Shown: positions 1-64,000 of the stretch, piece by piece
Position numbering within the stretch: the stretch's first letter is position 1
Layout of the letters: each line of letters opens with the position of its first letter
NCBI RefSeq assembly: GCF_024345575.1
Contig: NZ_JAGQBJ010000003.1
Location: 62,001 to 126,000, forward strand
Source: Cyanobium sp. Morenito 9A2
GTDB taxonomy: Bacteria > Cyanobacteriota > Cyanobacteriia > PCC-6307 > Cyanobiaceae
Length of the DNA stretch: 64,000 nucleotides
Direction of reading: 5' to 3'
Made by a program: the position numbers and the translations under genes
Notes under the pieces: generated by a model
What the model saw: the letters and a program-made list of their open reading frames with translations, nothing else
What the model was told of the DNA's origin: nothing
The model's database searches: none

Positions 1-110
1 GGCGGCAACCATGGCGGGTGAAGATGGGGCGCTGAGCTTATGGCCCGACGCCCATCGCCGGCACCGTTTCCCCCCCCACCAGTTCTTCAGACGCTGCGGC
101 TTCCCCCCAG

Positions 111-1229
111 GTGGAGCTGCGGAATCTCTGGCACCGCTACCCGAGAGCCGTCTCGCATGTCGCCACGGGCGCTGAATGGACCCTCTCGGCCGTCGATTTC
201 CAGCTCAATCCCGGGGAACTGGTCGGGTTGCTGGGTCCCTCGGGCTGCGGTAAATCCACCCTGTTGCGTCTGATTGCTGGCTTTGAACGGCCGTCCCGGG
301 GCAGCGTCTGGATCGATGGGCGGGAGGTGGCGGGCCCCCGGCGCTGGATCGAACCGGAGCGCCGTGGGGTGGGCATGGTCTTCCAGGACTACGCCCTGTT
401 CCCCCACCTCGATGCCTGGCGCAACACCTGCTTCGGCCTGCGTCCCCACCAGGAGCGCGGCCGCGCCGCCTGGCTTCTCGAACTGCTGGGTCTGAAGGGC
501 TTGGAGCAGCGCTACCCCCATGAGCTTTCCGGTGGCCAGCGCCAGCGCCTGGCCCTGGCCCGGGCCCTGGCACCTGGGCCAGCCCTGGTGCTGCTGGATG
601 AACCGTTCTCGAACCTGGATGTGGAGGTGCGCACGCGCCTGAGGGGGGAGTTGCCCGGGGTGCTTGGCCAATGCGGCGCCAGTGGCCTGATCGTCACCCA
701 CGATCCGGAGGAGGCCCTGGCGATCTGCGATCGGGTGGCCGTGCTTCGAGCCGGGGTGTTGCATCAGTGCGCCAGCCCCCGGGAGCTGGTGGAGCACCCC
801 GCCAGTGCCTTCGTCGGCCGCTTTGCGCTCCAGGGGAATCTGTTGCCGGCTTGGCGTGAGCGTGATCGGATCCATACGGCCGTTGGTGTCTTCGCGCCCC
901 AGGGGGAAGTGCCCCGGCCCCAGGACGCTCGCCCGGACACAGGCCGTGGTGAACCCCTGGCCCTGGAGGTGCTGATTCGACCGAGCGGCTTTGACCTGGC
1001 CGCTGACCCCGCCGGGGAGGTCCAGGTGGTGGGCCGGGAATTCCTCGGGCGTGAGTGGTTTTATCAGGTGGAGGCGGGCCCGCTCCGCCTGCGCCTTCGT
1101 TTGCCCCTGGAGCAGGAACTGGAGCGCGGCCAGCGCTGTCGGTTGAGCCTCAAACCCGATCAGTGGGCCCTGCTGTTTCCCGAGGGCGTCTCCTTGCTCC
1201 CCATCCCCGGTTCTGTGCCGATGCTGTGA
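111..1229 (+). CDS. futC: ABC transporter ATP-binding protein, iron(III)/FutC-FbpC type
   Basis: Cytoplasmic ATPase subunit of a binding-protein-dependent importer. Walker A GPSGCGKST lies at about residues 42-50, the Q-loop FQDYALFPH at 91-99, the signature LSGGQ at 139-143 and Walker B LVLLDEP at 159-165. The last ~130 residues form a TOBE-like region typical of Fe3+, spermidine or sulfate importers. Start is GTG: a TGA at 33-35 in the same frame rules out a longer form and no ATG lies between. Family size (about 350-370 aa) fits. The permease and binding protein are not in the window, so iron as substrate is inferred from resemblance to FutC/FbpC; another anion or polyamine substrate is possible. 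Confidence 0.82.
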   Translation: MELRNLWHRYPRAVSHVATGAEWTLSAVDFQLNPGELVGLLGPSGCGKSTLLRLIAGFERPSRGSVWIDGREVAGPRRWIEPERRGVGMVFQDYALFPHLDAWRNTCFGLRPHQERGRAAWLLELLGLKGLEQRYPHELSGGQRQRLALARALAPGPALVLLDEPFSNLDVEVRTRLRGELPGVLGQCGASGLIVTHDPEEALAICDRVAVLRAGVLHQCASPRELVEHPASAFVGRFALQGNLLPAWRERDRIHTAVGVFAPQGEVPRPQDARPDTGRGEPLALEVLIRPSGFDLAADPAGEVQVVGREFLGREWFYQVEAGPLRLRLRLPLEQELERGQRCRLSLKPDQWALLFPEGVSLLPIPGSVPML

Positions 1230-1270
1230 GCGGGTGGCGATTGGTGCTGCCCGCAGGGTGGTCTGGGCTT

Positions 1271-1588
1271 TTACATCCTGGAGAGGGCCGTGATCTTCGC
1301 CAACTTCTTGATATTGAGGCCCTCAAGATCACTGATCTGTAGCAGACCGTCTTTCACCATGCCAGCGAAGGTGAAGAGAAGAGCTGAAGTGTTGAAGTCA
1401 TACTTGCCGTCAAACTCGTATCTCCTGGTGCTGAGATAGTCGTGGAGGCCCCAGATCTGATCGAGAGTCACGATGGAATTGCTCAACTCCTGGACACTTC
1501 TGGTGAGATCGGCCAGATCCCGCTCATAGGCCAATGTAAAGGCCGCCCGGGCGGCTTCCTCCTCTTCATGGCTCCAGTCTTCCTCCAT
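1271..1588 (-). CDS. frp: Fluorescence recovery protein FRP
   Basis: Small all-helical protein of 105 aa that in cyanobacteria binds the C-terminal domain of active (red) OCP and speeds its return to the orange form, ending energy quenching at the phycobilisome. The run IWGLHDYLSTRRYEFDGKYD is the family hallmark; W46, H49, D50 and R56 correspond to W50, H53, D54 and R60 of Synechocystis FRP. The C-terminus ends in KKITALSRM, close to other FRPs. I chose the ATG that gives the usual length; the open frame runs far upstream into crtW without support. It is the last gene of an ocp-crtW-frp operon, 32 bp downstream of crtW. Confidence 0.9.
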   Translation of the reverse strand: MEEDWSHEEEEAARAAFTLAYERDLADLTRSVQELSNSIVTLDQIWGLHDYLSTRRYEFDGKYDFNTSALLFTFAGMVKDGLLQISDLEGLNIKKLAKITALSRM

Positions 1589-1620
1589 GCTTAACTTTTC
1601 ATCATTGTCAATCCACCACC

Positions 1621-2538
1621 TTAGCGCTGGGCGTGGTGCTGACGCGTGGATCGTTCCATTGCATGGACCCTTGGCAGCAGGTGCCAGGGAACATGGGGGT
1701 AGTGATGGTGCTCCCAGTGATAGCCGAAGTGATAACAGCTCACCAGCGACAGCAGCGGCGGAAGGGCCCAGCTGCGAACGTGATGGGGCTCGTCCGTTGC
1801 GGCTCCCAGGCTTCCCCGGTGGGGCAAGTACGTTCCAAACAGAAAGAGCTGAAGGGAGCTGAGCAAGAGCGGCACAGTCCAATACAAAAGGATTGAGGCG
1901 ATTGACCCGGCCCCCGCCCAGCGCAGGGTCATGCCCAGGCCTGCCCAGGTTCCGACCAGAAGGATCAACTGCTGGGGATGGAGATATCCAGCCATGAAGC
2001 GGATGTACCAGCTGAATGGGTTGGTGCTATGACCATCGTGGTAGTCAGGATCATCAACGCTGGCCGGAGAGCTGTGATGGCGTCGATGATTGGTGAGGCA
2101 GCGGTCATAGTCCAGGCAGCCGTAGAGCCAGAGCGAGAAGCGGCCGATGCCATGGTTGAAGCGTGGGTGGTCCGGCAAGAGGCTGCCGTGCATCGCATCA
2201 TGGGCAACGATGAACAGACCTGTTTGCAGGAAGGTGCGGCAAAGCAGAGCAATCACCTTTCCTGAGGTTGAAAGGTGTTCGGCTTCGATCAGGCATCCAG
2301 CAAGACTGAGAATCCAGCCGCCGATGATCAAGGCCGCTAGGGCCACACCAATCAGTTCAGTGCGGTTGAGGTCCGTGAGGTTCAGGTCCGTGAGGTTCCG
2401 GCCAGTGTCGTTCAAGGCACTGCCGGGGAAACGGCCGGTGGAGACCAGGGTTATCCCTTGGGTCGCTTCTAGGTGTTGGGCCCCCGTTCGATCGCTTCGG
2501 CTGGGCTGCGCACTCGAACGGGGCAGGTTCACCGTCAA
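1621..2538 (-). CDS. crtW: Beta-carotene ketolase CrtW (fatty-acid-desaturase fold)
   Basis: Membrane di-iron oxygenase that adds 4-keto groups to beta-carotene, producing echinenone/canthaxanthin, the kind of ketocarotenoid OCP binds. Histidine boxes are visible: HDAMH, HRRHH and later HWEHHHYPH. Several hydrophobic segments lie between them. The protein is 305 aa, longer than many CrtW proteins (about 240-270), because of an N-terminal extension that holds an LTDLN LTDLN tandem repeat. The reading frame starts with TTG overlapping the ocp stop (TTGA); a GTG six bases later is an alternative, and no ATG occurs before the first histidine box. Middle gene of ocp-crtW-frp. Confidence 0.88.
   Translation of the reverse strand: MTVNLPRSSAQPSRSDRTGAQHLEATQGITLVSTGRFPGSALNDTGRNLTDLNLTDLNRTELIGVALAALIIGGWILSLAGCLIEAEHLSTSGKVIALLCRTFLQTGLFIVAHDAMHGSLLPDHPRFNHGIGRFSLWLYGCLDYDRCLTNHRRHHSSPASVDDPDYHDGHSTNPFSWYIRFMAGYLHPQQLILLVGTWAGLGMTLRWAGAGSIASILLYWTVPLLLSSLQLFLFGTYLPHRGSLGAATDEPHHVRSWALPPLLSLVSCYHFGYHWEHHHYPHVPWHLLPRVHAMERSTRQHHAQR
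2367..2400 (-). repeat. Tandem 15-bp repeat in the crtW 5' region
   Basis: The unit ggtccgtgaggttc occurs twice 15 bp apart, followed by a diverging third unit. Read on the minus strand it encodes the duplicated LTDLN in the CrtW N-terminal extension. The period is a multiple of three, so copy-number change would not break the frame. Confidence 0.7.
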
Positions 2539-3494
2539 CGAATCAGATTCAGCAACTCCTTAGGGGAGGCAAGCAGGTCGATGGCCACGAAGAAGATTTT
2601 GTTGTCAGGATTGAGCAGGAATCTCCAGGCGACATCCATGCCCACTCCGGCACCGAACCAAGGGGTCTGGACCTTCCCGGTGACTTTGATTTGAGTGAAG
2701 CCGCCATCGGCTGGCTCGCTGACACCTTTGGAAGGAACCAGCACCAGATTCTGGCAATCCTGCTTGAAGAACTTGAGCACCGCCTCCCTGCCGATGATCG
2801 GCTTCTGGAATGGCGGCTGAAGGGCTCCATCGGGAAGAAACAACTCAATCAGGCTGTCGAAGTCATTGGCATTAAGAAGATTCATGTATTCGATCACTGT
2901 GGGATTGTCCACATTTTCAATCGAAACCTGAGTGCGCTCGGAAGCAGCGGTTGGGCTGACAAGTGGCTCGCTGATCGTTTCCTCGCCTTCCAGTTTCTTG
3001 GGGTCATAACCCATGTCCACGACCATGTTCCGAAGAACTGTGATCTGCTGACCGGGCTCCATTCCCTTGATGGTGCTGAGAACGGCGGCGGCGTTGGCCG
3101 AGAGTTGGTAGCCCACGGGAATGGGGGCAACGATGCCCTGCTCCATCCACACGCCTAGCTCATACCAGAAGCCCAGTTTGATGTTGTTGGACCAGAGGGC
3201 GTAGGTCCGGTTGATGGGTGTGTTGACGTGATTGGCAAGATCGAACATCACCTTCGTCTGTTCAGCAAAGCTCATCCCGCGGATCTCGCTGAGCGTCCGT
3301 TCGGCGAACTGCATCCTTGCGGCACCTAGGGCGGCCACGGTGATTGTCTTGCCCATTTCTTTGTAGGCAAACCAGATCAGAGCCAGTTGATCTTCGACCG
3401 TGAGCTGGTTGAATCGGGCCAGGGTACTTGGAACGATGTCGGCCGTGCGGGTCTGTGGAAAAATGCTGCGGGCGGCATCGATGGTGAAAGACAT
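2535..3494 (-). CDS. ocp: Orange carotenoid protein OCP
   Basis: Blue-light sensor and quencher of phycobilisomes. Length is 319 aa from MSFTIDAARSIF; 33 further in-frame codons upstream look unlike OCP and were excluded. An N-terminal all-helical carotenoid domain (about 18-165), a linker and an NTF2-like C-terminal domain are present. Key residues are visible: Y44, W101, N104, W110 and R155, then Y203, W279 and W290 (Y201, W277, W288 in Synechocystis). The salt-bridge partner of R155, E244 in Synechocystis, is here D246. The C-terminus LLASPKELLNLIR is canonical. First gene of the ocp-crtW-frp operon; its stop overlaps the crtW start. Confidence 0.96.
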   Translation of the reverse strand: MSFTIDAARSIFPQTRTADIVPSTLARFNQLTVEDQLALIWFAYKEMGKTITVAALGAARMQFAERTLSEIRGMSFAEQTKVMFDLANHVNTPINRTYALWSNNIKLGFWYELGVWMEQGIVAPIPVGYQLSANAAAVLSTIKGMEPGQQITVLRNMVVDMGYDPKKLEGEETISEPLVSPTAASERTQVSIENVDNPTVIEYMNLLNANDFDSLIELFLPDGALQPPFQKPIIGREAVLKFFKQDCQNLVLVPSKGVSEPADGGFTQIKVTGKVQTPWFGAGVGMDVAWRFLLNPDNKIFFVAIDLLASPKELLNLIR

Positions 3495-3523
3495 GGCTCC
3501 CAGTTGGCGGATGAAAGATGTAC

Positions 3524-3540
3524 CTACTCTAACAGAGTAG
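3524..3540. promoter_or_regulatory. Perfect inverted repeat upstream of ocp
   Basis: CTACTCT-AAC-AGAGTAG is a perfect 7-bp dyad with a 3-base spacer, 30 bases before the ocp start codon. It could be a protein operator or a 5'-UTR hairpin. No T-run follows on either strand, so it is not a plain terminator. Confidence 0.5.
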
Positions 3541-3541
3541 C

Positions 3542-3569
3542 TTCGATGTAATTGAAGGTGATTCGATGT
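3542..3569. promoter_or_regulatory. Direct repeats TTCGATGT spaced 20 bp upstream of ocp
   Basis: Two identical 8-mers (3542-3549 and 3562-3569) lie exactly 20 bp apart, about two helical turns, immediately upstream of the perfect dyad in front of ocp. The arrangement suggests a tandem activator site; the regulator is unknown. Confidence 0.35.
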
Positions 3570-3671
3570 CTGAAAACTTATGGTTTCATCCATTGTCCCC
3601 CCTTATTCTGATCATAAACCTGCGGCCATCCGTTCACCCATCCGCCTGAGGCCTGCCGGGTCGGTCCCGTC

Positions 3672-4475
3672 CTAGCCCCGCCAGTTGTTCTTGCTCTCCC
3701 GCAGGGCCCCCAGTTCAGCGGCATCGGCGGCGCGCAGGAAGAGGTTGGTGACGAGCTCCGCTCCAATGCTGCTGGGCACCGTGCAGCGCCCGGCGGCCCT
3801 CAGCTCGCGCACCTGCCTCAAGCGCTCGCCCACCGCCGGATCGTGGGGCCGTTCAGCGGCGGCCCAGGCGTAGTTGCCTTCGGTGTACTCGTGGGCGCAC
3901 CAGATTCGGGTGTCCGCCGGCAGGGCCGCCAGGGATTGCAACGACTGCTGCATCTGGGCCGGACTGCCCTCGAACAGGCGGCCGCAGCCCCCCACGAACA
4001 GGGTGTCACCGCAGAACAGCTCCCCCCGGGTGGCCGTTCCGGGCACCGGAGGCAGGTGGTAGGCGATGTGGGCGCGGGTGTGACCGGGCACATCCAGCAC
4101 CCGCACCGGTCGGCCCAGCAGCGCAAAATGTTCGCCCCCCTTCACGGAGCGGGTCTGGAGCGGGATGCGCGCGATGTCGGCGCCAGAGGCGTAGACCTCG
4201 GCGCCGGGCCAGCGGGCCAGCAGCCCTGGGGTGCCGCCGATGTGATCATCGTGGTGGTGGGTCTGGAGTACGGCCACCAGCTCCAGCTGCCGTTGCTCGA
4301 GCCAGCTGATCACGGGTTCGGCCACCGCCGGATCCACCACCACCGCCTGAGTGCCGGGGCCTCCGTGCCACACGAACACGTAGTTGTCCTCGAGCACCGG
4401 GATCAATTCCACCGTTGCTGCGGCTGTTGCGGCGGCCGTTGGCAGGGTCTCGCGGGGGGGCGGGGTCGCGGCCAT
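3672..4475 (-). CDS. gloB: Hydroxyacylglutathione hydrolase (glyoxalase II)
   Basis: Metallo-beta-lactamase-fold hydrolase that splits S-lactoylglutathione to lactate and glutathione, completing methylglyoxal detoxification. The metal motif THHHDDH is at about 72-78, VPGHTRAH supplies another histidine, [11 protein letters not shown] the bridging aspartate, and [10 protein letters not shown] a further ligand. The C-terminal glyoxalase II helical domain is present, giving 267 aa. The first ~20 residues are Ala/Thr-rich; a GTG at 4412 just before [11 protein letters not shown] would match usual family N-termini and leave room for a promoter between this gene and divergent hisG. Confidence 0.92.
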
Positions 4476-4504
4476 CGTTAAAGTCCACGTTGCGGTGCAA
4501 CACC

Positions 4505-5161
4505 ATGATCACCGTCGCCCTGGCCAAAGGCGCCCTGCTCAAGCATTCGGTGCGGCGTTTCGCCGCCGCCGGCCTCGACTTCAGCGCCCTGCTCGATGCC
4601 GACAACCGCCAGCTGCGGGTGCCCAGCGCCTGTGGCCGCGCCAGCGGCCTGCTGGTACGCAACGCCGATGTCCCCGTTTATGTGGCCTATGGCCAAGCCC
4701 AGCTGGGCGTGGTCGGCTACGACGTTCTGCAGGAGCACCAGTTGCCTGTGGCCCAGCTGGTGGATCTCGGGTTCGGCGGCTGCCGCATGGCCGTGGCCGT
4801 CAAGGCCAGCAGCGGCTACCGCCAGGCGGCGGATCTGCCCCCCCACTGCCGCGTGGCCAGCAAGTTCACCCGCTGCGCCGAAGCCTTCTTCGCCGATCTC
4901 GACCTGCCGGTGGAGCTCATCCATCTCACCGGGTCGGTGGAGCTGGGCCCGATGACGGGGATGTCCGAGGCCATCGTCGATCTGGTGGCCACCGGCCGCA
5001 CGTTGAAAGAGAACGGACTGGTGGCGATTGACGACCTCTTCAACAGCACCGCGCGGCTGATCGGCCACCCCCTGGCCCTCCGCCTGGATGAGGGAGCGCT
5101 CCAGGCCCTGGTGGACCGTGTCGCCGCCGCAGGTTCCCCTCCTGCGGCACCGTTGCCCTGA
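4505..5161 (+). CDS. hisG: ATP phosphoribosyltransferase, short form
   Basis: First enzyme of histidine synthesis: joins ATP and PRPP to give phosphoribosyl-ATP. The protein is 218 aa, the short form that works with a separate HisZ regulatory subunit. [12 protein letters not shown] is the standard N-terminus, so ATG 4505 was chosen over upstream in-frame starts. The PRPP-binding stretch [20 protein letters not shown] is recognisable. The stop overlaps the start of the following ABC exporter by one base (TGATG), so the two are probably co-transcribed. Confidence 0.93.
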
Positions 5162-6960
5162 TGGCCTCACGCGATCGCCAGCGGCTGCGTCTGCTGCTCC
5201 CCTACATCGGCCGTGAGCGCCGCCGGCTCACCCTCTCCCTGGTGCTGTTGATTCCGGTGGCCCTGGCGGCCGCCGTCCAGCCCCTGCTGGTGGGCCAGGC
5301 GATTTCGGCCCTGCGCCATGAACCCACCATGGCCTGGCTGGCGGGCCAGAGCGTGCCCCAGGCCCTGCGCACCCTGGTGGGGCTGCTGCTGCTCGCGGTT
5401 CTGGTGCGCCTCGCCCTTCAGGGGGTGCAGACCTACAACATCCAGGTGGTGGGCCAACGGCTCACGGCTCGCATCCGCGACGACCTGTTCGCCCATGCCC
5501 TGGCCCTCTCGCTGCGCTTCCACGACCGCACCCCGGTGGGCAAGCTGCTCACCCGGCTCACCAGCGATGTGGACGCCCTGGCCGAGGTGTTCGGCAGCGG
5601 GGCGATCGGCGTGCTTGCCGACCTGGTCACCCTGCTGGTGATCGCCTTCACGATGATCTCGATCGAACATCGGCTGGGGGCCTTGCTGCTGGCGATCCAG
5701 GTGCCGGTCACCTTTGCGATCGTCTGGCTTCAGGGGCGCTACCGCAAGGCCAACTACCGGGTGCGGGAGGAGCTCGGCCAGCTCAACGCCGATTTTCAGG
5801 AGAACCTCCAGGGGCTTGAGGTGGTGCAGATGTTCCGCCGTGAGGCCACCAACAGCGCCCGCTTTGCCAGCACCGCCCAGGCCTATCGCCAGGCCGTGGA
5901 TGGCACGATTTTCTATGACAGCGCCATCTCGGCCCTGATCGAATGGGTGGCCCTGGCGGCAATCGCCGTGGTGCTTGCCCTTGGAGGGCTACTGGTGGAT
6001 CGCGGAGCCATGGGCCTGGGCACGCTCACCACCTTCATCCTCTTCTCCCAGCGCTTGTTCGATCCCCTGCGTCAGTTGGCGGAACGCTTCACCCAGATCC
6101 AGGGGGGGCTCACGGCGATCCAGCGCATCGACGAGCTGATGGAGCAGCCGATCGAGATCGCCGAGCTCCCGATGGCCCAGCGCACGGTCGCCGCCCAGCG
6201 CGCCGGTGAGCAGCGCACCAGTGCCGGTGAGGTGGTGTTCGAGAACGTGTCGTTCGCTTATCGCAGCGACGACCCTATCCTCACCGACCTCAGCTTCCGC
6301 ATTGCCCCCGGGGAGCACGTGGCCCTGGTGGGCCCGACGGGTTCCGGCAAGACCACGGTGATCCGGCTGCTCTGCCGCCTGTACGAGCCCCAGCAGGGTC
6401 GGATCCTGCTCGATGGCATCGACATCCGCCAGTTGCCGATGGCCACCCTGCGGCAGCGGCTCGGGGTGGTGCTGCAGGACACCTTCCTTTTCAGCGGCAA
6501 TGTCGCCGACAACCTGCGCCTCGATGCACCGATCGACGAGGCCCAGCTGCTTCGGCTCTGCCATGAGTTGGGCCTCGATGGCCTCCTGGCCCGACTGCCC
6601 GATGGCCTGGCCACTGAGTTGCGGGAGCGGGGCGGCAACCTCTCCTCCGGGGAGCGTCAACTGCTCTCCGTGGTGCGGGTCGCCATTCGCAATCCCACGG
6701 TGCTGATCATGGATGAGGCGACGGCCTTTCTGGATCCCTCCACCGAGGCCACCTTGCAACGGGACCTCGACACCCTGCTTTCGGAGCGCACCGCAATCGT
6801 GATCGCCCACCGCCTGGCGACGGTGGAAGCGGCCGATCGCATCCTGGTCCTGCGCCGGGGTCGCCTGATTGAGCAGGGCACCCACCGGCAGCTGCGTGCC
6901 GCCGGTGGCCTCTACGCCCAGCTGGCCGACCTCCAGGAACGGGGGCTGGCCAGGCTCTGA
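5161..6960 (+). CDS. ABC exporter, fused membrane and ATPase domains (MdlB/MsbA-like)
   Basis: Half-transporter of 599 aa. Residues ~20-320 form a six-helix exporter domain with a long charged cytoplasmic loop (HDRTPVGKLLTRLTSDVD). The ATPase domain has Walker A GPTGSGKTT near 390, signature LSSGERQ near 495 and Walker B LIMDEATAFLD near 516, followed by the H-loop IVIAHRLATV. It would work as a homodimer or with a partner. Substrate cannot be told from sequence; lipid or drug export is typical of the family. It follows hisG with a one-base overlap. Confidence 0.9.
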   Translation: MASRDRQRLRLLLPYIGRERRRLTLSLVLLIPVALAAAVQPLLVGQAISALRHEPTMAWLAGQSVPQALRTLVGLLLLAVLVRLALQGVQTYNIQVVGQRLTARIRDDLFAHALALSLRFHDRTPVGKLLTRLTSDVDALAEVFGSGAIGVLADLVTLLVIAFTMISIEHRLGALLLAIQVPVTFAIVWLQGRYRKANYRVREELGQLNADFQENLQGLEVVQMFRREATNSARFASTAQAYRQAVDGTIFYDSAISALIEWVALAAIAVVLALGGLLVDRGAMGLGTLTTFILFSQRLFDPLRQLAERFTQIQGGLTAIQRIDELMEQPIEIAELPMAQRTVAAQRAGEQRTSAGEVVFENVSFAYRSDDPILTDLSFRIAPGEHVALVGPTGSGKTTVIRLLCRLYEPQQGRILLDGIDIRQLPMATLRQRLGVVLQDTFLFSGNVADNLRLDAPIDEAQLLRLCHELGLDGLLARLPDGLATELRERGGNLSSGERQLLSVVRVAIRNPTVLIMDEATAFLDPSTEATLQRDLDTLLSERTAIVIAHRLATVEAADRILVLRRGRLIEQGTHRQLRAAGGLYAQLADLQERGLARL

Positions 6961-7589
6961 GGGCGCTCGGCCACCAGCGGCTCCAGCCAGCGGTCGATCA
7001 GGGAGGCCAGCTGGCCGGGGTCCTGACGCATGGGCAGGTGGCCCATGCCCTCCAGCAACTCCACCTCGTGCAGGGGGGCATAGCCCGCCAGATGGCGCAC
7101 GTAGCGCGGTTCCATCACCCCATCGCGGCTGCCACTGATCCACAGGCTGGGCACGCTCAACCGGGCGGTGAGCGTGGGCAATTGATGGACGGCTCGCCGG
7201 TTGGTGCTGCAGGCCAGGAGCCCCCGGGCGGCCCGCTGATCGGCCACCAAGGGACTGCGGAAGGCTCCGACGCCGGGCAGGTCCGCCAGCCAACGGGGGC
7301 GTAAGCGCACGACGGCCGAACCAGCCCAGCGCAGGCGCGCGAACGGCCGAGGCTGGTAGACCCCGCCCCCGGTGGAGATCTGGACCAGGGCCAGCAGCTG
7401 ATCCCCCAGGGCGGCGGCGGCATGGAGGGCGACGCTGCCGCCAAGCGAATGGCCCACCAGCACGATCGGGCGACCATGGGCCTCCCTGACGCTGGCCTGG
7501 GCCACCCAGCGGCCGTAGCTGGCGAGGGTGGGCTGGAGCGAACGGGGCCGGGGCCGCTGGCCAAAGCCAGGCAAATCGGGGGCCCACAC
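6912..7589 (-). CDS. Alpha/beta hydrolase; true N-terminus probably upstream of first standard start
   Basis: Serine hydrolase fold: nucleophile elbow GHSLGGS, acid region SGSRDG and histidine GMGHLP. Coordinates use the first standard start codon (GTG, WAPDLPGFGQ). The frame stays open upstream to a stop at 7860-7862 and encodes LLVCLHGWLLSGRLWDPLQ directly before it, which is the usual beta3/oxyanion-hole HG segment of this family, yet contains no ATG, GTG or TTG. A non-standard start (ATT at 7703 or a CTG) or a frameshift with the TTG at 7702 in the neighbouring frame could explain this. The 3' end overlaps the end of the ABC exporter gene by 49 bp. Substrate unknown. Confidence 0.72.
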   Translation of the reverse strand: MWAPDLPGFGQRPRPRSLQPTLASYGRWVAQASVREAHGRPIVLVGHSLGGSVALHAAAALGDQLLALVQISTGGGVYQPRPFARLRWAGSAVVRLRPRWLADLPGVGAFRSPLVADQRAARGLLACSTNRRAVHQLPTLTARLSVPSLWISGSRDGVMEPRYVRHLAGYAPLHEVELLEGMGHLPMRQDPGQLASLIDRWLEPLVAERPQSLASPRSWRSASWA

Positions 7590-7890
7590 AGGCCAGCGGG
7601 GGGCCAGAGCTTCCTGGAGGGGATCCCAGAGTCGCCCGGAGAGCAGCCAGCCGTGCAGGCAGACCAGCAGCGGGACCTCAGGACCGGCAACCGGCCGGGC
7701 AATCGGGGGCTGGGCAGGGCGGGCAGGCGGCGGGCTCAGGGGGCCTGGGGCGTGGGTCTCCAGATTGCAGCAAAACCGGCTCGATCGGGCAGGATCGTCT
7801 CCTTGCTTGGTTGCGCCACTGACTCCCGACCGCCTGGACTCCCATCCCGCCTTGATCCCTCACTACGGCGAGGGACACCGTCTCTGCCCT

Positions 7891-8322
7891 GTGGCCAACA
7901 CCCAACTGACGCTGGTGCTCAGCCAGGAGCGGGCCATCGATCTGGTGGAACTCGAGCAACTCTGCGATGCGGTGGGCTGGAGCCGCCGTCCCCTGCGCCG
8001 GGTGCGCAAGGCACTGGAGCACAGCCTGTTGCGGGTGGGTCTCTGGCGCCACGATGCCCGCCTTCCGCGGCTGGTGGGTTTTGCCCGCTGCACGGGCGAT
8101 GGGGTGAGTGAAGCCACGGTCTGGGATGTGGCGGTCCATCCGCGTTACCAAGGTGCGGGCCTGGGCAAGCAGCTGATGTCCTATGTGCTCGATCAGCTGC
8201 GGGCGATGGAGGTGGAACAGGTGAGCCTGTTCGCCGATCCCGGTGTGGTGGGCTTCTACTCCGATCAGGGCTGGGAGCTTGAGCCGAACCAGCGCCGCTG
8301 CGCCTTCTGGTATTCCCCTTGA
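7891..8322 (+). CDS. GNAT family N-acetyltransferase
   Basis: The acetyl-CoA-binding motif RYQGAGLGKQLM follows the beta4 strand WDVAVHP, and a C-terminal FADPGVVGFYSDQGW segment fits the GNAT fold. The GTG start gives 143 aa; TTG at 7852 would add 13 residues. Substrate is unknown. Its 3' end overlaps the convergent glycosyltransferase gene by 58 bp. The hisG-exporter-GNAT order may be an old cyanobacterial neighbourhood, but that is from memory and not checked. Confidence 0.78.
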   Translation: MANTQLTLVLSQERAIDLVELEQLCDAVGWSRRPLRRVRKALEHSLLRVGLWRHDARLPRLVGFARCTGDGVSEATVWDVAVHPRYQGAGLGKQLMSYVLDQLRAMEVEQVSLFADPGVVGFYSDQGWELEPNQRRCAFWYSP

Positions 8323-9110
8323 TGGCCTGGGGCTGGTTCCTGGGCCTTGGGGGGGTAATAGGCCCCTGCCAGCCGCTCTGGACTCGCCCCGGCGCGCCAG
8401 GCCCGCCGCAGGCCCCAGTTGGCCCAGGTGGTGCGCAAGACCCCGAGCCGCCGCCAGCGTTCCCCGTCCACCTGCAGCTCCGCCTTGAGGCAGCGCACGG
8501 GGCTGGGGCCCTTGAGTCGCTCCACCAGATCGAGGTCTTCCATCAGTGCCAGGGGCCGGTAGCCGCCCACCTGCCGGTAGAGACCAGCTGGGATCAAGAG
8601 GCCCTGATCCCCGTAGGGACGATGCAGCAGCCGCGTGCGCACGGCCACCGCCACCTCCACCGCCCGCAGACCCAGGCCTTCCCCCTCGACGCGCAGCCGG
8701 AAGCACCAGGGAGCAGGGGGGCGCAGCAGGGCCTGCTGCAGCGCTTGCAGCCCGAACGGGCCCAGCCGCCCGTCGGCATGAAGGAAGAGAAGCCAGCCAG
8801 CGCCTGCCTCGGTGCCGCCACCCCATTCAGCCTGTGCCTGGGAGGCGAGCTCCAGCTCCGCCAAGGCCAAAGTGGCCCCACGCGCCAGCTGCAGCCCGCG
8901 ACCGGGTGCGCTCTGGATCACCCGGGCCCCGGCCAGGCGAGCCAGCGCCGGGGTGCCATCGCCACTACCGCCATCCACCACTAGGGGCCGGCCCAGCGCT
9001 GGTCTGGCGGCCGCCAGATCTGCCAGCAGAAGCGGCAGTCGACCGGCCTCGTTGAGGGCTGGGATCACCACCTGGATCAGGGGCGCCAGGGACCCGATCA
9101 CCGCAGCCAT
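8265..9110 (-). CDS. TIGR04283-like family 2 glycosyltransferase
   Basis: GT-A fold: IQVVIPALNEAGRLP at the N-terminus, VDGGSGDGT, and a FLHADGRL metal-binding DxD-like segment; later HRPYGDQGLLIPAGLYRQVGGY and the acceptor-site MEDLDLVERLK. These are the marks of the small TIGR04283 glycosyltransferases. Length is 281 aa from the ATG in front of AAVIGSLAPL; a longer frame upstream is Gly/Pro-rich and lacks support. The start overlaps the end of the next gene upstream (9098-9745) by 13 bp, so the pair is translationally coupled. Product unknown; some relatives sit beside arsenosugar genes, but no arsenic gene is seen here. Confidence 0.83.
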   Translation of the reverse strand: MAAVIGSLAPLIQVVIPALNEAGRLPLLLADLAAARPALGRPLVVDGGSGDGTPALARLAGARVIQSAPGRGLQLARGATLALAELELASQAQAEWGGGTEAGAGWLLFLHADGRLGPFGLQALQQALLRPPAPWCFRLRVEGEGLGLRAVEVAVAVRTRLLHRPYGDQGLLIPAGLYRQVGGYRPLALMEDLDLVERLKGPSPVRCLKAELQVDGERWRRLGVLRTTWANWGLRRAWRAGASPERLAGAYYPPKAQEPAPGHQGEYQKAQRRWFGSSSQP

Positions 9111-9745
9111 GGGGCCAGATCCTCCAGCCGATCCAGGTCCTGCTGGCTTCCGAGCGCCAGGGGCGTCAGCCCCAGGGCCGCCGCTGCCACGCAGGTGAGT
9201 GCCCACACCTGCTCCGTGCCCCAGGGAATCCCGACCAGCAGGGGCGCACTCGGCTGGCCTGCCCCCAGCCCCAGGAGCCAGTAGCCCCCATCGATCGCCG
9301 GTCCGAGCACCAGGGGGTGCTCGGTGAGGGCTACCAGGGCCGTCGCCAGGGCGGTGCGATCGAGGCGCGGTAGGTCGGTGCCGATCAGGGCCACCGCCTG
9401 GGCTCCCTCCAAGAAGCTGTGGCGCAGCTGGCGTTGCAGGCGCAAGCCCAGGCCGCCGGGGCCCTGAAGGCGCACCCGATCGGCCCCCAGCTCCCGGCCC
9501 CAGCGGGCGGCAGCCCGGGGGCCAAGCCCCTCCACCGCCAGCACCAACTCGGCGTTGACCGGCCGGGTCACCTCCTGGGCCACCGCGAGGGTGTGCTGGG
9601 TGAGGCGTGCCTGGATGCGCGCCGCGGCCACCGCGCCGATTCCGGCCGCCAGGCGCCGCTTGCAGCGGCCCGGCGCCGGCCAGCGACTCATCACCACGAG
9701 CTGGAGGGCATGACCGCCAGTGCTTGATTGCCGGTCGGCGCGCAA
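9098..9745 (-). CDS. TIGR04282-like (DUF2064) glycosyltransferase
   Basis: Nucleotide-sugar-transferase-like fold with SRWPAPGRCKRRLA near the N-terminus (the family PGxxKTRL motif), GTDLPRLD in the middle and AIDGGYWLLGLG, then the typical GIPWGTEQVW segment. The listed start is TTG; GTG at 9697 or 9694, directly before the SRWPAPG motif, is possible too. It is paired with the TIGR04283-like gene downstream (13-bp overlap), a common pairing. Substrate unknown. Confidence 0.8.
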   Translation of the reverse strand: MRADRQSSTGGHALQLVVMSRWPAPGRCKRRLAAGIGAVAAARIQARLTQHTLAVAQEVTRPVNAELVLAVEGLGPRAAARWGRELGADRVRLQGPGGLGLRLQRQLRHSFLEGAQAVALIGTDLPRLDRTALATALVALTEHPLVLGPAIDGGYWLLGLGAGQPSAPLLVGIPWGTEQVWALTCVAAAALGLTPLALGSQQDLDRLEDLAPWLR

Positions 9746-9746
9746 T

Positions 9747-10928
9747 TCAGCGTTCGCGAGGTAGTTCAGCCGGTTGCAACTGCAGTTCCAGCCGTTGCTC
9801 GCCCCGACGCACCTTCAGGGGGAGAGCGGCGCCCACCTTGCCCTGGTCCACGGCCACCTGCACCTCAGAGGGGTTCTTGACCCGTTCGCCACCCACCTGC
9901 TCAATCAGATCGCAGGGCTTGAGACCACCTTTGGCGGCGGGGCTGCCCCCCATGACCTCCACCACCACCACGCCGTTGGACTCGGGCAGCTTGCATTCCG
10001 CCGAGGTGGCGTTGATCTCCCGTGCCAGCTGGGGGGTAAGCGCCTGTAGGCGCACACCGATGTAGGGATGGGAGGCCCGACCCCGATCAAGGATCTGGGC
10101 GGCGATCTGCCGCGCCAGGCGGATCGGGATCGCGAAGCTCAGGCCCGCGCCGGGGGCCTGGCGGATGGCGGTGTTGATGCCGATCACCTGGCCGCGGTCG
10201 TTGATCAAGGGGCCGCCGCTGTTGCCCGGATTGACGGCCGCATCCGTTTGCAGGTAGGGCACTCGCTGGCCTTCACCCACGGCATTGGAGCGGCCGATGG
10301 CGCTGATGATCCCGGCGGTCACCGTGTTGTCGAGGCCCAGGGGGTTACCGATGGCGATCGCCCATTCCCCCGGCCGCACCTTGTCGGAGTCACCCAGGGG
10401 GGCCACGGGCAGCTTCGAAGCCACCACTTTCACAACCGCCACGTCGGTGACCGGATCGCTGCCCAGCACCTTGCCGTGGAAGCTGCGGCCATCGGGCAGG
10501 GTCACGGTCACATCACTGGCTCCTTCCACCACGTGGGCATTGGTGAGCAACACCCCATCGGAGCGGGTGATGAAGCCCGAACCCTGGCCCTGCTGCTGCT
10601 GGATCGAGGGGCCGCCGCCGAACAGGCCCCCGAGCGGGTTGAGCACGCGCTTGACGGTGTCGATGCGCACCACCGCCGGTCCCACCTTGTCGACGGCATT
10701 GACGATGAAGTTGTTGCCCGCCTGCAGCGGGGCGGGTGGGGGCGCGTCGCTCACCTGGGCCGGGTCGCTTCCCCGGCGCGCGCCCGGCAGGCCAGGGATC
10801 TGGGGCAAGCCAGGAAACCCCGTGGCGCAGCTCCCCAGCAGCAGACCGCCGAGCGCGCTCGTGGCCAGGCCGCTGATCACAACGGCGGATCGCCGATGGC
10901 GCTGGGTGGGACGGGATTCGGGGGTCAT
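9747..10928 (-). CDS. HtrA/Deg-type serine protease with PDZ domain
   Basis: Exported trypsin-like protease for protein quality control in the periplasm or at the thylakoid/plasma membrane, resembling cyanobacterial HhoA/HhoB/HtrA. The triad is visible: TNAHVVEG (His), TDVAVVKV (Asp) and GNSGGPL (Ser). A PDZ domain follows ([20 protein letters not shown]). The N-terminus has a basic stretch, a hydrophobic segment and LLLGSC, a possible lipobox. Start is ATG before TPESRPTQ; an in-frame upstream start would add 12 residues. It is divergent from dnaA with under 100 bp between them. Confidence 0.92.
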
Positions 10929-11011
10929 GCGGGTGGGCCGGGGCCAGGTCGTCAGGCGCCTCATTCAAGGCGGCCTTGGCCTCTCACTCTGCCTATATTC
11001 GGGCGCTCGGT

Positions 11012-11017
11012 GAAGGG
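11012..11017 (+). promoter_or_regulatory. Ribosome-binding site for dnaA
   Basis: GAAGGG ends 6 bases before GTG 11024. It supports that codon as the dnaA start rather than the in-frame TTG at 10976, which has no such site. Confidence 0.45.
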
Positions 11018-11023
11018 CGATCG

Positions 11024-12448
11024 GTGCAGCAGGGTCAGGAGCTGTGGCACCGGGTTCAGCAGGCTCTCCAGGCCAATCTCAGCAAGCCCACCTTCGAAAC
11101 CTGGATTCGTCCGGCCCGCTGCTCGTCCTACGGCGACGGCCGCCTGCAGCTGATCGCTCCCAACAGTTTTGCCAGCGGTTGGCTGCGTAAGAACTACCTG
11201 GCGATGATCGCAGAGGTGGCCTCCGAGCTGGCTGGAGAGCCGCTGCTCGTCGAGGTGGAGACTGAGCCTGCCGTCGAGGCCGTCCCGGTGGCTGCGGCAG
11301 CGCGGGCCGGGGCCGGTGGGATGCAGGGGGCCCAGGGCAGTGGCGGCCCCGGGGCCATCGGGCCCAGTCCTGAGGGGACGCCCCAGGGGACCCCGGGGGA
11401 GGCGGCGCGGCGGGTTGCCCCGGGTCTCAACCAGCGTTACGTGTTCAATCGCTTCGTGGTGGGCCCCAACAGCCGCATGGCCCATGCGGCGGCCCTGGCG
11501 GTGGCCGAGGCCCCGGGGCGGGAGTTCAATCCCCTGTTCATCTGCGGAGGCGTCGGGCTGGGCAAGACTCACCTCATGCAGGCGATCGGCCACTACCGCC
11601 TGGAGATCGATCCAGGCGCCAAGGTTTTTTACGTTTCCACCGAAGCCTTCACCAACGATCTGATCCAGGCGATCCGCAAGGACGCCATGCAGAAGTTCCG
11701 TGACCGCTACCGGGCCGCTGATCTGATTCTTGTGGATGACATTCAGTTCATCGAGGGCAAGGAGTACACCCAGGAGGAGTTTTTCCACACCTTCAACGCC
11801 CTTCACGAAGCCGGCCGCCAGATCGTGATTGCCTCCGATCGGCCGCCCAGCCAGATTCCGCGGCTGCAGGAGCGACTGATCTCACGGTTCTCCATGGGCC
11901 TGATCGCCGACATCCAGGCGCCGGATCTGGAGACCCGCATGGCGATCCTGCACAAGAAGGCCGAGCAGGAGCGCATGGCCCTGCCGAGGGATCTGATCCA
12001 GTACATCGCCGGTCGCTTCACCTCCAATATCCGCGAGCTGGAGGGGGCCCTCACCCGTGCCGTGGCCTTTGCTTCAATCACCGGCTTGCCGATGACCGTG
12101 GAGTCGGTGGCTCCGATGCTCGATCCGGCTGGCAACGAGGTGGAGGTCACCCCCCAGCAGGTGCTCAACAAGGTGGCCGAGGTCTATGGGGTCAAGGTCG
12201 ATGAAATGCTGAGCAGCAGCCGTAAGCGGGCCGTCAGCCAGGCAAGGCAGGTGGGCATGTACCTGATGCGCCAGGGCACGAATTTGAGTCTGCCGCGCAT
12301 CGGTGAGGCCTTTGGCGGCAAGGACCACAGCACGGTCATGTACGCGGTCGAGCAAGTGGAGAAAAAGCTGGCCATCGACCCGGCGGTGGCCCGTCAGGTG
12401 CAGCAGGTGCGCGACCTGTTGCAGATCGATTCGCGTAAGCGCAGATAA
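11024..12448 (+). CDS. dnaA: Chromosomal replication initiator DnaA
   Basis: AAA+ initiator that binds DnaA boxes. The N-terminal domain has [10 protein letters not shown] and [10 protein letters not shown]; a Gly/Ala/Pro-rich linker (domain II) follows. Walker [10 protein letters not shown] is near residue 176, Walker [10 protein letters not shown] near 235, and the DNA-binding signature [17 protein letters not shown] is close to the C-terminus. GTG 11024 with a good ribosome site was preferred over TTG 10976 (16 residues longer), giving 474 aa. No DnaA-box cluster is visible around the gene, so it does not mark the origin by itself. Confidence 0.96.
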
Positions 12449-12482
12449 GGCTTGCCCTGCGAGTTTGTGGGGCTGGAGCCGG

Positions 12483-13457
12483 CTACTCCGTGATTGGCAG
12501 ACTGGGGTCGAGGCCCTCCACTTCACCGGCAAACACCCGGCTGGAGGTGATGTCCGGGGCCTCAATCGTGATCAGGTCACCCTTGGTGATACCACCGCCC
12601 CTGTTGTTGAACAGGCGGTTGGCCTGGCGCATGCGGGCGCGATCAATGGCGTTGCGAATGGAGCGGGCATTGGCGAAAAAGGGGAGCTGCATGCGACGCT
12701 GGATGTAGTCGGAGAAGGCGAAGGTGGCCTCCTCGCTGAAGCGGTAGTTCTCCGTGGCCAGAATAAGCTTGGCGATCGCCAGCAATTCCGAGGCTGTGTA
12801 GTCGGGGAAGTCGATGTGGTTTGCCACGCGTGAAGAGAGCCCTGGATTAGACTGATAGAACACATCCATACGGTCCTTGTAACCGGCGAAGATCACCACC
12901 AGATCGTCGCGGTTGTTCTCCATCACCTGCAGCAGGATCTCGATCGCCTCGGCGCCGTAGTCCCGTTCGTTCTCGGGTCGGTAGAGGTAGTAGGCCTCGT
13001 CGATGAACAGCACGCCGCCCATCGCCTTCTTGAGCATCTCCCGGGTCTTGGGGGCCGTGTGGCCGATGTACTGGCCCACCAGATCATCGCGGGTGGCCGT
13101 CACCACATGGCCTTTGCGCACATAGCCGAGGCGATGCAGGATCTGGCTCATGCGCTCGGCCACGGTGGTTTTGCCCGTGCCCGGTCGTCCGGTGAACGAC
13201 ATGTGCAGACTGGGGGCTCCCGTGGCCAGTCCAACCTGCTTGCGGGCCCGCTCCACCACCAGCAGGGCGGCGATCTCGCGGATGCGGGTCTTGACGGGCC
13301 TGAGGCCGATCAGTTCCTTGTCGAGTTGCTCCAGGACCTCATGCACCTGGGAGCCCTCGTAGGCCGCCATGAGGTTGACCGGTGTGGTGTCATCCAGCTC
13401 ACCATGGGCTGTCGTGGGAGGGGGGGACTCCGATCCGGGGTCAGCTGAGGAGACCAT
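12483..13457 (-). CDS. cbbX: CbbX, red-type Rubisco activase (AAA+)
   Basis: Hexameric AAA+ motor that remodels Rubisco to release inhibitory sugar phosphates. Walker [10 protein letters not shown] is at 90-98, Walker [10 protein letters not shown] at 149-157 and the pore-loop YIGHTA at 130-135. Length is 324 aa; the first 25 residues are a Ser/Pro-rich addition. It is the last gene of the carboxysome-linked minus-strand block, and its start overlaps the end of the acRAF gene by 17 bp. In alpha-cyanobacteria CbbX, not the plant-type Rca, is the expected activase. Convergent with dnaA, 34 bp apart, with no clear terminator hairpin. Confidence 0.93.
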
Positions 13458-13698
13458 CGATGGCGGCGGCGAAGGTATGGTCGGCGTCGCTGAGCGCTTC
13501 GCCCTCCCCCTCCGCCCGCAGGGTGATGTTGACGTAGGTGCGGCCGAAGCTGATGTCCGGGTAGCGGCCCTGCTGCTCGCAGAAGTCGTTGAGCCGATCG
13601 AGAAAGGCGCGATTGCTGGCGTAATCGGCGAATTCCACGCGCCGCTCCAGGCGCACGGGCTGCTCGGGTTTGGGGCGCGGCGTCCAGGGCTGGTCCAT
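13441..13698 (-). CDS. Pterin carbinolamine dehydratase-like Rubisco assembly factor acRAF
   Basis: An 85-aa protein with a PCD-like fold ([20 protein letters not shown], then [16 protein letters not shown]). In alpha-carboxysome loci this degenerate PCD acts as a Rubisco assembly factor rather than a pterin enzyme. The catalytic histidine pair of true PCDs (HHP) is absent: the equivalent place reads GRYPDI. ATG 13698 was chosen because the open frame continues upstream over cupB with no relevant similarity. It overlaps cbbX by 17 bp, so the two are coupled. Assignment rests on size, the motif and position. Confidence 0.85.
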
Positions 13699-13748
13699 GG
13701 CGTACAAACTAAGTGAGGGGCTGATCAGTCCGGAATCGGGGCCAGCGC

Positions 13749-14888
13749 TCACGCCAGGCAATCGGTGCGGGCCACCGCCAGGCGGGCGGCCCAGGCGGCG
13801 GCGTAGGCCCGGTTGGCAGCCTGCTCGGCCGGATCCTTGCTGCTGAGCGGACCGGGGAAGGTGCCCTGAATGGCGGCGTTGGTCACGCAGAACATCGCCT
13901 TCTGGAAGCTCATGCAGATCTTGACGCGCACATCGCCATCCCCTCGGGTCCGCTCCAGGTACCAGGCGTGCAACCGTTCCGGCAGGTGGCGGTACATGTC
14001 CTGCATCAGCAGGCTGGGCGGGATGCCGGCCCCCATCGTGGGAAGTGGATCGGCGTAGAGGGCGCCGTAGGCGAACTGGGCCTGATCCGGGGAGATCTGC
14101 TGGGCCTGGGCGTTGAAACTCACGGTGCCCAGGAACGGGAGGCCCCGCAGGAACACCGCCTCCACGTAGGGCACAGCCACATCCCCCAGGAAGGTGAGAC
14201 CAGCTTCGGGCGGCAGCACCCACAGGTGTTCCCCGGCCACCTCCACCCCGTAGCTGATCGGGTTGGCGGCGGCAGCCACCAGGCCGTCCTTGATGAACTC
14301 CACCACTGCCTCGATCGAGGTCACGTGGCGGCTGGTTTCGGCGCGGGCCAGATCGAGGAAGAGATCGCTCATCACCCGCCAGAATTGGCCCAGGGCGTGG
14401 GTGGTGGCAGCGGTGCGGATCAGCTCGATCAGAAAACCCGGAAACAGCGGATGCAGCAGCGCCAGCAGCGGATCACGGCGGGTCTTGCGGCGGATGATCG
14501 CGGCGCAGCCTGCGGCGAAGGCCTCCGAATCGAGGTAGGCATCCAGACCGCCGGTGCCGTGCCAGAGCATCGCCTTCATGCAGTATTCGGCGTACTCGAA
14601 ATTGATCCGGTCGTGGTTGAGGTGGCGCCAGATCTTTGCCGGACTCCTCTCGCCATCGAGGTATTTGAACAAAGGAAACGGCAGCAGGAACTGCTGCTCG
14701 GCCTGGAAGATCAGGTTGGTGCTGTAGGCATCCAGCACCTCGCCGTAGCTCTTGAGTACATCCACCACTTCGATCAGATGGTCGGCGGTCTCCGCCAGCA
14801 GCGTGGCGCCGGCCAGCAGTTTCGATTGCAGCTCCCCGGCGCTGGGCATGCCGCCGGCGTGGACCAGATCGGCCGAGATGATCGGCAT
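13749..14888 (-). CDS. cupB: CO2 hydration protein CupB (ChpX) of NDH-1(4)
   Basis: Subunit that, with NdhD4/NdhF4, converts CO2 to bicarbonate at the cytosolic face of the NDH-1MS' complex on thylakoids. 379 aa, close to Synechocystis CupB. Shared Cup features are visible: a conserved FPLFKYLD stretch, HDRINFEYAEYCMKAMLWHG, GDVAVPYVEAVFLRGLPF and IPPSLLMQDMYRHLPERLH. It resembles the second Cup protein in the window (35505-36815) along the whole length, but is shorter. Start overlaps the ndhD4 stop by one base. The constitutive form is inferred from length and from the absence of a CupS neighbour. Confidence 0.9.
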   Translation of the reverse strand: MPIISADLVHAGGMPSAGELQSKLLAGATLLAETADHLIEVVDVLKSYGEVLDAYSTNLIFQAEQQFLLPFPLFKYLDGERSPAKIWRHLNHDRINFEYAEYCMKAMLWHGTGGLDAYLDSEAFAAGCAAIIRRKTRRDPLLALLHPLFPGFLIELIRTAATTHALGQFWRVMSDLFLDLARAETSRHVTSIEAVVEFIKDGLVAAAANPISYGVEVAGEHLWVLPPEAGLTFLGDVAVPYVEAVFLRGLPFLGTVSFNAQAQQISPDQAQFAYGALYADPLPTMGAGIPPSLLMQDMYRHLPERLHAWYLERTRGDGDVRVKICMSFQKAMFCVTNAAIQGTFPGPLSSKDPAEQAANRAYAAAWAARLAVARTDCLA

Positions 14889-16429
14889 CAGCCCAAGCCT
14901 CCGCTCGGCAGGGCGACACCATGGAGGGCCGCCGTCAGGGCCGGCAGTTGAACCATGGCCGTGGCCGCGGTCTCACTGAGCCGTCCAAGACCAGCCGGCA
15001 GCAGACCGATGACGACCACCCCGATCGCCAGGGCCATGGCGGGGATCGTTTCACGGGGGGCCACCGCGGCGAGATTCACATCCAGCCGGCCATGGACCAC
15101 CGGATCGGTGATGGCGGTCACCGCCAGACGGCCGAAAAACGCCCGGTTGACCAGCAACAGGAAATACACGGCCGTGAGACCCGATCCCACCATGGAGAGC
15201 AGGGTGGCCAGGGGAAAGGCGCTGATGCTGCCGCGGAACACCAGGAACTCGGAGATGAATCCAGCCATCCCCGGCATCCCGGCGCTGGCCATCACCCCCA
15301 GAATCATCAAGCTGCCGGTGAAGGGCAAACCCCGCTCTGGGTTGAGCAGCCCATGGAGCACCGCCAGATCCCGGGTGCCGGTCTTGCGGTACACGATCCC
15401 CACCAGCAGGAACAGCAGCGCCGAGATCAGGCCGTGGCTCACCATCTGGAACACCGCCCCGAGCATGGCGACGGGTGTCGCCGCGGCGGAGGCCAGCAGG
15501 ATGTAGCCCATGTGGCCCACGGAGCTGTAGGCCACCATCCGTTTCATGTCCTTCTGGGCGATGGCCGCGAGCGAACCGAACAGCACCGAGATGGCCGCCC
15601 AGATGGCCAGAGCCGGGGCCAGTTGCACCCAGGCCTCGGGGAACAGCCCCAGGCAGAAGCGCAGCAGGCCATAGGTGCCCAGCTTCAGCAGCACGCCGGC
15701 GAGCAGCACCGACACCGGCGTTGAAGCCTGGGTGTGGGCATCGGGCAACCAGTTGTGGAACGGAAACAGCGGAATCTTGATGCCGAAGCCGATCAGCAGT
15801 GCCCCCAGCAACAGCAGCTGGCTGCCCATCGACAGCTGTTCACTGGTGATCGGCGCCAGGCTGAAATCCGCGTTGCCGGTGAACAGGGCCAGACCGAGGA
15901 AGGCCCCCAGGATCAGCATCCCCGAAACCGCCGTGAAGATCAGAAACTTTGTGGCGGCATAGGCCCGGTTGGTGCCGCCCCAGATGCTGATCAGGGCCCA
16001 GAGCGGAATCAGCTCCAGCTCATAGAAAAGGAAGAAGAGCAGCAGGTTCTCGGCCAGAAAGGCACCGTTGACCGCCCCACTGATCACCATCAGGAGGGCG
16101 AAATAGAAACGCGGCCGCTTGTCGATGTCGCGGGTGCAGATCGCCGAGACCAGCGTGAGGGCGCCGTTGATCAGCACCAACGGCAGGGACAGGCCATCGA
16201 TGCCGAGCCTGTAGTCAAGCCCCAGGCTGCCCACCCACCCGAGCGACTCCTGCAGCTGCATGGCGCTGTTGCCGGGGTCGAACCGGGCCAGCACCACCAG
16301 GCTCCAGGCCAGCTGCAGGCCCAGCACCACCAGGGTGATCGTGCGCATGCGCCCCTGGGCAGGGTTGCCTGGCCAGAGGGCCAGCAGCAGGGCCCCGCCG
16401 AAGGGAATCAGCAGCAGGAGGCTCAGCAT
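14888..16429 (-). CDS. ndhD4: NAD(P)H dehydrogenase subunit NdhD4
   Basis: Proton-pumping antiporter-like subunit (MrpD/NuoM family), 513 aa, about 14 membrane helices. Recognisable stretches are FYELELIPLWALISIWGG, FHNWLPDAHTQA (with the conserved loop) and MKRMVAYSSVGHMGY. It belongs to the CO2-uptake variant of NDH-1: ndhF4-ndhD4-cupB form an operon, with 10 bp between ndhF4 and ndhD4 and a one-base overlap with cupB. D4 rather than D3 is assigned from its Cup partner. Confidence 0.92.
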   Translation of the reverse strand: MLSLLLLIPFGGALLLALWPGNPAQGRMRTITLVVLGLQLAWSLVVLARFDPGNSAMQLQESLGWVGSLGLDYRLGIDGLSLPLVLINGALTLVSAICTRDIDKRPRFYFALLMVISGAVNGAFLAENLLLFFLFYELELIPLWALISIWGGTNRAYAATKFLIFTAVSGMLILGAFLGLALFTGNADFSLAPITSEQLSMGSQLLLLGALLIGFGIKIPLFPFHNWLPDAHTQASTPVSVLLAGVLLKLGTYGLLRFCLGLFPEAWVQLAPALAIWAAISVLFGSLAAIAQKDMKRMVAYSSVGHMGYILLASAAATPVAMLGAVFQMVSHGLISALLFLLVGIVYRKTGTRDLAVLHGLLNPERGLPFTGSLMILGVMASAGMPGMAGFISEFLVFRGSISAFPLATLLSMVGSGLTAVYFLLLVNRAFFGRLAVTAITDPVVHGRLDVNLAAVAPRETIPAMALAIGVVVIGLLPAGLGRLSETAATAMVQLPALTAALHGVALPSGGLG

Positions 16430-16439
16430 CGGGTGCGCC

Positions 16440-18296
16440 TCATCCCTGCCACCACTGGAGGGAGGTGAGCAGCAGCACGATCGCCACCATCACCGTGAGC
16501 ACATAGGTTTGCGGCTGGCCGCTCACGCCCAGCTTGAGCCCCTCGGCGCTGGCCAGGGTGAGGCGGCCGATGCCGTTCACCAGGCCGTTGACCATGCTGC
16601 GGTCGAGCCAGTCGGTGAGCCTGGCCAGGCCGGCCACCGCCGCCACGATTGTGGCCCGGTAGAGGCGATCGGTGTAGAAGTCGGAGGCGAGCAGGTCCTG
16701 CAGGACCCGCAGCGGCTGGATCATCGAGCTCGACCAGAACTTGCTCAGGGGCGCCACCGCGCCGCCGGCCATCCCCACCAGGCCGCTGGCGGCCACCGCG
16801 GCGGCCACCGTCCAGGGGAAGGCGCCGATGCCGGGCAGCGGATCGAAGCGGGCCATCAGCGCTGGAATCAGTGCCACCAGCACCGTGAGGCTCACCATCG
16901 GCAGCGCCATCAGCCAGTTCACCTCCGGGGCGCGCTTCGTTTTGGGCATCGGAGGGCCAAGGAACACGTGCCGGTAGACGCGGGTGAGGTTGAAGGCGGT
17001 GAGGCCGTTGGTGAGCAGGCACACCGCTGCGAAGAAGGGCTGCTGGTGGGCGAAGCTTTCCACCAGCAGCCCAAAGCACCAGAAGCAGCCCAGGGGCAGC
17101 AGGCCCACCAGACCGGCGCCGCCCACCAGGTAGGCGGTGGTGGTGGCGGGCATGCGGGAGCCGAGGCCGCCCAGCTCAGTGAGGTCCTGGCAGTTGGTGG
17201 TGGCGATGATGCTGCCCACGCTCATGAAGATCAGCGCCTTGGCCAGGCCGTGGGCGAACAGCAGCAGCAGCGCGATCGCCGGCTGTTGCAGGGCGATGGC
17301 AATGAACACCAGCCCCAGATAGGAGGAGGTCGAATAGGAAAAGGCCCGTTTGATGTCCACCTGGGCGATCGCCACCAGGGCGCCGGCCACGGCGCTGATC
17401 GTGCCCACCACCAGCAGCACGCTGGTGGCCAGCGGGGAGAAGCGCAGGAGGGGCATCACCTTCATCAGCACCAGGGCGCCGGCCGTGACGACCACCGAGT
17501 TGCGCAGGATCGAGGCCGGGTTCGGCCCCTCCATCGCTTCATCCAGCCAGAGGTGCATCGGGAACTGGGCGCACTTGCCCATTGGTCCGGCGATCAACCC
17601 CAGGCCCAGCAGCGTGCCGGCCAGGGGCGTGAGCGCACCACTGCCTTCAGCCTCGGCGGCCCAGACGTAGAGATCCTGGAACTCTGTCGAGCCTGCCCAG
17701 GCCGAAAGCGCCACCATCGCCATCAGCAGGAGCACATCACCCACCCGTTTGGTGAGGAAGGCGTCGCGGGCGGCCGTCACCACCAGCGGTTGGGCATACC
17801 AGAAGCCCACCAGCAGGTAGGTGGAGAGGGTGAGCATCTCCAGCAGGAAATAGCTCATGAACAGGCTGCTGCTCAGCACCACCCCCGCCAGGGCTCCCTC
17901 AAAGAAACCCACCAGCGCGTAGAAGCGAGCCAGCGACCACTCCTTGTCGAGGTAGCCGAGGGCATACACCTGGCCCAACAGGCTGATGCCCGTCACCAGC
18001 TCGAGCGCCGCCAGGTTGGTGAGCGAGAGGTCGAAGCCGATGCGCAGGTTGAGGTCGGCGGCCTGGAACCAGGTGAACTCCAGGTGCTGGGGTCCGTACT
18101 GCCACACCTGCCAAAGGATCCAGCTGCCGTGCACCACCGCGAGGAGCGTCACCAGCAGATTCAGATAAGCCGCAGGGCGTGGGCCGTTGCGCTTGAACCA
18201 GCCCGCCGCCCACGGCACCGATAGCGCCATGCCGCTGAATCCGTAGAGGGGAATCAGCCAGACCAGCTGGGTGGGCAGAGGAATGGACGTGGACAA
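16440..18296 (-). CDS. ndhF4: NAD(P)H dehydrogenase subunit NdhF4
   Basis: NuoL/MrpA-like membrane subunit, 618 aa, first gene of ndhF4-ndhD4-cupB. Motifs include LDKEWSLARFYALVGFFEG, KRVGDVLLLMAMVAL, GPMGKCAQFPMHLWLDEAMEGP and DIKRAFSYSTSSYLG, all characteristic. It closely resembles the ndhF3 product at 32.1 kb, as expected for paralogues. The start codon is TTG (STSIPLPTQLVW); no ATG lies near. The 57 bp between this gene and the upstream ferritin gene are short, so the block may be read from the carboxysome promoter, or have its own weak promoter. Confidence 0.92.
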   Translation of the reverse strand: MSTSIPLPTQLVWLIPLYGFSGMALSVPWAAGWFKRNGPRPAAYLNLLVTLLAVVHGSWILWQVWQYGPQHLEFTWFQAADLNLRIGFDLSLTNLAALELVTGISLLGQVYALGYLDKEWSLARFYALVGFFEGALAGVVLSSSLFMSYFLLEMLTLSTYLLVGFWYAQPLVVTAARDAFLTKRVGDVLLLMAMVALSAWAGSTEFQDLYVWAAEAEGSGALTPLAGTLLGLGLIAGPMGKCAQFPMHLWLDEAMEGPNPASILRNSVVVTAGALVLMKVMPLLRFSPLATSVLLVVGTISAVAGALVAIAQVDIKRAFSYSTSSYLGLVFIAIALQQPAIALLLLFAHGLAKALIFMSVGSIIATTNCQDLTELGGLGSRMPATTTAYLVGGAGLVGLLPLGCFWCFGLLVESFAHQQPFFAAVCLLTNGLTAFNLTRVYRHVFLGPPMPKTKRAPEVNWLMALPMVSLTVLVALIPALMARFDPLPGIGAFPWTVAAAVAASGLVGMAGGAVAPLSKFWSSSMIQPLRVLQDLLASDFYTDRLYRATIVAAVAGLARLTDWLDRSMVNGLVNGIGRLTLASAEGLKLGVSGQPQTYVLTVMVAIVLLLTSLQWWQG

Positions 18297-18353
18297 GGGC
18301 GGGGTCGGTGGTAGGCGTCCCGACGGCCGCCAGAACTGAAATCTAGGGACCGG

Positions 18354-18821
18354 TCAGAAGGTCGCCCGCTCCTCCGCAGGCCACTGAAGGGTGCTGAGTT
18401 GGCTGAGCCAGGCCTCCAGCTCAACACCATGCTGGAACTCCTCCTGGTGCAGTTGACGGAAGAAGTCCGTGTTGTCACGGTCGCTGATCAGAAGACAGAA
18501 GCGCACCGCCTCGGTGTAGTGCTCCACCAGGGAGGACTCAAGGGCTGCGTTCTGACGGAGCAGTCCCACCAGATCGCCCGCCGTGGTGACCGGCCGCAGC
18601 TGGGAGGCAGCGGGGGCCACCCCAAAGGAGAGCATGCGTTGCACCAGACGCTCGGCATGCTGCATCTCCTCGACGGCTTCGTGGCGAAACCGGCCGGAGG
18701 ACTCTCTGTCACCCCAGCGGTCAGCCAGGGCGGAATGGGTGACGTACTGCTGAACGGCCGAAAGCTCGAGGCTCAGGGCCCTCCCGAGGAAGGCCAGCAC
18801 ACGGGGATGAACGGCCATCAT
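18354..18821 (-). CDS. Bacterioferritin-like di-iron protein in the carboxysome cluster
   Basis: 155-aa four-helix protein. Possible ferroxidase ligands are E19 (SLELSAVQQY), E52 and H55 (EEMQHAERL), E95 or E100 (ESSLVEHYTEAV), and E128 and H131 (EEFQHGVEL), so the di-iron centre looks complete. Similar ferritin-like genes occur in alpha-carboxysome loci of other bacteria; their role is not settled. It lies between csoS1E (5 bp upstream) and ndhF4. Two ATGs are adjacent; either could start it. No haem-ligand methionine is obvious in the Bfr position, so I use the broad name. Confidence 0.82.
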   Translation of the reverse strand: MMAVHPRVLAFLGRALSLELSAVQQYVTHSALADRWGDRESSGRFRHEAVEEMQHAERLVQRMLSFGVAPAASQLRPVTTAGDLVGLLRQNAALESSLVEHYTEAVRFCLLISDRDNTDFFRQLHQEEFQHGVELEAWLSQLSTLQWPAEERATF

Positions 18822-18826
18822 TGCTT

Positions 18827-19477
18827 TCAGAGCCGGCGCAGGGCGTCGCTGGCGACAAGCACGGGCTCCACTTCGCTATGGGGGCGGGCAATGATGTGGG
18901 CCGCCACCAGACCATCGCCGACCCGCTCACAGGCATCAGCGCCGGCACGAACCGCGGCATTCACGGCGCCGGTTTCACCACGCACCATCACGGTGACGTA
19001 ACCACCGCCCACGAATTCCCGCGCCACCAGGGTGACTTCCGCGGCCTTGGTCATGGCGTCGGCGGCCTCGATGGCGGGCACCAGACCACGGGTTTCGATC
19101 AGGCCGAGGGCGATGCCTTGATGGGTGGGAGCCATGGGAAAGGGGGTGGGGGTGGAGGAAGGACGGATGGGGGTGGAGCTGCCACCTGTGCTCGCGCCGC
19201 TGGCTGAGCGGGCGGTGGAGGCCCGGGCTGGAGTGCTCCGGGTGGGGGGGGCGGACTTGGCGCTGGTGGTGCGAGCCGCTGGGCGAGCCGAGGCCGCCGC
19301 CGCCGCCGTTGTCGCCACGGGGACGGCTGTGGCCTCGACAACGTTGGGCCCAGCGGCCTTGGCCTCGGGAGGCGTTTTGGGCGGGGCCGGGTCGGGCGCC
19401 GCCGGCAGGGCCTTGGGGCCGGCAGGCGGAGTAACGGCTTTTCGGGAGCTGACGGGACGGGAGCGTGGGGTGGCCAT
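18827..19477 (-). CDS. csoS1E: CsoS1E-like BMC-H shell protein with long N-terminal extension
   Basis: Hexamer-forming carboxysome shell protein. Residues ~118-210 are a standard BMC domain (ALGLIETRGLVPAIEAADAM, FVGGGYVTVMVRGETGAV, AHIIARPHSEVEP), almost the same as CsoS1A. The first ~114 residues are a low-complexity Pro/Ala/Ser/Thr-rich tail with scattered basic residues. CsoS1E of this architecture is described from some marine and freshwater alpha-cyanobacteria. An internal ATG at 19135 would give a plain BMC-H, but the bases upstream of it are pyrimidine-rich with no ribosome site. It lies 36 bp downstream of csoS4B. Confidence 0.86.
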   Translation of the reverse strand: MATPRSRPVSSRKAVTPPAGPKALPAAPDPAPPKTPPEAKAAGPNVVEATAVPVATTAAAAASARPAARTTSAKSAPPTRSTPARASTARSASGASTGGSSTPIRPSSTPTPFPMAPTHQGIALGLIETRGLVPAIEAADAMTKAAEVTLVAREFVGGGYVTVMVRGETGAVNAAVRAGADACERVGDGLVAAHIIARPHSEVEPVLVASDALRRL

Positions 19478-19513
19478 GACGGTGAAGGGGTAAGGGGATC
19501 AGGTCGATTGCAT

Positions 19514-19765
19514 TCAGCCGTCTGGCGTCCAGTGGTCGATGATGCCGGCGATGGTGAGGTCGGTGAAGATCTCAGGGTTTTCGCAAGCAAAGCGGGCAGC
19601 GGAGCCACTGGCTGTGAACACCCAGTTGCCCGGAGAGGCGCCCACCGGATCCACGGCCACGCTTGTTTTCCCCTTGCTGCTGCGCAGCACGCGCAGGTTC
19701 ATGTGACCAAGGCCGTCCACCCGTTGGGTGCAGGTGATCGAACCTGTGACCTGCATGATTTCCAT
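19514..19765 (-). CDS. csoS4B: Carboxysome vertex protein CsoS4B (BMC-P)
   Basis: 83-aa pentamer-forming protein that caps the vertices of the icosahedral shell. VTGSITCTQRVDGL at the start, VDPVGASPGNWVFTASGSAAR in the middle and TDLTIAGIIDHW at the end are BMC-P landmarks. The start (MEIMQVTG) overlaps the csoS4A stop by one base; a second ATG three codons on is possible. Together with csoS4A it completes the vertex pair of an alpha-carboxysome. Confidence 0.94.
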   Translation of the reverse strand: MEIMQVTGSITCTQRVDGLGHMNLRVLRSSKGKTSVAVDPVGASPGNWVFTASGSAARFACENPEIFTDLTIAGIIDHWTPDG

Positions 19766-20139
19766 CAGCGGGTTCCCCCGCTGGCGGGCGCATGGTTGCT
19801 GTCAGCTGTTGGCCCTTCGGCCATTGGCGTATCGATTGTTGCGGTGGTGGTCGTCGCTGGGGCCTTTGGCGTTGACGTAGGTGCTGGTTTGTCGGCGTTG
19901 GGATCCCAGTAATCGATGATCCCGACGATGGTCAGATCACTGGGGTATGACTTGCTGCCGGCCGCCTCCCGGGCCGCGGAGCTGCCCACGCAGATCACCC
20001 AGTCACCGGGGATGCAACCCACGGCATCGACGGCCACTTTCTGGGTGCTGCCATCGAGAACCACTTGCAGGTGTTTGTGCTCGAAACCTGGGATGCGGTT
20101 GGTGGAGACCAGCGGCTTAAGGACCTGGCAGATCAGCAT
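19765..20139 (-). CDS. csoS4A: Carboxysome vertex protein CsoS4A (BMC-P) with C-terminal tail
   Basis: Residues 1-80 are a BMC-P domain (MLICQVLKPLVSTNRIPGFE, VDAVGCIPGDWVICVGSSAA, DLTIVGIIDYWDP). Another ~44 residues follow, a Thr/Ala/Pro-rich tail ([19 protein letters not shown]) with no fold that I recognise. CsoS4A is usually about 80-90 aa, so this protein (124 aa) is unusually long. The frame is clean: the stop overlaps the csoS4B start by one base, so the tail is not a missed gene. Starts one base after the csoSCA stop. Confidence 0.93.
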   Translation of the reverse strand: MLICQVLKPLVSTNRIPGFEHKHLQVVLDGSTQKVAVDAVGCIPGDWVICVGSSAAREAAGSKSYPSDLTIVGIIDYWDPNADKPAPTSTPKAPATTTTATIDTPMAEGPTADSNHAPASGGTR

Positions 20140-20140
20140 G

Positions 20141-21679
20141 TCAGTGCACCTCCACAGGCTTGGAAGAGATCGAGGACCCCACGGTCTCGGCGGGCACGTG
20201 GTGATCGCGGTCTCGCACCGTCAGCAGGGTGTGGAGGAGGCCATCGCGGCAGAGATCGGCGTAGCGGTTTTCGATGGCGGAGCGCACCCGTTGACAGTGG
20301 CCAATGGCCCGCTCCCGGGCCCCCGGCACGCTCCCGTGGTAGTCGAAGCGGATGACCACCGGAATCGGCAACCCCCTGGAGACGTTAAGTCCACGGAAGA
20401 TGTTGACGCCCACATCCAGATCCGGGGCACCCTCCTCCACGGTGTCCATGTAGGCGAAGTAGGTGAGGTTGCGCAGGTGGATTTCCTTGAAACCGATGCC
20501 CACGCCGATGAAACGTTCGGCATGGCCCGCCTGGCCGTAGCTACCGCCGTGGTAGTGGCGCACGTAGTCAATCTGGGAAAGGTTGTTCTCGATCAGCCGG
20601 GCAATCAGATGCACCATGCCGGGGTCGGCAGGTTCCACAGCAGCCTGTTCCACCAGCTCGAGGATGAGTCGCCGCCCTTCGGCTTCGCCCAGATTCCGGG
20701 TGGCCTCATAAACGTCAGCGGCGGCCAGCCAACGGTTGAGATCGGTGCCTCCGTCGCGGCTGGGCACGTGCACCCGGATGGCATCAGTGTCAGTGTCGAG
20801 GCCGATCAGCAACAGATCGACGGAGGCCCCGCAGCAGAAGCTGTTCTCCACCGCCTCGCGGAAGTCCTGCAGGCGGCGCAGGCCTGAGGCCGCGGCAGCG
20901 GCGTCATCGCTGCCATGGGCAGCGCAGCCCCCATGGTGTGGGTCGCGGGAACTGAAGTGGTAAACCACCGACTTGAGGTAGTGGGTGGGCTCGTGGGCCC
21001 CGTTGGGCTTGGCCTCTCGGAACCGCAGATGTTCGGTCTTGACCCAGCGGTCAACGGTGTTCTCCACATCGAACAGGGCGCCCGCATGGGAGCGGCGGCG
21101 CACGGAGCTGAACGGAATCCGCAGGGCGTAGGCGATGGCGTGGGCAAGCCGACCGTCTGAACAGGGCGTGATGTCGAGCAGATGAAAGCCATCGGCGATC
21201 AGTTCGGCGTTGAAGCTCTCCCCATCAAGGCCCCCCAGCGGATCGCCGTTGAAGAAGCCATCGCTCACGGATCGGTAGGTCTCGAAGACGCACCAGGCGA
21301 ACAGGGAACGCATGTCCAGCTGGGTGACCCAGGCTTGCTCGAGGATGGGTAAGGGCAGCTCAAAGCCAAGGCTGGCCCGGGCGCAGTCCTGGGCCAAGGC
21401 AACGAAGTCGCTTTCGTGTTGCAGGGCGGAAATGTCCTTGAGCACCGGCACGATGCGCTCGAAGGAGGTCTGTACGCTGGCTTCGTAGGCCTCCAGCAAG
21501 GCGTTGGCCCGGCCGTTGGTGAGCGGGTGGAGGTTGCCGCGCCTGGGCTCGAAGGCGTGGCTGGTGGTGGGGGTTTCGGTTGCTTTTCCCTCCAGCTTGC
21601 CTGGTGCTTTCTCCGTGGGGCGCCGCCGGGGCGCCGTGGGAGCCATGGGCCGGGGCGCTGTCGCAGGGCGACGGACCAT
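20141..21679 (-). CDS. csoSCA: Carboxysomal carbonic anhydrase CsoSCA (epsilon/sub-beta class)
   Basis: Zinc enzyme inside the carboxysome that converts bicarbonate to CO2 beside Rubisco. 512 aa from ATG 21679. Zn ligands are visible: C173 with D175 and R177 in TPCSDGRLAH, H241 in VVYHFSSRD and C252 in HGGCAAHGSD, in nearly the same places as the Halothiobacillus protein. The N-terminal ~50 residues are basic and Pro-rich, as expected for the encapsulation or Rubisco-binding tail. A TTG one codon upstream is the longer alternative. The ATG overlaps the csoS2 stop (TGATG). Formerly csoS3. Confidence 0.95.
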   Translation of the reverse strand: MVRRPATAPRPMAPTAPRRRPTEKAPGKLEGKATETPTTSHAFEPRRGNLHPLTNGRANALLEAYEASVQTSFERIVPVLKDISALQHESDFVALAQDCARASLGFELPLPILEQAWVTQLDMRSLFAWCVFETYRSVSDGFFNGDPLGGLDGESFNAELIADGFHLLDITPCSDGRLAHAIAYALRIPFSSVRRRSHAGALFDVENTVDRWVKTEHLRFREAKPNGAHEPTHYLKSVVYHFSSRDPHHGGCAAHGSDDAAAAASGLRRLQDFREAVENSFCCGASVDLLLIGLDTDTDAIRVHVPSRDGGTDLNRWLAAADVYEATRNLGEAEGRRLILELVEQAAVEPADPGMVHLIARLIENNLSQIDYVRHYHGGSYGQAGHAERFIGVGIGFKEIHLRNLTYFAYMDTVEEGAPDLDVGVNIFRGLNVSRGLPIPVVIRFDYHGSVPGARERAIGHCQRVRSAIENRYADLCRDGLLHTLLTVRDRDHHVPAETVGSSISSKPVEVH

Positions 21680-24087
21680 CAACCTCGAGCGCCCCCTGAG
21701 ACGGTGATCAGCGAGCCTTGGTTGGTGTTACCGCTGGAGCCGGTGACAGGGCTGCTGGGGCGGGGCAGATCTTCGTTGCGTTTGCGCTGGTGAATCACCT
21801 GGCCGGGCAGGGAGCCGTTGCGGGTTGGGTTGCGACGGCGGGCGGAGACGCCCTCCGTACCGGTCACGCGTTCACCGCGATCCCAGTCGTCGCCTGTGAT
21901 TTTCAATCCTGCTGAGATGCCTTCACCGGTGACCCGCGACACCGGGCGAGCATCCTCATCAACGCTCACGGGGGCGTGAGCCGTGGCCGCAGCAAGGGTG
22001 CTGGGACGACGATCGAAGCGGAATTGTTCCGTGCCGGTGACGGTGTCACCGGCCAGGTCAAAAGGGCCGGTGATCTTGGCGCTGGTTTCGTAGCGGGTGC
22101 CGGTGACGGCACCACTGCGCTTCTGGGTCTGTTGGGCCACTTGGGCCGGGGACTGCACGCTGAAACGTTGCCAAGAAGACTCAGCTTCGAGAGGTTGGGG
22201 GAAATCGGCTTCGTGGACGCCGAGGGTTGCTGCGGCTGTGCCGCAAGCGGAGGCGAATTGGTCACCACCGATGTAAGGGGTGCCGGTGATGGATTCACAG
22301 GCTCCCTTGGCCGCGCCGGTCATCACCCCGCCGATACCAGGCTGGATCCCGCTCAAGCGGGCGCCGGGGGTGCCGGCACGAGCCGGGGTGCGCTGGCGGA
22401 TGCTGCGCAGATCGTCACTGCTGCACCAGTCGCTCGCCTGCTCAAGGCCGGCATAGGGGGTGCCGGTGACCGACTTGCAGGTGCCGGCTTCATCGCCGGT
22501 CACGCTGGCGGAACGACCGGTGCGGGTGCCTGAAACCACCTGGGCCCTGTTCGTGATGCTGAAGCCCACCTTGGCGGCCTCTGGCCCCGGCCGGGCGCCG
22601 CAGAAGCGGTCGTACTGCTGGGGGCCGATGTACTCGTCGCCGGTGATGATCTTGCAGGTGCCGGGCTCGTTCCCTGTGACCTTGTCGGAGCGGCCGACCA
22701 GGGTGCCGGTGACACCGGTTCCTCTGAGGGTCAAGACCTCGCCCACCTTTGCCGGGGCCTGGCCCGGTGTAGCCAGGGAATCGTTGCCGAGGTACTGGGT
22801 GCCCGTGGGGTTGATCCCGGATCCGTGCTCATCGCCTGTGACCCGTTCCGATCGGCCGACCAGAACTCCTGAGACCTTGCGCCCTCCCTGAGTTTGGGCC
22901 ACTCCCACCTTGCGTGGTGAGGGGGTGGAGCCCCCGCACCAGGTGGAGGCCTGGTTGGCGGAGATGTATTCGGTGCCGGTCACGTTTTTGCAGGTGCCAG
23001 GTTCATCGCCGGTGACTTTTTCGGAACGGCCCACCTCGTTGCCGGTGACCCGATTGCCGTGGCTGGTGGCGCTGACACGAACCTTTGCGGGTTGACTGGG
23101 ACCTGGATCGCTTTGGCAGAAGGACCGGAAGATTTCAGCGCCGAGGTACTCGGTACCCGTGATCGTGCGGCAGGTGCTGGCTTCGTTGCCGGTGGTCTTC
23201 AAGGAGCGGTTGGCCTGGGTGCCGGTCACCACTTGACCACGGGAAGTTTCACTGGCGCCCACCTTCCAGGGGGCGTCCTGGGCACCGGCGGCAGCATGGG
23301 CCTGAAGGTTCTTGCCACGGCGGGGCCCGCTGGGACGGGCGGAGCCCGAACCGCTGGAGCCGCCGGCACTGCGAGCCACGGCGGCGGCACCGGTTTTGCT
23401 TCTTAGATCACGGATGCGGTGGGCGAGATCGCGGCTGCTGAGTTCGGGGTTCGCCTGGCGTACTGCAGCCGCACCACTTGGGGTGGAGGTGGTGGCTGAT
23501 TTGCCGCGCTTGGAGAGGGCGTCTCGGCGCGCCAGCACGAGGGCCCGGCTGGGATTGTGTTGGGCGCTGACGCGCTTGCTGCTCTTGCTGCTGTGGCGAG
23601 AACCCTGCTCAGGGGCGGACAAGCTCAAGCCAGGGCGAGCATCGGAACGGGAGGTGGAGCCTTCACCCCGATCCTTGGCTTTGGAGGTGGTCTCAGGCGT
23701 AGCGATGGGAGAACTCGATGCCGCCTTGACCGGCAGGCTGCGGGTTCGATCGCGGCTGGTGTCGGCCCGTTTGCCCTTCTTGCTGAGGGCTTCGCGACGG
23801 GCCAGCACGAGCTCACGGCTGGGGTTGGAGAGGGCCGCCCGGTTGATGGTGCGGGGCGTTGAGTGGCTCAGGCTGATGGGGATGCGGGTGGCCAGTTCGG
23901 GGCGGGCGGCGGGAGTTGCAGAGAGGCTGGTCGACGCCGCAGCGATGTCAGTGCGGCTCGGCCTGGCTTCACTGGCACTGCGCACGCGGTTGGCCCCATT
24001 GGAGTAGCGCTTCTCGGCACTCTTGCCGGAGGTGGAGAGAGCGAGGCGCCGCGCCAAGGCAGCTTCACGACTGGTTTGAGTTGCCAT
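21679..24087 (-). CDS. csoS2: Carboxysome scaffold protein CsoS2
   Basis: Intrinsically disordered 802-aa scaffold linking Rubisco to the shell. Four N-repeats (about 5-24, 87-108, 177-198, 212-233) share LARRxALSxxGK and are the known Rubisco-binding peptides. Six M-repeats (from about 276, 336, 393, 447, 506 and 570) carry the VTG(T/D)E pattern and paired cysteines, except the third, which has none. The C-region (about 640-802) has further VTG motifs and ends in NTNQGSLITVSGGARG, the shell-anchoring peptide. ATG 24087 (ATQTSREAALARR) is the family start; the in-frame upstream extension was rejected. Lies downstream of rbcS. Confidence 0.96.
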   Translation of the reverse strand: MATQTSREAALARRLALSTSGKSAEKRYSNGANRVRSASEARPSRTDIAAASTSLSATPAARPELATRIPISLSHSTPRTINRAALSNPSRELVLARREALSKKGKRADTSRDRTRSLPVKAASSSPIATPETTSKAKDRGEGSTSRSDARPGLSLSAPEQGSRHSSKSSKRVSAQHNPSRALVLARRDALSKRGKSATTSTPSGAAAVRQANPELSSRDLAHRIRDLRSKTGAAAVARSAGGSSGSGSARPSGPRRGKNLQAHAAAGAQDAPWKVGASETSRGQVVTGTQANRSLKTTGNEASTCRTITGTEYLGAEIFRSFCQSDPGPSQPAKVRVSATSHGNRVTGNEVGRSEKVTGDEPGTCKNVTGTEYISANQASTWCGGSTPSPRKVGVAQTQGGRKVSGVLVGRSERVTGDEHGSGINPTGTQYLGNDSLATPGQAPAKVGEVLTLRGTGVTGTLVGRSDKVTGNEPGTCKIITGDEYIGPQQYDRFCGARPGPEAAKVGFSITNRAQVVSGTRTGRSASVTGDEAGTCKSVTGTPYAGLEQASDWCSSDDLRSIRQRTPARAGTPGARLSGIQPGIGGVMTGAAKGACESITGTPYIGGDQFASACGTAAATLGVHEADFPQPLEAESSWQRFSVQSPAQVAQQTQKRSGAVTGTRYETSAKITGPFDLAGDTVTGTEQFRFDRRPSTLAAATAHAPVSVDEDARPVSRVTGEGISAGLKITGDDWDRGERVTGTEGVSARRRNPTRNGSLPGQVIHQRKRNEDLPRPSSPVTGSSGNTNQGSLITVSGGARG

Positions 24088-24238
24088 ATCCGCCCGTTGA
24101 TTGAGATGTCTTGATGGAAACCATGGGCGAAACAATGAATCCGAAGCCTGCATCGGAATCTTGTTCAGCCGCAGCTACTGCGTCGATGGATGAAAAGGGG
24201 ATCTGATCGAGTCAGGCCCCCCGAAACCCAGCGTGGAT

Positions 24239-24580
24239 TCAGCGTGCTTCGAAGACGACGAAGCAGGCACCCTGGCTCTGGGCATAGGCGTCGTAGCCCA
24301 CCAGACGCACGTGATGGTCGGGGTAGGCGCGATGGCAGGCCTCCAGCTCGCTGACGATCACACCCAGATCCTTCTCGCCGAAGAAGGGCAGCTTCCAGTA
24401 CGACCAGTAGGTCGCCATGGAACGGCTGGGGTGGACGTGCTCCACCACAGGGCTCCAGCCCTGGGCAATGATGTAGGCGATCTGGTCGTAGATCTCGTCC
24501 TGGGTGAACGGTGGCAAGAAGCCGAAGGTCTCCAGGGTGGCGACTGTTTGGTAGTCACCCACGGTGCTCTTGAAGGGCAT
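24239..24580 (-). CDS. rbcS: Rubisco small subunit, form IA
   Basis: 113-aa small subunit (CbbS). Family landmarks are ETFGFLPPFTQDEIYDQI, the YWSYWKLPFFGE stretch and RLVGYDAYAQSQG. Eight copies cap the L8S8 enzyme. It lies 110 bp downstream of rbcL and 151 bp upstream of csoS2, all inside the cso operon. Confidence 0.97.
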   Translation of the reverse strand: MPFKSTVGDYQTVATLETFGFLPPFTQDEIYDQIAYIIAQGWSPVVEHVHPSRSMATYWSYWKLPFFGEKDLGVIVSELEACHRAYPDHHVRLVGYDAYAQSQGACFVVFEAR

Positions 24581-24690
24581 GGGGATGGTGAGAATGAAGG
24601 TGGGTGGGGACTCTCCCCGGGCCTTGGCCTCAAGGTCAAGGAGCCAGCAATCCTGGCCCCTCTCTTGCTGCGTAGGCGATCAGAGGACGA

Positions 24691-26106
24691 TCAGACGTTG
24701 ACGTCGAGTTTGTCGACGGTGTCGAACTCGAACTTGATCTCCTTCCAGGTTTCGAGGGCGATTGCCAACTCGGGACTGTGCTTCGCGGCCTCCAGGAGGA
24801 TGTCGCGGCTTTCCTTCTCGATCTCGCGACCGGCGTTGCGAGCCTTGACACAGGCTTCCAGGGCCACGCGGTTGGCAGCGGCACCGGCAGCCGAACCCCA
24901 GGGGTGGCCGTGGGTACCACCGCCGAACTGCAGAACGGAGTCGTCGCCGAAGATCGCCACCAGGGCAGGCATGTGCCACACGTGGATGCCGCCGGAGGCC
25001 ACAGCGAACACGCCGGGCATGGAGCCCCAGTCTTGGTCGAAGAAATTGCCGCGGCTGCGGTCTTCGGGAACGAAGGATTCCCGTAGTTGGTCGATGAAGC
25101 CCAGGGTGGTCTGGCGATCACCTTCAAGCTTGCCGACCACGGTGCCGGTGTGCAGCTGGTCACCACCGGAGAGGCGCAGGCACTTGGCCAGCACACGGAA
25201 GTGGATGCCGTGCTTGGGATGGCGGTCGATCACCGCGTGCATCGCACGGTGAATGTGGAGCAGCATGCCGTTCTTGCGGCACCAGCGCGCCAGACCGGTG
25301 TTGGCTGTGAAGCCACCGGTGATGTAGTCATGCATGATGATGGGCTGGTTGAGTTCCTTGGCGAACTCAGCGCGCTCATACATCTCTTCAGGAGTGTTGG
25401 CGGTGCAATTGAGGTAGTGACCCTTTCGCTCGCCGGTTTCCTCCTCAGCCGATTTAACGGCTTCAGCCACGAACTCGAAACGGTTCTGCCAGCGCTGGAA
25501 GGGCTGGGAGTTGATGTTTTCGTCGTCCTTGGTGAAGTCGAGACCACCGCGGAGGCATTCGTAAACCACCCGGCCGTAGTTCTTGCCGGAGAGACCGAGC
25601 TTGGGCTTGATGGTGCAACCCAGCAGAGGACGGCCGTATTTGTTCATCCGGTCGCGCTCGACCTGGATGCCGTTGGGCGGGCCACCGCAGGTCTTGATGA
25701 ACGCCATCGGGAAGCGGATGTCTTCAAGGCGCAGGTGGCGCAGGGCCTTGAAGCCGAAGACGTTGCCAACCAGGGAGGTCAGCACGTTGGTGATCGAACC
25801 TTCCTCGAACAGGTCAAGGGGGTAGGCGATGAAGGCGTAAAACGACTCTTTGTCACCGGGCACATCTTCGATGCGGTAGCAACGGCCCTTGTAATAATCA
25901 AGGTCGGTAAGGAGCTCGGACCACACGGTCGACCATGTGCCTGTCGAGGATTCAGCGGCCACGGCGGCAGCCACTTCTTCCTTGGGAACGCCCTCTTGAC
26001 CGGTGACCTTGAAGCAGGCCAGCAGGTCAGTGTCGAGGGGAACGTAGTCGGGAGTCCAGTAGGTGTCGCGGTACTCCTTGACCCCTGCGTCGTACTTCTT
26101 GCTCAT
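24691..26106 (-). CDS. rbcL: Rubisco large subunit, form IA
   Basis: 471-aa catalytic subunit (CbbL) that carboxylates ribulose bisphosphate. The N-terminus [20 protein letters not shown] is typical of form IA, the alpha-cyanobacterial/proteobacterial kind. The loop [11 protein letters not shown] gives carbamylated K193 with metal ligands D195 and E196; [14 protein letters not shown] holds the active-site lysine, and HRAMHAV an active-site histidine. It lies 68 bp downstream of csoS1A and is first of the catalytic genes in the operon. Confidence 0.98.
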
Positions 26107-26174
26107 AGGGAGATCTCTAGTTGGTTCGGTAGGAATTCAGAGGATTTGGCGTCCCTTCAGGGGCGCATCAGGCC

Positions 26175-26489
26175 TCAGTCCTTGCCGCCGAGGAAGTTGC
26201 TGCTGCTACCCAGGGCAGGCTCCACTTCGCGGTGGGGGCGGGCAATGATGTGGGCGGCCACGAGGCCATCACCAACGCGCTCACAGGCATCGGCACCGGC
26301 GCGGACGGCGGCGTTGACGGCGCCGGTCTCACCGCGCACGAGAACGGTGACGTAACCGCCACCGACGAATTCACGACCGATCAGGCGCACTTCGGCGGCC
26401 TTGGTCATGGCGTCGGCCGCCTCGATTGCAGGGACGAGGCCCCGGGTTTCGATCATGCCGAGGGCGATGCCCATGGTTTCGTTAGCCAT
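26175..26489 (-). CDS. csoS1A: Major carboxysome shell protein CsoS1A (BMC-H)
   Basis: 104-aa hexamer that tiles the shell facets. The BMC domain has ALGMIETRGLVPAIEAADAM, FVGGGYVTVLVRGETGAV and AHIIARPHREVEPAL. The start chosen (MANETMGIALG) gives the normal family length; an in-frame upstream start would add 15 unrelated residues. It is the first gene of the main cso operon. Only this plain BMC-H copy is present; CsoS1D and CsoS1E supply the variants. Confidence 0.96.
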   Translation of the reverse strand: MANETMGIALGMIETRGLVPAIEAADAMTKAAEVRLIGREFVGGGYVTVLVRGETGAVNAAVRAGADACERVGDGLVAAHIIARPHREVEPALGSSSNFLGGKD

Positions 26490-26552
26490 TGCCTGCTCCT
26501 GGAAGGGGGGGGTGGAAGGTTCGTTCGTCACCATGGTCCTGCGCTTACCCCC

Positions 26553-26572
26553 CCGTCAAGGACTTTTGACGG
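26553..26572. promoter_or_regulatory. Perfect inverted repeat in the csoS1A leader
   Basis: CCGTCAA-ggactt-TTGACGG: a perfect 7-bp stem with a 6-base loop, about 64 bases upstream of the csoS1A start codon. It may be an RNA hairpin in the leader or a dyad operator. Confidence 0.45.
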
Positions 26573-26599
26573 ATGGGGCCATCACGGTCCGTGCATGTA

Positions 26600-26630
26600 T
26601 CTATAAGAGCGTCTGATCAGTGCGAAACAA
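26600..26630 (-). promoter_or_regulatory. Candidate promoter of the cso operon
   Basis: On the minus strand TATAGA (26600-26605) resembles a -10 box, with TTGTTT (26625-26630) 19 bases upstream as a weak -35. It lies upstream of the leader hairpin and about 110 bases before csoS1A. The spacing is longer than ideal. Confidence 0.25.
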
Positions 26631-26705
26631 AACGTTGGTTTTGCTGTTCTCCCGCCCGGTTCCGGCGCCCGGAGTGCCTGGAGGCAATGGTTCTGGGCCG
26701 CTGGA

Positions 26706-26987
26706 TCAGAAGCTCTCCGCTTCGGCCACGAAGGCCACACCGCCGTAGTACTTCAGGATCGGGCGCACGCTGGAGCGCAGTTTGGCGAGCACGTCGGCTC
26801 CACAGAAGACGATCACATGGGCATTGGCTCCCAGGCCACTGAAGTCCATGCCCTCAGACACCTCTCCATTGGGCCCACGGCCCGTGACGTGCCGCATCAC
26901 CGAGTAGCCGGGGGCTCCCGCCTTGTCGATCGCGGTGCAGATCTTGTCGAGTTCCCGTTCGCTGAAAATCAGATCGACGCGTTTCAT
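26706..26987 (-). CDS. sbtB: SbtB, PII-like regulator of bicarbonate transporter SbtA
   Basis: 93-aa trimeric PII-like protein. KRVDLIFSERELDKICTAIDKAGAPGYSVM gives the ferredoxin-like PII fold, followed by the T-loop region TGRGPNGEVSEG. In Cyanobium and Synechocystis SbtB binds SbtA and adenine nucleotides and blocks bicarbonate uptake. The C-terminal CGPEGC redox extension of Synechocystis SbtB is missing. It lies 5 bp downstream of sbtA, which decides the assignment over the related carboxysomal CPII proteins. Confidence 0.88.
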   Translation of the reverse strand: MKRVDLIFSERELDKICTAIDKAGAPGYSVMRHVTGRGPNGEVSEGMDFSGLGANAHVIVFCGADVLAKLRSSVRPILKYYGGVAFVAEAESF

Positions 26988-26992
26988 GGCTC

Positions 26993-27985
26993 TCAGGTGG
27001 CAGGAATCAGGCGCTGGACAATCGCCATGTAGGCGGGAATGCCTACGACGATGTTGAAGGGGAACGTGAGCCCCAAGGAGGTGGAGATGTAGAGGCTCGG
27101 GTTGGCCTCCGGCACGGTCATGCGCATCGCGGCCGGTACGGCGATGTAAGAGGCGCTGGCGCAGAGCACCATGAACAGCAGTGCGTTGCCCTGGGCCAGC
27201 CCGAGCAGCAGGGCGATGCCCAGTCCCAGCAGGGCATTGACCGGTGGACAGAGCAGGGCGAAGGCAATCAAGAAGGCGCCTGCCTTCTGGAGTTCGGCCA
27301 GCCGCTGGGCGGCAACGATGCCCATGTCCAGCAGAAAGAAACTGAGGGCGCCGTAGAAGAGCTTGTCCGTGAACGGTTCCATCTTGGTGACCCCGCTCGG
27401 GCTGTACTGGGCAACGAGAAAGCCGATCACCAGGCTTCCCACCAGCAGAAACACCGAACTGTTGAGGAAGGCTTCCCGCAGGACGGAGCTCCAGGACATC
27501 TCGCCGCCCCCCGGACGCTCCTGGGGCGCGGCCAGCTTAACCAGCAGCAGACCAATGATGATCGCCGGCGATTCCATTAGGGCCAGGGCAGCCACCATGA
27601 AGCCGTCGAAGCTCACCCCCAACACCCCGAGGAAGCTCTGGGCCGTAATGAAGGTCACGGCGCTGATGGAGCCGTAGGTGGCGGCAATGGCGGCGGCGTT
27701 GAAGGCGTCGAGCCGCGTGCGTAACACCAGAAAGGTGATGAGGGGCACCGCCAAGGACATCAACACCGCCGCACTGATCGTTGGCAGCACCTGGCCGGCC
27801 AGGCCGCTGTGCTGCAGTTCGAGTCCCCCCTTGAAGCCGATCGCCAGCAACAGATAGAGGGAAAACAGCTTCGGCAGCGGCGAGGGAATGTCCAGGTCGG
27901 AGCCCAGCAGCACCGCCAGGACCCCGAGAAAGAAAAACAGAACGGGGGGCGAAAGCAGATTCTGCAGAACCAGGCTGGTATCCAT
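26993..27985 (-). CDS. sbtA: Sodium-dependent bicarbonate transporter SbtA
   Basis: 330-aa plasma-membrane permease with about ten helices in two related halves. The pattern LLSPPVLFFFLGVLAVLLGSD at the N-terminus, LLLAIGFKGG, GSISAVTFITAQSFL, and later CASASYIAVPAAMRM and SLGLTFPFNIVVGIP belongs to the SbtA family. High-affinity, Na+-driven bicarbonate uptake is the known role. The sbtA-sbtB pair, between the carboxysome operon and csoS1D, adds a third inorganic-carbon route to the window. Confidence 0.93.
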   Translation of the reverse strand: MDTSLVLQNLLSPPVLFFFLGVLAVLLGSDLDIPSPLPKLFSLYLLLAIGFKGGLELQHSGLAGQVLPTISAAVLMSLAVPLITFLVLRTRLDAFNAAAIAATYGSISAVTFITAQSFLGVLGVSFDGFMVAALALMESPAIIIGLLLVKLAAPQERPGGGEMSWSSVLREAFLNSSVFLLVGSLVIGFLVAQYSPSGVTKMEPFTDKLFYGALSFFLLDMGIVAAQRLAELQKAGAFLIAFALLCPPVNALLGLGIALLLGLAQGNALLFMVLCASASYIAVPAAMRMTVPEANPSLYISTSLGLTFPFNIVVGIPAYMAIVQRLIPAT

Positions 27986-28333
27986 CGCGGCCCGATCGAG
28001 GGATTCAGCGGGGAGTCAGCCTACGGGCTGCATCGAAACCCCAGCCAGGGCGGTCGCCAAAAGCAAGGGGTAGATCAACCCTGTCGCACGGGGTGGCGAA
28101 CGGCGCGCCCCGTGCTGGCCAGGAGGCGGAGCAGCCTTCAACCAACCTGCATGGCCCGTCATCCTCTGCGAGGCAGAAGGCTTCCATGCTCTGGGACGTG
28201 AAGGAAGCAGCCTCTTGCAGCTTGCCCCTTTGTAATGGCAAGGCGATGGCGCCTGGGTTCGGCAGGCGCGTCGGAGTCGACCTGGGGTTGAGCCTTCCCT
28301 GGAGGTGAGTCGGCTTGGGGGCTATGGCGGAGA
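27986..28333. other. Intergenic region between sbtA and rdgB
   Basis: About 350 bp with no convincing gene on either strand. It must hold the divergent promoters of sbtA (minus) and rdgB (plus). A small perfect inverted repeat, CTTGCC-N10-GGCAAG, lies at 28221-28242. I see no tRNA, repeat or clear -10/-35 pair. Confidence 0.6.
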
Positions 28334-28984
28334 ATGGGGCTGCTGTTGCCCCTGCCAAGCTTGTCCGTGGGTTTGTTCGCTGATCGCCCGCTGACCCGAC
28401 CGGTCCTGGTGATCGCCAGCGGCAATCCCCGCAAGGTGGAGGAGATTGCTGGCATGCTCGAAGGCCTCCACCTTGATGTGCGCCCCCAGCCCGAGGGTCT
28501 GGAGATCGAGGAGACGGGTACCACCTACGCCGAGAACGCCCGCCTGAAGGCCGAAACGGTGGCTCGGCTTACGGGCCAGTGGGCCTTGGCCGATGACTCC
28601 GGCCTGGAGGTGCATGGCCTGGGGGGCGCTCCAGGGCTCTATTCCGCCCGCTATGCCGCCAGCGATCCGGAACGCCTGGCGCGATTGTTGCGGGACATGG
28701 GGGAGACCCCCTATCGCAGCGCCAGCTTCAACAGCGCCATGGCCTTGGCTGATCCCCGCGGCTCCACTGTGCTTGAAGCTGAAGGTGTTTGCCGCGGCGA
28801 AATTCTCACAGCGCCCCGGGGGGAAGGCGGGGGCTATGACCCGCTCTTCTGGGTGCGAGAAGCGGGCCTCACCTTCGCTCAGATGCCTCAGCACCAGAAG
28901 GTCCGGCTCGGCAGTCGCGGCAAGGCCGCTCGCGCCCTGGCTCCCGATCTGCTGACCCTCCTGCAGGTGCCGCTCAGGCGTTGA
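28334..28984 (+). CDS. rdgB: XTP/dITP (non-canonical purine NTP) pyrophosphatase, RdgB/HAM1
   Basis: House-cleaning enzyme that hydrolyses dITP and [13 protein letters not shown] at the N-terminus, [25 protein letters not shown] and GGGYDPLFW are family motifs. The first ~22 residues before PVLVIASGN are not conserved in type, so the real start may be later (for example GTG 28367). ham1 beside csoS1D is a known arrangement in alpha-cyanobacterial carboxysome loci. The stop overlaps the end of convergent csoS1D by 11 bp. Confidence 0.92.
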
Positions 28985-29765
28985 TCAGGGCCACGGCGCG
29001 CATGGCGGCGGCGGCGGCCTCCTCCACGTCCCCTTCGCGACCAGCGATGGTGAGACGGCCGAAGGCACCAACGGCCTTGATGTCAACCACCGTGATGTTG
29101 GATGCCTTCTCGGCGTCATTGGCGGCGATCAGCACGTAGCCGGCAGGCTCTGTTTCGAGAATGAACATGCTCATCCCCGCCTGAATCATCGACCCCCGGC
29201 GGTTCTGGCGGTTGATGAGCACCGCATGGTCAGGGGTGATCGCCCGGATGATCTCCGTCCAGCTCACGTGGCAGTTGCTGCGGCGATCGACGCTGCTGCC
29301 GATCGCCTCCAGCACCACCTGGCCGGAATGGCGCACGTTGCTTTGATCGCGGTGGTAGAGCGCCAGGGAGCCGAAGGCACGCTCCACAACCATTTGTCCC
29401 AAACGCACCGTGCTGGCCTTGAGGGCGATGTCGGTGACGCGGTGCACGGCCATGCCGGGGGACACCTCCAGCCAAAGGCAGGCATCACCGGGGATCGGCA
29501 GAAACCCTTGGGACACGGTGCCCATGTAGGCGGCGAGCTGGGGTTGCAGGGAGTCGATGAAGACGTACGTGCGCAACTGGATGGACTGCACGGCACCACT
29601 GCTGTTGGCGAGCCGATGGCCTTCGCTGTCGGTGGTCACGGTGACGCAGCTGGGTCCACTGCGCTCGATGTCGATCTGGGTGCCAGTGATCGGGGTTGTC
29701 GATCCTCCCAGGCCCTGGCGGCGGCGTCGTGTCCGCAAGTCGTCGACGCTCGTGAGACGCTCCAT
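28974..29765 (-). CDS. csoS1D: Carboxysome shell protein CsoS1D (tandem BMC, gated pore)
   Basis: 263-aa protein with two BMC domains in one chain (about 50-150 and 160-262), forming pseudohexameric trimers that stack and carry a large gated pore for RuBP/3PGA-sized molecules. Stretches such as [39 protein letters not shown] and [20 protein letters not shown] fit CsoS1D; the second domain ends in [20 protein letters not shown]. The N-terminal ~45 residues are an extension. It stands apart from the main operon, beyond sbtAB and rdgB, as in other alpha-cyanobacteria. Confidence 0.92.
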
Positions 29766-29933
29766 GGCTCAGGGGGCTGGGATGGCCGCTCGTCAGGCCA
29801 TGGGCGAGGAGCTGGGGGTGATCTTATCCTGCGCCCCGATGGGGACCCGCTGACGCCCGGCGGCAACGGTGCCCATCGACACGACGGCCTCGCAGGCCCC
29901 CGCTATCAAGGGAGGATCCCTGGGGAGCGCCCC

Positions 29934-30101
29934 ATGCTCACGTCCACCACTCGCCTGCGCCTCCAGGCGATCATTGAGCGCATCGGCAACGATCAACCGG
30001 TCTCGCTCGGGGAGCGCATCTACCTGCAGAAATTCGCCGACCGCGATCAAGCAGTTGCCGGTTGGTTGTGGCGCGCAAGGAACCATCAGATGGTGGGGTA
30101 A
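29934..30101 (+). CDS. Small conserved-looking protein, 55 aa, beside csoS1D
   Basis: The ORF reads MLTSTTRLRLQAIIERIGND then PVSLGERIYLQKFADRDQ and a tryptophan-containing end. It is preceded by a GGGGAG ribosome-site-like stretch about 6 bases before the ATG. Composition is that of a folded helical protein, not of the GC-driven shadow frames around it. It is divergent from csoS1D and followed by another unrecognised gene. I do not recognise the family. A longer in-frame start exists upstream, but that part is antisense to csoS1D and looks like noise. Confidence 0.55.
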   Translation: MLTSTTRLRLQAIIERIGNDQPVSLGERIYLQKFADRDQAVAGWLWRARNHQMVG

Positions 30102-30301
30102 CCCCAGGCTGGTTTCGGCCGGCTGCTGGTGGTTGTCACTCGGGGGAAGTTGAAGCCCGTCACCCCGCGCAGGGACGATCCCGGTGGCATGGGGACTGAA
30201 GTCAACTGATCTTCCGGTTGGCTGTCCATCAGCGCAGGGACGCCCCTTGCGCCAACGGCAGAAGCGGGTACCTTCCGCCCAGGCACCCTGTGGAACCTGC
30301 C

Positions 30302-30745
30302 GTGGCCACGAACAGCACCACTCCGACCCAGCCCCTCCGCTCCGAGCCGGAGAGCGTCACCTTTTCCGACTGGATTGCCCAGGCCGTGGACCAGGGCGTC
30401 AAACCTGAGCAGGCCCTTGCTTTCATCGGTTTGGGGTTGATGCAGCGCTTGGGGGGCCATGCCAGCGAGGCACCCTTGATCTGGAACGACGGCGGTGAGG
30501 GGGGCCAGCTCGATGCAGGCGCCCTGCGCCAACGGCTTGAACTCACCGACCTGGCCATTCGCACCGGCGCTCCCTTGAGCACGTTCGAGGTGAGCCTGCT
30601 GCTGGGGGCAAGGCCCGGATCGGGCTTTGTGGAGCGGGCCGGCCTGGTGGCCCGCCGCCTCAGCCGCAATGTCTGGAAGCTGAGCCGCAGCAGCGCTGAT
30701 GCCGAGCGCACTTCCTACGGCGACGCCTTCCGCCGCAGGCTCTGA
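30302..30745 (+). CDS. Unrecognised protein, 147 aa, inside the carbon-concentrating cluster
   Basis: Starts at GTG with ATNSTTPTQP; upstream in-frame codons look unstructured. The body has an amphipathic helix (VTFSDWIAQAVDQGVKPEQA), LAFIGLGLMQRLGG, and a basic C-terminal part beginning TFEVSLLLGARPGSG and continuing through RLSRNVWKL, which could be a winged-helix or RNA-binding element. No signal peptide or membrane helix. The 3' end overlaps the convergent antiporter by 31 bp. I do not recognise the family; its place between csoS1D and the ndhF3 block makes a role in carbon acquisition possible but unproved. Confidence 0.6.
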   Translation: MATNSTTPTQPLRSEPESVTFSDWIAQAVDQGVKPEQALAFIGLGLMQRLGGHASEAPLIWNDGGEGGQLDAGALRQRLELTDLAIRTGAPLSTFEVSLLLGARPGSGFVERAGLVARRLSRNVWKLSRSSADAERTSYGDAFRRRL

Positions 30746-31914
30746 ACGCGGCGGTTCAGAAGCAGCAGTCCCAGGACCGTGGTGGTGGTCACCATGATCA
30801 CCAGGGCTGAAAAAGCCGTGTCGTCAATGAGGCCAGCCTTGAGGGCGCCGCCGGCAAACACCAGGCCGGGAAGACCGCGGGGGATCAGGCCAAACACCAC
30901 CGTCCAGGCGTCAACGCCCTGGGTGCGGGCCCCTTTGCCGATCCCGTACCAGCAGACAAGCTTGCTGATCAGGGCCATGACGGTCAACAGTCCCGCCAGT
31001 TTCCAGGCCGCAGGGGTGAGCAGAGAGTCCAGCTTCACGCGCATCCCCACGGTCACGAAGTAGAGCGGCACGAACACATCGGAGAACACCACCAGGTTGT
31101 CCTCCACGGCGGCATCGGGCGGGCTGAGCCGGGCCAGCAGCATCCCTCCGACCAGGGCTCCGAAGAGGCCCGTGAGTCCGAACGCTTCCCCGGCAGCGGC
31201 ACTGGAGATCATCATCAGCACCAGGGCAAGCGGGCCCAGCTTCCGCGGGCCGCAGCGCTGCACCCAGGCCTTTACCAGGCCATAGCTCAGGACCGCCAGG
31301 GCCAGGCCGATGGCGATCCAGCCCAATCCTCCCGAAGCGAAAGGGCCACCTGCCTCGAGCGCGCCTGCTCCGTTGCCGCCAACGTCCGATCCCCTGGCCA
31401 GAAACGTGGCCAGGGCCAGCAGGCCCACGGCAGGAAGATCGTCGAGCACTGAAACACCTACCAGCAGCCTCGCGGAGGGGGTCGCCATCGCCCCAAGGCT
31501 GCGCAGGGTGCGCAGGGTCACCCCGGTGCCGGTGGCGGCCACCACCGCCAGGAACAGCAGCGCCTGGGCTGTGCTGGCGCCGGTGAGGGCCTTGAGCGGT
31601 ACAAAGAACAGCAGCGGCGCCAGGCTGCTGATCAGCACCGTTCGCACAATCGTGCTGCGGTGCTTGGCCAGCAGATCGCCTCTGGTTTCCAGGCCGACCA
31701 GAAAGAACAGGCTGATCACCCCCAGCTCCGCGATGCCCGCCACGCCGTTGAGGCGCTCGTGGGAGAGCACTGTGTTGCCGAGCAGGAAGCCGACCGTGAG
31801 TTCCAGCAAGATCGCCGGCAGTGCGGCGCTGCCCACCAGACCCTGCAGGCGCCTGGCCGCCACGACCGCCAGCAGCAGGACGAGAAGGCTCATCAGCACC
31901 GTGGGGGGGGCCAT
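30715..31914 (-). CDS. Cation:proton antiporter (CPA2, NapA/NhaS3-like)
   Basis: 399-aa membrane protein with about 12 helices. The helix-5 motif VSVLDDLPAVGLLA holds the double Asp typical of electrogenic Na+/H+ antiporters (CPA2). ATG 31914 before APPTVLMSLLVLL was chosen; 36 in-frame codons upstream carry no membrane or signal features. It sits between the carboxysome block and ndhF3, divergent from ndhF3. SbtA is driven by a sodium gradient, so an antiporter here makes sense, but the ion is not proved from sequence. Confidence 0.85.
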   Translation of the reverse strand: MAPPTVLMSLLVLLLAVVAARRLQGLVGSAALPAILLELTVGFLLGNTVLSHERLNGVAGIAELGVISLFFLVGLETRGDLLAKHRSTIVRTVLISSLAPLLFFVPLKALTGASTAQALLFLAVVAATGTGVTLRTLRSLGAMATPSARLLVGVSVLDDLPAVGLLALATFLARGSDVGGNGAGALEAGGPFASGGLGWIAIGLALAVLSYGLVKAWVQRCGPRKLGPLALVLMMISSAAAGEAFGLTGLFGALVGGMLLARLSPPDAAVEDNLVVFSDVFVPLYFVTVGMRVKLDSLLTPAAWKLAGLLTVMALISKLVCWYGIGKGARTQGVDAWTVVFGLIPRGLPGLVFAGGALKAGLIDDTAFSALVIMVTTTTVLGLLLLNRRVQSLRRKASP

Positions 31915-31980
31915 GGGCTGATGGCAGTTCGCAAAGGTCGCAGTGGACCCTAACCAGCGAGGGCGATAATCAGAACTTGG

Positions 31981-31995
31981 TTGACCGATAGGCAA
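31981..31995. promoter_or_regulatory. Possible LysR-type box upstream of ndhF3
   Basis: TTGACCGATAGGCAA has TTG/CAA ends and a T-N11-A core, the kind of dyad bound by LysR regulators such as CcmR/NdhR and CmpR that control low-CO2 genes. It lies about 85 bases before ndhF3 in the divergent antiporter/ndhF3 spacer. One short match only. Confidence 0.25.
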
Positions 31996-32080
31996 CGCCG
32001 TTGCCCCGTCCCACCCAACCACTCGACGCCGTTTTTAGTATTCGCACCACCGAATGCGGTGACCTTCGCTGGCTCCCTTG

Positions 32081-33982
32081 ATGACCGTCTTTTTCACTGA
32101 GACGGCCTGGCTGATTCCCCTCTACCCGTTGCTGGCCGCCGTGGCCTCTTCGGCTTGGTCGCCTGGCCTCATCTGGCGCACGGGGCCACGCCCCTGCGGC
32201 TATCTCAACCTGCTGATGGTGAGCCTCGCCTTCGCCCACAGCGTGCTGGCCCTTATGGGTTTGCTCTCGAATGCGGCAGCGGGGCCGAGCGCCCTCTACA
32301 AACCACTCACTTTCGGCTGGACCTGGCTTTCGACTGCCGGCCTTTCAATCGGGTTCGAGGGCATCATCACGGAGCCCGCCCTGATCGCGATGACGGTGAT
32401 CACCGGGCTGCATGTGCTCACCCAGATCTTTGCGATCGGCTACATGGAGATGGATTGGGGCTGGCCGCGTTTCTTCGGCAGCCTCAGCTTCTTCGAGGCC
32501 GGTCTCTGCGCCCTGGTGCTCACCGATTCCCTGTTCTTCAGCTATGTGATTCTCGAGCTGCTCACGCTCGGCACCTATCTGATCGTGGGTACCTGGTACA
32601 ACCAGCCTTTGGTGGTGAAAGGAGCCCGCGATGCCTTCCTCACCAAGCGGATCGGTGACCTCATCTTGCTGGCCGGCCTGATCGCCATCCTGCCGGTGAC
32701 TGGCACCTGGAATTTCCATGGCCTGGCCACCTGGGCGGCTGGGCAGAACCCCGACGAGTTGCCTGCCGGCGTCACCCTGATCCTGCTGGCTCTGATCGCC
32801 GGGCCGATGGGCAAATGTGCCCAGATCCCCCTGCATCTTTGGCTCGATGAGGCGATGGAGAGCCCCCTGCCCTCCACCGTGCTGCGCAATTCCGTGGTGG
32901 TGGTCGGCGGCGCCTGGGTGCTGCTGCGTCTCCAGCCCCTGATCGCCCTGAGCCCGCTGGTGCAGACGGTGCTCGTGGTGGTGGGCGGCACCAGTGCGGT
33001 GGTGGGGGCTTTGATCGCCCTGGCCCAGATCGACGTCAAGCGTGCCCTTTCCTTCCTCGTCACCAGCTGGATGGGGCTGCTGTTCATGGCGGTGGGCCTG
33101 GGCGGCATCGCCACGGCCGATCACCTGTTGCTGGTGTATCCCCTGCCGATGGCCCTGATGCTGCTCTCGATCGGCACGATCGTGATCACCAACGTGACCC
33201 AGGACCTCACCAAGCTCGGTGGCCTCTGGAGCCGCCGGCCCCTGATCGGCCTCGCCTTCCTCACCGGCGCCGCCGGCCTGATCGCCCTGCCCCCCTTCGG
33301 AGGGTTCGCGGCTCTTAGGGAACTGATGGCCCTCACCAGTGCCAGCGACCGCCCGATTCTCCTGGGCAGCCTGGTGTTGCTCACCAATGCCCTCATCAGC
33401 GCGGGCCTGATCCGGGTGTTCGGGTTGATCTGGGCCGGCCGCCCATCGCCGTTCACCACACGTTCGCCCGAGGCCCTCTGGCTGATGGTGCTGCCCACCG
33501 TCGTGCTGATGGGGGTGACCCTGCACCTGCCCCAGCTGCTGGTGCGCAACGGCCTCTATGCCCTCACGCCCCTGCCTGGCTGGGGTCCGATGGCCTGGCC
33601 CCTGCTGCTATCCACCCTGGTAGGTGGCGGACTATCAGCGATCTTCTATCTACGTCCCCATCCCCTGGCCCACCTGCCGGCAACCCTCGGGGGATTGCAG
33701 GACTGGCTCGCCCACGACATGCAGACCGAGCGCTTTTACCAACGCACCGTGGTGGGCGCCGTGGTGGCCCTTTCCCGCCTCAGCGCCTGGACGGACGAGC
33801 GGCTGGTGGATGGATTCAGCGGCGCCACCGGTGGCGCCGCCATGGAGGGCGCCCGCCGACTCAGTTTCACCACCTCTGGCCGCACCCAGGCCTATGCCCT
33901 CACCCTGCTGCTGGGCGTGCTGCTGATGGCCGCCTGGCTGCTGGTCTCCCAGCCCTCCGTGCCCTTCCTTCCACTCCGCTGA
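32081..33982 (+). CDS. ndhF3: NAD(P)H dehydrogenase subunit NdhF3
   Basis: NuoL-like proton channel subunit of the low-CO2-inducible NDH-1MS complex. Landmarks: EMDWGWPRFFGSLSFFEAG, KRIGDLILLAGLIAI, GPMGKCAQIPLHLWLDEAME and DVKRALSFLVTSWMG. It starts with ATG 32081 (an in-frame TTG is directly before) and its stop overlaps the ndhD3 start by one base. Clear paralogue of the ndhF4 product. 633 aa. Confidence 0.93.
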   Translation: MTVFFTETAWLIPLYPLLAAVASSAWSPGLIWRTGPRPCGYLNLLMVSLAFAHSVLALMGLLSNAAAGPSALYKPLTFGWTWLSTAGLSIGFEGIITEPALIAMTVITGLHVLTQIFAIGYMEMDWGWPRFFGSLSFFEAGLCALVLTDSLFFSYVILELLTLGTYLIVGTWYNQPLVVKGARDAFLTKRIGDLILLAGLIAILPVTGTWNFHGLATWAAGQNPDELPAGVTLILLALIAGPMGKCAQIPLHLWLDEAMESPLPSTVLRNSVVVVGGAWVLLRLQPLIALSPLVQTVLVVVGGTSAVVGALIALAQIDVKRALSFLVTSWMGLLFMAVGLGGIATADHLLLVYPLPMALMLLSIGTIVITNVTQDLTKLGGLWSRRPLIGLAFLTGAAGLIALPPFGGFAALRELMALTSASDRPILLGSLVLLTNALISAGLIRVFGLIWAGRPSPFTTRSPEALWLMVLPTVVLMGVTLHLPQLLVRNGLYALTPLPGWGPMAWPLLLSTLVGGGLSAIFYLRPHPLAHLPATLGGLQDWLAHDMQTERFYQRTVVGAVVALSRLSAWTDERLVDGFSGATGGAAMEGARRLSFTTSGRTQAYALTLLLGVLLMAAWLLVSQPSVPFLPLR

Positions 33983-35508
33983 TGGCACCCCTGGTTCTCC
34001 CCCTGCTCGTCGCCTTGCCCTTGCTGGCGGGAGTGCTGCTGCCGCTGCTGCCGGAGAATCGTCCGGTGCTGGTGCGCAGCCTTGCCGCCCTGGCCCCGGG
34101 CCTTCAGTTGGTGCTGGCCCTGCTCTGCTGGTGGTACCCCCCGGCGGATCTGCACCTGGCCTGGCTGCCGAAGCTGGGGCTCTCCTTTGATCTTGGTCTG
34201 GATGGCCTTTCCCTGCCTCTGGTGGTGCTGAGCGGCCTGCTCACCGCCCTGGCGATCCTGGCTTCCCCCGCCGACCAGCTCCGTCCGCGGCTCTACTTCC
34301 CGCTGATGCTGGCCACCAACCTCGGAGTGGTGGGCGCCTTCCTGGCCCGCAACGCCCTGCTGTTCGTGCTGGCCTTCGAACTCGTGCTGATCCCCACCAC
34401 ACTGCTGGTGGCGATCTGGGGAGGCGAACGGAGGGCCGGTGCGGCGATCCGCTACCTCATCTATGGCGCGGTCTCGGGCCTGAGTCTGCTGGCCGGTGTG
34501 CTGGCCCTGGGCTGGTTCAACGCCAACGGCTTCAGCTTCGCCTACGACGACCTGATGCGAGCGGAGATCACCCCCCGGGCCTCCGCCGTGATCCTCGGAC
34601 TGTTGCTGCTCGGCTTCGGCCTGAAGCTGCCGGTGGTGCCACTGCATGGCTGGCAGCCCCTCACCTACGCCGAGGCTCCCACGCCGGTGGTGATGCTGCT
34701 GGGCGGTGCGGTGGCCAAGCTCGGTGCCTACGGTCTGCTGCGCTTTGGGGTGGGCTTCCTGCCCGATACCTGGATGGCCTGGTCCCCCTGGATCGCTGCC
34801 GCCGGAGCAGTGAGTGCCGTCTATGGCGCCCTCAACGCCATCGCCCAGAGCGACATGCGGCGGCTGATGGCCTACAGCTCACTGGGTCATATGGGCCTGC
34901 TGGTGCTGGCCCTGGCGGCCGCCACCCCGATGAGTCTGCAGGGGGCCGTGGCCCAGGTGCTGGCCCACGGCCTGATCGTGGCCCTGCTGTTCGCCACGGT
35001 GGGGCTGATCGAGCGCCGCACGGGCACCACCGCCATCCCGGAGCTCTCCGGCCTGCTCAATCCCTACCGGGGCCTGCCCTTCACCCTGGGCATGCTGCTA
35101 CTCGCCCTGATGGCCGCCGCCGGCATCCCCGGCCTGGCAGGTTTCCCGGCGGAGTTGCTGGTGTTCGAGGGAAGCTGGACGGCCTTCCCCAGAGCCACCC
35201 TGATCTGCCTGGTGGCCTCTGGCTTCACGGCCGTCTATGCCGTGCGCCTGTTCAATCGGGTGGGCTTCGGTCGACTCGACAACGAACGGGCCGACTGGCA
35301 GAGCACCACCTGGCAGGAACGGCTTCCAGCCATGGTGCTCACCGTGCTCGTGGTGGTGGGCGGGCTCTGGCCCACCTCCTTGGTGGGCTGGAGTGAAAGC
35401 AGTACGGCAGCCCTGGCCCTGCGGGCCCAGCAGATTCCTCCCTCCCCCGCCCAGACCTTCCTGGCTTCGGCCACCCTCACCTTCCCCCTGGAGGTCCCCG
35501 TCTCATGA
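33982..35508 (+). CDS. ndhD3: NAD(P)H dehydrogenase subunit NdhD3
   Basis: NuoM-like antiporter subunit, 508 aa. AFELVLIPTTLLVAIWGGE, LPVVPLHGWQPLTYAEAPTP and MRRLMAYSSLGHMGL are the equivalents of the NdhD4 motifs. It overlaps ndhF3 by one base and cupA by four (ATGA), so ndhF3-ndhD3-cupA are translationally coupled. Confidence 0.93.
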   Translation: MAPLVLPLLVALPLLAGVLLPLLPENRPVLVRSLAALAPGLQLVLALLCWWYPPADLHLAWLPKLGLSFDLGLDGLSLPLVVLSGLLTALAILASPADQLRPRLYFPLMLATNLGVVGAFLARNALLFVLAFELVLIPTTLLVAIWGGERRAGAAIRYLIYGAVSGLSLLAGVLALGWFNANGFSFAYDDLMRAEITPRASAVILGLLLLGFGLKLPVVPLHGWQPLTYAEAPTPVVMLLGGAVAKLGAYGLLRFGVGFLPDTWMAWSPWIAAAGAVSAVYGALNAIAQSDMRRLMAYSSLGHMGLLVLALAAATPMSLQGAVAQVLAHGLIVALLFATVGLIERRTGTTAIPELSGLLNPYRGLPFTLGMLLLALMAAAGIPGLAGFPAELLVFEGSWTAFPRATLICLVASGFTAVYAVRLFNRVGFGRLDNERADWQSTTWQERLPAMVLTVLVVVGGLWPTSLVGWSESSTAALALRAQQIPPSPAQTFLASATLTFPLEVPVS

Positions 35509-36815
35509 CTCCGCCTTCCGCCGCGGCCGAAACCACCACCCGTCCGCCCCTGATCCCTCCTTCGCAGCATCCCTACGCCGAGGTGATCCATCGGCTGGAG
35601 GCCGGCGGTTCGATGTTGCCGGACACGCCGGAAAACCTGATGCAGATCATCGGCATCTACAAGGCCTATGCCGTGCCGATGGACTTTTACTGGCGCGACC
35701 TGCTCTACATCGCCGAGCGGGTGTTCCTTGATCCCCTGCCGGCCTTTAAGTACTTCCCCACCCAGGAGTATCTGGACCTGCCCAACTCCTACGCCGGCGA
35801 CGATTCCAAGCTGCGCATCTGGCGTGGACAGGCCACGGCCCACCCCGAGCTATTGGAGTTCATGGCCAAGGGCGAGACCCGCCCGATGTCCAAACTTCTC
35901 CATCATTTGTGGCACGACCGCATCAACATGGAGTTCGCTGAGGCCTGCATGGAGGCCATGCTGTGGCACCAGGGCATGGGTGGCCGCTTCTACGACTACC
36001 TCGAAACCGACGTCTACAAGGCCAACGCCGACCGGGCGATCAAGGCCTATTTCAAGGGCAACCCCCTGATGCTCGGGCTGCATGCCCTGTTCCCGGAGAT
36101 GTTCCTGGAGCAGGTTCGCAAGATGAGTTACTACGCCAACCTGGGCCTGTTCTGGGAGGTGATGGCCCCGGTCTTCTTCGAGATGAGCGACATCTATGAC
36201 GAAGGTGGATTCAAAGGGGTGCCCGACGCCATGGACTTCCTCGTCAATGGCATCTTCGCCGTGGCCGGCCGGCCGATTTACCACCATGTGTACATCGGCG
36301 AGGAGATGTTCGAGATCATCCCCAAATCCGAAGGTTTCACCTGGCTGTATGAGGCGGCCCTTCCCTATGTGGAGGCTGTCTTCTACCGCACGGCGCCGTT
36401 CCGGGGCACCAAGAGCTACAACGCCCAGGCCGGCCAGGTGCCCGAAGTGCAGGCCGACTTCCACTACGGCATCCTCTATGCCGATGTCTTCCCCGTGGGC
36501 TCGGCGGGCATCCCACCCACGCTGCTGATGCAGGACATGCTCCATTTCCTGCCGCCTTACCTCACGGAGCTCTACGACCAGCACAAGCGCGGGGAGGCTG
36601 ACATCCTCATCCAGCTTGGCGTCACCTTCCAGCGTTCCATGTACAACGTCACCTCAGCGGTGATCCAGGCCCTGCGCTGCGCGCTCCTCTACCCCCTCGA
36701 CGACACAGATCCGGAGCACCTGATGGCGAACCGGAAGTTTTTCGAGGCTCAGATGGACCGTTTTATCCGGCCCGAGGCACGCTTGCCTCAGATCCAGACC
36801 CAGGACTACCGCTAG
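35505..36815 (+). CDS. cupA: CO2 hydration protein CupA (ChpY) of NDH-1(3)
   Basis: 436 aa, the longer of two Cup proteins in the window. It catalyses CO2 to bicarbonate conversion, coupled to electron flow, on the hydrophilic tip of NDH-1MS. Conserved stretches include FYWRDLLYIAERVFLDPLPA, HLWHDRINMEFAEACMEAML, SEGFTWLYEAALPYVEAVF and GIPPTLLMQDMLHFLPPYL. Compared with CupB it has extra N- and C-terminal residues. It follows ndhD3 (4-bp overlap) and precedes cupS by 10 bp, which fixes the high-affinity NDH-1(3) identity. Confidence 0.92.
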   Translation: MTPPSAAAETTTRPPLIPPSQHPYAEVIHRLEAGGSMLPDTPENLMQIIGIYKAYAVPMDFYWRDLLYIAERVFLDPLPAFKYFPTQEYLDLPNSYAGDDSKLRIWRGQATAHPELLEFMAKGETRPMSKLLHHLWHDRINMEFAEACMEAMLWHQGMGGRFYDYLETDVYKANADRAIKAYFKGNPLMLGLHALFPEMFLEQVRKMSYYANLGLFWEVMAPVFFEMSDIYDEGGFKGVPDAMDFLVNGIFAVAGRPIYHHVYIGEEMFEIIPKSEGFTWLYEAALPYVEAVFYRTAPFRGTKSYNAQAGQVPEVQADFHYGILYADVFPVGSAGIPPTLLMQDMLHFLPPYLTELYDQHKRGEADILIQLGVTFQRSMYNVTSAVIQALRCALLYPLDDTDPEHLMANRKFFEAQMDRFIRPEARLPQIQTQDYR

Positions 36816-36825
36816 GAGATCTCCC

Positions 36826-37227
36826 ATGGCCAACATCATTGAAACCGCCAAGGGAGCCGGCTGCTTCGGCACCCTGCTCACCGCCGTTGAAGTGGCGGGT
36901 CTCACCGGTGCCCTTGAGAGCCCCGGCCCCTTCACGGTGTTCGCCCCCGTCGACGACGCCTTCGCCGCCCTCCCTCCAGGCACGGTGCAGACGCTGGTGG
37001 ATAACGTGCCGCAACTGGCTCGGATCCTGAAGTTTCACGTTCTCTCTGGGGCGCACACACGCGCGGAGTTGATCGATCAGCCCGAGTGGGAGAGCCTTGA
37101 GGGCGCACCTGTGCCCATTCGCCGCGCTGAACCCTTCGAGGTCAAGAACGCCACGGTGGTGTCCGCCGACATCGTCTGCGACAACGGCATCGTGCATGTG
37201 ATCGATCGGGTGATCCTGCCCGGATGA
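36826..37227 (+). CDS. cupS: CupS, fasciclin-domain subunit of NDH-1(3)
   Basis: 133-aa single fasciclin (FAS1) domain: TVFAPVDDAFAALPPGTVQT, LKFHVLSGAHTRAEL and IVHVIDRVILP are FAS1 motifs. In Synechocystis and Thermosynechococcus CupS is a small soluble subunit of the low-CO2-induced NDH-1MS complex. Position 10 bp after cupA in the same operon supports this over a free cell-surface FAS1 protein; no signal peptide is present. A GGAGATCTCCC stretch in front holds the ribosome site. Confidence 0.9.
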   Translation: MANIIETAKGAGCFGTLLTAVEVAGLTGALESPGPFTVFAPVDDAFAALPPGTVQTLVDNVPQLARILKFHVLSGAHTRAELIDQPEWESLEGAPVPIRRAEPFEVKNATVVSADIVCDNGIVHVIDRVILPG

Positions 37228-38988
<1,761 letters not shown>

Positions 38989-38995
38989 CGTCCCC

Positions 38996-40663
38996 ATGGA
39001 ACTGACCCTCTGGACCTACGAAGGCCCTCCCCACGTGGGCGCGATGCGCATCGCCACTTCGATGGAGGGGGTGCATTACGTGCTCCATGCCCCCCAGGGC
39101 GACACCTATGCCGATCTGTTGTTCACGATGATCGAGCGGCGGGGAAAGCGGCCTCCCGTCACCTACACCACCTTTCAGGCCCGCGACCTCGGTGGTGACA
39201 CCGCCGAGCTGGTGCAGCGCTCGATTCGGGAGGCGGTGGCCCGTTTCCGCCCGGAGGCGCTGCTGGTGGGCGAGAGCTGCACCGCTGAGCTGATCCAGGA
39301 CCAGCCAGGCGCCCTGGCCGCCGGCATGAACCTGGGCGTGCCGATGGTGAGTCTGGAATTGCCGGCCTACTCCAAGAAGGAGAACTGGGGGGCGGCCGAG
39401 ACCTTCTACCAGCTGGTGCGCACCCTGCTGAAAGACCAGATGCCCCCGCCGGGCACGCCCAAACCCTCCCCCTCCCGCTGGCGCGCGGAGGGCCGCCGGC
39501 CCCGGGTCAACCTGCTGGGCCCCAGCCTGCTGGGCTTCCGCTGCCGCGACGATGTGATCGAGATCACCCGTCTGCTGGGGGAGCACGGCATTGATGTGGC
39601 CGTGGTGGCGCCGTTGGGGGCCCGGCCCGCGGATCTGATTCGCCTGCCCAGCGCCGATGCCAACGTCTGCCTCTATCCGGAGGTGGCGGGGCCGGCCTGC
39701 AGCTGGCTGGAGCGCAGCTTCGGCCTGCCGGTGGTGCGCACGGTGCCGATCGGCATCGGTGCCACCGCCGATTTCCTGCGGGAGCTGCATGCTGTTCTCG
39801 ACCTTGAACTTCCGGCCGAGCTTCAGGCCACCGATGGCCGGCCGAGTGAGGCCGAACGAAGGTCCAGGCTGCCCTGGTACTCCCGCTCCGTCGACTCCAC
39901 CTACCTCACCGGCAAGCGGGTGTTCATCTTTGCTGATGCCACCCATGCCATCGCCGCCGCCCGGATCGCTTCGAGGGAACTCGGCTTCCAGGTGGTGGGG
40001 CTGGGCAGCTACAGCCGCGAGCAGGCCCGGGAGGTGCGGGCCGCCGCGGCCGAACTGGGCCTGGAGGCCCTGATCACCGACGACTACCTGGCGGTGGAGA
40101 AGGCCATGGGTGAGGCGGCCGCTGAGCTGGTGCTCGGCACCCAGATGGAGCGCCACAGTGCCAAGCGGCTCGGCCTGCCCTGCGCGGTGATCAGCTCTCC
40201 GCTGCACGTGCAGGACGTGCCGGCCCGCTACGCCCCCCAGATGGGCTGGGAGGGGGCCAACGTGATTTTCGATTCCTGGGTGCACCCGCTGATGATGGGG
40301 CTGGAGGAGCATCTGATCGGGATGTTCCGCCACGACTTCGAGTTCGTGGACGGCCACCGCAGCCACCTGGGGGATGGGGCACCCTCGATGGCCCCCGCGG
40401 TGGATCAGCCCCCCCCTGGGGATGCCGCCGCGCCAGGCCTTGAGCGGGAGGCGACCACGGCCACGGCGGTGGCGATCCAGGCGCCGCCAACGGTGGCCGG
40501 AGAGCCCAGCTGGATGCCGGACGGCGAGGCGGAGCTGGCGAAGATTCCCTTCTTCGTGCGGGGCAAAGTTCGTAAGAACACCGAAGCTTTCGCCAGAGAG
40601 CGGGGTCTGGCGTCGATCGATGCCGAAACCCTCTACGACGCCAAGGCCCACTTCAGCCGCTGA
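38996..40663 (+). CDS. chlB: Light-independent protochlorophyllide reductase subunit B
   Basis: 555-aa partner of Chl[21 protein letters not shown] is the standard N-terminus and includes the Asp (in QGDTYADLL) that ligates the ChlNB cluster. The C-terminal small domain ([20 protein letters not shown]) is joined by a Pro/Ala/Thr-rich linker of roughly 50 residues (about 457-508), which makes the protein longer than the ~510 aa of many cyanobacterial ChlBs. Second gene of chlN-chlB-chlL. Confidence 0.95.
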
Positions 40664-40725
40664 TCCCTGCAACGCCGCCGATGTGTCGGTTTGCGTGTTC
40701 CCCCGACAACCGCGATCTGCCTTGA

Positions 40726-42780
<2,055 letters not shown>

Positions 42781-43311
42781 CTAAGGACGGAGTGTGGGTT
42801 TCCCTGGCTGGGCGGGGGGGCGCTCAACAGATGGAAATGGGCTGGGCTGTGGCTGCTGCCAGACCACCCTCAGACGGTTTGGAGCGATCCACTGGTTTTG
42901 TTGACGGATCAACCGTTGCTCACCGTCGGTGGCGAACAGGTTGTCGAATCGTTCCTGGGCCTTGTTGAGCTTGGTGGTCTGAATGTCGAGGATGGCCGAG
43001 AGTTCGCCGTTGCGATCGAGGCGTTCCTGGTAGGCGCTGGCAATGCGGGAAAGGCTGACAACGACCAGACAGGTCAGACCGATTTTCACCGTCAGGCCGA
43101 TGGCACTGCAGAGCAACTCACGCCGCTCGTTGGAGAGGCCAAGGGCCCTTACCTGGCTGGCGGCTGTCTGATTGCTGAAAACAATCCCATCCCCGAGGCC
43201 TGAGAGCGAGTGCAACGGCACCAGGGGTTGTGGGCTCCGCCGGTGTGAGTTACGGCGTTCCTGGGAGCGCTCGGACCCGCGGCTGGCGGAGCGAACAGGT
43301 TGGGTGCTCAA
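42781..43311 (-). CDS. Single-pass membrane protein with coiled coil, function unknown
   Basis: Up to 176 aa. The N-terminal ~55 residues are Ser/Arg-rich; one membrane helix (AIGLTVKIGLTCLVVVSLSR, about 70-90) is followed by a charged coiled coil (ERLDRNGELSAILDIQTTKL, then NKAQERFDNLF) and a Pro-rich tail. The layout resembles small divisome or septum proteins of the FtsL/FtsB type, but I do not claim identity. The listed start is TTG; GTG 43221 would remove the basic leader. Lies between por and psaM. Confidence 0.65.
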   Translation of the reverse strand: MSTQPVRSASRGSERSQERRNSHRRSPQPLVPLHSLSGLGDGIVFSNQTAASQVRALGLSNERRELLCSAIGLTVKIGLTCLVVVSLSRIASAYQERLDRNGELSAILDIQTTKLNKAQERFDNLFATDGEQRLIRQQNQWIAPNRLRVVWQQPQPSPFPSVERPPAQPGKPTLRP

Positions 43312-43398
43312 CGTTGGGGCTCCGATCGCCTCTGCTTGTAGCAGAGGTTGGTGGACCTGCCAAGGGATTGATCAGGATCCGGCCGCCAGTTGTGGGGA

Positions 43399-43503
43399 TC
43401 AGGCCTTGTAAAGGCTCACGGCCAGGCGGACGGCCAGCACACCAGCGTGGGCGGCCACCACAAGAGCGATCAGAACTTCGGCCTGGCTGAGAGAAGAAAC
43501 CAT
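43399..43503 (-). CDS. psaM: Photosystem I reaction centre subunit XII, PsaM
   Basis: 34-aa single-helix protein translated from the minus strand: MVSSLSQAEVLIALVVAAHA then GVLAVRLAVSLYKA. It matches PsaM in length, in the SxxQ(A/I)xxALVVAxxxxxLAxRL pattern and in the LYK end. PsaM sits at the monomer interface of trimeric photosystem I. Its hydrophobic helix and the good ATG argue for a real gene despite its size. Confidence 0.8.
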   Translation of the reverse strand: MVSSLSQAEVLIALVVAAHAGVLAVRLAVSLYKA

Positions 43504-43660
43504 GACCCGCGGCGGTTCGAATTTGTCTTGGCCATTGTCCAGGTTTAGGGCTGCGGCTCCGCGGGCTGAGCGTTGGCTGTCACAGCTCTTGATGGCGTGG
43601 ACGTCACCTCCGCACGCCGCCCCTTAGGGTCCGGCCGGTGATCTCGATCCCCGCACCTTG

Positions 43661-44149
43661 ATGGTTACTCCCCCCAGCATCATTCAGGTTGATCCCGCAG
43701 CGATCCGGGGTCTTGATCTCACGCCGTTGGTCCCATGGACGAGTCTAGGGGCGGCGGAACTGTTGGCCCTCGGGCCGGTGCTCGACCTTCAGTTCGACTG
43801 GCCCCTGCAGGAGGGCGACCCGCGGGAGCGTTCTGAGATCCCTGAACTGCGCCTCTGGAGCCTGCGGGCCGATGCGCTCCATCCCTGGCTTCCATTGGTT
43901 CTCGAGCGCAGTGGAGGTCAGCTGGCCCGCCACGTGGCGATGCTGCTCCCCCATGGTTTCAGTGCCAGCGAGGGCTTAGGTTTTGCCCCCGGGAGCCTGG
44001 AGCTCTGGATCACGCACCGGCTCTTTCAGCTCGAGGCCTGGGGCGCCCGTGAGGGTGTCCTTTGCCGAGCGAATCTGGACCAGATGGCCGCCGTGCTCGG
44101 CTACGCGCTCGAGCCGGCCTTCTGGACGGTTCTTGATGGCAAGCCGTGA
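43661..44149 (+). CDS. CRR6-like NdhI maturation factor
   Basis: 162-aa soluble protein. DWPLQEGDPRERSEIPELRL and the following WSLRADALHPWLPLVLE, HVAMLLPHGFS and LWITHRLFQLEAWG recall the CRR6 family, needed for folding or assembly of NdhI in the NDH-1 arm. ATG 43661 was chosen over the in-frame TTG just before it. It would support the two NDH-1 CO2 pumps encoded nearby. Identification is from memory of the family pattern; it needs a profile search to be firm. Confidence 0.65.
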   Translation: MVTPPSIIQVDPAAIRGLDLTPLVPWTSLGAAELLALGPVLDLQFDWPLQEGDPRERSEIPELRLWSLRADALHPWLPLVLERSGGQLARHVAMLLPHGFSASEGLGFAPGSLELWITHRLFQLEAWGAREGVLCRANLDQMAAVLGYALEPAFWTVLDGKP

Positions 44150-44166
44150 GCGAGGCTCCGCTGGCC

Positions 44167-44931
44167 TCAGCCGGACAGCACCAGGTTGAGGGCCCGTCGG
44201 CCGCTGTCCAGGGCCAGGCTGATGGCCACCAGACGCAGCAACCACACCAGTCGCGCCTCACTCACCCGGTTGAGCCGTGCTGCCGACCAATGGGCGCCGA
44301 AAGCGGCTGTGCCCCCCAGCAGCAGGGCGGGGAGCCACTGACCACGGCCGTCGCCCAGAAAGGCAGGCGCAGCGCCGCTGGCCGAACAGAACACCGCCAG
44401 GGTGCTGAAACGAATCGCCAGGTGGATCGGCACGTTCAGCAGACGCACCATCAGCGGCACCATCACCAGGCCACCACCGACCCCCAGCAACCCCCCGGCA
44501 AACCCCGCCACCAGTCCCACCGCCGCCAGGCCCCCGAGGGGCAGGGGCCGCTTGGGGTTCTGCGCCGGCAGTGCTTCCTTCGCCTGAATCGTGAACGCCA
44601 GCACGAGGTACACCAGCGCTTGCAAGCCCAACAGCTGCCAACCATTGAGCAGGCTGCCCACATGGCTGAAGAGCCAGCCTGTCATGAGGGCACCGGCGCC
44701 GATCGCCATCCCTGGTACCGGGGGGAGACTGCCGCTGCGCAGATGGGCCGAGGTGCCCGCCAGGGTGGTGGGCAGGATCGCCAGGGTGCTGGTCGCCATG
44801 GCCTGATGGGGGTCGAGGCCCATCACCAGAAGCAGGGGCGAAAACACCAGACCGCCGCCGATGCCCAGCACCCCTGAGAGCAGACCCGCCAGGATGCCCA
44901 GGGGTAAGAGCGGCAACAAGTCCCAAGGCAT
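44167..44931 (-). CDS. TauE/SafE family anion exporter
   Basis: 254-aa membrane protein with two halves of about four helices. Each half starts with the family motif: GLLSGVLGIGGGLVFSPLLL and GFAGGLLGVGGGLVMVPLMV. Such proteins export sulfite, sulfoacetate or related anions; substrate here is unknown. ATG 44931 overlaps the divergent ATG of the lipoate-ligase-like gene (44930), so the two share a very short control region. Confidence 0.86.
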   Translation of the reverse strand: MPWDLLPLLPLGILAGLLSGVLGIGGGLVFSPLLLVMGLDPHQAMATSTLAILPTTLAGTSAHLRSGSLPPVPGMAIGAGALMTGWLFSHVGSLLNGWQLLGLQALVYLVLAFTIQAKEALPAQNPKRPLPLGGLAAVGLVAGFAGGLLGVGGGLVMVPLMVRLLNVPIHLAIRFSTLAVFCSASGAAPAFLGDGRGQWLPALLLGGTAAFGAHWSAARLNRVSEARLVWLLRLVAISLALDSGRRALNLVLSG

Positions 44932-45727
44932 GGTCCCGCAGGCCCCGATCTTGAATGTCGTCCCAGCATCCCCCCTGAACCTCAGCGCCGGAGCCTGGCG
45001 TTGGATTCCACCGCTGAGCCTCCCGGGCGATTGGCAGATGGCCATTGACGACTGGCTCCTCGATGAACTGGTGGCGGGCCGCAGCGGCCCGGTGGTGCGC
45101 CTCTACCGCTGGTCGCGCCCCACGCTGTCGCTGGGGTGGCACCAGCGCCGGCTGGAGCCCCACTGGTTTGACCTGCCAGCCCAGGCGGGCATTGCCCTGG
45201 TGCGTCGCCCTTCCGGGGGCCGTGCCGTGCTTCATGCCGGCTGTTTGACCTACGCGCTGCATTGGCCCGATCCCCCCGCTGACCGGCCGCTCGCCTACCG
45301 GCAGGCCTGCGCCTGGCTGCGCAGGGCTTTTGCCGCCCTCGGCCAGCCGCTCCAGCCGGGCGCAGCGGCCGCGAGCGCCCGCCGCAGCAGCTGCTTTGCC
45401 ACCAGCACCAACGCCGATCTGGTCCATGGCGGTGGGGCCAAGCGCGTGGGCAGTGCCCAGCTCTGGCGTCGGGGTCGCCTGCTGCAGCACGGAAGCCTGC
45501 TGATCGATCCGCCAGAGCCCATCTGGCGGCTGGTGTTTGACCAGCCGCCACCATCGTTCGATCCCCTGCCGCTGCAGGGCCAAGCGCTGGAGGCCTTGCT
45601 GCGGCAATCGGCGGCCCAGCACCTCTGTGGCGGTGACCTCATCAGCCGGCCCCTGGGGATCGAGGAGTTGGCCGAAATTGAGGTGCGGCGCAGGCGCTAC
45701 CGCTGGGAGGGCGCTGGGGGAGCCTGA
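44930..45727 (+). CDS. Lipoate/octanoyl-protein ligase family (LplA/LipM-like)
   Basis: 265-aa member of the biotin/lipoate ligase fold. RPSGGRAVLHAG matches the RRxSGGGxVxHD motif, and KRVGSAQLWRRGRLLQHGSL the KxxGSAQxRxxxxxLxHGxLL motif with its catalytic Lys. It should attach lipoyl or octanoyl groups to 2-oxoacid dehydrogenase or GcvH proteins. Start ATG 44930 (VPQAPILNVV); a longer frame exists upstream but overlaps the TauE gene. The 3' end overlaps the site-2 protease by 31 bp. Confidence 0.83.
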   Translation: MVPQAPILNVVPASPLNLSAGAWRWIPPLSLPGDWQMAIDDWLLDELVAGRSGPVVRLYRWSRPTLSLGWHQRRLEPHWFDLPAQAGIALVRRPSGGRAVLHAGCLTYALHWPDPPADRPLAYRQACAWLRRAFAALGQPLQPGAAAASARRSSCFATSTNADLVHGGGAKRVGSAQLWRRGRLLQHGSLLIDPPEPIWRLVFDQPPPSFDPLPLQGQALEALLRQSAAQHLCGGDLISRPLGIEELAEIEVRRRRYRWEGAGGA

Positions 45728-46974
45728 AGGCTGCTGGCGTTGTCGGTGTCGGTTTCTCCACTGGCCAGCATCGAGCGGGCCACCTGGCCAAGGGCCAGGC
45801 CCAGGGGGTAGCCCCCCTGGCGCTGGGCGGCCTCCACCAAGCCCTTGGGCAGGTTCAACCCGAGCCGCGCCAACACCGCTTCCGAGAGGTCGGAGCGCTC
45901 CAGGGTGCCACTGGGGAGCCCGGCGGCGCTGAGCACCAGCAGCCGGCGACAGTCGGGGTCATCGAGCTGAAGGGCGGCCTGCCAGAGGGGGGCATCCTCG
46001 CGGATGCTCGAGAGGCTGCTGAGGGGCCGGAGGTGATTGCCCAGGCGTTCCCCATCCCAGCGCTGCACAGGCATGGTCTTGAGCGGTTCATCGTCGATCA
46101 CCCCTTGCCAGCGGCCCTGGTCACAGACCAGAAACCAGTCACCGTTGCCGTCTTCGTCAGCGATGCGCACCTGGCTCAGCTCCCGGAGGCTGGTGCTGGA
46201 CTCCAGCACCCGGAAGCGGCGCTTGGCTGCATCCCGCACCTTCAGGTCCCGCAGAGCCTTCTGCAGCGCCAACCCCTGCAACTGGTTGCGGGCGGCCCCA
46301 AGACCGAACCAGCCAAGGAGGATCAACCACAGTCCGCTGATGCCCCCGCCCCGCAGCACCAGCACCGTGCCCAGCCCGACCGCCAGCAGGGAGAGGAAAC
46401 GGCCGCAGCCGACGGCCACCTTCACCCCTTGGCGCTGGCTGCCGGTGGCCTGCCAGACCAGCGCCTTGACGATCAGTCCGCCGTCAAGCGGCAGGCCGGG
46501 CAGCAGGTTGAAGAGTCCCAGCACAAGGTTCAAGGCCCCCAGTTCCCCGGCCATCGCCCCCAGCAGCGGCGAGATGTGGGCCAGAGGGTGGGTGATCGTG
46601 AGCAGGCCCGCCGCGAGCAGCAGGCTCACCATGGGCCCAGCAGCCGCCACCAGCAGAGCGCCCCAGGGGGTGGTCGATTCCCGTTCGACGCTGGCGACAC
46701 CCCCGAGCAAGAACAGCGTGATGCTGCGCACCTTCACCCCCTGGGCCATCGCCACCAGGGAGTGGCCCAGTTCATGGAGGAGCACCGAGACGAACAGCAG
46801 CAGCGCCGTCAGGAAGGCCAGGAGCCAGAGGCTGGCGGCGTTGGTGGCCCCCGCCAGTAACTGGCCATAGCGCTCCTGGAAGGCCAGGGTGGCCAGGGCC
46901 AGGATCACGAACCAACTGGGATGGATCCGCAGGGGGATCCCCCGGATCGTCAGCAGTTGCCAGCCGTCACCCAC
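45697..46974 (-). CDS. Site-2 protease (M50) with C-terminal CBS-like domains
   Basis: 425 aa. Intramembrane zinc metalloprotease with HELGH at about 67-71 in a hydrophobic helix and the second-site LPGLPLDGG with its Asp. About six membrane helices span residues 20-215. The remaining ~200 residues form two CBS-like modules (RVLESSTSLRELSQVRI and LRPLSSLSSIREDAPLWQAA), suggesting control by adenine nucleotides. GTG 46974 before GDGWQLLTI was chosen; the upstream frame is antisense to trpF. Target unknown; relatives cleave anti-sigma factors. Confidence 0.87.
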   Translation of the reverse strand: MGDGWQLLTIRGIPLRIHPSWFVILALATLAFQERYGQLLAGATNAASLWLLAFLTALLLFVSVLLHELGHSLVAMAQGVKVRSITLFLLGGVASVERESTTPWGALLVAAAGPMVSLLLAAGLLTITHPLAHISPLLGAMAGELGALNLVLGLFNLLPGLPLDGGLIVKALVWQATGSQRQGVKVAVGCGRFLSLLAVGLGTVLVLRGGGISGLWLILLGWFGLGAARNQLQGLALQKALRDLKVRDAAKRRFRVLESSTSLRELSQVRIADEDGNGDWFLVCDQGRWQGVIDDEPLKTMPVQRWDGERLGNHLRPLSSLSSIREDAPLWQAALQLDDPDCRRLLVLSAAGLPSGTLERSDLSEAVLARLGLNLPKGLVEAAQRQGGYPLGLALGQVARSMLASGETDTDNASSLQAPPAPSQR

Positions 46975-47058
46975 GCGGTTTGCCCTCGGCGATGCCCCGC
47001 TTGGCCGGGACGTCTGTTGGGGTGATCCTAGAAAGGTGGGATGCGCTGATCGAGCCCC

Positions 47059-47736
47059 GTGCCGAGGCCCCGACTGAAGATCTGTGGCCTTCGCCAGCCG
47101 GAGCAAGCGGCGGCGGTGGCGCGCCTGGGGGTCGACGCGATCGGTGTGATCGGCGTTGCCGGTACCCCACGCTTTCTGGAGCCGGCCGAGCGTCCGGCGT
47201 TGTTCAAAGCGGTGGCAGCGGTGAATCCAACGGTGCTCGGGGTCCTGGTGGTGGCCGATCCCGGAGCCGACGCCCTCGAAGAGCTGAACTTGAATCAGGG
47301 GCATCAGGTGGTCCAGCTGCACGGCCAGGAAAGTCCGGGCTTCTGCGCTGCCCTGCGTGAGCGCCTGGGCTGCTCGCTATGGAAGGCCCTGCGCGTGCGC
47401 TCCAAGTCCGATCTGGACCAGGCCCTGACCTACGTCGGCGCCGTTGATGCCTTGGTGCTCGATGCCTGGGCGCCGGATCAGCTGGGGGGCACGGGCCAGG
47501 CGATTCCGTTGGCCTGGCTGCGGGACTTCGCCCCGCCGTTGCCCTGGTGGTTGGCGGGGGGGGTTTCACCGGAGCGGCTGCCTGGGCTCCTGCGGGAGCT
47601 GCGACCCGACGGCTTCGATGCCTCCAGCGGCGTGGAGCGCTCCCCTGGGGACAAAGATCTATCCAGAGTGAAACTGTTGGTCAGCGGCCTGAGAGATGAT
47701 GGAGGGTCAGGTTCGGGCGAAGATCAGCCCGGTTGA
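47059..47736 (+). CDS. trpF: Phosphoribosylanthranilate isomerase
   Basis: 225-aa TIM barrel for the third step of tryptophan synthesis. KICGLRQPEQAAAV at the N-terminus (catalytic Cys), VQLHGQES, LDAWAPDQLGGTG (catalytic Asp) and WLAGGVSPE, GFDASSGVE complete the family motifs. Starts with GTG. The last ~20 residues are Gly/Ser-rich and extend past the usual end. Confidence 0.92.
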   Translation: MPRPRLKICGLRQPEQAAAVARLGVDAIGVIGVAGTPRFLEPAERPALFKAVAAVNPTVLGVLVVADPGADALEELNLNQGHQVVQLHGQESPGFCAALRERLGCSLWKALRVRSKSDLDQALTYVGAVDALVLDAWAPDQLGGTGQAIPLAWLRDFAPPLPWWLAGGVSPERLPGLLRELRPDGFDASSGVERSPGDKDLSRVKLLVSGLRDDGGSGSGEDQPG

Positions 47737-47746
47737 CCCTCAAGCG

Positions 47747-48265
47747 ATGATTGCCTTCCGCTTCCTGTCCGCTGGCGCCGTCGCTGGCTTCATGCTGCTG
47801 GCGTGCTCAGGCCATGCAGTTAGTGCCCAGACCATGCTTCCTGGCTGTCAATTGGTGGACGGAACGCTCCAGTGTGTGCCCGGTCTCACCGCTGATCCCC
47901 AACAGCAGATCAATGTGCTGCGCAAGACGATTGCCAGCGATCAGAAGCTGGAAGGAGCGATCCAACAGACGGTCACCGGGCTTGATGGGCTGGTGCTGAC
48001 CGGTCAAGCGGTTGAGGGGAATTTGATCTGGGCGAGCCTGCGGGCCAGCTCGCTCGCGGGCCTTCCCCCCAGCGCCTACCACTGGTATCGGATCGCCCCA
48101 GGTGAGAGCCGTTGGAGCCTGATCCCTGGGGCCACCGGGACCGCCTACACCCCCGGCTCCGCCGATGTGGGACGTCAACTGATGGTGGTGGTCGTCGTTC
48201 CTCAGGACGGCGGCGTCAGACGGGTCTCCGCGGCTCCGATTGGGCCGGTGCTCAAGACCAACTGA
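47747..48265 (+). CDS. Exported protein with an Ig-like domain, function unknown
   Basis: 172 aa. The N-terminus has a hydrophobic signal (FLSAGAVAGFMLLACSGHAV) with a likely cut after VSA. The next ~60 residues hold two cysteines (PGCQLV, LQCVPG) and a helical part. The C-terminal ~75 residues (YHWYRIAPGESRWSLIPGAT then TAYTPGSADVG) match the pattern of small Ig-like beta-sandwich repeats of bacterial surface proteins. ATG 47747 fits the signal peptide; a start 17 codons earlier overlaps trpF. Not recognised as a known gene. Confidence 0.68.
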   Translation: MIAFRFLSAGAVAGFMLLACSGHAVSAQTMLPGCQLVDGTLQCVPGLTADPQQQINVLRKTIASDQKLEGAIQQTVTGLDGLVLTGQAVEGNLIWASLRASSLAGLPPSAYHWYRIAPGESRWSLIPGATGTAYTPGSADVGRQLMVVVVVPQDGGVRRVSAAPIGPVLKTN

Positions 48266-48349
48266 GGGGAGCAGGCCGCCATCTCAATGGCGGAGTCTTC
48301 ATGTTGCAGCGCCTTCGCCGCTATCTGAGTTAATCGAGGCGGGTGAGTC

Positions 48350-49111
48350 TCAGGTGGTGAGCAGGGCTTCCTGCTGGCGTACGAGCTCGAAAAACTCCTG
48401 CTTGAGGCTGGGGTCGTGGCGGAAATCGCCGCGCATCACCGAATTCACCATGCTCGTCTGGGGTTCTTTCACCCCTCGCCACTTCATACAGTAGTGCTGA
48501 GCCTTCACCAGGATCGCCAGACCCTGGGGCTGGCACAGGCGCTCGATCTCATCGGCCAGAATCATCACGGCCTCTTCCTGGATGTGGGGGCGGGAGAACA
48601 CCCAGTCGGCCACCCGGGCAAACTTGGAGAGGCCAATCACCCGATCACCGGGCTTGATGCCGATCCAGCAATTTCCCAAGATCGGGACCAGGTGGTGCGA
48701 GCAGGCGGAGCGGACGCTGATGGGGCCAACGGTATAGATCTCATCGAGCTGTTTGACGTTGGGGAAACTGGCGATCTTGGGCTGCTTGTGGTAGCGGCCC
48801 TTGAACACCTCATGGAGGTACATGCGGGCCACCCGCTCCGCTGTCTCCTCGGTGTTGTGGTCGTTGTCAATGTCAATCACAAGGCTGCGCAGGAGCTCGC
48901 GCACCTTGCCGGCCACCTCGATTTCCAACTGATCGAGTTCACCGTCTTGGAGGTAATCGGCGACGTTGTCGTTGGCGAGATAGGGAACGCCTGCCCCATC
49001 AAGCCGTTGGCGGATGCGCAGGCTGATCGGAGCAGCTACTGAGCCCGGGGAACTGACCGGCTGGGGCGCGGCAGTTTTGAGACTCCTGCTGGAGGGAAGG
49101 GTGGACGTCAT
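48350..49111 (-). CDS. folE: GTP cyclohydrolase I
   Basis: Converts GTP to dihydroneopterin triphosphate for folate and pterins. SACSHHLVPILGNCWIGIKP carries the Cys and His of the zinc site, and GLSKFARVADWVFSRPHIQEE is typical. 253 aa; the first ~45 are variable. ATG 49111 is preferred to an in-frame TTG 9 bases upstream. It follows the SDR gene by 5 bp. Confidence 0.94.
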   Translation of the reverse strand: MTSTLPSSRSLKTAAPQPVSSPGSVAAPISLRIRQRLDGAGVPYLANDNVADYLQDGELDQLEIEVAGKVRELLRSLVIDIDNDHNTEETAERVARMYLHEVFKGRYHKQPKIASFPNVKQLDEIYTVGPISVRSACSHHLVPILGNCWIGIKPGDRVIGLSKFARVADWVFSRPHIQEEAVMILADEIERLCQPQGLAILVKAQHYCMKWRGVKEPQTSMVNSVMRGDFRHDPSLKQEFFELVRQQEALLTT

Positions 49112-49116
49112 GGAGA

Positions 49117-49824
49117 TCAAAGAGTTCCGGTGGCGGGCATGAGGGTGATGTCTTCCACCACCTGGGACGGAGGCTGTTGGGCCAGAAACAACAGGGCTTC
49201 TGCCGCTTGATCTACTGAAAGCATGGCATGGCGATCGAAGTCAGCTTGGACGGTTTCCGTCCCCCAAAGAGGGGTGTCGACCGCCCCCAAGGTGAGCGTG
49301 CTGACGCGGATGCCGTGGCTGCGTTCCTCTTCGGCCAGACAACGGCTGAACGATTCAAGGGCGGCTTTGCTGGCGCAGTAGGCCCCCCATTCAGGGAAGG
49401 CCTTACGGGAGGCGTGACTGTTCACATTGATGATCAGCCCATTGACCGTCCGCAAGCGGGGGAGGAGCGCCTGGGTGACCTGGAACACACTGGTGACATT
49501 GAGCTGAAAGAGCCATTGCCAGTGGCTCAGCGTCATGTCGGCAAGAGTTCCATTGTAAGCAGCGCCGGCATTGTTGATGAGCACCGAGGGCAGTAGACCC
49601 CTGCCGAGCAGATCATCGAGAGCGGGTTGCACCGTCTCTGGATGGCTGAGGTCAACGGTGATCGTTTCCACCCTGCGACCTAGGGCGGAACTGGCTTGGG
49701 CCACCGCTTCGAGGTCAGAAGAGGTGCGGGCAAGGAGCATGAGATCGAAACCGGCTTGGGCGAAGCGGTGGGCGGCTGCGGCTCCGATTCCCCTTGATGC
49801 GCCTGTGATGAGTACGGCAGGCAA
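49117..49824 (-). CDS. Short-chain dehydrogenase/reductase (SDR)
   Basis: 235-aa classical SDR. TGASRGIG binds NAD(P), NNAG is at the usual place, VNSHASR has the catalytic Ser, and YCASK the Tyr-Lys pair. The preceding residue (LARTSSD) suggests NADP(H). Starts with TTG. Operon-like with folE, 5 bp apart, so a pterin-reductase role is possible, but the substrate is unknown. Confidence 0.85.
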   Translation of the reverse strand: MPAVLITGASRGIGAAAAHRFAQAGFDLMLLARTSSDLEAVAQASSALGRRVETITVDLSHPETVQPALDDLLGRGLLPSVLINNAGAAYNGTLADMTLSHWQWLFQLNVTSVFQVTQALLPRLRTVNGLIINVNSHASRKAFPEWGAYCASKAALESFSRCLAEEERSHGIRVSTLTLGAVDTPLWGTETVQADFDRHAMLSVDQAAEALLFLAQQPPSQVVEDITLMPATGTL

Positions 49825-49944
49825 AGGTCACTGTGACTGTCTTGAAAGACTAGGCAGGGAACGGGATTTCCGTGGCGTCGGCATCGTTGACCCAAGCCTG
49901 GGAGCTGCTTGGTCGCGCCGCTGGCTCCAACGTTGACGATCGAC

Positions 49945-51015
49945 TCAAGACCCAGCGTCGCTGGCGCCGAGTGAGATGTCCCCCAGGGCAGGATCAGCCC
50001 CCGAGGGCTGTGCGTCGGAGGCGTCAGCGGCCGACTCCGGCACGGACGATCCCGCTGATTCCAGGAAACGGCCCATTCGCCTGAACTTCGTGTAGCGCTC
50101 CTCAAGGAGCTGGCTCTGGCTGCGCGCCTTGAGCTCGTCCAGGTTCTGGAGCAAGGCCTGCTGAAGGGCGCCTGCGGCCTCCAGGGGTGCCCAGTGGTTG
50201 CCGCCGGAGGGTTCACGGATCACCGCATCGATCACCCCGAGCTTGAGCAGGTCGGGGGCCGTGATCTTGAGGGCGGCGGCGGCAGCAGGGGCCTTGGCGG
50301 CGTCGCGCCAGAGGATTGAGGCGCAGGCTTCTGGACTGGCCACGGTGTAGACGCTGTGCTCGAACATCAATAGTCGGTCGGCCACACCGATGCCCAGGGC
50401 GCCGCCGGAGCCCCCCTCGCCAATGACCGTGGCGATGATCGGCACGCGAAGCCGGAACATCTCACGCAGGTTCACGGCGATGGCTTCCCCTTGCCCCTGC
50501 TCCTCTGCCAGCACCCCGGCGTAGGCGCCGGGGGTGTCGATGAAGCTCAGGATGGGCAAGCGAAAGCGGTCGGCGTGTTCCATCAGGCGGAGGGCCTTGC
50601 GGTAGCCCCCTGGTGAGGCCATGCCGAAATTGCGCGCCACATTTTCCTTGGTGTCGCGTCCCTTCTGGTGGCCGATCAGCACCACGGCCTGATCGCCGAG
50701 GCGCCCCACGCCACCGATCAGGGCTTGGTCGTCGGAGCCCCGCCGGTCGCCATGGAGCTCGTACCACTCCTCGGTGATCAGCTGGATGTAGTCGAGGGTG
50801 CTGGGCCGCTGAGGATGGCGCGCGACCTGGATCTTCTGGGCTGGGGTCAGGGCACTGAAGATGTCCTCGCGGCGGCGGGCCGCCAGGGTTTCCAGCTGCA
50901 CCAGTTGCTGGCTCACATCCACTTCAGAATCCTTCGCCAGTTGTCGGATCTGCTCGATCTGCTCCTCGAGCTCCACCAGGGGTTTCTCGAACGCGAGCAG
51001 GGGGCGGCGGGCCAT
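49945..51015 (-). CDS. accA: Acetyl-CoA carboxylase carboxyltransferase subunit alpha
   Basis: 356-aa subunit that, with AccD, transfers CO2 from biotin to acetyl-CoA and so starts fatty acid synthesis. [64 protein letters not shown] and [16 protein letters not shown] are conserved. About 35 C-terminal residues are an Asp/Ser/Ala-rich tail. It lies 50 bp downstream of aar, so accA, aar and ado form one lipid/alkane cluster. Confidence 0.95.
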
Positions 51016-51065
51016 GGGTCGGGGGAGAGAGAACGGCGCTGGGCGAGACGGTTGGCGAAACGGAA

Positions 51066-52112
51066 TCAGACGGTCGCCAGGGAACCAAGTTGGGCGGGAG
51101 TGAGTCCCAGGGCCTGGAAGCCGTGGCGCACCGAGGCCTTGCCGATCTTCTCCATGTTGGCCAGGGTGATGTTGTTGCGGCCCCAGCTGAAGTTGGTGTG
51201 CCAGTTTTCGAAGTCAAGCAACATCGCTTCGGCGAAGCACGCGAAGAGTTGGCGCTGGGGATTGGCCATTTCGGCCACTTCCATCATCTGCCAGCCGATG
51301 TCCTGCCAGAACTCGACGATGCCACCCTTGAGCACGTGCACCCCGTTGCCGGCCACCTTGGTGTCCAGGTTCTTGGGGTAGCCGCCGTCGATCATCAGGC
51401 AGGGTTTCGGCAGGCGGGCGGCGTCGATTTCCAGGGTCTGGGGCAGGCTGGCCACCCACACCACCACATCGGCTTCGGCAAGGGCCGGTGCCAGCTCGAG
51501 GATGCGGCCGCCACCGAGCTCGCCCTGCAGATCCAGAAGGGGTAGAGCCTGACGCGCCACCAGCAGAAGTTCCGCCACCCCGGTGTGCTGTTGCAGCCAG
51601 CGGCAGACGGCGCTGCCGATGTCACCGGTGGCACCGACCACGGCCACCTTGGCGCGGTTGAGCTCAATGCCCACCAGGGGAGCGTTGGTTTCGACCTGGC
51701 GGCAGATCACCCAGGCGGTGTGGGTGTTGCCGGTGGTGAAGCGCGACCACTCAAGCATCGTGGAGCGAATCTGCTGGAACTGAAGCAGCTTGAAATTCTC
51801 AAAGATGATCGAGGTGAAGCCCCCCAGGGCAGTGATGTCGATGCCGCTTTTCTGGGCCAGCTCCATGGCGTTGAGGACCTTGCGCCGAGCCGTTTTGAAG
51901 CGGCTGAGCATCTCCGGCACGAAGCAGGAGTCGATGTAGGAGCCTTGGATCGTGGCGCCCGTGGGGCTGGTGACCTGGATGGTTTCCAGCAGCTGGGGCG
52001 GGGCACTGCACCACATGTCCAGATCGCCATCGGCATAGTCGTCGTAGCCGAGGGTGCGGGCCTTGTGGCGTGCTTCCTCAAAACTGCTGGAGTGACCGAT
52101 CAGACCAAACAT
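51066..52112 (-). CDS. aar: Long-chain acyl-ACP reductase (alkane synthesis)
   Basis: 348-aa NADPH enzyme that turns acyl-ACP into fatty aldehyde. [19 protein letters not shown] is the family N-terminus; [15 protein letters not shown] is the Rossmann nucleotide motif, and the catalytic Cys is in [12 protein letters not shown]. Upstream in-frame codons before ATG 52112 are spurious. Second gene after ado (94 bp apart). Confidence 0.96.
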
Positions 52113-52206
52113 GCGCGGCGAATGAACGGAGGCGGGACATGGAACCAGTGGAGCATGCGGCGTTACCGACCTCGCCTGGGGGCAAGGATCCATTCGGCCG
52201 GGGAGC

Positions 52207-52935
52207 TCAGACCAGGGCCGCCGCTGCCATCCGGGCAATTTCGCGGGTGCTGAACCCGATGTGGGTGAGCGCTTCTTGGTAGGCGATCAGGAAATCTTCG
52301 ATGAGGTCTTCCTTGTCCATCTGAAGCACGGCCGCGTCGGAGGCCACGCGATCGAGCATCGTGCGAACCAGGGGCAGGTTGGCCCGATTGGCCTGCTCAA
52401 GTTCAGCGCGGCTGGCCTCGAAATTGGCCTTCAACCACTCCTGGCCGTAGTTGAGATGGGTGTATTCGTCCTTGACGACCCCTTCTGTGATTTTGCGGGC
52501 GAAGGGATCGGCGACGGGAATGTAGATATGATAAGCCGCGATGGCGAAGGCCTCGATCAGCAAGGCCTGGATCAGCAGGCACGTAACCACTTTGCCTTCG
52601 CTGAGGGCACTCTGAAAATTGTTGCGCAGGGGTGAGAAGAATTCCCGGCCGAAGTCCATGTCTGCTTCCACCGCAAGGTTCTTGCCGCAGGCGGTGAAGC
52701 CCTTCATGTGCTTGAGCTCCATGCGTGCCAGACGATCGAGCTCTTCGGCCTGATCGGGGAGCAAGGTGCCGAGGGAGATGTAGTTGTCGTGGGCTTCCTG
52801 TTCGCCCTCGATCACGATGGCGTTAATCCGGCTGTAGGCGTCCTTGTAGGAGGCACTGCCGAAATCTGGCAAATTCGTGCCGGAAACCCCGAGGGAGGCG
52901 GTATCCAGGCCCGCGTCTGATTCGAGGATCGGCAT
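52207..52935 (-). CDS. ado: Aldehyde deformylating oxygenase
   Basis: 242-aa di-iron enzyme that converts fatty aldehydes to alkanes plus formate. Metal ligands are visible: E43, E73 and H76 (ELKH), E128, E157 and H160 (EYTH). The N-terminus up to [20 protein letters not shown] is close to marine Synechococcus/Prochlorococcus enzymes. With aar it makes the heptadecane/pentadecane that cyanobacterial membranes contain. Confidence 0.96.
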
Positions 52936-53011
52936 GGCGTCCTTGCATCGCTAGAGAAGTCTCGACTTTAGCCATCACCGCCAGGCCCCGCCTGACGGGT
53001 CTCCACCTGAC

Positions 53012-53836
53012 TCAGGGGGCAGGGGCCTCCGCTGATGGGGCCGACGGACCTCCGCTCGGCCGTGGCGGCCAGGTGCTGGTCAGCAGATTGGTGAGCAGGC
53101 GGCTCCAGCCCTCCACCAAAGCCTCGTTCAAGGACGCTCCCAGGGCCTGGCTGGCGCCGGAGGCATCGCCAACAACGCCAGAGTTGGAGAGATCGCCCGT
53201 GAGCCAGGCCTCGGGTACTGGCCCCTCCAGGCTCCAACCGGGGGGGGGCGGGCTGCTGAGCTGACCGTCCCGTGGTCGGTCGGGCCCAACGTGTTTCGGG
53301 TCCAGATGGAGCATCAGGCTGGTTTCCGCCAGGCCCGCATGCAGGCCTTCGCTGCGCTCGGGTTCCGGGAGCTGGGCGCTGACACCCTCTGGGCCACTCC
53401 ACAGAAAGCAAGGCAGCACCGCCAGCTCAGGATGCAAGGCCCGCAGTTGCCGGGCCGCCGCCTGCAGCAGGCCGATCTGGCCGCCATGGCCGTTGAACAG
53501 CACCAGACGCTCGAAGCCCGTTCGCGCCAGATCCGCTCCCACCTGCAGCACCAGCGCGATCAGCAGCTCCGCCGGCAGGCTCACGGTGCCGGGGAAAGCC
53601 TGGTGTTCGGGGGAGAAGCCGAACGGGCAAAGGGGCAGCCGCCAGATCGGCAACTGCGGTTCCAGCCGTTCCAGCACGGCGCTGGCGATCCGCTCGGCGA
53701 ACAGCCCGTCGGTGCCAAGCGGCAGATGGGGGCCGTGCTGCTCGAAGGCGCCCAGGGGCCAGAGCACCGTGCTGCCCTCCCGGCGGGCGGCCCCCTGCAC
53801 ATCGGGCCAGGCCATGTGAGCCAGGGAGCGTTTCAT
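53012..53836 (-). CDS. Creatininase family amidohydrolase
   Basis: 274-aa metal-dependent hydrolase. LGAFEQHGPHLPLGTDG supplies Glu, His and Asp ligands, LFNGHGGQIGLL a His, and HAGLAETSLML a Glu. Cyanobacterial members do not act on creatinine in any known way; relatives include F420- and mycofactocin-type and formamide hydrolases. The C-terminal ~25 residues are Pro/Ser-rich. Divergent from the S1 gene with only 46 bp between starts. Confidence 0.83.
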   Translation of the reverse strand: MKRSLAHMAWPDVQGAARREGSTVLWPLGAFEQHGPHLPLGTDGLFAERIASAVLERLEPQLPIWRLPLCPFGFSPEHQAFPGTVSLPAELLIALVLQVGADLARTGFERLVLFNGHGGQIGLLQAAARQLRALHPELAVLPCFLWSGPEGVSAQLPEPERSEGLHAGLAETSLMLHLDPKHVGPDRPRDGQLSSPPPPGWSLEGPVPEAWLTGDLSNSGVVGDASGASQALGASLNEALVEGWSRLLTNLLTSTWPPRPSGGPSAPSAEAPAP

Positions 53837-53882
53837 CCGAGGGGTCGTCTCTAGAGTGGAAGGCTGTCACCTTTTCCAGGCC

Positions 53883-55244
53883 ATGGCCGGATCCGGCAAC
53901 CCGCAGCCGCCTCAACCGGCCCGTTCACCCCGGCCCCTCCCGCCCCAGGCGGCCCGGCCGCCGGCCGCTCCACCCGTGGCGGGAGCCCCCTCCCGTCAAC
54001 CCCTTCAGGTGCTGCACATCAGCAAGCGCGAAGAGCAGCAACAGCTTGAGCAACAGGCCGCTGCCGCCCGGGCCGAAGCCGAGGTGGCCCTCCAGCGCGC
54101 TGCCGACCTTGAGAACGCTGCCCGGGTGGCCCGCGGTGAGGCGCCTCTGCAGGCCCCCGTTCGGCCAGCTGCCTCCACCAGGTCGGTGGCAAGAAAGCTC
54201 GACTCCCCCGGTGATGACGCCCTGTTCGATCTGGGTGAGCTTGAGGGGCTCACGATGGCCGACCTGCTGGGTCCCGCCGACAAGCGCTCGAAGGGGGGGC
54301 GTTCCGCCCCCGCCTCGGCGCCCGCCCCAGCGGTCAGCACCGCCCGCAGTGTCGATGATTTCGACTTCGACGAGGAGGCCTTCCTGGCCGCCCTCGACGA
54401 GAACGAGCCCGTGGGGACCACCGGAGAGGTGGTCAGCGGTGTCGTGATCGGCCCGGAGAGTGATGGGGTCTACGTGGACATCGGAGGCAAGGCCCCTGCG
54501 TTCATGCCCAAGGGCGAATGCGGTCTCGGGGTGATCACCAACCTCAAGGAGCGTTTCCCCAAGGGACTGACGATCGAGGTGTTGGTCACGCGTGAGCAGA
54601 ACGCTGACGGGATGGTCACGGTCAGTTGCCGGGCCCTGGCGCTTCGACAGAGCTGGGACAAGGTCAAGCAGCTGGAAAAGGACGGCAAGGTTGTGCAGGT
54701 GAAGATCACCGGCTTCAACAGGGGTGGTGTCACCGGCGATCTCGAGGGCCTACGGGCCTTCATTCCCCGCTCCCAGCTGCAGGAGGGGGAGAACCACGAA
54801 GCCCTGGTGGGCCGAACGCTCGGCCTGGCCTTCCTCGAGGTCAACGGTGACACCCGCAAGCTGGTCCTCTCGGAAAAGCGCGCCGCCATTTCCGCCCGCT
54901 TCTCCGATCTGGAAGTGGGTCAGTTGGTGGAGGGCCAGGTGGTTTCGGTGAAGCCCTACGGCTTCTTCGTCGATCTGGGCGGAGTGAGCGGACTGTTGCA
55001 CCACTCCGCTGTCACCGGCGGAAGCCTGCGGGAGCTGCGGGAGGTGTTCGACCAAGGGGATCGGGTCAAGGCCCTGATCACCGAGCTGGATCCTGGCCGC
55101 GGACGCATCGCTTTGAACACCGCCCTGCTGGAGGGCCAACCTGGAGAACTGCTGGTCGAGAAGGAGAAGGTGATGGCTGAAGCGGTCGATCGGGCCAACC
55201 GAGCCCGCAGCGTGCTGCGCCAGCAGGAGCAGAACGCCGGATGA
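53883..55244 (+). CDS. S1-domain RNA-binding protein (ribosomal protein S1-like)
   Basis: 453 aa. The N-terminal ~160 residues are Pro/Ala/Gln-rich with a coiled coil (about 45-85). Three S1 modules follow: TGEVVSGVVIGPESDGVYVD (about 180-250), a divergent one at VQVKITGFNRGGVTGDLEGL (about 270-340) and the clearest, VEGQVVSVKPYGFFVDLGG (about 350-420). Cyanobacteria often carry two S1-like proteins; this resembles the second (Rps1b type). It overlaps the next gene by four bases (ATGA). Confidence 0.85.
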   Translation: MAGSGNPQPPQPARSPRPLPPQAARPPAAPPVAGAPSRQPLQVLHISKREEQQQLEQQAAAARAEAEVALQRAADLENAARVARGEAPLQAPVRPAASTRSVARKLDSPGDDALFDLGELEGLTMADLLGPADKRSKGGRSAPASAPAPAVSTARSVDDFDFDEEAFLAALDENEPVGTTGEVVSGVVIGPESDGVYVDIGGKAPAFMPKGECGLGVITNLKERFPKGLTIEVLVTREQNADGMVTVSCRALALRQSWDKVKQLEKDGKVVQVKITGFNRGGVTGDLEGLRAFIPRSQLQEGENHEALVGRTLGLAFLEVNGDTRKLVLSEKRAAISARFSDLEVGQLVEGQVVSVKPYGFFVDLGGVSGLLHHSAVTGGSLRELREVFDQGDRVKALITELDPGRGRIALNTALLEGQPGELLVEKEKVMAEAVDRANRARSVLRQQEQNAG

Positions 55245-56116
55245 TCACGGCCGTCCTCGCCGACTGGGAACTCGATTACTACTCCAGGCCGGTGCTTGAG
55301 CCGGATGGAAAAAAGCGCTGGGAGCTGTTGATCTGCTCAAGCCCCGCCCTGGATCGAGCTGAACCGTTTTTTCGCTGGCACCTCACCTGCCCCGCCGGCA
55401 GCGTTAACTCGGCCTGGCTCAAGGGGGCCCTCGATCAGGCCCTGGCCGAGGCCAGCGCCCAGGGCTTTGCTCCCCCCCGCCGCCTGCGCTGCTGGCGCGG
55501 TTCGATGCGCACCATGGTGCAGCGGGCTGCGGAGCAACTGGGCCTCGATGTGATTCCCTCCCGCCGCTGCTATGCCCTGGTGGAGTGGCTGCAGGAGCGC
55601 CAGCGCTCGGTGTATCCCCAGGAGCCTGGTTTCCTGGCCGGGCCCCTGGCGCCGCCCCCCACCGCCATTCAGCCCCTGGCGTTGCCCCTGCCCGAGACGG
55701 TGCGCGGGGACAGTTGGGATTGGGCCACGATTCCCCTGGGCGATCTGCGCGACGCCGCCCAGTGGCCGATCGGATTCTCTGGTTTGGTGGCCCTGCCGGA
55801 AGGGCTTGATCCCGCCGCCCCCGTCCAGGGGGTGCGCCTGTTCAGCCGCACCCGAGCCCTGGCCATCGCCGGTTGGCTGGCGGGGTTGGAGCCGGTGCGA
55901 CTGGAGATCACGGGAGAACAGCTGGTGCTGGAGGCGGGGATCGAATCCCGCTGGCTGCTGGCCAACCTTGGGGCCGATGAGGCTGCGGCAGCGACGCAGG
56001 CCTTTCGTTCCGCCCGCGAGCAGGCTGGCGGGGTGCAGTTCATCGCTGTGCAGGCCAGCGTCAGCGAGCCGCGGTTGGAGGGGTTCTGGCTGCTGCGGGA
56101 CCTGCCCGATCCCTGA
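55241..56116 (+). CDS. Tab2/Atab2 family RNA-binding protein
   Basis: 291-aa soluble protein starting ITAVLADWELDYYSRPVLEP, the diagnostic N-terminus of the Tab2/Atab2 family, with the charged GKKRWELLIC stretch after it and a LRCWRGSMRTMVQRAAEQLG core. In algae and plants Tab2/Atab2 promotes translation of psaB and other photosystem mRNAs. Co-translated with the S1 protein (4-bp overlap), so the two may work together in translation control. Confidence 0.88.
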   Translation: MITAVLADWELDYYSRPVLEPDGKKRWELLICSSPALDRAEPFFRWHLTCPAGSVNSAWLKGALDQALAEASAQGFAPPRRLRCWRGSMRTMVQRAAEQLGLDVIPSRRCYALVEWLQERQRSVYPQEPGFLAGPLAPPPTAIQPLALPLPETVRGDSWDWATIPLGDLRDAAQWPIGFSGLVALPEGLDPAAPVQGVRLFSRTRALAIAGWLAGLEPVRLEITGEQLVLEAGIESRWLLANLGADEAAAATQAFRSAREQAGGVQFIAVQASVSEPRLEGFWLLRDLPDP

Positions 56117-56124
56117 GTTCAGCC

Positions 56125-56928
56125 ATGGCTGAGGCCATCGATCCTCCCTTTGATCGCCCCGATGTGGGCTTCAACGCCCTGGAGGGCTGGAGCTGGATTG
56201 GCTGTTATGGGGGCTACTACCTGCAGTGCGATCGGCTCGCTGAATTCGAGCACGGCTTCTTCACCCGCCAGTGGTCGGGCAGGGGACCCGAGGTCCTCGC
56301 CGGTGTCATCAGTGCCGGCGTGAGTGTGCACCGACCCAGCCAGATCCATGGCGCCGTGGTTCTTCCGGCCTCCCAGGCCCCTTCAGCCCCCTGGCCGGAG
56401 GCGGATGGGCTGGTGAGTGATCAAGGCGGCCAGAGTCTTTGGGTTTGTGGCGCCGACTGTCCGCCGGTGCTGATCGCTGATCCCGCCAGTGGCCGGGTGG
56501 CGGCTTGCCACGCCGGTTGGCGGGGGATGGCCGCGCGGATTCTCCCAGCGGCGATCGAGCAGTTGGTGCGCTCAGGCAGCCTCCGCGAGCACCTGCAGGT
56601 GGCCTTGGGTCCGGCGATCAGCGGCACCAACTACCAGGTGGAGCGACGGGTCAGCGAGCAGGTGGCCCTGGCCCTCGGCGGTGATGACCTTTCCGAGCGG
56701 TTCGCGGCCCTCGAAGCGGTTTCTGCAATTGTCCCTGACGGGGAACCAGGTCGCGATCGGCTCGATCTTCGTTTGGCGATTCGGCTGCAACTGGAGCGCG
56801 AGGGGATTACCGCGGACGCGATCAGTGCCTGTCCGCTCTGCACGTTTGAGGAGCCTCTGCTGTTCCATTCCTGGCGGCGGGATCAGGTCAAGGCCGTTCA
56901 GTGGAGTGGCATCGTTGCCCAGTCTTAA
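56125..56928 (+). CDS. pgeF: Peptidoglycan editing factor PgeF / YfiH (purine nucleoside phosphorylase-like)
   Basis: 267 aa. VCGADCPPVLIADPASG and ACHAGWRGMAARI hold the Cys/His metal ligands of the YfiH family; QIHGAVV is a further conserved His. The family corrects peptidoglycan precursors and has purine phosphorylase/laccase-like activity. It follows the Tab2 gene by 8 bp, same strand. Confidence 0.9.
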   Translation: MAEAIDPPFDRPDVGFNALEGWSWIGCYGGYYLQCDRLAEFEHGFFTRQWSGRGPEVLAGVISAGVSVHRPSQIHGAVVLPASQAPSAPWPEADGLVSDQGGQSLWVCGADCPPVLIADPASGRVAACHAGWRGMAARILPAAIEQLVRSGSLREHLQVALGPAISGTNYQVERRVSEQVALALGGDDLSERFAALEAVSAIVPDGEPGRDRLDLRLAIRLQLEREGITADAISACPLCTFEEPLLFHSWRRDQVKAVQWSGIVAQS

Positions 56929-56932
56929 TAGT

Positions 56933-56942
56933 CCAATATTGG
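56933..56942. promoter_or_regulatory. 10-bp palindrome upstream of the cyAbrB gene
   Basis: CCAATATTGG is a perfect palindrome directly after pgeF, about 150 bases before the AbrB-like gene, in AT-richer DNA than the surroundings. It may be an operator; a chance match is not excluded. Confidence 0.2.
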
Positions 56943-57089
56943 GTCAAGGTGTTCCATGCGAACGTATGGCCGTTGTGGGCAGGCCCCCAGGGGAGAGGGG
57001 GAGAATGTTGATCCGCCGAGTATCACCTTTGGACGCAACGCAAGCTGCCGATGAGGTGAGAAGATGGGGCTGTTCGCACACATTCGACC

Positions 57090-57452
57090 ATGCTCACAGG
57101 TGCTGATCTTCTGGCAAAGGTCAAGGAATTAGGAGACTCTGGCAAATCGGAGATCGTGCGGGCCTGCGGTTACGTCTCTAGCAAGAAAGACGGCAGTGAG
57201 CGGCTGAATTTCACGGCCTTCTATGAAGCGCTTCTGGCAGCGAAAGGCGTTGATTTTGCCGCAGGGAGCAAGACCTCCAAAGGGGGGCGCAAGCTCAGCT
57301 ACACCACCAAGGTTCAATTCAACGGTAACCTCATGGTTGGTAAGGCCTACACCTCCATCCTCGATCTTTCCCCCGGCGATGAGTTCGAGATCAAGCTGGG
57401 TCGCAAGCAGATTCGTCTGGTGCCCCTGGGAAGTGACGACGATGAAGAGTGA
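57090..57452 (+). CDS. AbrB-like transcriptional regulator (cyAbrB)
   Basis: 120-aa member of the cyanobacterial AbrB family. The DNA-binding SpoVT/AbrB-like part is at the C-terminus here (MVGKAYTSILDLSPGDEFEI and the RKQIRLVPL after it), the reverse of Bacillus AbrB. In Synechocystis cyAbrBs govern carbon/nitrogen balance, including sbtA and ndhF3, which makes it a candidate regulator of the carbon genes in this window. The last 62 bp overlap the convergent FAD-oxidoreductase gene. Confidence 0.9.
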   Translation: MLTGADLLAKVKELGDSGKSEIVRACGYVSSKKDGSERLNFTAFYEALLAAKGVDFAAGSKTSKGGRKLSYTTKVQFNGNLMVGKAYTSILDLSPGDEFEIKLGRKQIRLVPLGSDDDEE

Positions 57453-59106
57453 GCGCCACGGCCTCGGCCACCTCGATCCCATCGATCGCCGCTGAGAGGA
57501 TGCCGCCGGCATAGCCTGCTCCCTCACCCGCTGGATAGAGCCCGGCAGTGTTGGTGCTCTCGAATGTCTCACTCCGCGGCAAGCGCAGCGGTGACGAGGT
57601 GCGGGTTTCCACGCCTGTCAGCACGGCACCAGCCATGGCGAATCCTGGGATCCTTCGCTCGAAGGCAGGCAAGGCCTCCCGGATCGCCGTGATCACTTCG
57701 CCCGGCAAGCTTGCACCCAGATCCGTGAACCGCACCCCAGGGGCATAGGAGGGTCGCACCGCTCCGCAGCCCTCCGAGGGCTGGCCGGCGAGGAAATCCT
57801 CAAGCCGCTGGCCCGGTGCCTGGTAGGTACCTCCACCCAGGGCAAAGGCTTTGGCTTCCCAATGGCGCTGAAACGCCACTCCCGCCAGGGGGTCCCCGGG
57901 ACCGATGCCGAAGGGAGCCACGTCGTCTGGGGTGATGCCCACCACGATGGCGCTGTTGGCGTTGCGCTCGTTGCGGGAGTGCTGGCTCATCCCGTTGGTC
58001 ACCACACCCCCGGCTTCGGAGGCGGCCCCCACCACCAGTCCCCCCGGGCACATGCAAAAGCTGTAGGCCGTTCGGCCATTGCTGGCGTGGTGCACGAGCT
58101 TGTACTCCGCTGCCCCAAGCAGCGGATGGCCGGCGCGGGCCCCCCAGCGGGCCTGATCGATCAGGGACTGGGGATGCTCAATGCGCAGCCCCACCGCAAA
58201 CGGTTTGAGCTCCATGGCCACCCCCTGGCTGTGGAGGCCAGCGAAGGTGTCCCGGGCGCTGTGACCGATCGCCAGAACCACCTGTTCCGCCTCCAGGGAA
58301 CGGCCATCGACGAGCTTCACGCCCACGACCCGGCGTCCGCTGCCCGCGCCCTCGATCAACAGCCGCTCCACCCGACTCGAGAAGCGCACCTCACCTCCGA
58401 GCGCTTCGATGCGGGCGCGCAGATTGCGCACCACCGTGGCCAGCTTGAAGGTGCCGATGTGGGGCCTGTGCAGGCTCAGGATCTCCGGGTTGGCTCCGCT
58501 AGCCACCAATTCCTCCAGCACCTTGCGGCCGATGTGGCGCGGATCACGCACCTGGCTGTAGAGCTTGCCGTCGGAAAAGGTGCCTGCTCCGCCCTCGCCG
58601 AACTGGGCATTGGATTCGGGGTCGAAGGGGCTGGTGCCGCGCCAGAACCCGAAGGTGTCCGCGCTGCGCTCCTTCACAGCTTTGCCGCGCTCCAGCAGCA
58701 CCGGCCGAAAGCCCATCTGGGCCAGCAGCAGGGCAGCGAAGTAGCCGCAGGGACCGGCCCCGACCACGATCGGCCGCCGTTCGCCGCCTGATCCCCAGTG
58801 TTCCGGGGCCCTGGCGACGGGCCTGTAGCGCGTGTCGGGACTCGGCTGGATCTGGGGGTCGCCACTGAAGCGCCGCAGCACTGCCGCCTCACCCTTCACT
58901 TCAAGATCCAGCCCGTAGCTCAGCTGAATGGCCTGACGCTTGCGCGCGTCGATGCTGCGCTTGACGACCGTGTGGCTGAGCAGATCGGCGGCGGGGAGGC
59001 GCAGGCGCCGCAACACAGCCGCCACCAGGGCGTCCTCGTCATGGTCGAGGGGCAGCCTCAGCGCGTTCAGCCGCAGCACCTGAGCCCCTGGAGCGCAAGG
59101 GAACAT
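57391..59106 (-). CDS. NAD(P)/FAD-dependent oxidoreductase
   Basis: 571 aa from ATG 59106. VVGAGPCGYFAALLLAQMG is the FAD-binding GxGxxG motif, FSDGKLYSQVRDPRH and GRTAYSFCMCPGGLVV are features of the YdeN/Ycf-like dehydrogenase group, and LYPAGEGAGYAGGILSAAID is the C-terminal FAD segment. Two cysteines (FCMC) could be redox-active. A GTG at 59163 would add 19 residues. Function unknown. The C-terminal ~20 residues are antisense to the cyAbrB gene. Confidence 0.83.
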   Translation of the reverse strand: MFPCAPGAQVLRLNALRLPLDHDEDALVAAVLRRLRLPAADLLSHTVVKRSIDARKRQAIQLSYGLDLEVKGEAAVLRRFSGDPQIQPSPDTRYRPVARAPEHWGSGGERRPIVVGAGPCGYFAALLLAQMGFRPVLLERGKAVKERSADTFGFWRGTSPFDPESNAQFGEGGAGTFSDGKLYSQVRDPRHIGRKVLEELVASGANPEILSLHRPHIGTFKLATVVRNLRARIEALGGEVRFSSRVERLLIEGAGSGRRVVGVKLVDGRSLEAEQVVLAIGHSARDTFAGLHSQGVAMELKPFAVGLRIEHPQSLIDQARWGARAGHPLLGAAEYKLVHHASNGRTAYSFCMCPGGLVVGAASEAGGVVTNGMSQHSRNERNANSAIVVGITPDDVAPFGIGPGDPLAGVAFQRHWEAKAFALGGGTYQAPGQRLEDFLAGQPSEGCGAVRPSYAPGVRFTDLGASLPGEVITAIREALPAFERRIPGFAMAGAVLTGVETRTSSPLRLPRSETFESTNTAGLYPAGEGAGYAGGILSAAIDGIEVAEAVALTLHRRHFPGAPDESACDPA

Positions 59107-59220
59107 TCCAGCATCCAACGGAACACCGGCGACGCCAGGGGATCGATGCCACCCTTGGGCCACGGTCCTCCCTTGTCATGTCGCTGACCCACTGCCCGCT
59201 CTGTGTTGCCCTGGCGGTGC

Positions 59221-61740
59221 TCAGCCTTCTGCGCTCGGGGGCCCATCTGCTCCTGCTGTGGCAGCGCTACCAGCCAGCTCCGCTTCAATCGCCGCCACCG
59301 ACAGGCGCGTGGCCAGGAGCACATCCGGGTTGAGGCTGATCGAGTCGATGCCCTCCTCGATCAAGAAGCGCGCGAACTCCGGGTAGTCGCTCGGAGCCTG
59401 GCCGCAGATGCCGATTTTGCGGCCGTTGCGCTTTGCCCCGCGGATCGCCAGGCGGATCAGCTCGGTGACGGCCTCCTGGCGTTCATCGAACAGCTCGGCC
59501 ACCAGGGCCGAATCCCGATCCAGGCCGAGGGTCAGCTGGGTAAGGTCGTTGGAGCCGATCGAGAAACCATCGAAGCGCTGGGCAAAAGCATCGATCGCGA
59601 TCACATTGCTGGGCAGTTCGCACATCACGTACACCTGCAGGCCGGCTCGGCCACGCTCCAGCCCGTGGCAGGCCATTTCCGCCAGCACCCGATCGGCCTC
59701 CTCGGGGGTGCGGCAGAAGGGCACCATCGGGATCACCTGATCGAGCCCCATCGTTTCGCGCACCCGCCGCAGGGCCTGGCATTCGAGGGCGAAGGCTTCT
59801 TTGAACCCGGGGGAGCCGTAGCGCGAGGCCCCCCGCCAGCCGAGCATCGGATTTTCCTCACTCGGCTCGAACCAGCGGCCCCCCAGCAGGTTGGCGTACT
59901 CGTTGCTCTTGAAGTCGGAGAAGCGCAGGATCACCGGCCGGGGGTGGAAGGCGGCGGCGATGCGGCCCATGCCCTGGCTGAGCAGATCGACGTAGTAGTC
60001 GGCGGGGTGGTCGTAGCCGACCGTGAGCTCAGCGATCGCCTGCCGTTCGCCTGGATCCTCCACCTGCTCCGGGGCCAGCAGCGCCATCGGATGAACGCGG
60101 ATGTGGTTGGCGATGATGAATTCCAGCCGCGCCAGGCCCACGCCATCGCAGGGGATGGCCGCCAGCTTCAGGGCCTCCTCGGGGTTGCCCACGTTCATCA
60201 GGATCTGGGTGCGGGTTGCGGGTAGATCGTTCAGCGCCGTTTCCTCAAGCCGAAAATCAAGCGCCCCGCGGTAGATCTGGCCCTCATCCCCTTCGCAGCA
60301 GCTGGCGGTGATCGTTGCGCCGTCGGGGATGGTCCTGCTGCCGTCGCCGGTGCCGACGATGGCGGTGATCCCCATCTCCCGGGCGATGATCGCGGCATGG
60401 CACGTGCGGCCCCCCTGGTCGGTGATCACGCCGCTGGCACGCTTGAGAATTGGCTCCCAGTCGGGGTCGGTGCGGACAGTGACGAGCAGATCGCCGCTCT
60501 CGAACTGATCGATCTGGCTGGGGTTGTCGATCACCTTGGCGCGGCCGCTGCTCACGGAGGCGCCGATGGCGCGGCCATGGCTGAGGCGCTCTGCGTGGTG
60601 CGGCTCCAGGTGCCAGCGACGCAGCACCGCCCCTGAGCGGCGCGACTCGACGGTTTCCGGCCTGGCCTGGAGGATGAACAACTCGCCGGTGAGGCCGTCT
60701 TTGCCCCACTCGATGTCCATGGGAGTGGCGGTGCCGTGCACTTCGGAGTAGTGGGCCTCGATGCGGCAGGCCCAGGTCGCCAGGGTGAGGGCCTCATCGT
60801 CGCTGAGGGCAAAGCACAGGCGCTCCGCCTCAGGCACGCTCCTGTTGAGGGTGGTGGCAGCTTCCAGGGCTGAACTGTGGCCTTGGTCGGTGGAGGTGGC
60901 GTAGACCATGCGAATAGCCTTGCTGCCCAGCCGGCGGCTGAGGATCGGCCGGTGCCCCGTCAGCAGGGTGGGCTTGAAGATCAGCCATTCATCGGGGTTC
61001 ACAGCCCCTTGCACCACGTTTTCCCCCAGGCCGTAGGCGGCGGTGAGCAGCACCGCGTCCCGGAAGCCGGTTTCGGTGTCGAGGGTGAAGAGCACGCCGG
61101 AGCTGGCCAGGTCGGAGCGCACCATGCGCTGAACACCGATCGAGAGGGCCACCTCGTCGTGGCGGTAGCCGTGCAGTTGGCGGTACGAGATCGCCCGGTC
61201 CGTGAACAGGGAGGCGAAGCAGCGGTGGCAGGCCTTCAGCAGGGCCTCCTCCCCCTGGATGTTCAGGTACGTCTCCTGCTGGCCGGCAAAGCTGGCCTCG
61301 GGCAGGTCTTCGGCCGTGGCGCTGGAGCGCACTGCCACCACGGGAGACTCGGGTGTTCGCCGGCCCGCCGGCATGGCTTCCGCCAATCGCCTGTAGCCCG
61401 CGCGGATCGCCGCCACGAGCTCGTCGGGCAGCGGTGCCGCCAGAAGCAGGTGCCGAGCCCCCAGACCGGCGGCCTGCAGGGCGCGCAAATCTGCGACGTC
61501 GAGGTTCCCCAGCAGGGCTTCCAGCGGCTCGACCAGGCCGTTGCGCCCCAGGAACAGGCGGTAGGCCGCAGCGGTGGTGGCAAATCCACCCGGCACCATG
61601 ACTCCGGCCGGAGCGAGTTTCTGGATCAATTCCCCCAGGGAGGCATTCTTTCCACCCACCTGAGAGATGTCCGCCAGACCCACCCGTTCGAGGGGGACCA
61701 CCAGAGGCGCTGGAGCATTGACAACGGGGCGGATCGCCAT
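59221..61740 (-). CDS. ppsA: Phosphoenolpyruvate synthase (pyruvate, water dikinase)
   Basis: 839 aa. An N-terminal nucleotide-binding half (KNASLGELIQKLAPAGVMVP, then AVRSSATAEDLPEASFAGQQ), the swivelling domain with the phospho-His GGRTCHAAIIAREMGI, and a C-terminal PEP-binding barrel (FSIGSNDLTQLTLGLDRDSA, CGQAPSDYPEFARFL). It makes PEP from pyruvate and ATP, for gluconeogenesis or PEP carboxylase. Six bp downstream of the periplasmic-binding-like gene. Confidence 0.95.
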   Translation of the reverse strand: MAIRPVVNAPAPLVVPLERVGLADISQVGGKNASLGELIQKLAPAGVMVPGGFATTAAAYRLFLGRNGLVEPLEALLGNLDVADLRALQAAGLGARHLLLAAPLPDELVAAIRAGYRRLAEAMPAGRRTPESPVVAVRSSATAEDLPEASFAGQQETYLNIQGEEALLKACHRCFASLFTDRAISYRQLHGYRHDEVALSIGVQRMVRSDLASSGVLFTLDTETGFRDAVLLTAAYGLGENVVQGAVNPDEWLIFKPTLLTGHRPILSRRLGSKAIRMVYATSTDQGHSSALEAATTLNRSVPEAERLCFALSDDEALTLATWACRIEAHYSEVHGTATPMDIEWGKDGLTGELFILQARPETVESRRSGAVLRRWHLEPHHAERLSHGRAIGASVSSGRAKVIDNPSQIDQFESGDLLVTVRTDPDWEPILKRASGVITDQGGRTCHAAIIAREMGITAIVGTGDGSRTIPDGATITASCCEGDEGQIYRGALDFRLEETALNDLPATRTQILMNVGNPEEALKLAAIPCDGVGLARLEFIIANHIRVHPMALLAPEQVEDPGERQAIAELTVGYDHPADYYVDLLSQGMGRIAAAFHPRPVILRFSDFKSNEYANLLGGRWFEPSEENPMLGWRGASRYGSPGFKEAFALECQALRRVRETMGLDQVIPMVPFCRTPEEADRVLAEMACHGLERGRAGLQVYVMCELPSNVIAIDAFAQRFDGFSIGSNDLTQLTLGLDRDSALVAELFDERQEAVTELIRLAIRGAKRNGRKIGICGQAPSDYPEFARFLIEEGIDSISLNPDVLLATRLSVAAIEAELAGSAATAGADGPPSAEG

Positions 61741-61746
61741 GGCACT

Positions 61747-62883
61747 TCAGGGGCGGGTAGGTCGGTCGCTGAGCTGCAGCTCGGCGTTGGGGGAACCAGC
61801 GGGGACCAGATCCAGCTTGCTGGCGGCGCCCTTCAAAGCAAGCTGTTGTCCCGCGCGTCGTAATGCCAGAGAAGAGCAGAGATCCGTGGCGCTCAAACGC
61901 GCATTCAGCCAGCGCAGATCCCAGCCCAGCCGGCCCGTGGCCTGAACCGGAACAGCCGCCACCACGGTGAGTTGACCGGCGTCGTATCCGGCGGCCTCCA
62001 CCAGCCCTGGCGGGTAGCCCCAGCGCCGACGAAAAGCCTGCTCGAACGGCCCCCAGCCGGGCCCCTGGCTGGTGGTGCCAATGCCCAACTGTGGTCGCGC
62101 CAGGTCGCGCCAGGTCGCGAAGGGCCACACCAGGGCCAGCGCTTCGGGCCACTGGGCCGCCGCCGCCGCCCGGGCCAGGGGGCTGCCGGGGCGGGTGATC
62201 ACCATCAGGGCCTGGGGCCTATACCAGCTCACGTCATCGAGAAGCTGGGCCCAGTCCTTGGTCTGGGCGGGATCGACGCGGATCGGTTCCTCCGCGGCGC
62301 CGATGGAGCTTCCCCCCGCCAGCTGCAGCGTGCCCACGAAGCGTTCGGCCCATTGCCCCGCTTCGGCGGAGCCATCACGGATCACCATGACCCGCTTCCA
62401 ACCCCTCGATACCGCTGCGCGAGCCAGTTGGTCCGCGGCCTCGCTGCGCGCAGGCGTGAGCGGCCAGAGCCGCTCCGAGCCTCGCAGGGAGGCAAGCTGC
62501 CGCAGGGAAAGTCCCCGTTGCAGAGGCAACAGCACCGTCGCCTCCAGGCGTTCCGCCAGCTGGCCGTAGGCGGCCAAGGGGGCCGCTGGCGGAGCGATCA
62601 GCAGCGACAGGGGAGGGCCGGCCTCCAAGGCCCTGAGGGGGTTGGACGCCGGTGGCACCCAGCCCAGGCCCAGCTCCGGGGGCAGCCCTCCACAGACCTC
62701 GCTCTGCTCCTGGGCCAGCCGGTAGCCGCGCCGAAGGCCATCCCCCACTCCCGCCAACCGCTGCTCGGAGGGCAACAGCATCACCACAGGCCGGGGCAGC
62801 GGTGTGCTCCCGGCCAGGGTTTGCATCCCCAGGAGCGAGGCCAGCACCCCGAGGACCCCAAGAACCCTGCTGCCAGTGGTCAT
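61747..62883 (-). CDS. Periplasmic-binding-protein-like (type 1 fold) exported protein
   Basis: 378 aa. Signal segment VLGVLGVLASLLGMQTLAGS, then RPVVMLLPSEQRLAGVGDGL and LRRGYRLAQEQ, the usual start of LivJ/LppC-type type 1 binding folds. MVIRDGSAEAGQWAERF matches the repeated Rossmann half. No ABC permease is adjacent, so it may be an LppC-like envelope protein or an orphan receptor. ATG 62883 fits the signal peptide. A 10-bp sequence repeated three times lies inside (about 62092-62118). Confidence 0.7.
   Translation of the reverse strand: MTTGSRVLGVLGVLASLLGMQTLAGSTPLPRPVVMLLPSEQRLAGVGDGLRRGYRLAQEQSEVCGGLPPELGLGWVPPASNPLRALEAGPPLSLLIAPPAAPLAAYGQLAERLEATVLLPLQRGLSLRQLASLRGSERLWPLTPARSEAADQLARAAVSRGWKRVMVIRDGSAEAGQWAERFVGTLQLAGGSSIGAAEEPIRVDPAQTKDWAQLLDDVSWYRPQALMVITRPGSPLARAAAAAQWPEALALVWPFATWRDLARPQLGIGTTSQGPGWGPFEQAFRRRWGYPPGLVEAAGYDAGQLTVVAAVPVQATGRLGWDLRWLNARLSATDLCSSLALRRAGQQLALKGAASKLDLVPAGSPNAELQLSDRPTRP
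62092..62118. repeat. Three near-tandem copies of GGTCGCGCCA
   Basis: ggtcgcgcca, ggtcgcgcca, ggtcgcga: a 10-bp period within the coding sequence of the binding-protein-like gene. The period is not a multiple of three, so a slip of one unit would shift the frame. Confidence 0.6.
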
Positions 62884-62956
62884 GCCTTGCACCGTCCAGC
62901 CAGAGAAAGCTAGGACCGATCCCTTGCTTAGGCTGCTTTGATCCAGCCTTGGACGC

Positions 62957-63730
62957 ATGCGGGCTCGCCTTTCTTCATCCAGCTTTGGCTTGGTCTCCCT
63001 TTGGGGACGCCTGGGTGTGGCTTTCGCCGTCGCTTCCCAGCTCAGCTTGGCGACGGGTGGCCTGTTGATGGTCCCTCACCCCGCCCAGGCGATCACCGAA
63101 GCGGTGGCGGCCAAGAAGTTGGCGGTGATCCCTGTGTTCGTGCTCACCGACGAGAAGGGCACACCCCTGCCCATTCCCCGGGACAAGGATCTGATCCTTC
63201 CCCTCTATCTGGATCGCACCAAGGCCGAGAGCGAACTGGCGGCTTTCAAGAAGGCCAATCCTGCTGTGAAGGCCAAACTGCTGCCGATTCCCCTCAACGT
63301 CGCCAACGACAAGATCCTCGAGCTCAACAAGCAACTCAAGGATAAGAAGCTTCTGGGCGCCGTGATCCCCCGTCCCCAGGACCGGGCCGAAGCGGTGAAG
63401 CTGCTCAAGCAGCAGGGGCTCACAGATAAAGCCATCGCTGAAGGCCTCAGCGTGCCGGTGTTCTTCACAAGGCCCTTCCTGACGCTCAACACCCCCCAGG
63501 GACCCCGGGGGGTGTTTTTCTTCTCCTTTGACGCCCTTGAAAATGCCTTGGCCAAGATTCCCGATCGCCAGAAGCTGATGCCCCAGGCGGCTGATCTTTC
63601 CGCCGTGCTGCGCGAGATCATCAAACAGAAGGATGACCTCTACGTGTTCTTCCCCACCCCCGAATACTTCAAACTGGTCCAACAGCAGGGTGGAGCGGCG
63701 AAGACCCCTTCGCCCGTGGCCCCGAAGTAG
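62957..63730 (+). CDS. Tic22-like family protein
   Basis: 257 aa with a signal peptide (LGVAFAVASQLSLATGGLLM, cut near PHPAQA). Tic22 features: VIPVFVLTDEKGTPLPIP, KKLLGAVIPRPQDRAEAVKL and VPVFFTRPFLTLNTPQGP. In cyanobacteria Tic22 is a periplasmic/thylakoid-lumen chaperone for outer-membrane biogenesis. The C-terminal ~20 residues are Pro/Gln-rich. Confidence 0.92.
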   Translation: MRARLSSSSFGLVSLWGRLGVAFAVASQLSLATGGLLMVPHPAQAITEAVAAKKLAVIPVFVLTDEKGTPLPIPRDKDLILPLYLDRTKAESELAAFKKANPAVKAKLLPIPLNVANDKILELNKQLKDKKLLGAVIPRPQDRAEAVKLLKQQGLTDKAIAEGLSVPVFFTRPFLTLNTPQGPRGVFFFSFDALENALAKIPDRQKLMPQAADLSAVLREIIKQKDDLYVFFPTPEYFKLVQQQGGAAKTPSPVAPK

Positions 63731-63860
63731 GTCGCTGGGCAAGCAGTAGACGGTGACGGCTCTTAAACTTTCCATCCTCTTGGATGGGGAGCTCAAAAGC
63801 CGACCCATGCCAGAGCAGCTCTCGGGAGTGAGTACGGCAGCTGTTCAATCCTGCGGGCGT

Positions 63861-64000
63861 TCAATCCAGAGGTGTGGGCCGGGATTCGGGCAGCAACTGG
63901 ATCAACAGCCCGGCGCCCATCAGTACCCCACCGATCGCCAGGGCGACGGGCCGGTTCACGGCAGCCTCCCCTTGCAGCCAAAGACCGGCCGAGAGGAAGG
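63861..64000 (-). CDS. Partial ORF at window edge, hydrophobic C-terminus
   Basis: The minus-strand frame ending at 63861 is open to the window edge and reads FLSAGLWLQGEAAV, then a hydrophobic helix (ALAIGGVLMGAGLLIQLLPE) and a short charged end. It looks like the end of a membrane protein or a small one-helix protein starting at an internal GTG. No family assigned. Confidence 0.4.
   Translation of the reverse strand, partial: FLSAGLWLQGEAAVNRPVALAIGGVLMGAGLLIQLLPESRPTPLD

Follow-up and report, generated by a model that had tools for sequence, protein, structure and literature searches.

CsoS1E proteins with an N-terminal extension have been described since at least 2015; in the accessible text of that description the extension measures 80–100 aa and is assigned no function, and CsoS1E is reported to be absent from high-light strains (PMC4499774). 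In Cyanobium, the extension is described as being of about 80 residues and predicted to be unstructured. All nine operon proteins, CsoS1E included, are reported there from purified carboxysomes by mass spectrometry; the CsoS1E hexamer is presented as a model only, and a co-evolution model places CsoS1E around pentamers (PMC10689251). The CsoS1E literature found by full-text search, in the portions accessible, makes no mention of a conserved motif, of an internal start or of the side to which the arm faces. The analysis reported here adds three features that lend themselves to testing in a cultured Cyanobium strain: a conserved motif, an outward direction predicted for the arm, and a second start, likewise predicted.

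The csoS1E gene studied lies in a stretch of 64,000 nucleotides from Cyanobium sp. Morenito 9A2, hereafter the window. A first-pass annotation had placed the gene correctly, and ORF and translation assign it to the minus strand (Table 1). The protein contains a PF00936 match at residues 123–199 (E 2e-25, 89 bits, Pfam cut-off 24.5) and belongs to the BMC-H group, having a single BMC domain above the curated cut-off. Residues 121–208 are identical to the CsoS1A of the window at 80 of 88 positions, so that the BMC part had rightly been called nearly CsoS1A. The earlier identification as CsoS1E is also upheld, as the protein combines a CsoS1A-like BMC domain with a 114-residue arm and is encoded in the cso operon of an alpha-cyanobacterium. 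The genes follow each other on the minus strand as in a Cyanobium-type cso operon: csoS1D (from 29765), csoS1A, cbbL, cbbS, csoS2, csoSCA, csoS4A, csoS4B, csoS1E and a ferritin-like gene, the cso names being assigned from gene order and from Pfam families (CsoSCA, CsoS2, BMC, two PF03319 pentamer proteins, and the Rubisco large and small chains). The source genome has three BMC matches in total.

Table 1. Coordinates of csoS1E, its parts and its neighbours in the window.
Feature	Position	Strand	Details and basis
Ferritin-like gene (bacterioferritin), carboxysome-linked	18354..18821	-	PF00210; begins 5 nt after csoS1E stop
csoS1E	18827..19477	-	216 aa; ATG at 19477, stop 18827-18829; ORF and translation, Pfam
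BMC domain and tail, residues 121-216, C-terminal Arg-Arg-Leu	18830..19117	-	RR counts in nonredundant CsoS1E proteins
Internal ATG (Met115)	19133..19135	-	Placed where CsoS1A has its N-terminal MA; candidate start of a 102-aa armless form
C/U-rich unstructured 40-nt leader of internal ATG	19136..19175	-	MFE 0.0 kcal/mol; purine 0.10 over last 30 nt
Disordered arm, residues 1-114	19136..19477	-	71% P/A/S/T; 14 K+R vs 3 D+E; net charge +11
PKALPAAP (AKALPAA type), residues 21-28	19394..19417	-	De novo motif search; window site score 11.9
csoS4B, pentamer gene	19514..19765	-	PF03319, E 3e-23; 36 nt upstream of csoS1E

Among the matches listed, the solved chains nearest to CsoS1E are of the CsoS1 type (E down to 6e-47), and none extends into the arm beyond residue 109. 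Solved structures of CsoS1E itself are missing from these matches, the best of which, chain 4ox8, bears CsoS1A residues. Two other genes of the operon deserve a comment. The CsoS1A frame (26175-26534, minus strand) opens at 26534, its likely start being the ATG at 26489, which follows AGGAG and gives MANETMGIALG. CsoS4A (19765-20139, minus strand) bears a C-terminal tail of 46 residues, rich in Thr, Pro and Ala and the longest among the relatives compared; the tail was considered as carrier of a shared motif, but none was seen in it by eye.

Relatives were collected by a family-wide search, which also picks up CsoS1A and matched at least 139 of 151 genomes. From the matches listed 115 regions were taken, matches cut by contig ends being left out. 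The 116 loci with a BMC match yielded 112 usable arms, that of the window included; the four dropped were L049 (frameshift), L051 (N stretch), L097 (contig edge) and L148, which is CsoS1A. Starts were moved by hand at L042, L052, L087 and L111. From 80 further loci CsoS1E was obtained in 70, L164 being excluded for having no ATG as long start; these loci partly repeated earlier genomes and were thinned by k-mer overlap. At L049, a deletion within C-rich sequence has seemingly shifted the arm out of frame and left the BMC domain and the internal ATG intact; this may be real or a fault of the assembly. In L164, the arm frame is open upstream of the BMC domain, and another start codon would be required if the arm is made. 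Relatives occur in records named Cyanobium, Synechococcus and Prochlorococcus. In a CsoSCA tree covering 109 of the 112 loci, the clade of the window, where csoS1E is accompanied by a ferritin gene (50 arms), and a clade with Prochlorococcus (62 arms) form the two sides of one branch with support 100/98. Beyond the family, identity is at most 60% among the matches listed, a few of which lie in longer ORFs of 339–360 aa.

A disordered Pro/Ala/Ser/Thr arm dotted with Arg and Lys had been proposed, and its composition (Table 1) and predicted structure agree with this: AlphaFold2 gave pLDDT values per 10-residue block of 39–55 in the arm and of 70–91 at residues 121–200 (44 aligned sequences). In the family the arm varies from 56 to 203 residues (112 loci). 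Its net charge is positive in every nonredundant arm, 58 of 58 in the window's clade and 61 of 61 in the other, the median being +11 at the 50 ferritin-linked loci and +8 at the 62 others, with no value of zero or below. Against a relative of the same genus (L133), the arm has a dN/dS of 0.45 and the BMC part one of 0.034; the arm value was below 1 in 9 of 11 pairs, hand-picked by eye, and 1.0 and 1.27 in the remaining two. The arm is protein-coding and under selection, and a spurious ORF or a frame open by chance is ruled out by dN/dS and by the presence of arms at 112 of 116 loci. Among the matches listed, 11 genomes of one genus (g18) have one CsoS1-type match, which is CsoS1A, and no CsoS1E match. 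These genomes are in keeping with the reported absence from high-light strains and show that the arm is dispensable for having a carboxysome.

The direction of the arm can be predicted from CsoS1A, both termini of which are described on the concave, cytosol-facing side (PMC10938918); in alpha-carboxysome mini-shells the shell proteins are described as concave-out (PMC10484944). As CsoS1E is a close homologue of CsoS1A, the arms lie most likely outside the shell, facing the cytosol, if the orientation of CsoS1A is carried over. The binding to Rubisco or CsoS2 contemplated in the first-pass annotation is thereby weakened, as termini facing the cytosol make binding inside the shell unlikely; it would require an inverted hexamer or a threaded arm. 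An inward scaffold for Rubisco, CsoS2 or other acidic cargo would nevertheless suit the positive charge of all nonredundant arms, and the disordered N-terminus of CsoS2 is reported to bind Rubisco in the alpha-carboxysome (PMC10484944). Against it stand the orientation just described and the scarcity of CsoS2-like motifs, [IV]TG being found in 1 of 119 nonredundant arms and an N-type pattern, improvised from the window's own CsoS2, in none; these same counts led us to reject the arm as a relative of CsoS2. We consider the inward scaffold improbable.

At the other end of the protein, an RR pair stands among the final four residues of 57 of 58 nonredundant CsoS1E proteins in the window's clade and of 56 of 61 in the other, giving a conserved Arg-Arg-X end (18830-18838 in the window), and of 0 of 2 CsoS1A proteins, the comparison comprising two distinct CsoS1A sequences only. 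A relationship of the arm with McdB, for which a C-terminal tryptophan is described as invariant, was rejected as well: among 119 proteins the C-terminal residue is W in none and W, F or Y in 15, and nearly all end in RRx.

Short conserved motifs are found within the arm. A de novo search of width 8 was run on nonredundant arms after removal of the first 8 and last 10 residues. It returned AKALPAAA in the window's clade (LLR 242, versus 73–83 in 12 shuffled sets) and QTVDVSPv in the clade with Prochlorococcus (LLR 615, versus 96–103 in shuffled sets), the shuffled controls taking no account of common descent. Sites scoring above 8 were present in 38 of 48 arms for the AKALPAA type (7–10 in each of four shuffled sets) and in 53 of 55 for the QTVDVSP type (5–8). 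A threshold of 3 fails to separate real arms (47 of 48 and 55 of 55) from shuffled ones (42–47 and 46–54). The motif has no fixed place (residues 18–108 in the window's clade, 11–47 in the other) and is written with varying synonymous codons. Besides the motif, the ferritin-linked clade conserves MATP at the N-terminus, a stretch rich in Gly and Pro, and the MA that directly precedes the BMC domain.

Simple patterns give a similar picture. A Val-Asp-Val type pattern, widened after one locus (L089) failed a narrower version matching 61 of 62, occurs in all 62 arms without a ferritin neighbour (shuffles: mean 0.7, maximum 3) and in 0 of the 50 arms with ferritin. Of the latter, 25 carry [KR]AL[PSA][APV] (in shuffled arms 0.4 on average and at most 3), and 38 carry A[LIV]P with two residues out of A/P/S/T behind it (in shuffled arms 5.6 on average and at most 13). 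The Val-Asp-Val type is found in 10 of 10 loci labelled Prochlorococcus. The clade label of L149–L228 was set by ferritin or by a missing Val-Asp-Val pattern, which makes absence of that pattern partly circular at those loci and leaves the count on the 112 loci unaffected. One of them, L228 (Synechococcus sp. SB0662_bin_14), has an arm of 80 residues with no good site of either type (best score 0.7).

What emerges resembles a short linear motif carried on a flexible spacer, kept tightly in the Val-Asp-Val clade and more loosely in that of the window. To our reading, a conserved short motif within a drifting CsoS1E arm is a new element, and its conservation suggests a candidate docking role. 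The arm could also act as a polymer brush, a bulky and soluble Pro/Ala/Ser/Thr coat that would keep carboxysomes apart with no specific partner. Composition, disorder and the drifting arm length agree with a brush, as does the lack of a strong KALPA site in 10 of the 48 arms from the window's clade; McdAB, which prevents aggregation elsewhere, is described as absent from alpha-cyanobacteria (PMC12918739; PMC8262871). A brush, however, has no need of a motif with strong sites in most arms of both clades, and we think it unlikely.

The distribution of the motifs follows that of the ferritin gene, which raises the question of whether arms of the KALPA type bring the adjacent bacterioferritin to the shell. 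The complete separation of Val-Asp-Val arms from ferritin-linked arms would fit recruitment, as would the closeness of the genes, which are separated by exactly 5 nt at 39 of the 53 loci having ferritin. This recurrent gap suggests coupled translation of csoS1E and ferritin. The split, however, corresponds to a single branch of the tree and the correlation to a single event, for which reason co-occurrence was rejected as independent evidence. Bacterioferritin is moreover described as an arrival with the operon that the marine clades have lost (PMC1904183). At E 1e-6, a ferritin match was absent in 19 of the 21 genomes tested, the two positives being the window's genome and another of its clade. 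Recruitment of ferritin by the arm thus appears very improbable.

The first-pass annotation had seen no sign of an internal start and had taken the long form as probably the only product, on the grounds that the region upstream of the internal ATG is rich in pyrimidines. That richness is real (Table 1), but the conclusion drawn from it fails, as the long start is equally pyrimidine-rich and equally devoid of a Shine-Dalgarno sequence. Median purine shares are 0.25 before the long start (50 loci), 0.19 before the internal ATG (n=44) and 0.50 before Met codons inside the BMC part (n=153), and a Shine-Dalgarno energy of -5 kcal/mol or below is reached at 0 of 50 long starts and 0 of 44 internal ATGs. 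In a comparison of 16 genes of the window, from which CsoS2 and the inner CsoS1A start were left out, CbbS and CsoS1D also have pyrimidine-rich, non-Shine-Dalgarno leaders, and CsoS4A and CsoS4B Shine-Dalgarno-like ones. For two cyanobacteria, genes independent of Shine-Dalgarno sequences are described as more weakly structured over the 40 nt that precede the start, and the reference list of the same paper names a study on such S1-dependent initiation on cyanobacterial rbcS (PMC6847405).

The internal Met itself is conserved. Of the nonredundant arms, 50 of 58 in the window's clade and 3 of 61 in the other have a Met among their final 8 residues, upstream starts having been left unmoved at a few loci (L149–L153) in this count and in later analyses. 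It stands exactly six residues before GIALG at 44 of the 50 ferritin-linked loci. The purine share is 0.17–0.22 at -30 to -13 nt from the internal ATG and climbs to 0.35 at -12 to -7 nt; before the long start it is 0.21–0.28 at -36 to -7, and over the whole arm 0.42. Composition in residues does not account for the low value: same-arm windows matched for the share of Ser, Thr and Pro gave 0.39 versus 0.23 at the leader, which was lower in 32 of 32 arms, these being the arms out of 50 that have such windows. Ser codons of the TCN and AGY types number 91:16 in the leader versus 173:136 in matched windows.

Folding energies point in the same direction, with the reservation that C/U-rich RNA is inherently unfolded, so that the leader measures overlap, and that the sequences compared share descent. 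In the 49 of 50 arms used for these tests, the 40 nt before the internal ATG have a median MFE of -0.4 kcal/mol versus -12.1 elsewhere in the arm, and are weaker in 48 of 49; the value at the long start is -1.3 kcal/mol. Controls gave -10.8 versus -11.2 in the eight Met-less arms of the clade and -5.7 versus -4.2 in the other clade. Upon redrawing synonymous codons from the same gene with residues fixed, the real leader folds more weakly than the redrawn mean in 45 of 49 arms and falls within the weakest 5% in 20 of 49. The latter occurs in 0 of 61 arms of the other clade, at 1 of 46 sites 40 codons upstream, and in 1 of 8 Met-less arms; 6 of these 8 fold more weakly than the redrawn mean. In the window's own leader, codon choice is not significant (share 0.29). 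The excess of third-base pyrimidines is broad, covering codons -21 to +13 with no sharp peak before the internal ATG; being broader than a leader, it might reflect another constraint on the junction. A Rho-utilisation site at the C-rich tract was also considered; cyanobacteria are not known to have Rho.

A conserved internal ATG preceded by an unfolded leader, partly written in synonymous codons, is the second new element of this locus. Judging from these features, the start at Met115 is probably used in the window's clade, and armed and armless CsoS1E products may arise from one gene. Should only the long form be made, Met115 and the pyrimidine stretch would be relics of an ancestral csoS1 start and leader absorbed into the frame. 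Such an origin agrees with Met115 being placed where the CsoS1A chain begins (aligned with MASETMGIALG), with the near loss of the Met in the other clade, and with the breadth of the pyrimidine codon bias. In an arm that drifts this fast, a relic would be expected to decay, yet the Met is largely retained, and synonymous codon choice keeps the leader unfolded; where the Met is missing, the site is folded (MFE -6.0 or below) in 7 of 8 arms, L048 being the exception that retains an unfolded stretch. We consider a relic somewhat unlikely. Provided that the internal start is real, two CsoS1E products ought to be reckoned with in models of the shell and in heterologous carboxysome constructs.

Taken together, we tentatively favour the reading of an outward, basic, multivalent docking arm, the dose of which would be set by two starts in the window's clade, and we rate the chance of the whole of it at somewhat short of even. 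According to this reading, csoS1E would encode a hexamer-type carboxysome shell protein, the arm of which would project from the concave, cytosol-facing side as a flexible, basic and multivalent tether. The arm would carry a short candidate docking motif, which is of the KALPA type here and, in the clade with Prochlorococcus, of the QTVDVSP type. Ribosomes would also start at Met115 in the window's clade and so add an armless, CsoS1A-like subunit, and the two starts would thereby set the number of arms per hexamer. The partner that would fit best is an outer-surface one, for example a factor for the spacing or positioning of carboxysomes where McdAB is absent. The absence of McdAB from alpha-cyanobacteria, as described (PMC8262871; PMC12918739), leaves room for another way of placing carboxysomes, and the outward arm is, speculatively, a candidate part of carboxysome arrangement in these organisms. 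The more specific proposal, that mixed hexamers with tunable outward arms and clade-specific motifs form a tether replacing spacing or positioning of the McdAB type, we regard as quite doubtful.

Among known systems, the CsoS1E of Cyanobium PCC 7001 and others is of the same kind, with one BMC domain, an N-terminal extension and a place in the cso operon, the window's arm of 114 residues being somewhat longer. In the Pdu metabolosome, one shell gene gives extended and short forms, PduB and PduB', as csoS1E may do; PduB is a BMC-T protein. The start codon of PduB' is reported to have been mutated separately (PMC9132943), and the PduB extension is described as an encapsulation signal (PMC12108088). 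That extension works inward, whereas the CsoS1E arm is likely directed outward, its second start being predicted. In beta-carboxysomes, CcmM, a Rubisco-binding scaffold and not a BMC protein, likewise comes in a long and a short form made from one gene, as proposed for csoS1E. Both CcmM forms are named in a title cited by PMC8262871. CsoS2, a disordered and motif-bearing partner of the shell, resembles the arm in disorder and in the possession of a motif; it is described as binding the inner shell surface (PMC10484944), whereas the CsoS1E arm lies most likely outside, and the near absence of [IV]TG and N-type patterns from CsoS1E arms also sets the two apart. The protein of the window belongs to a known family, and with its motif and likely second start it is a more interesting variant than the one described.
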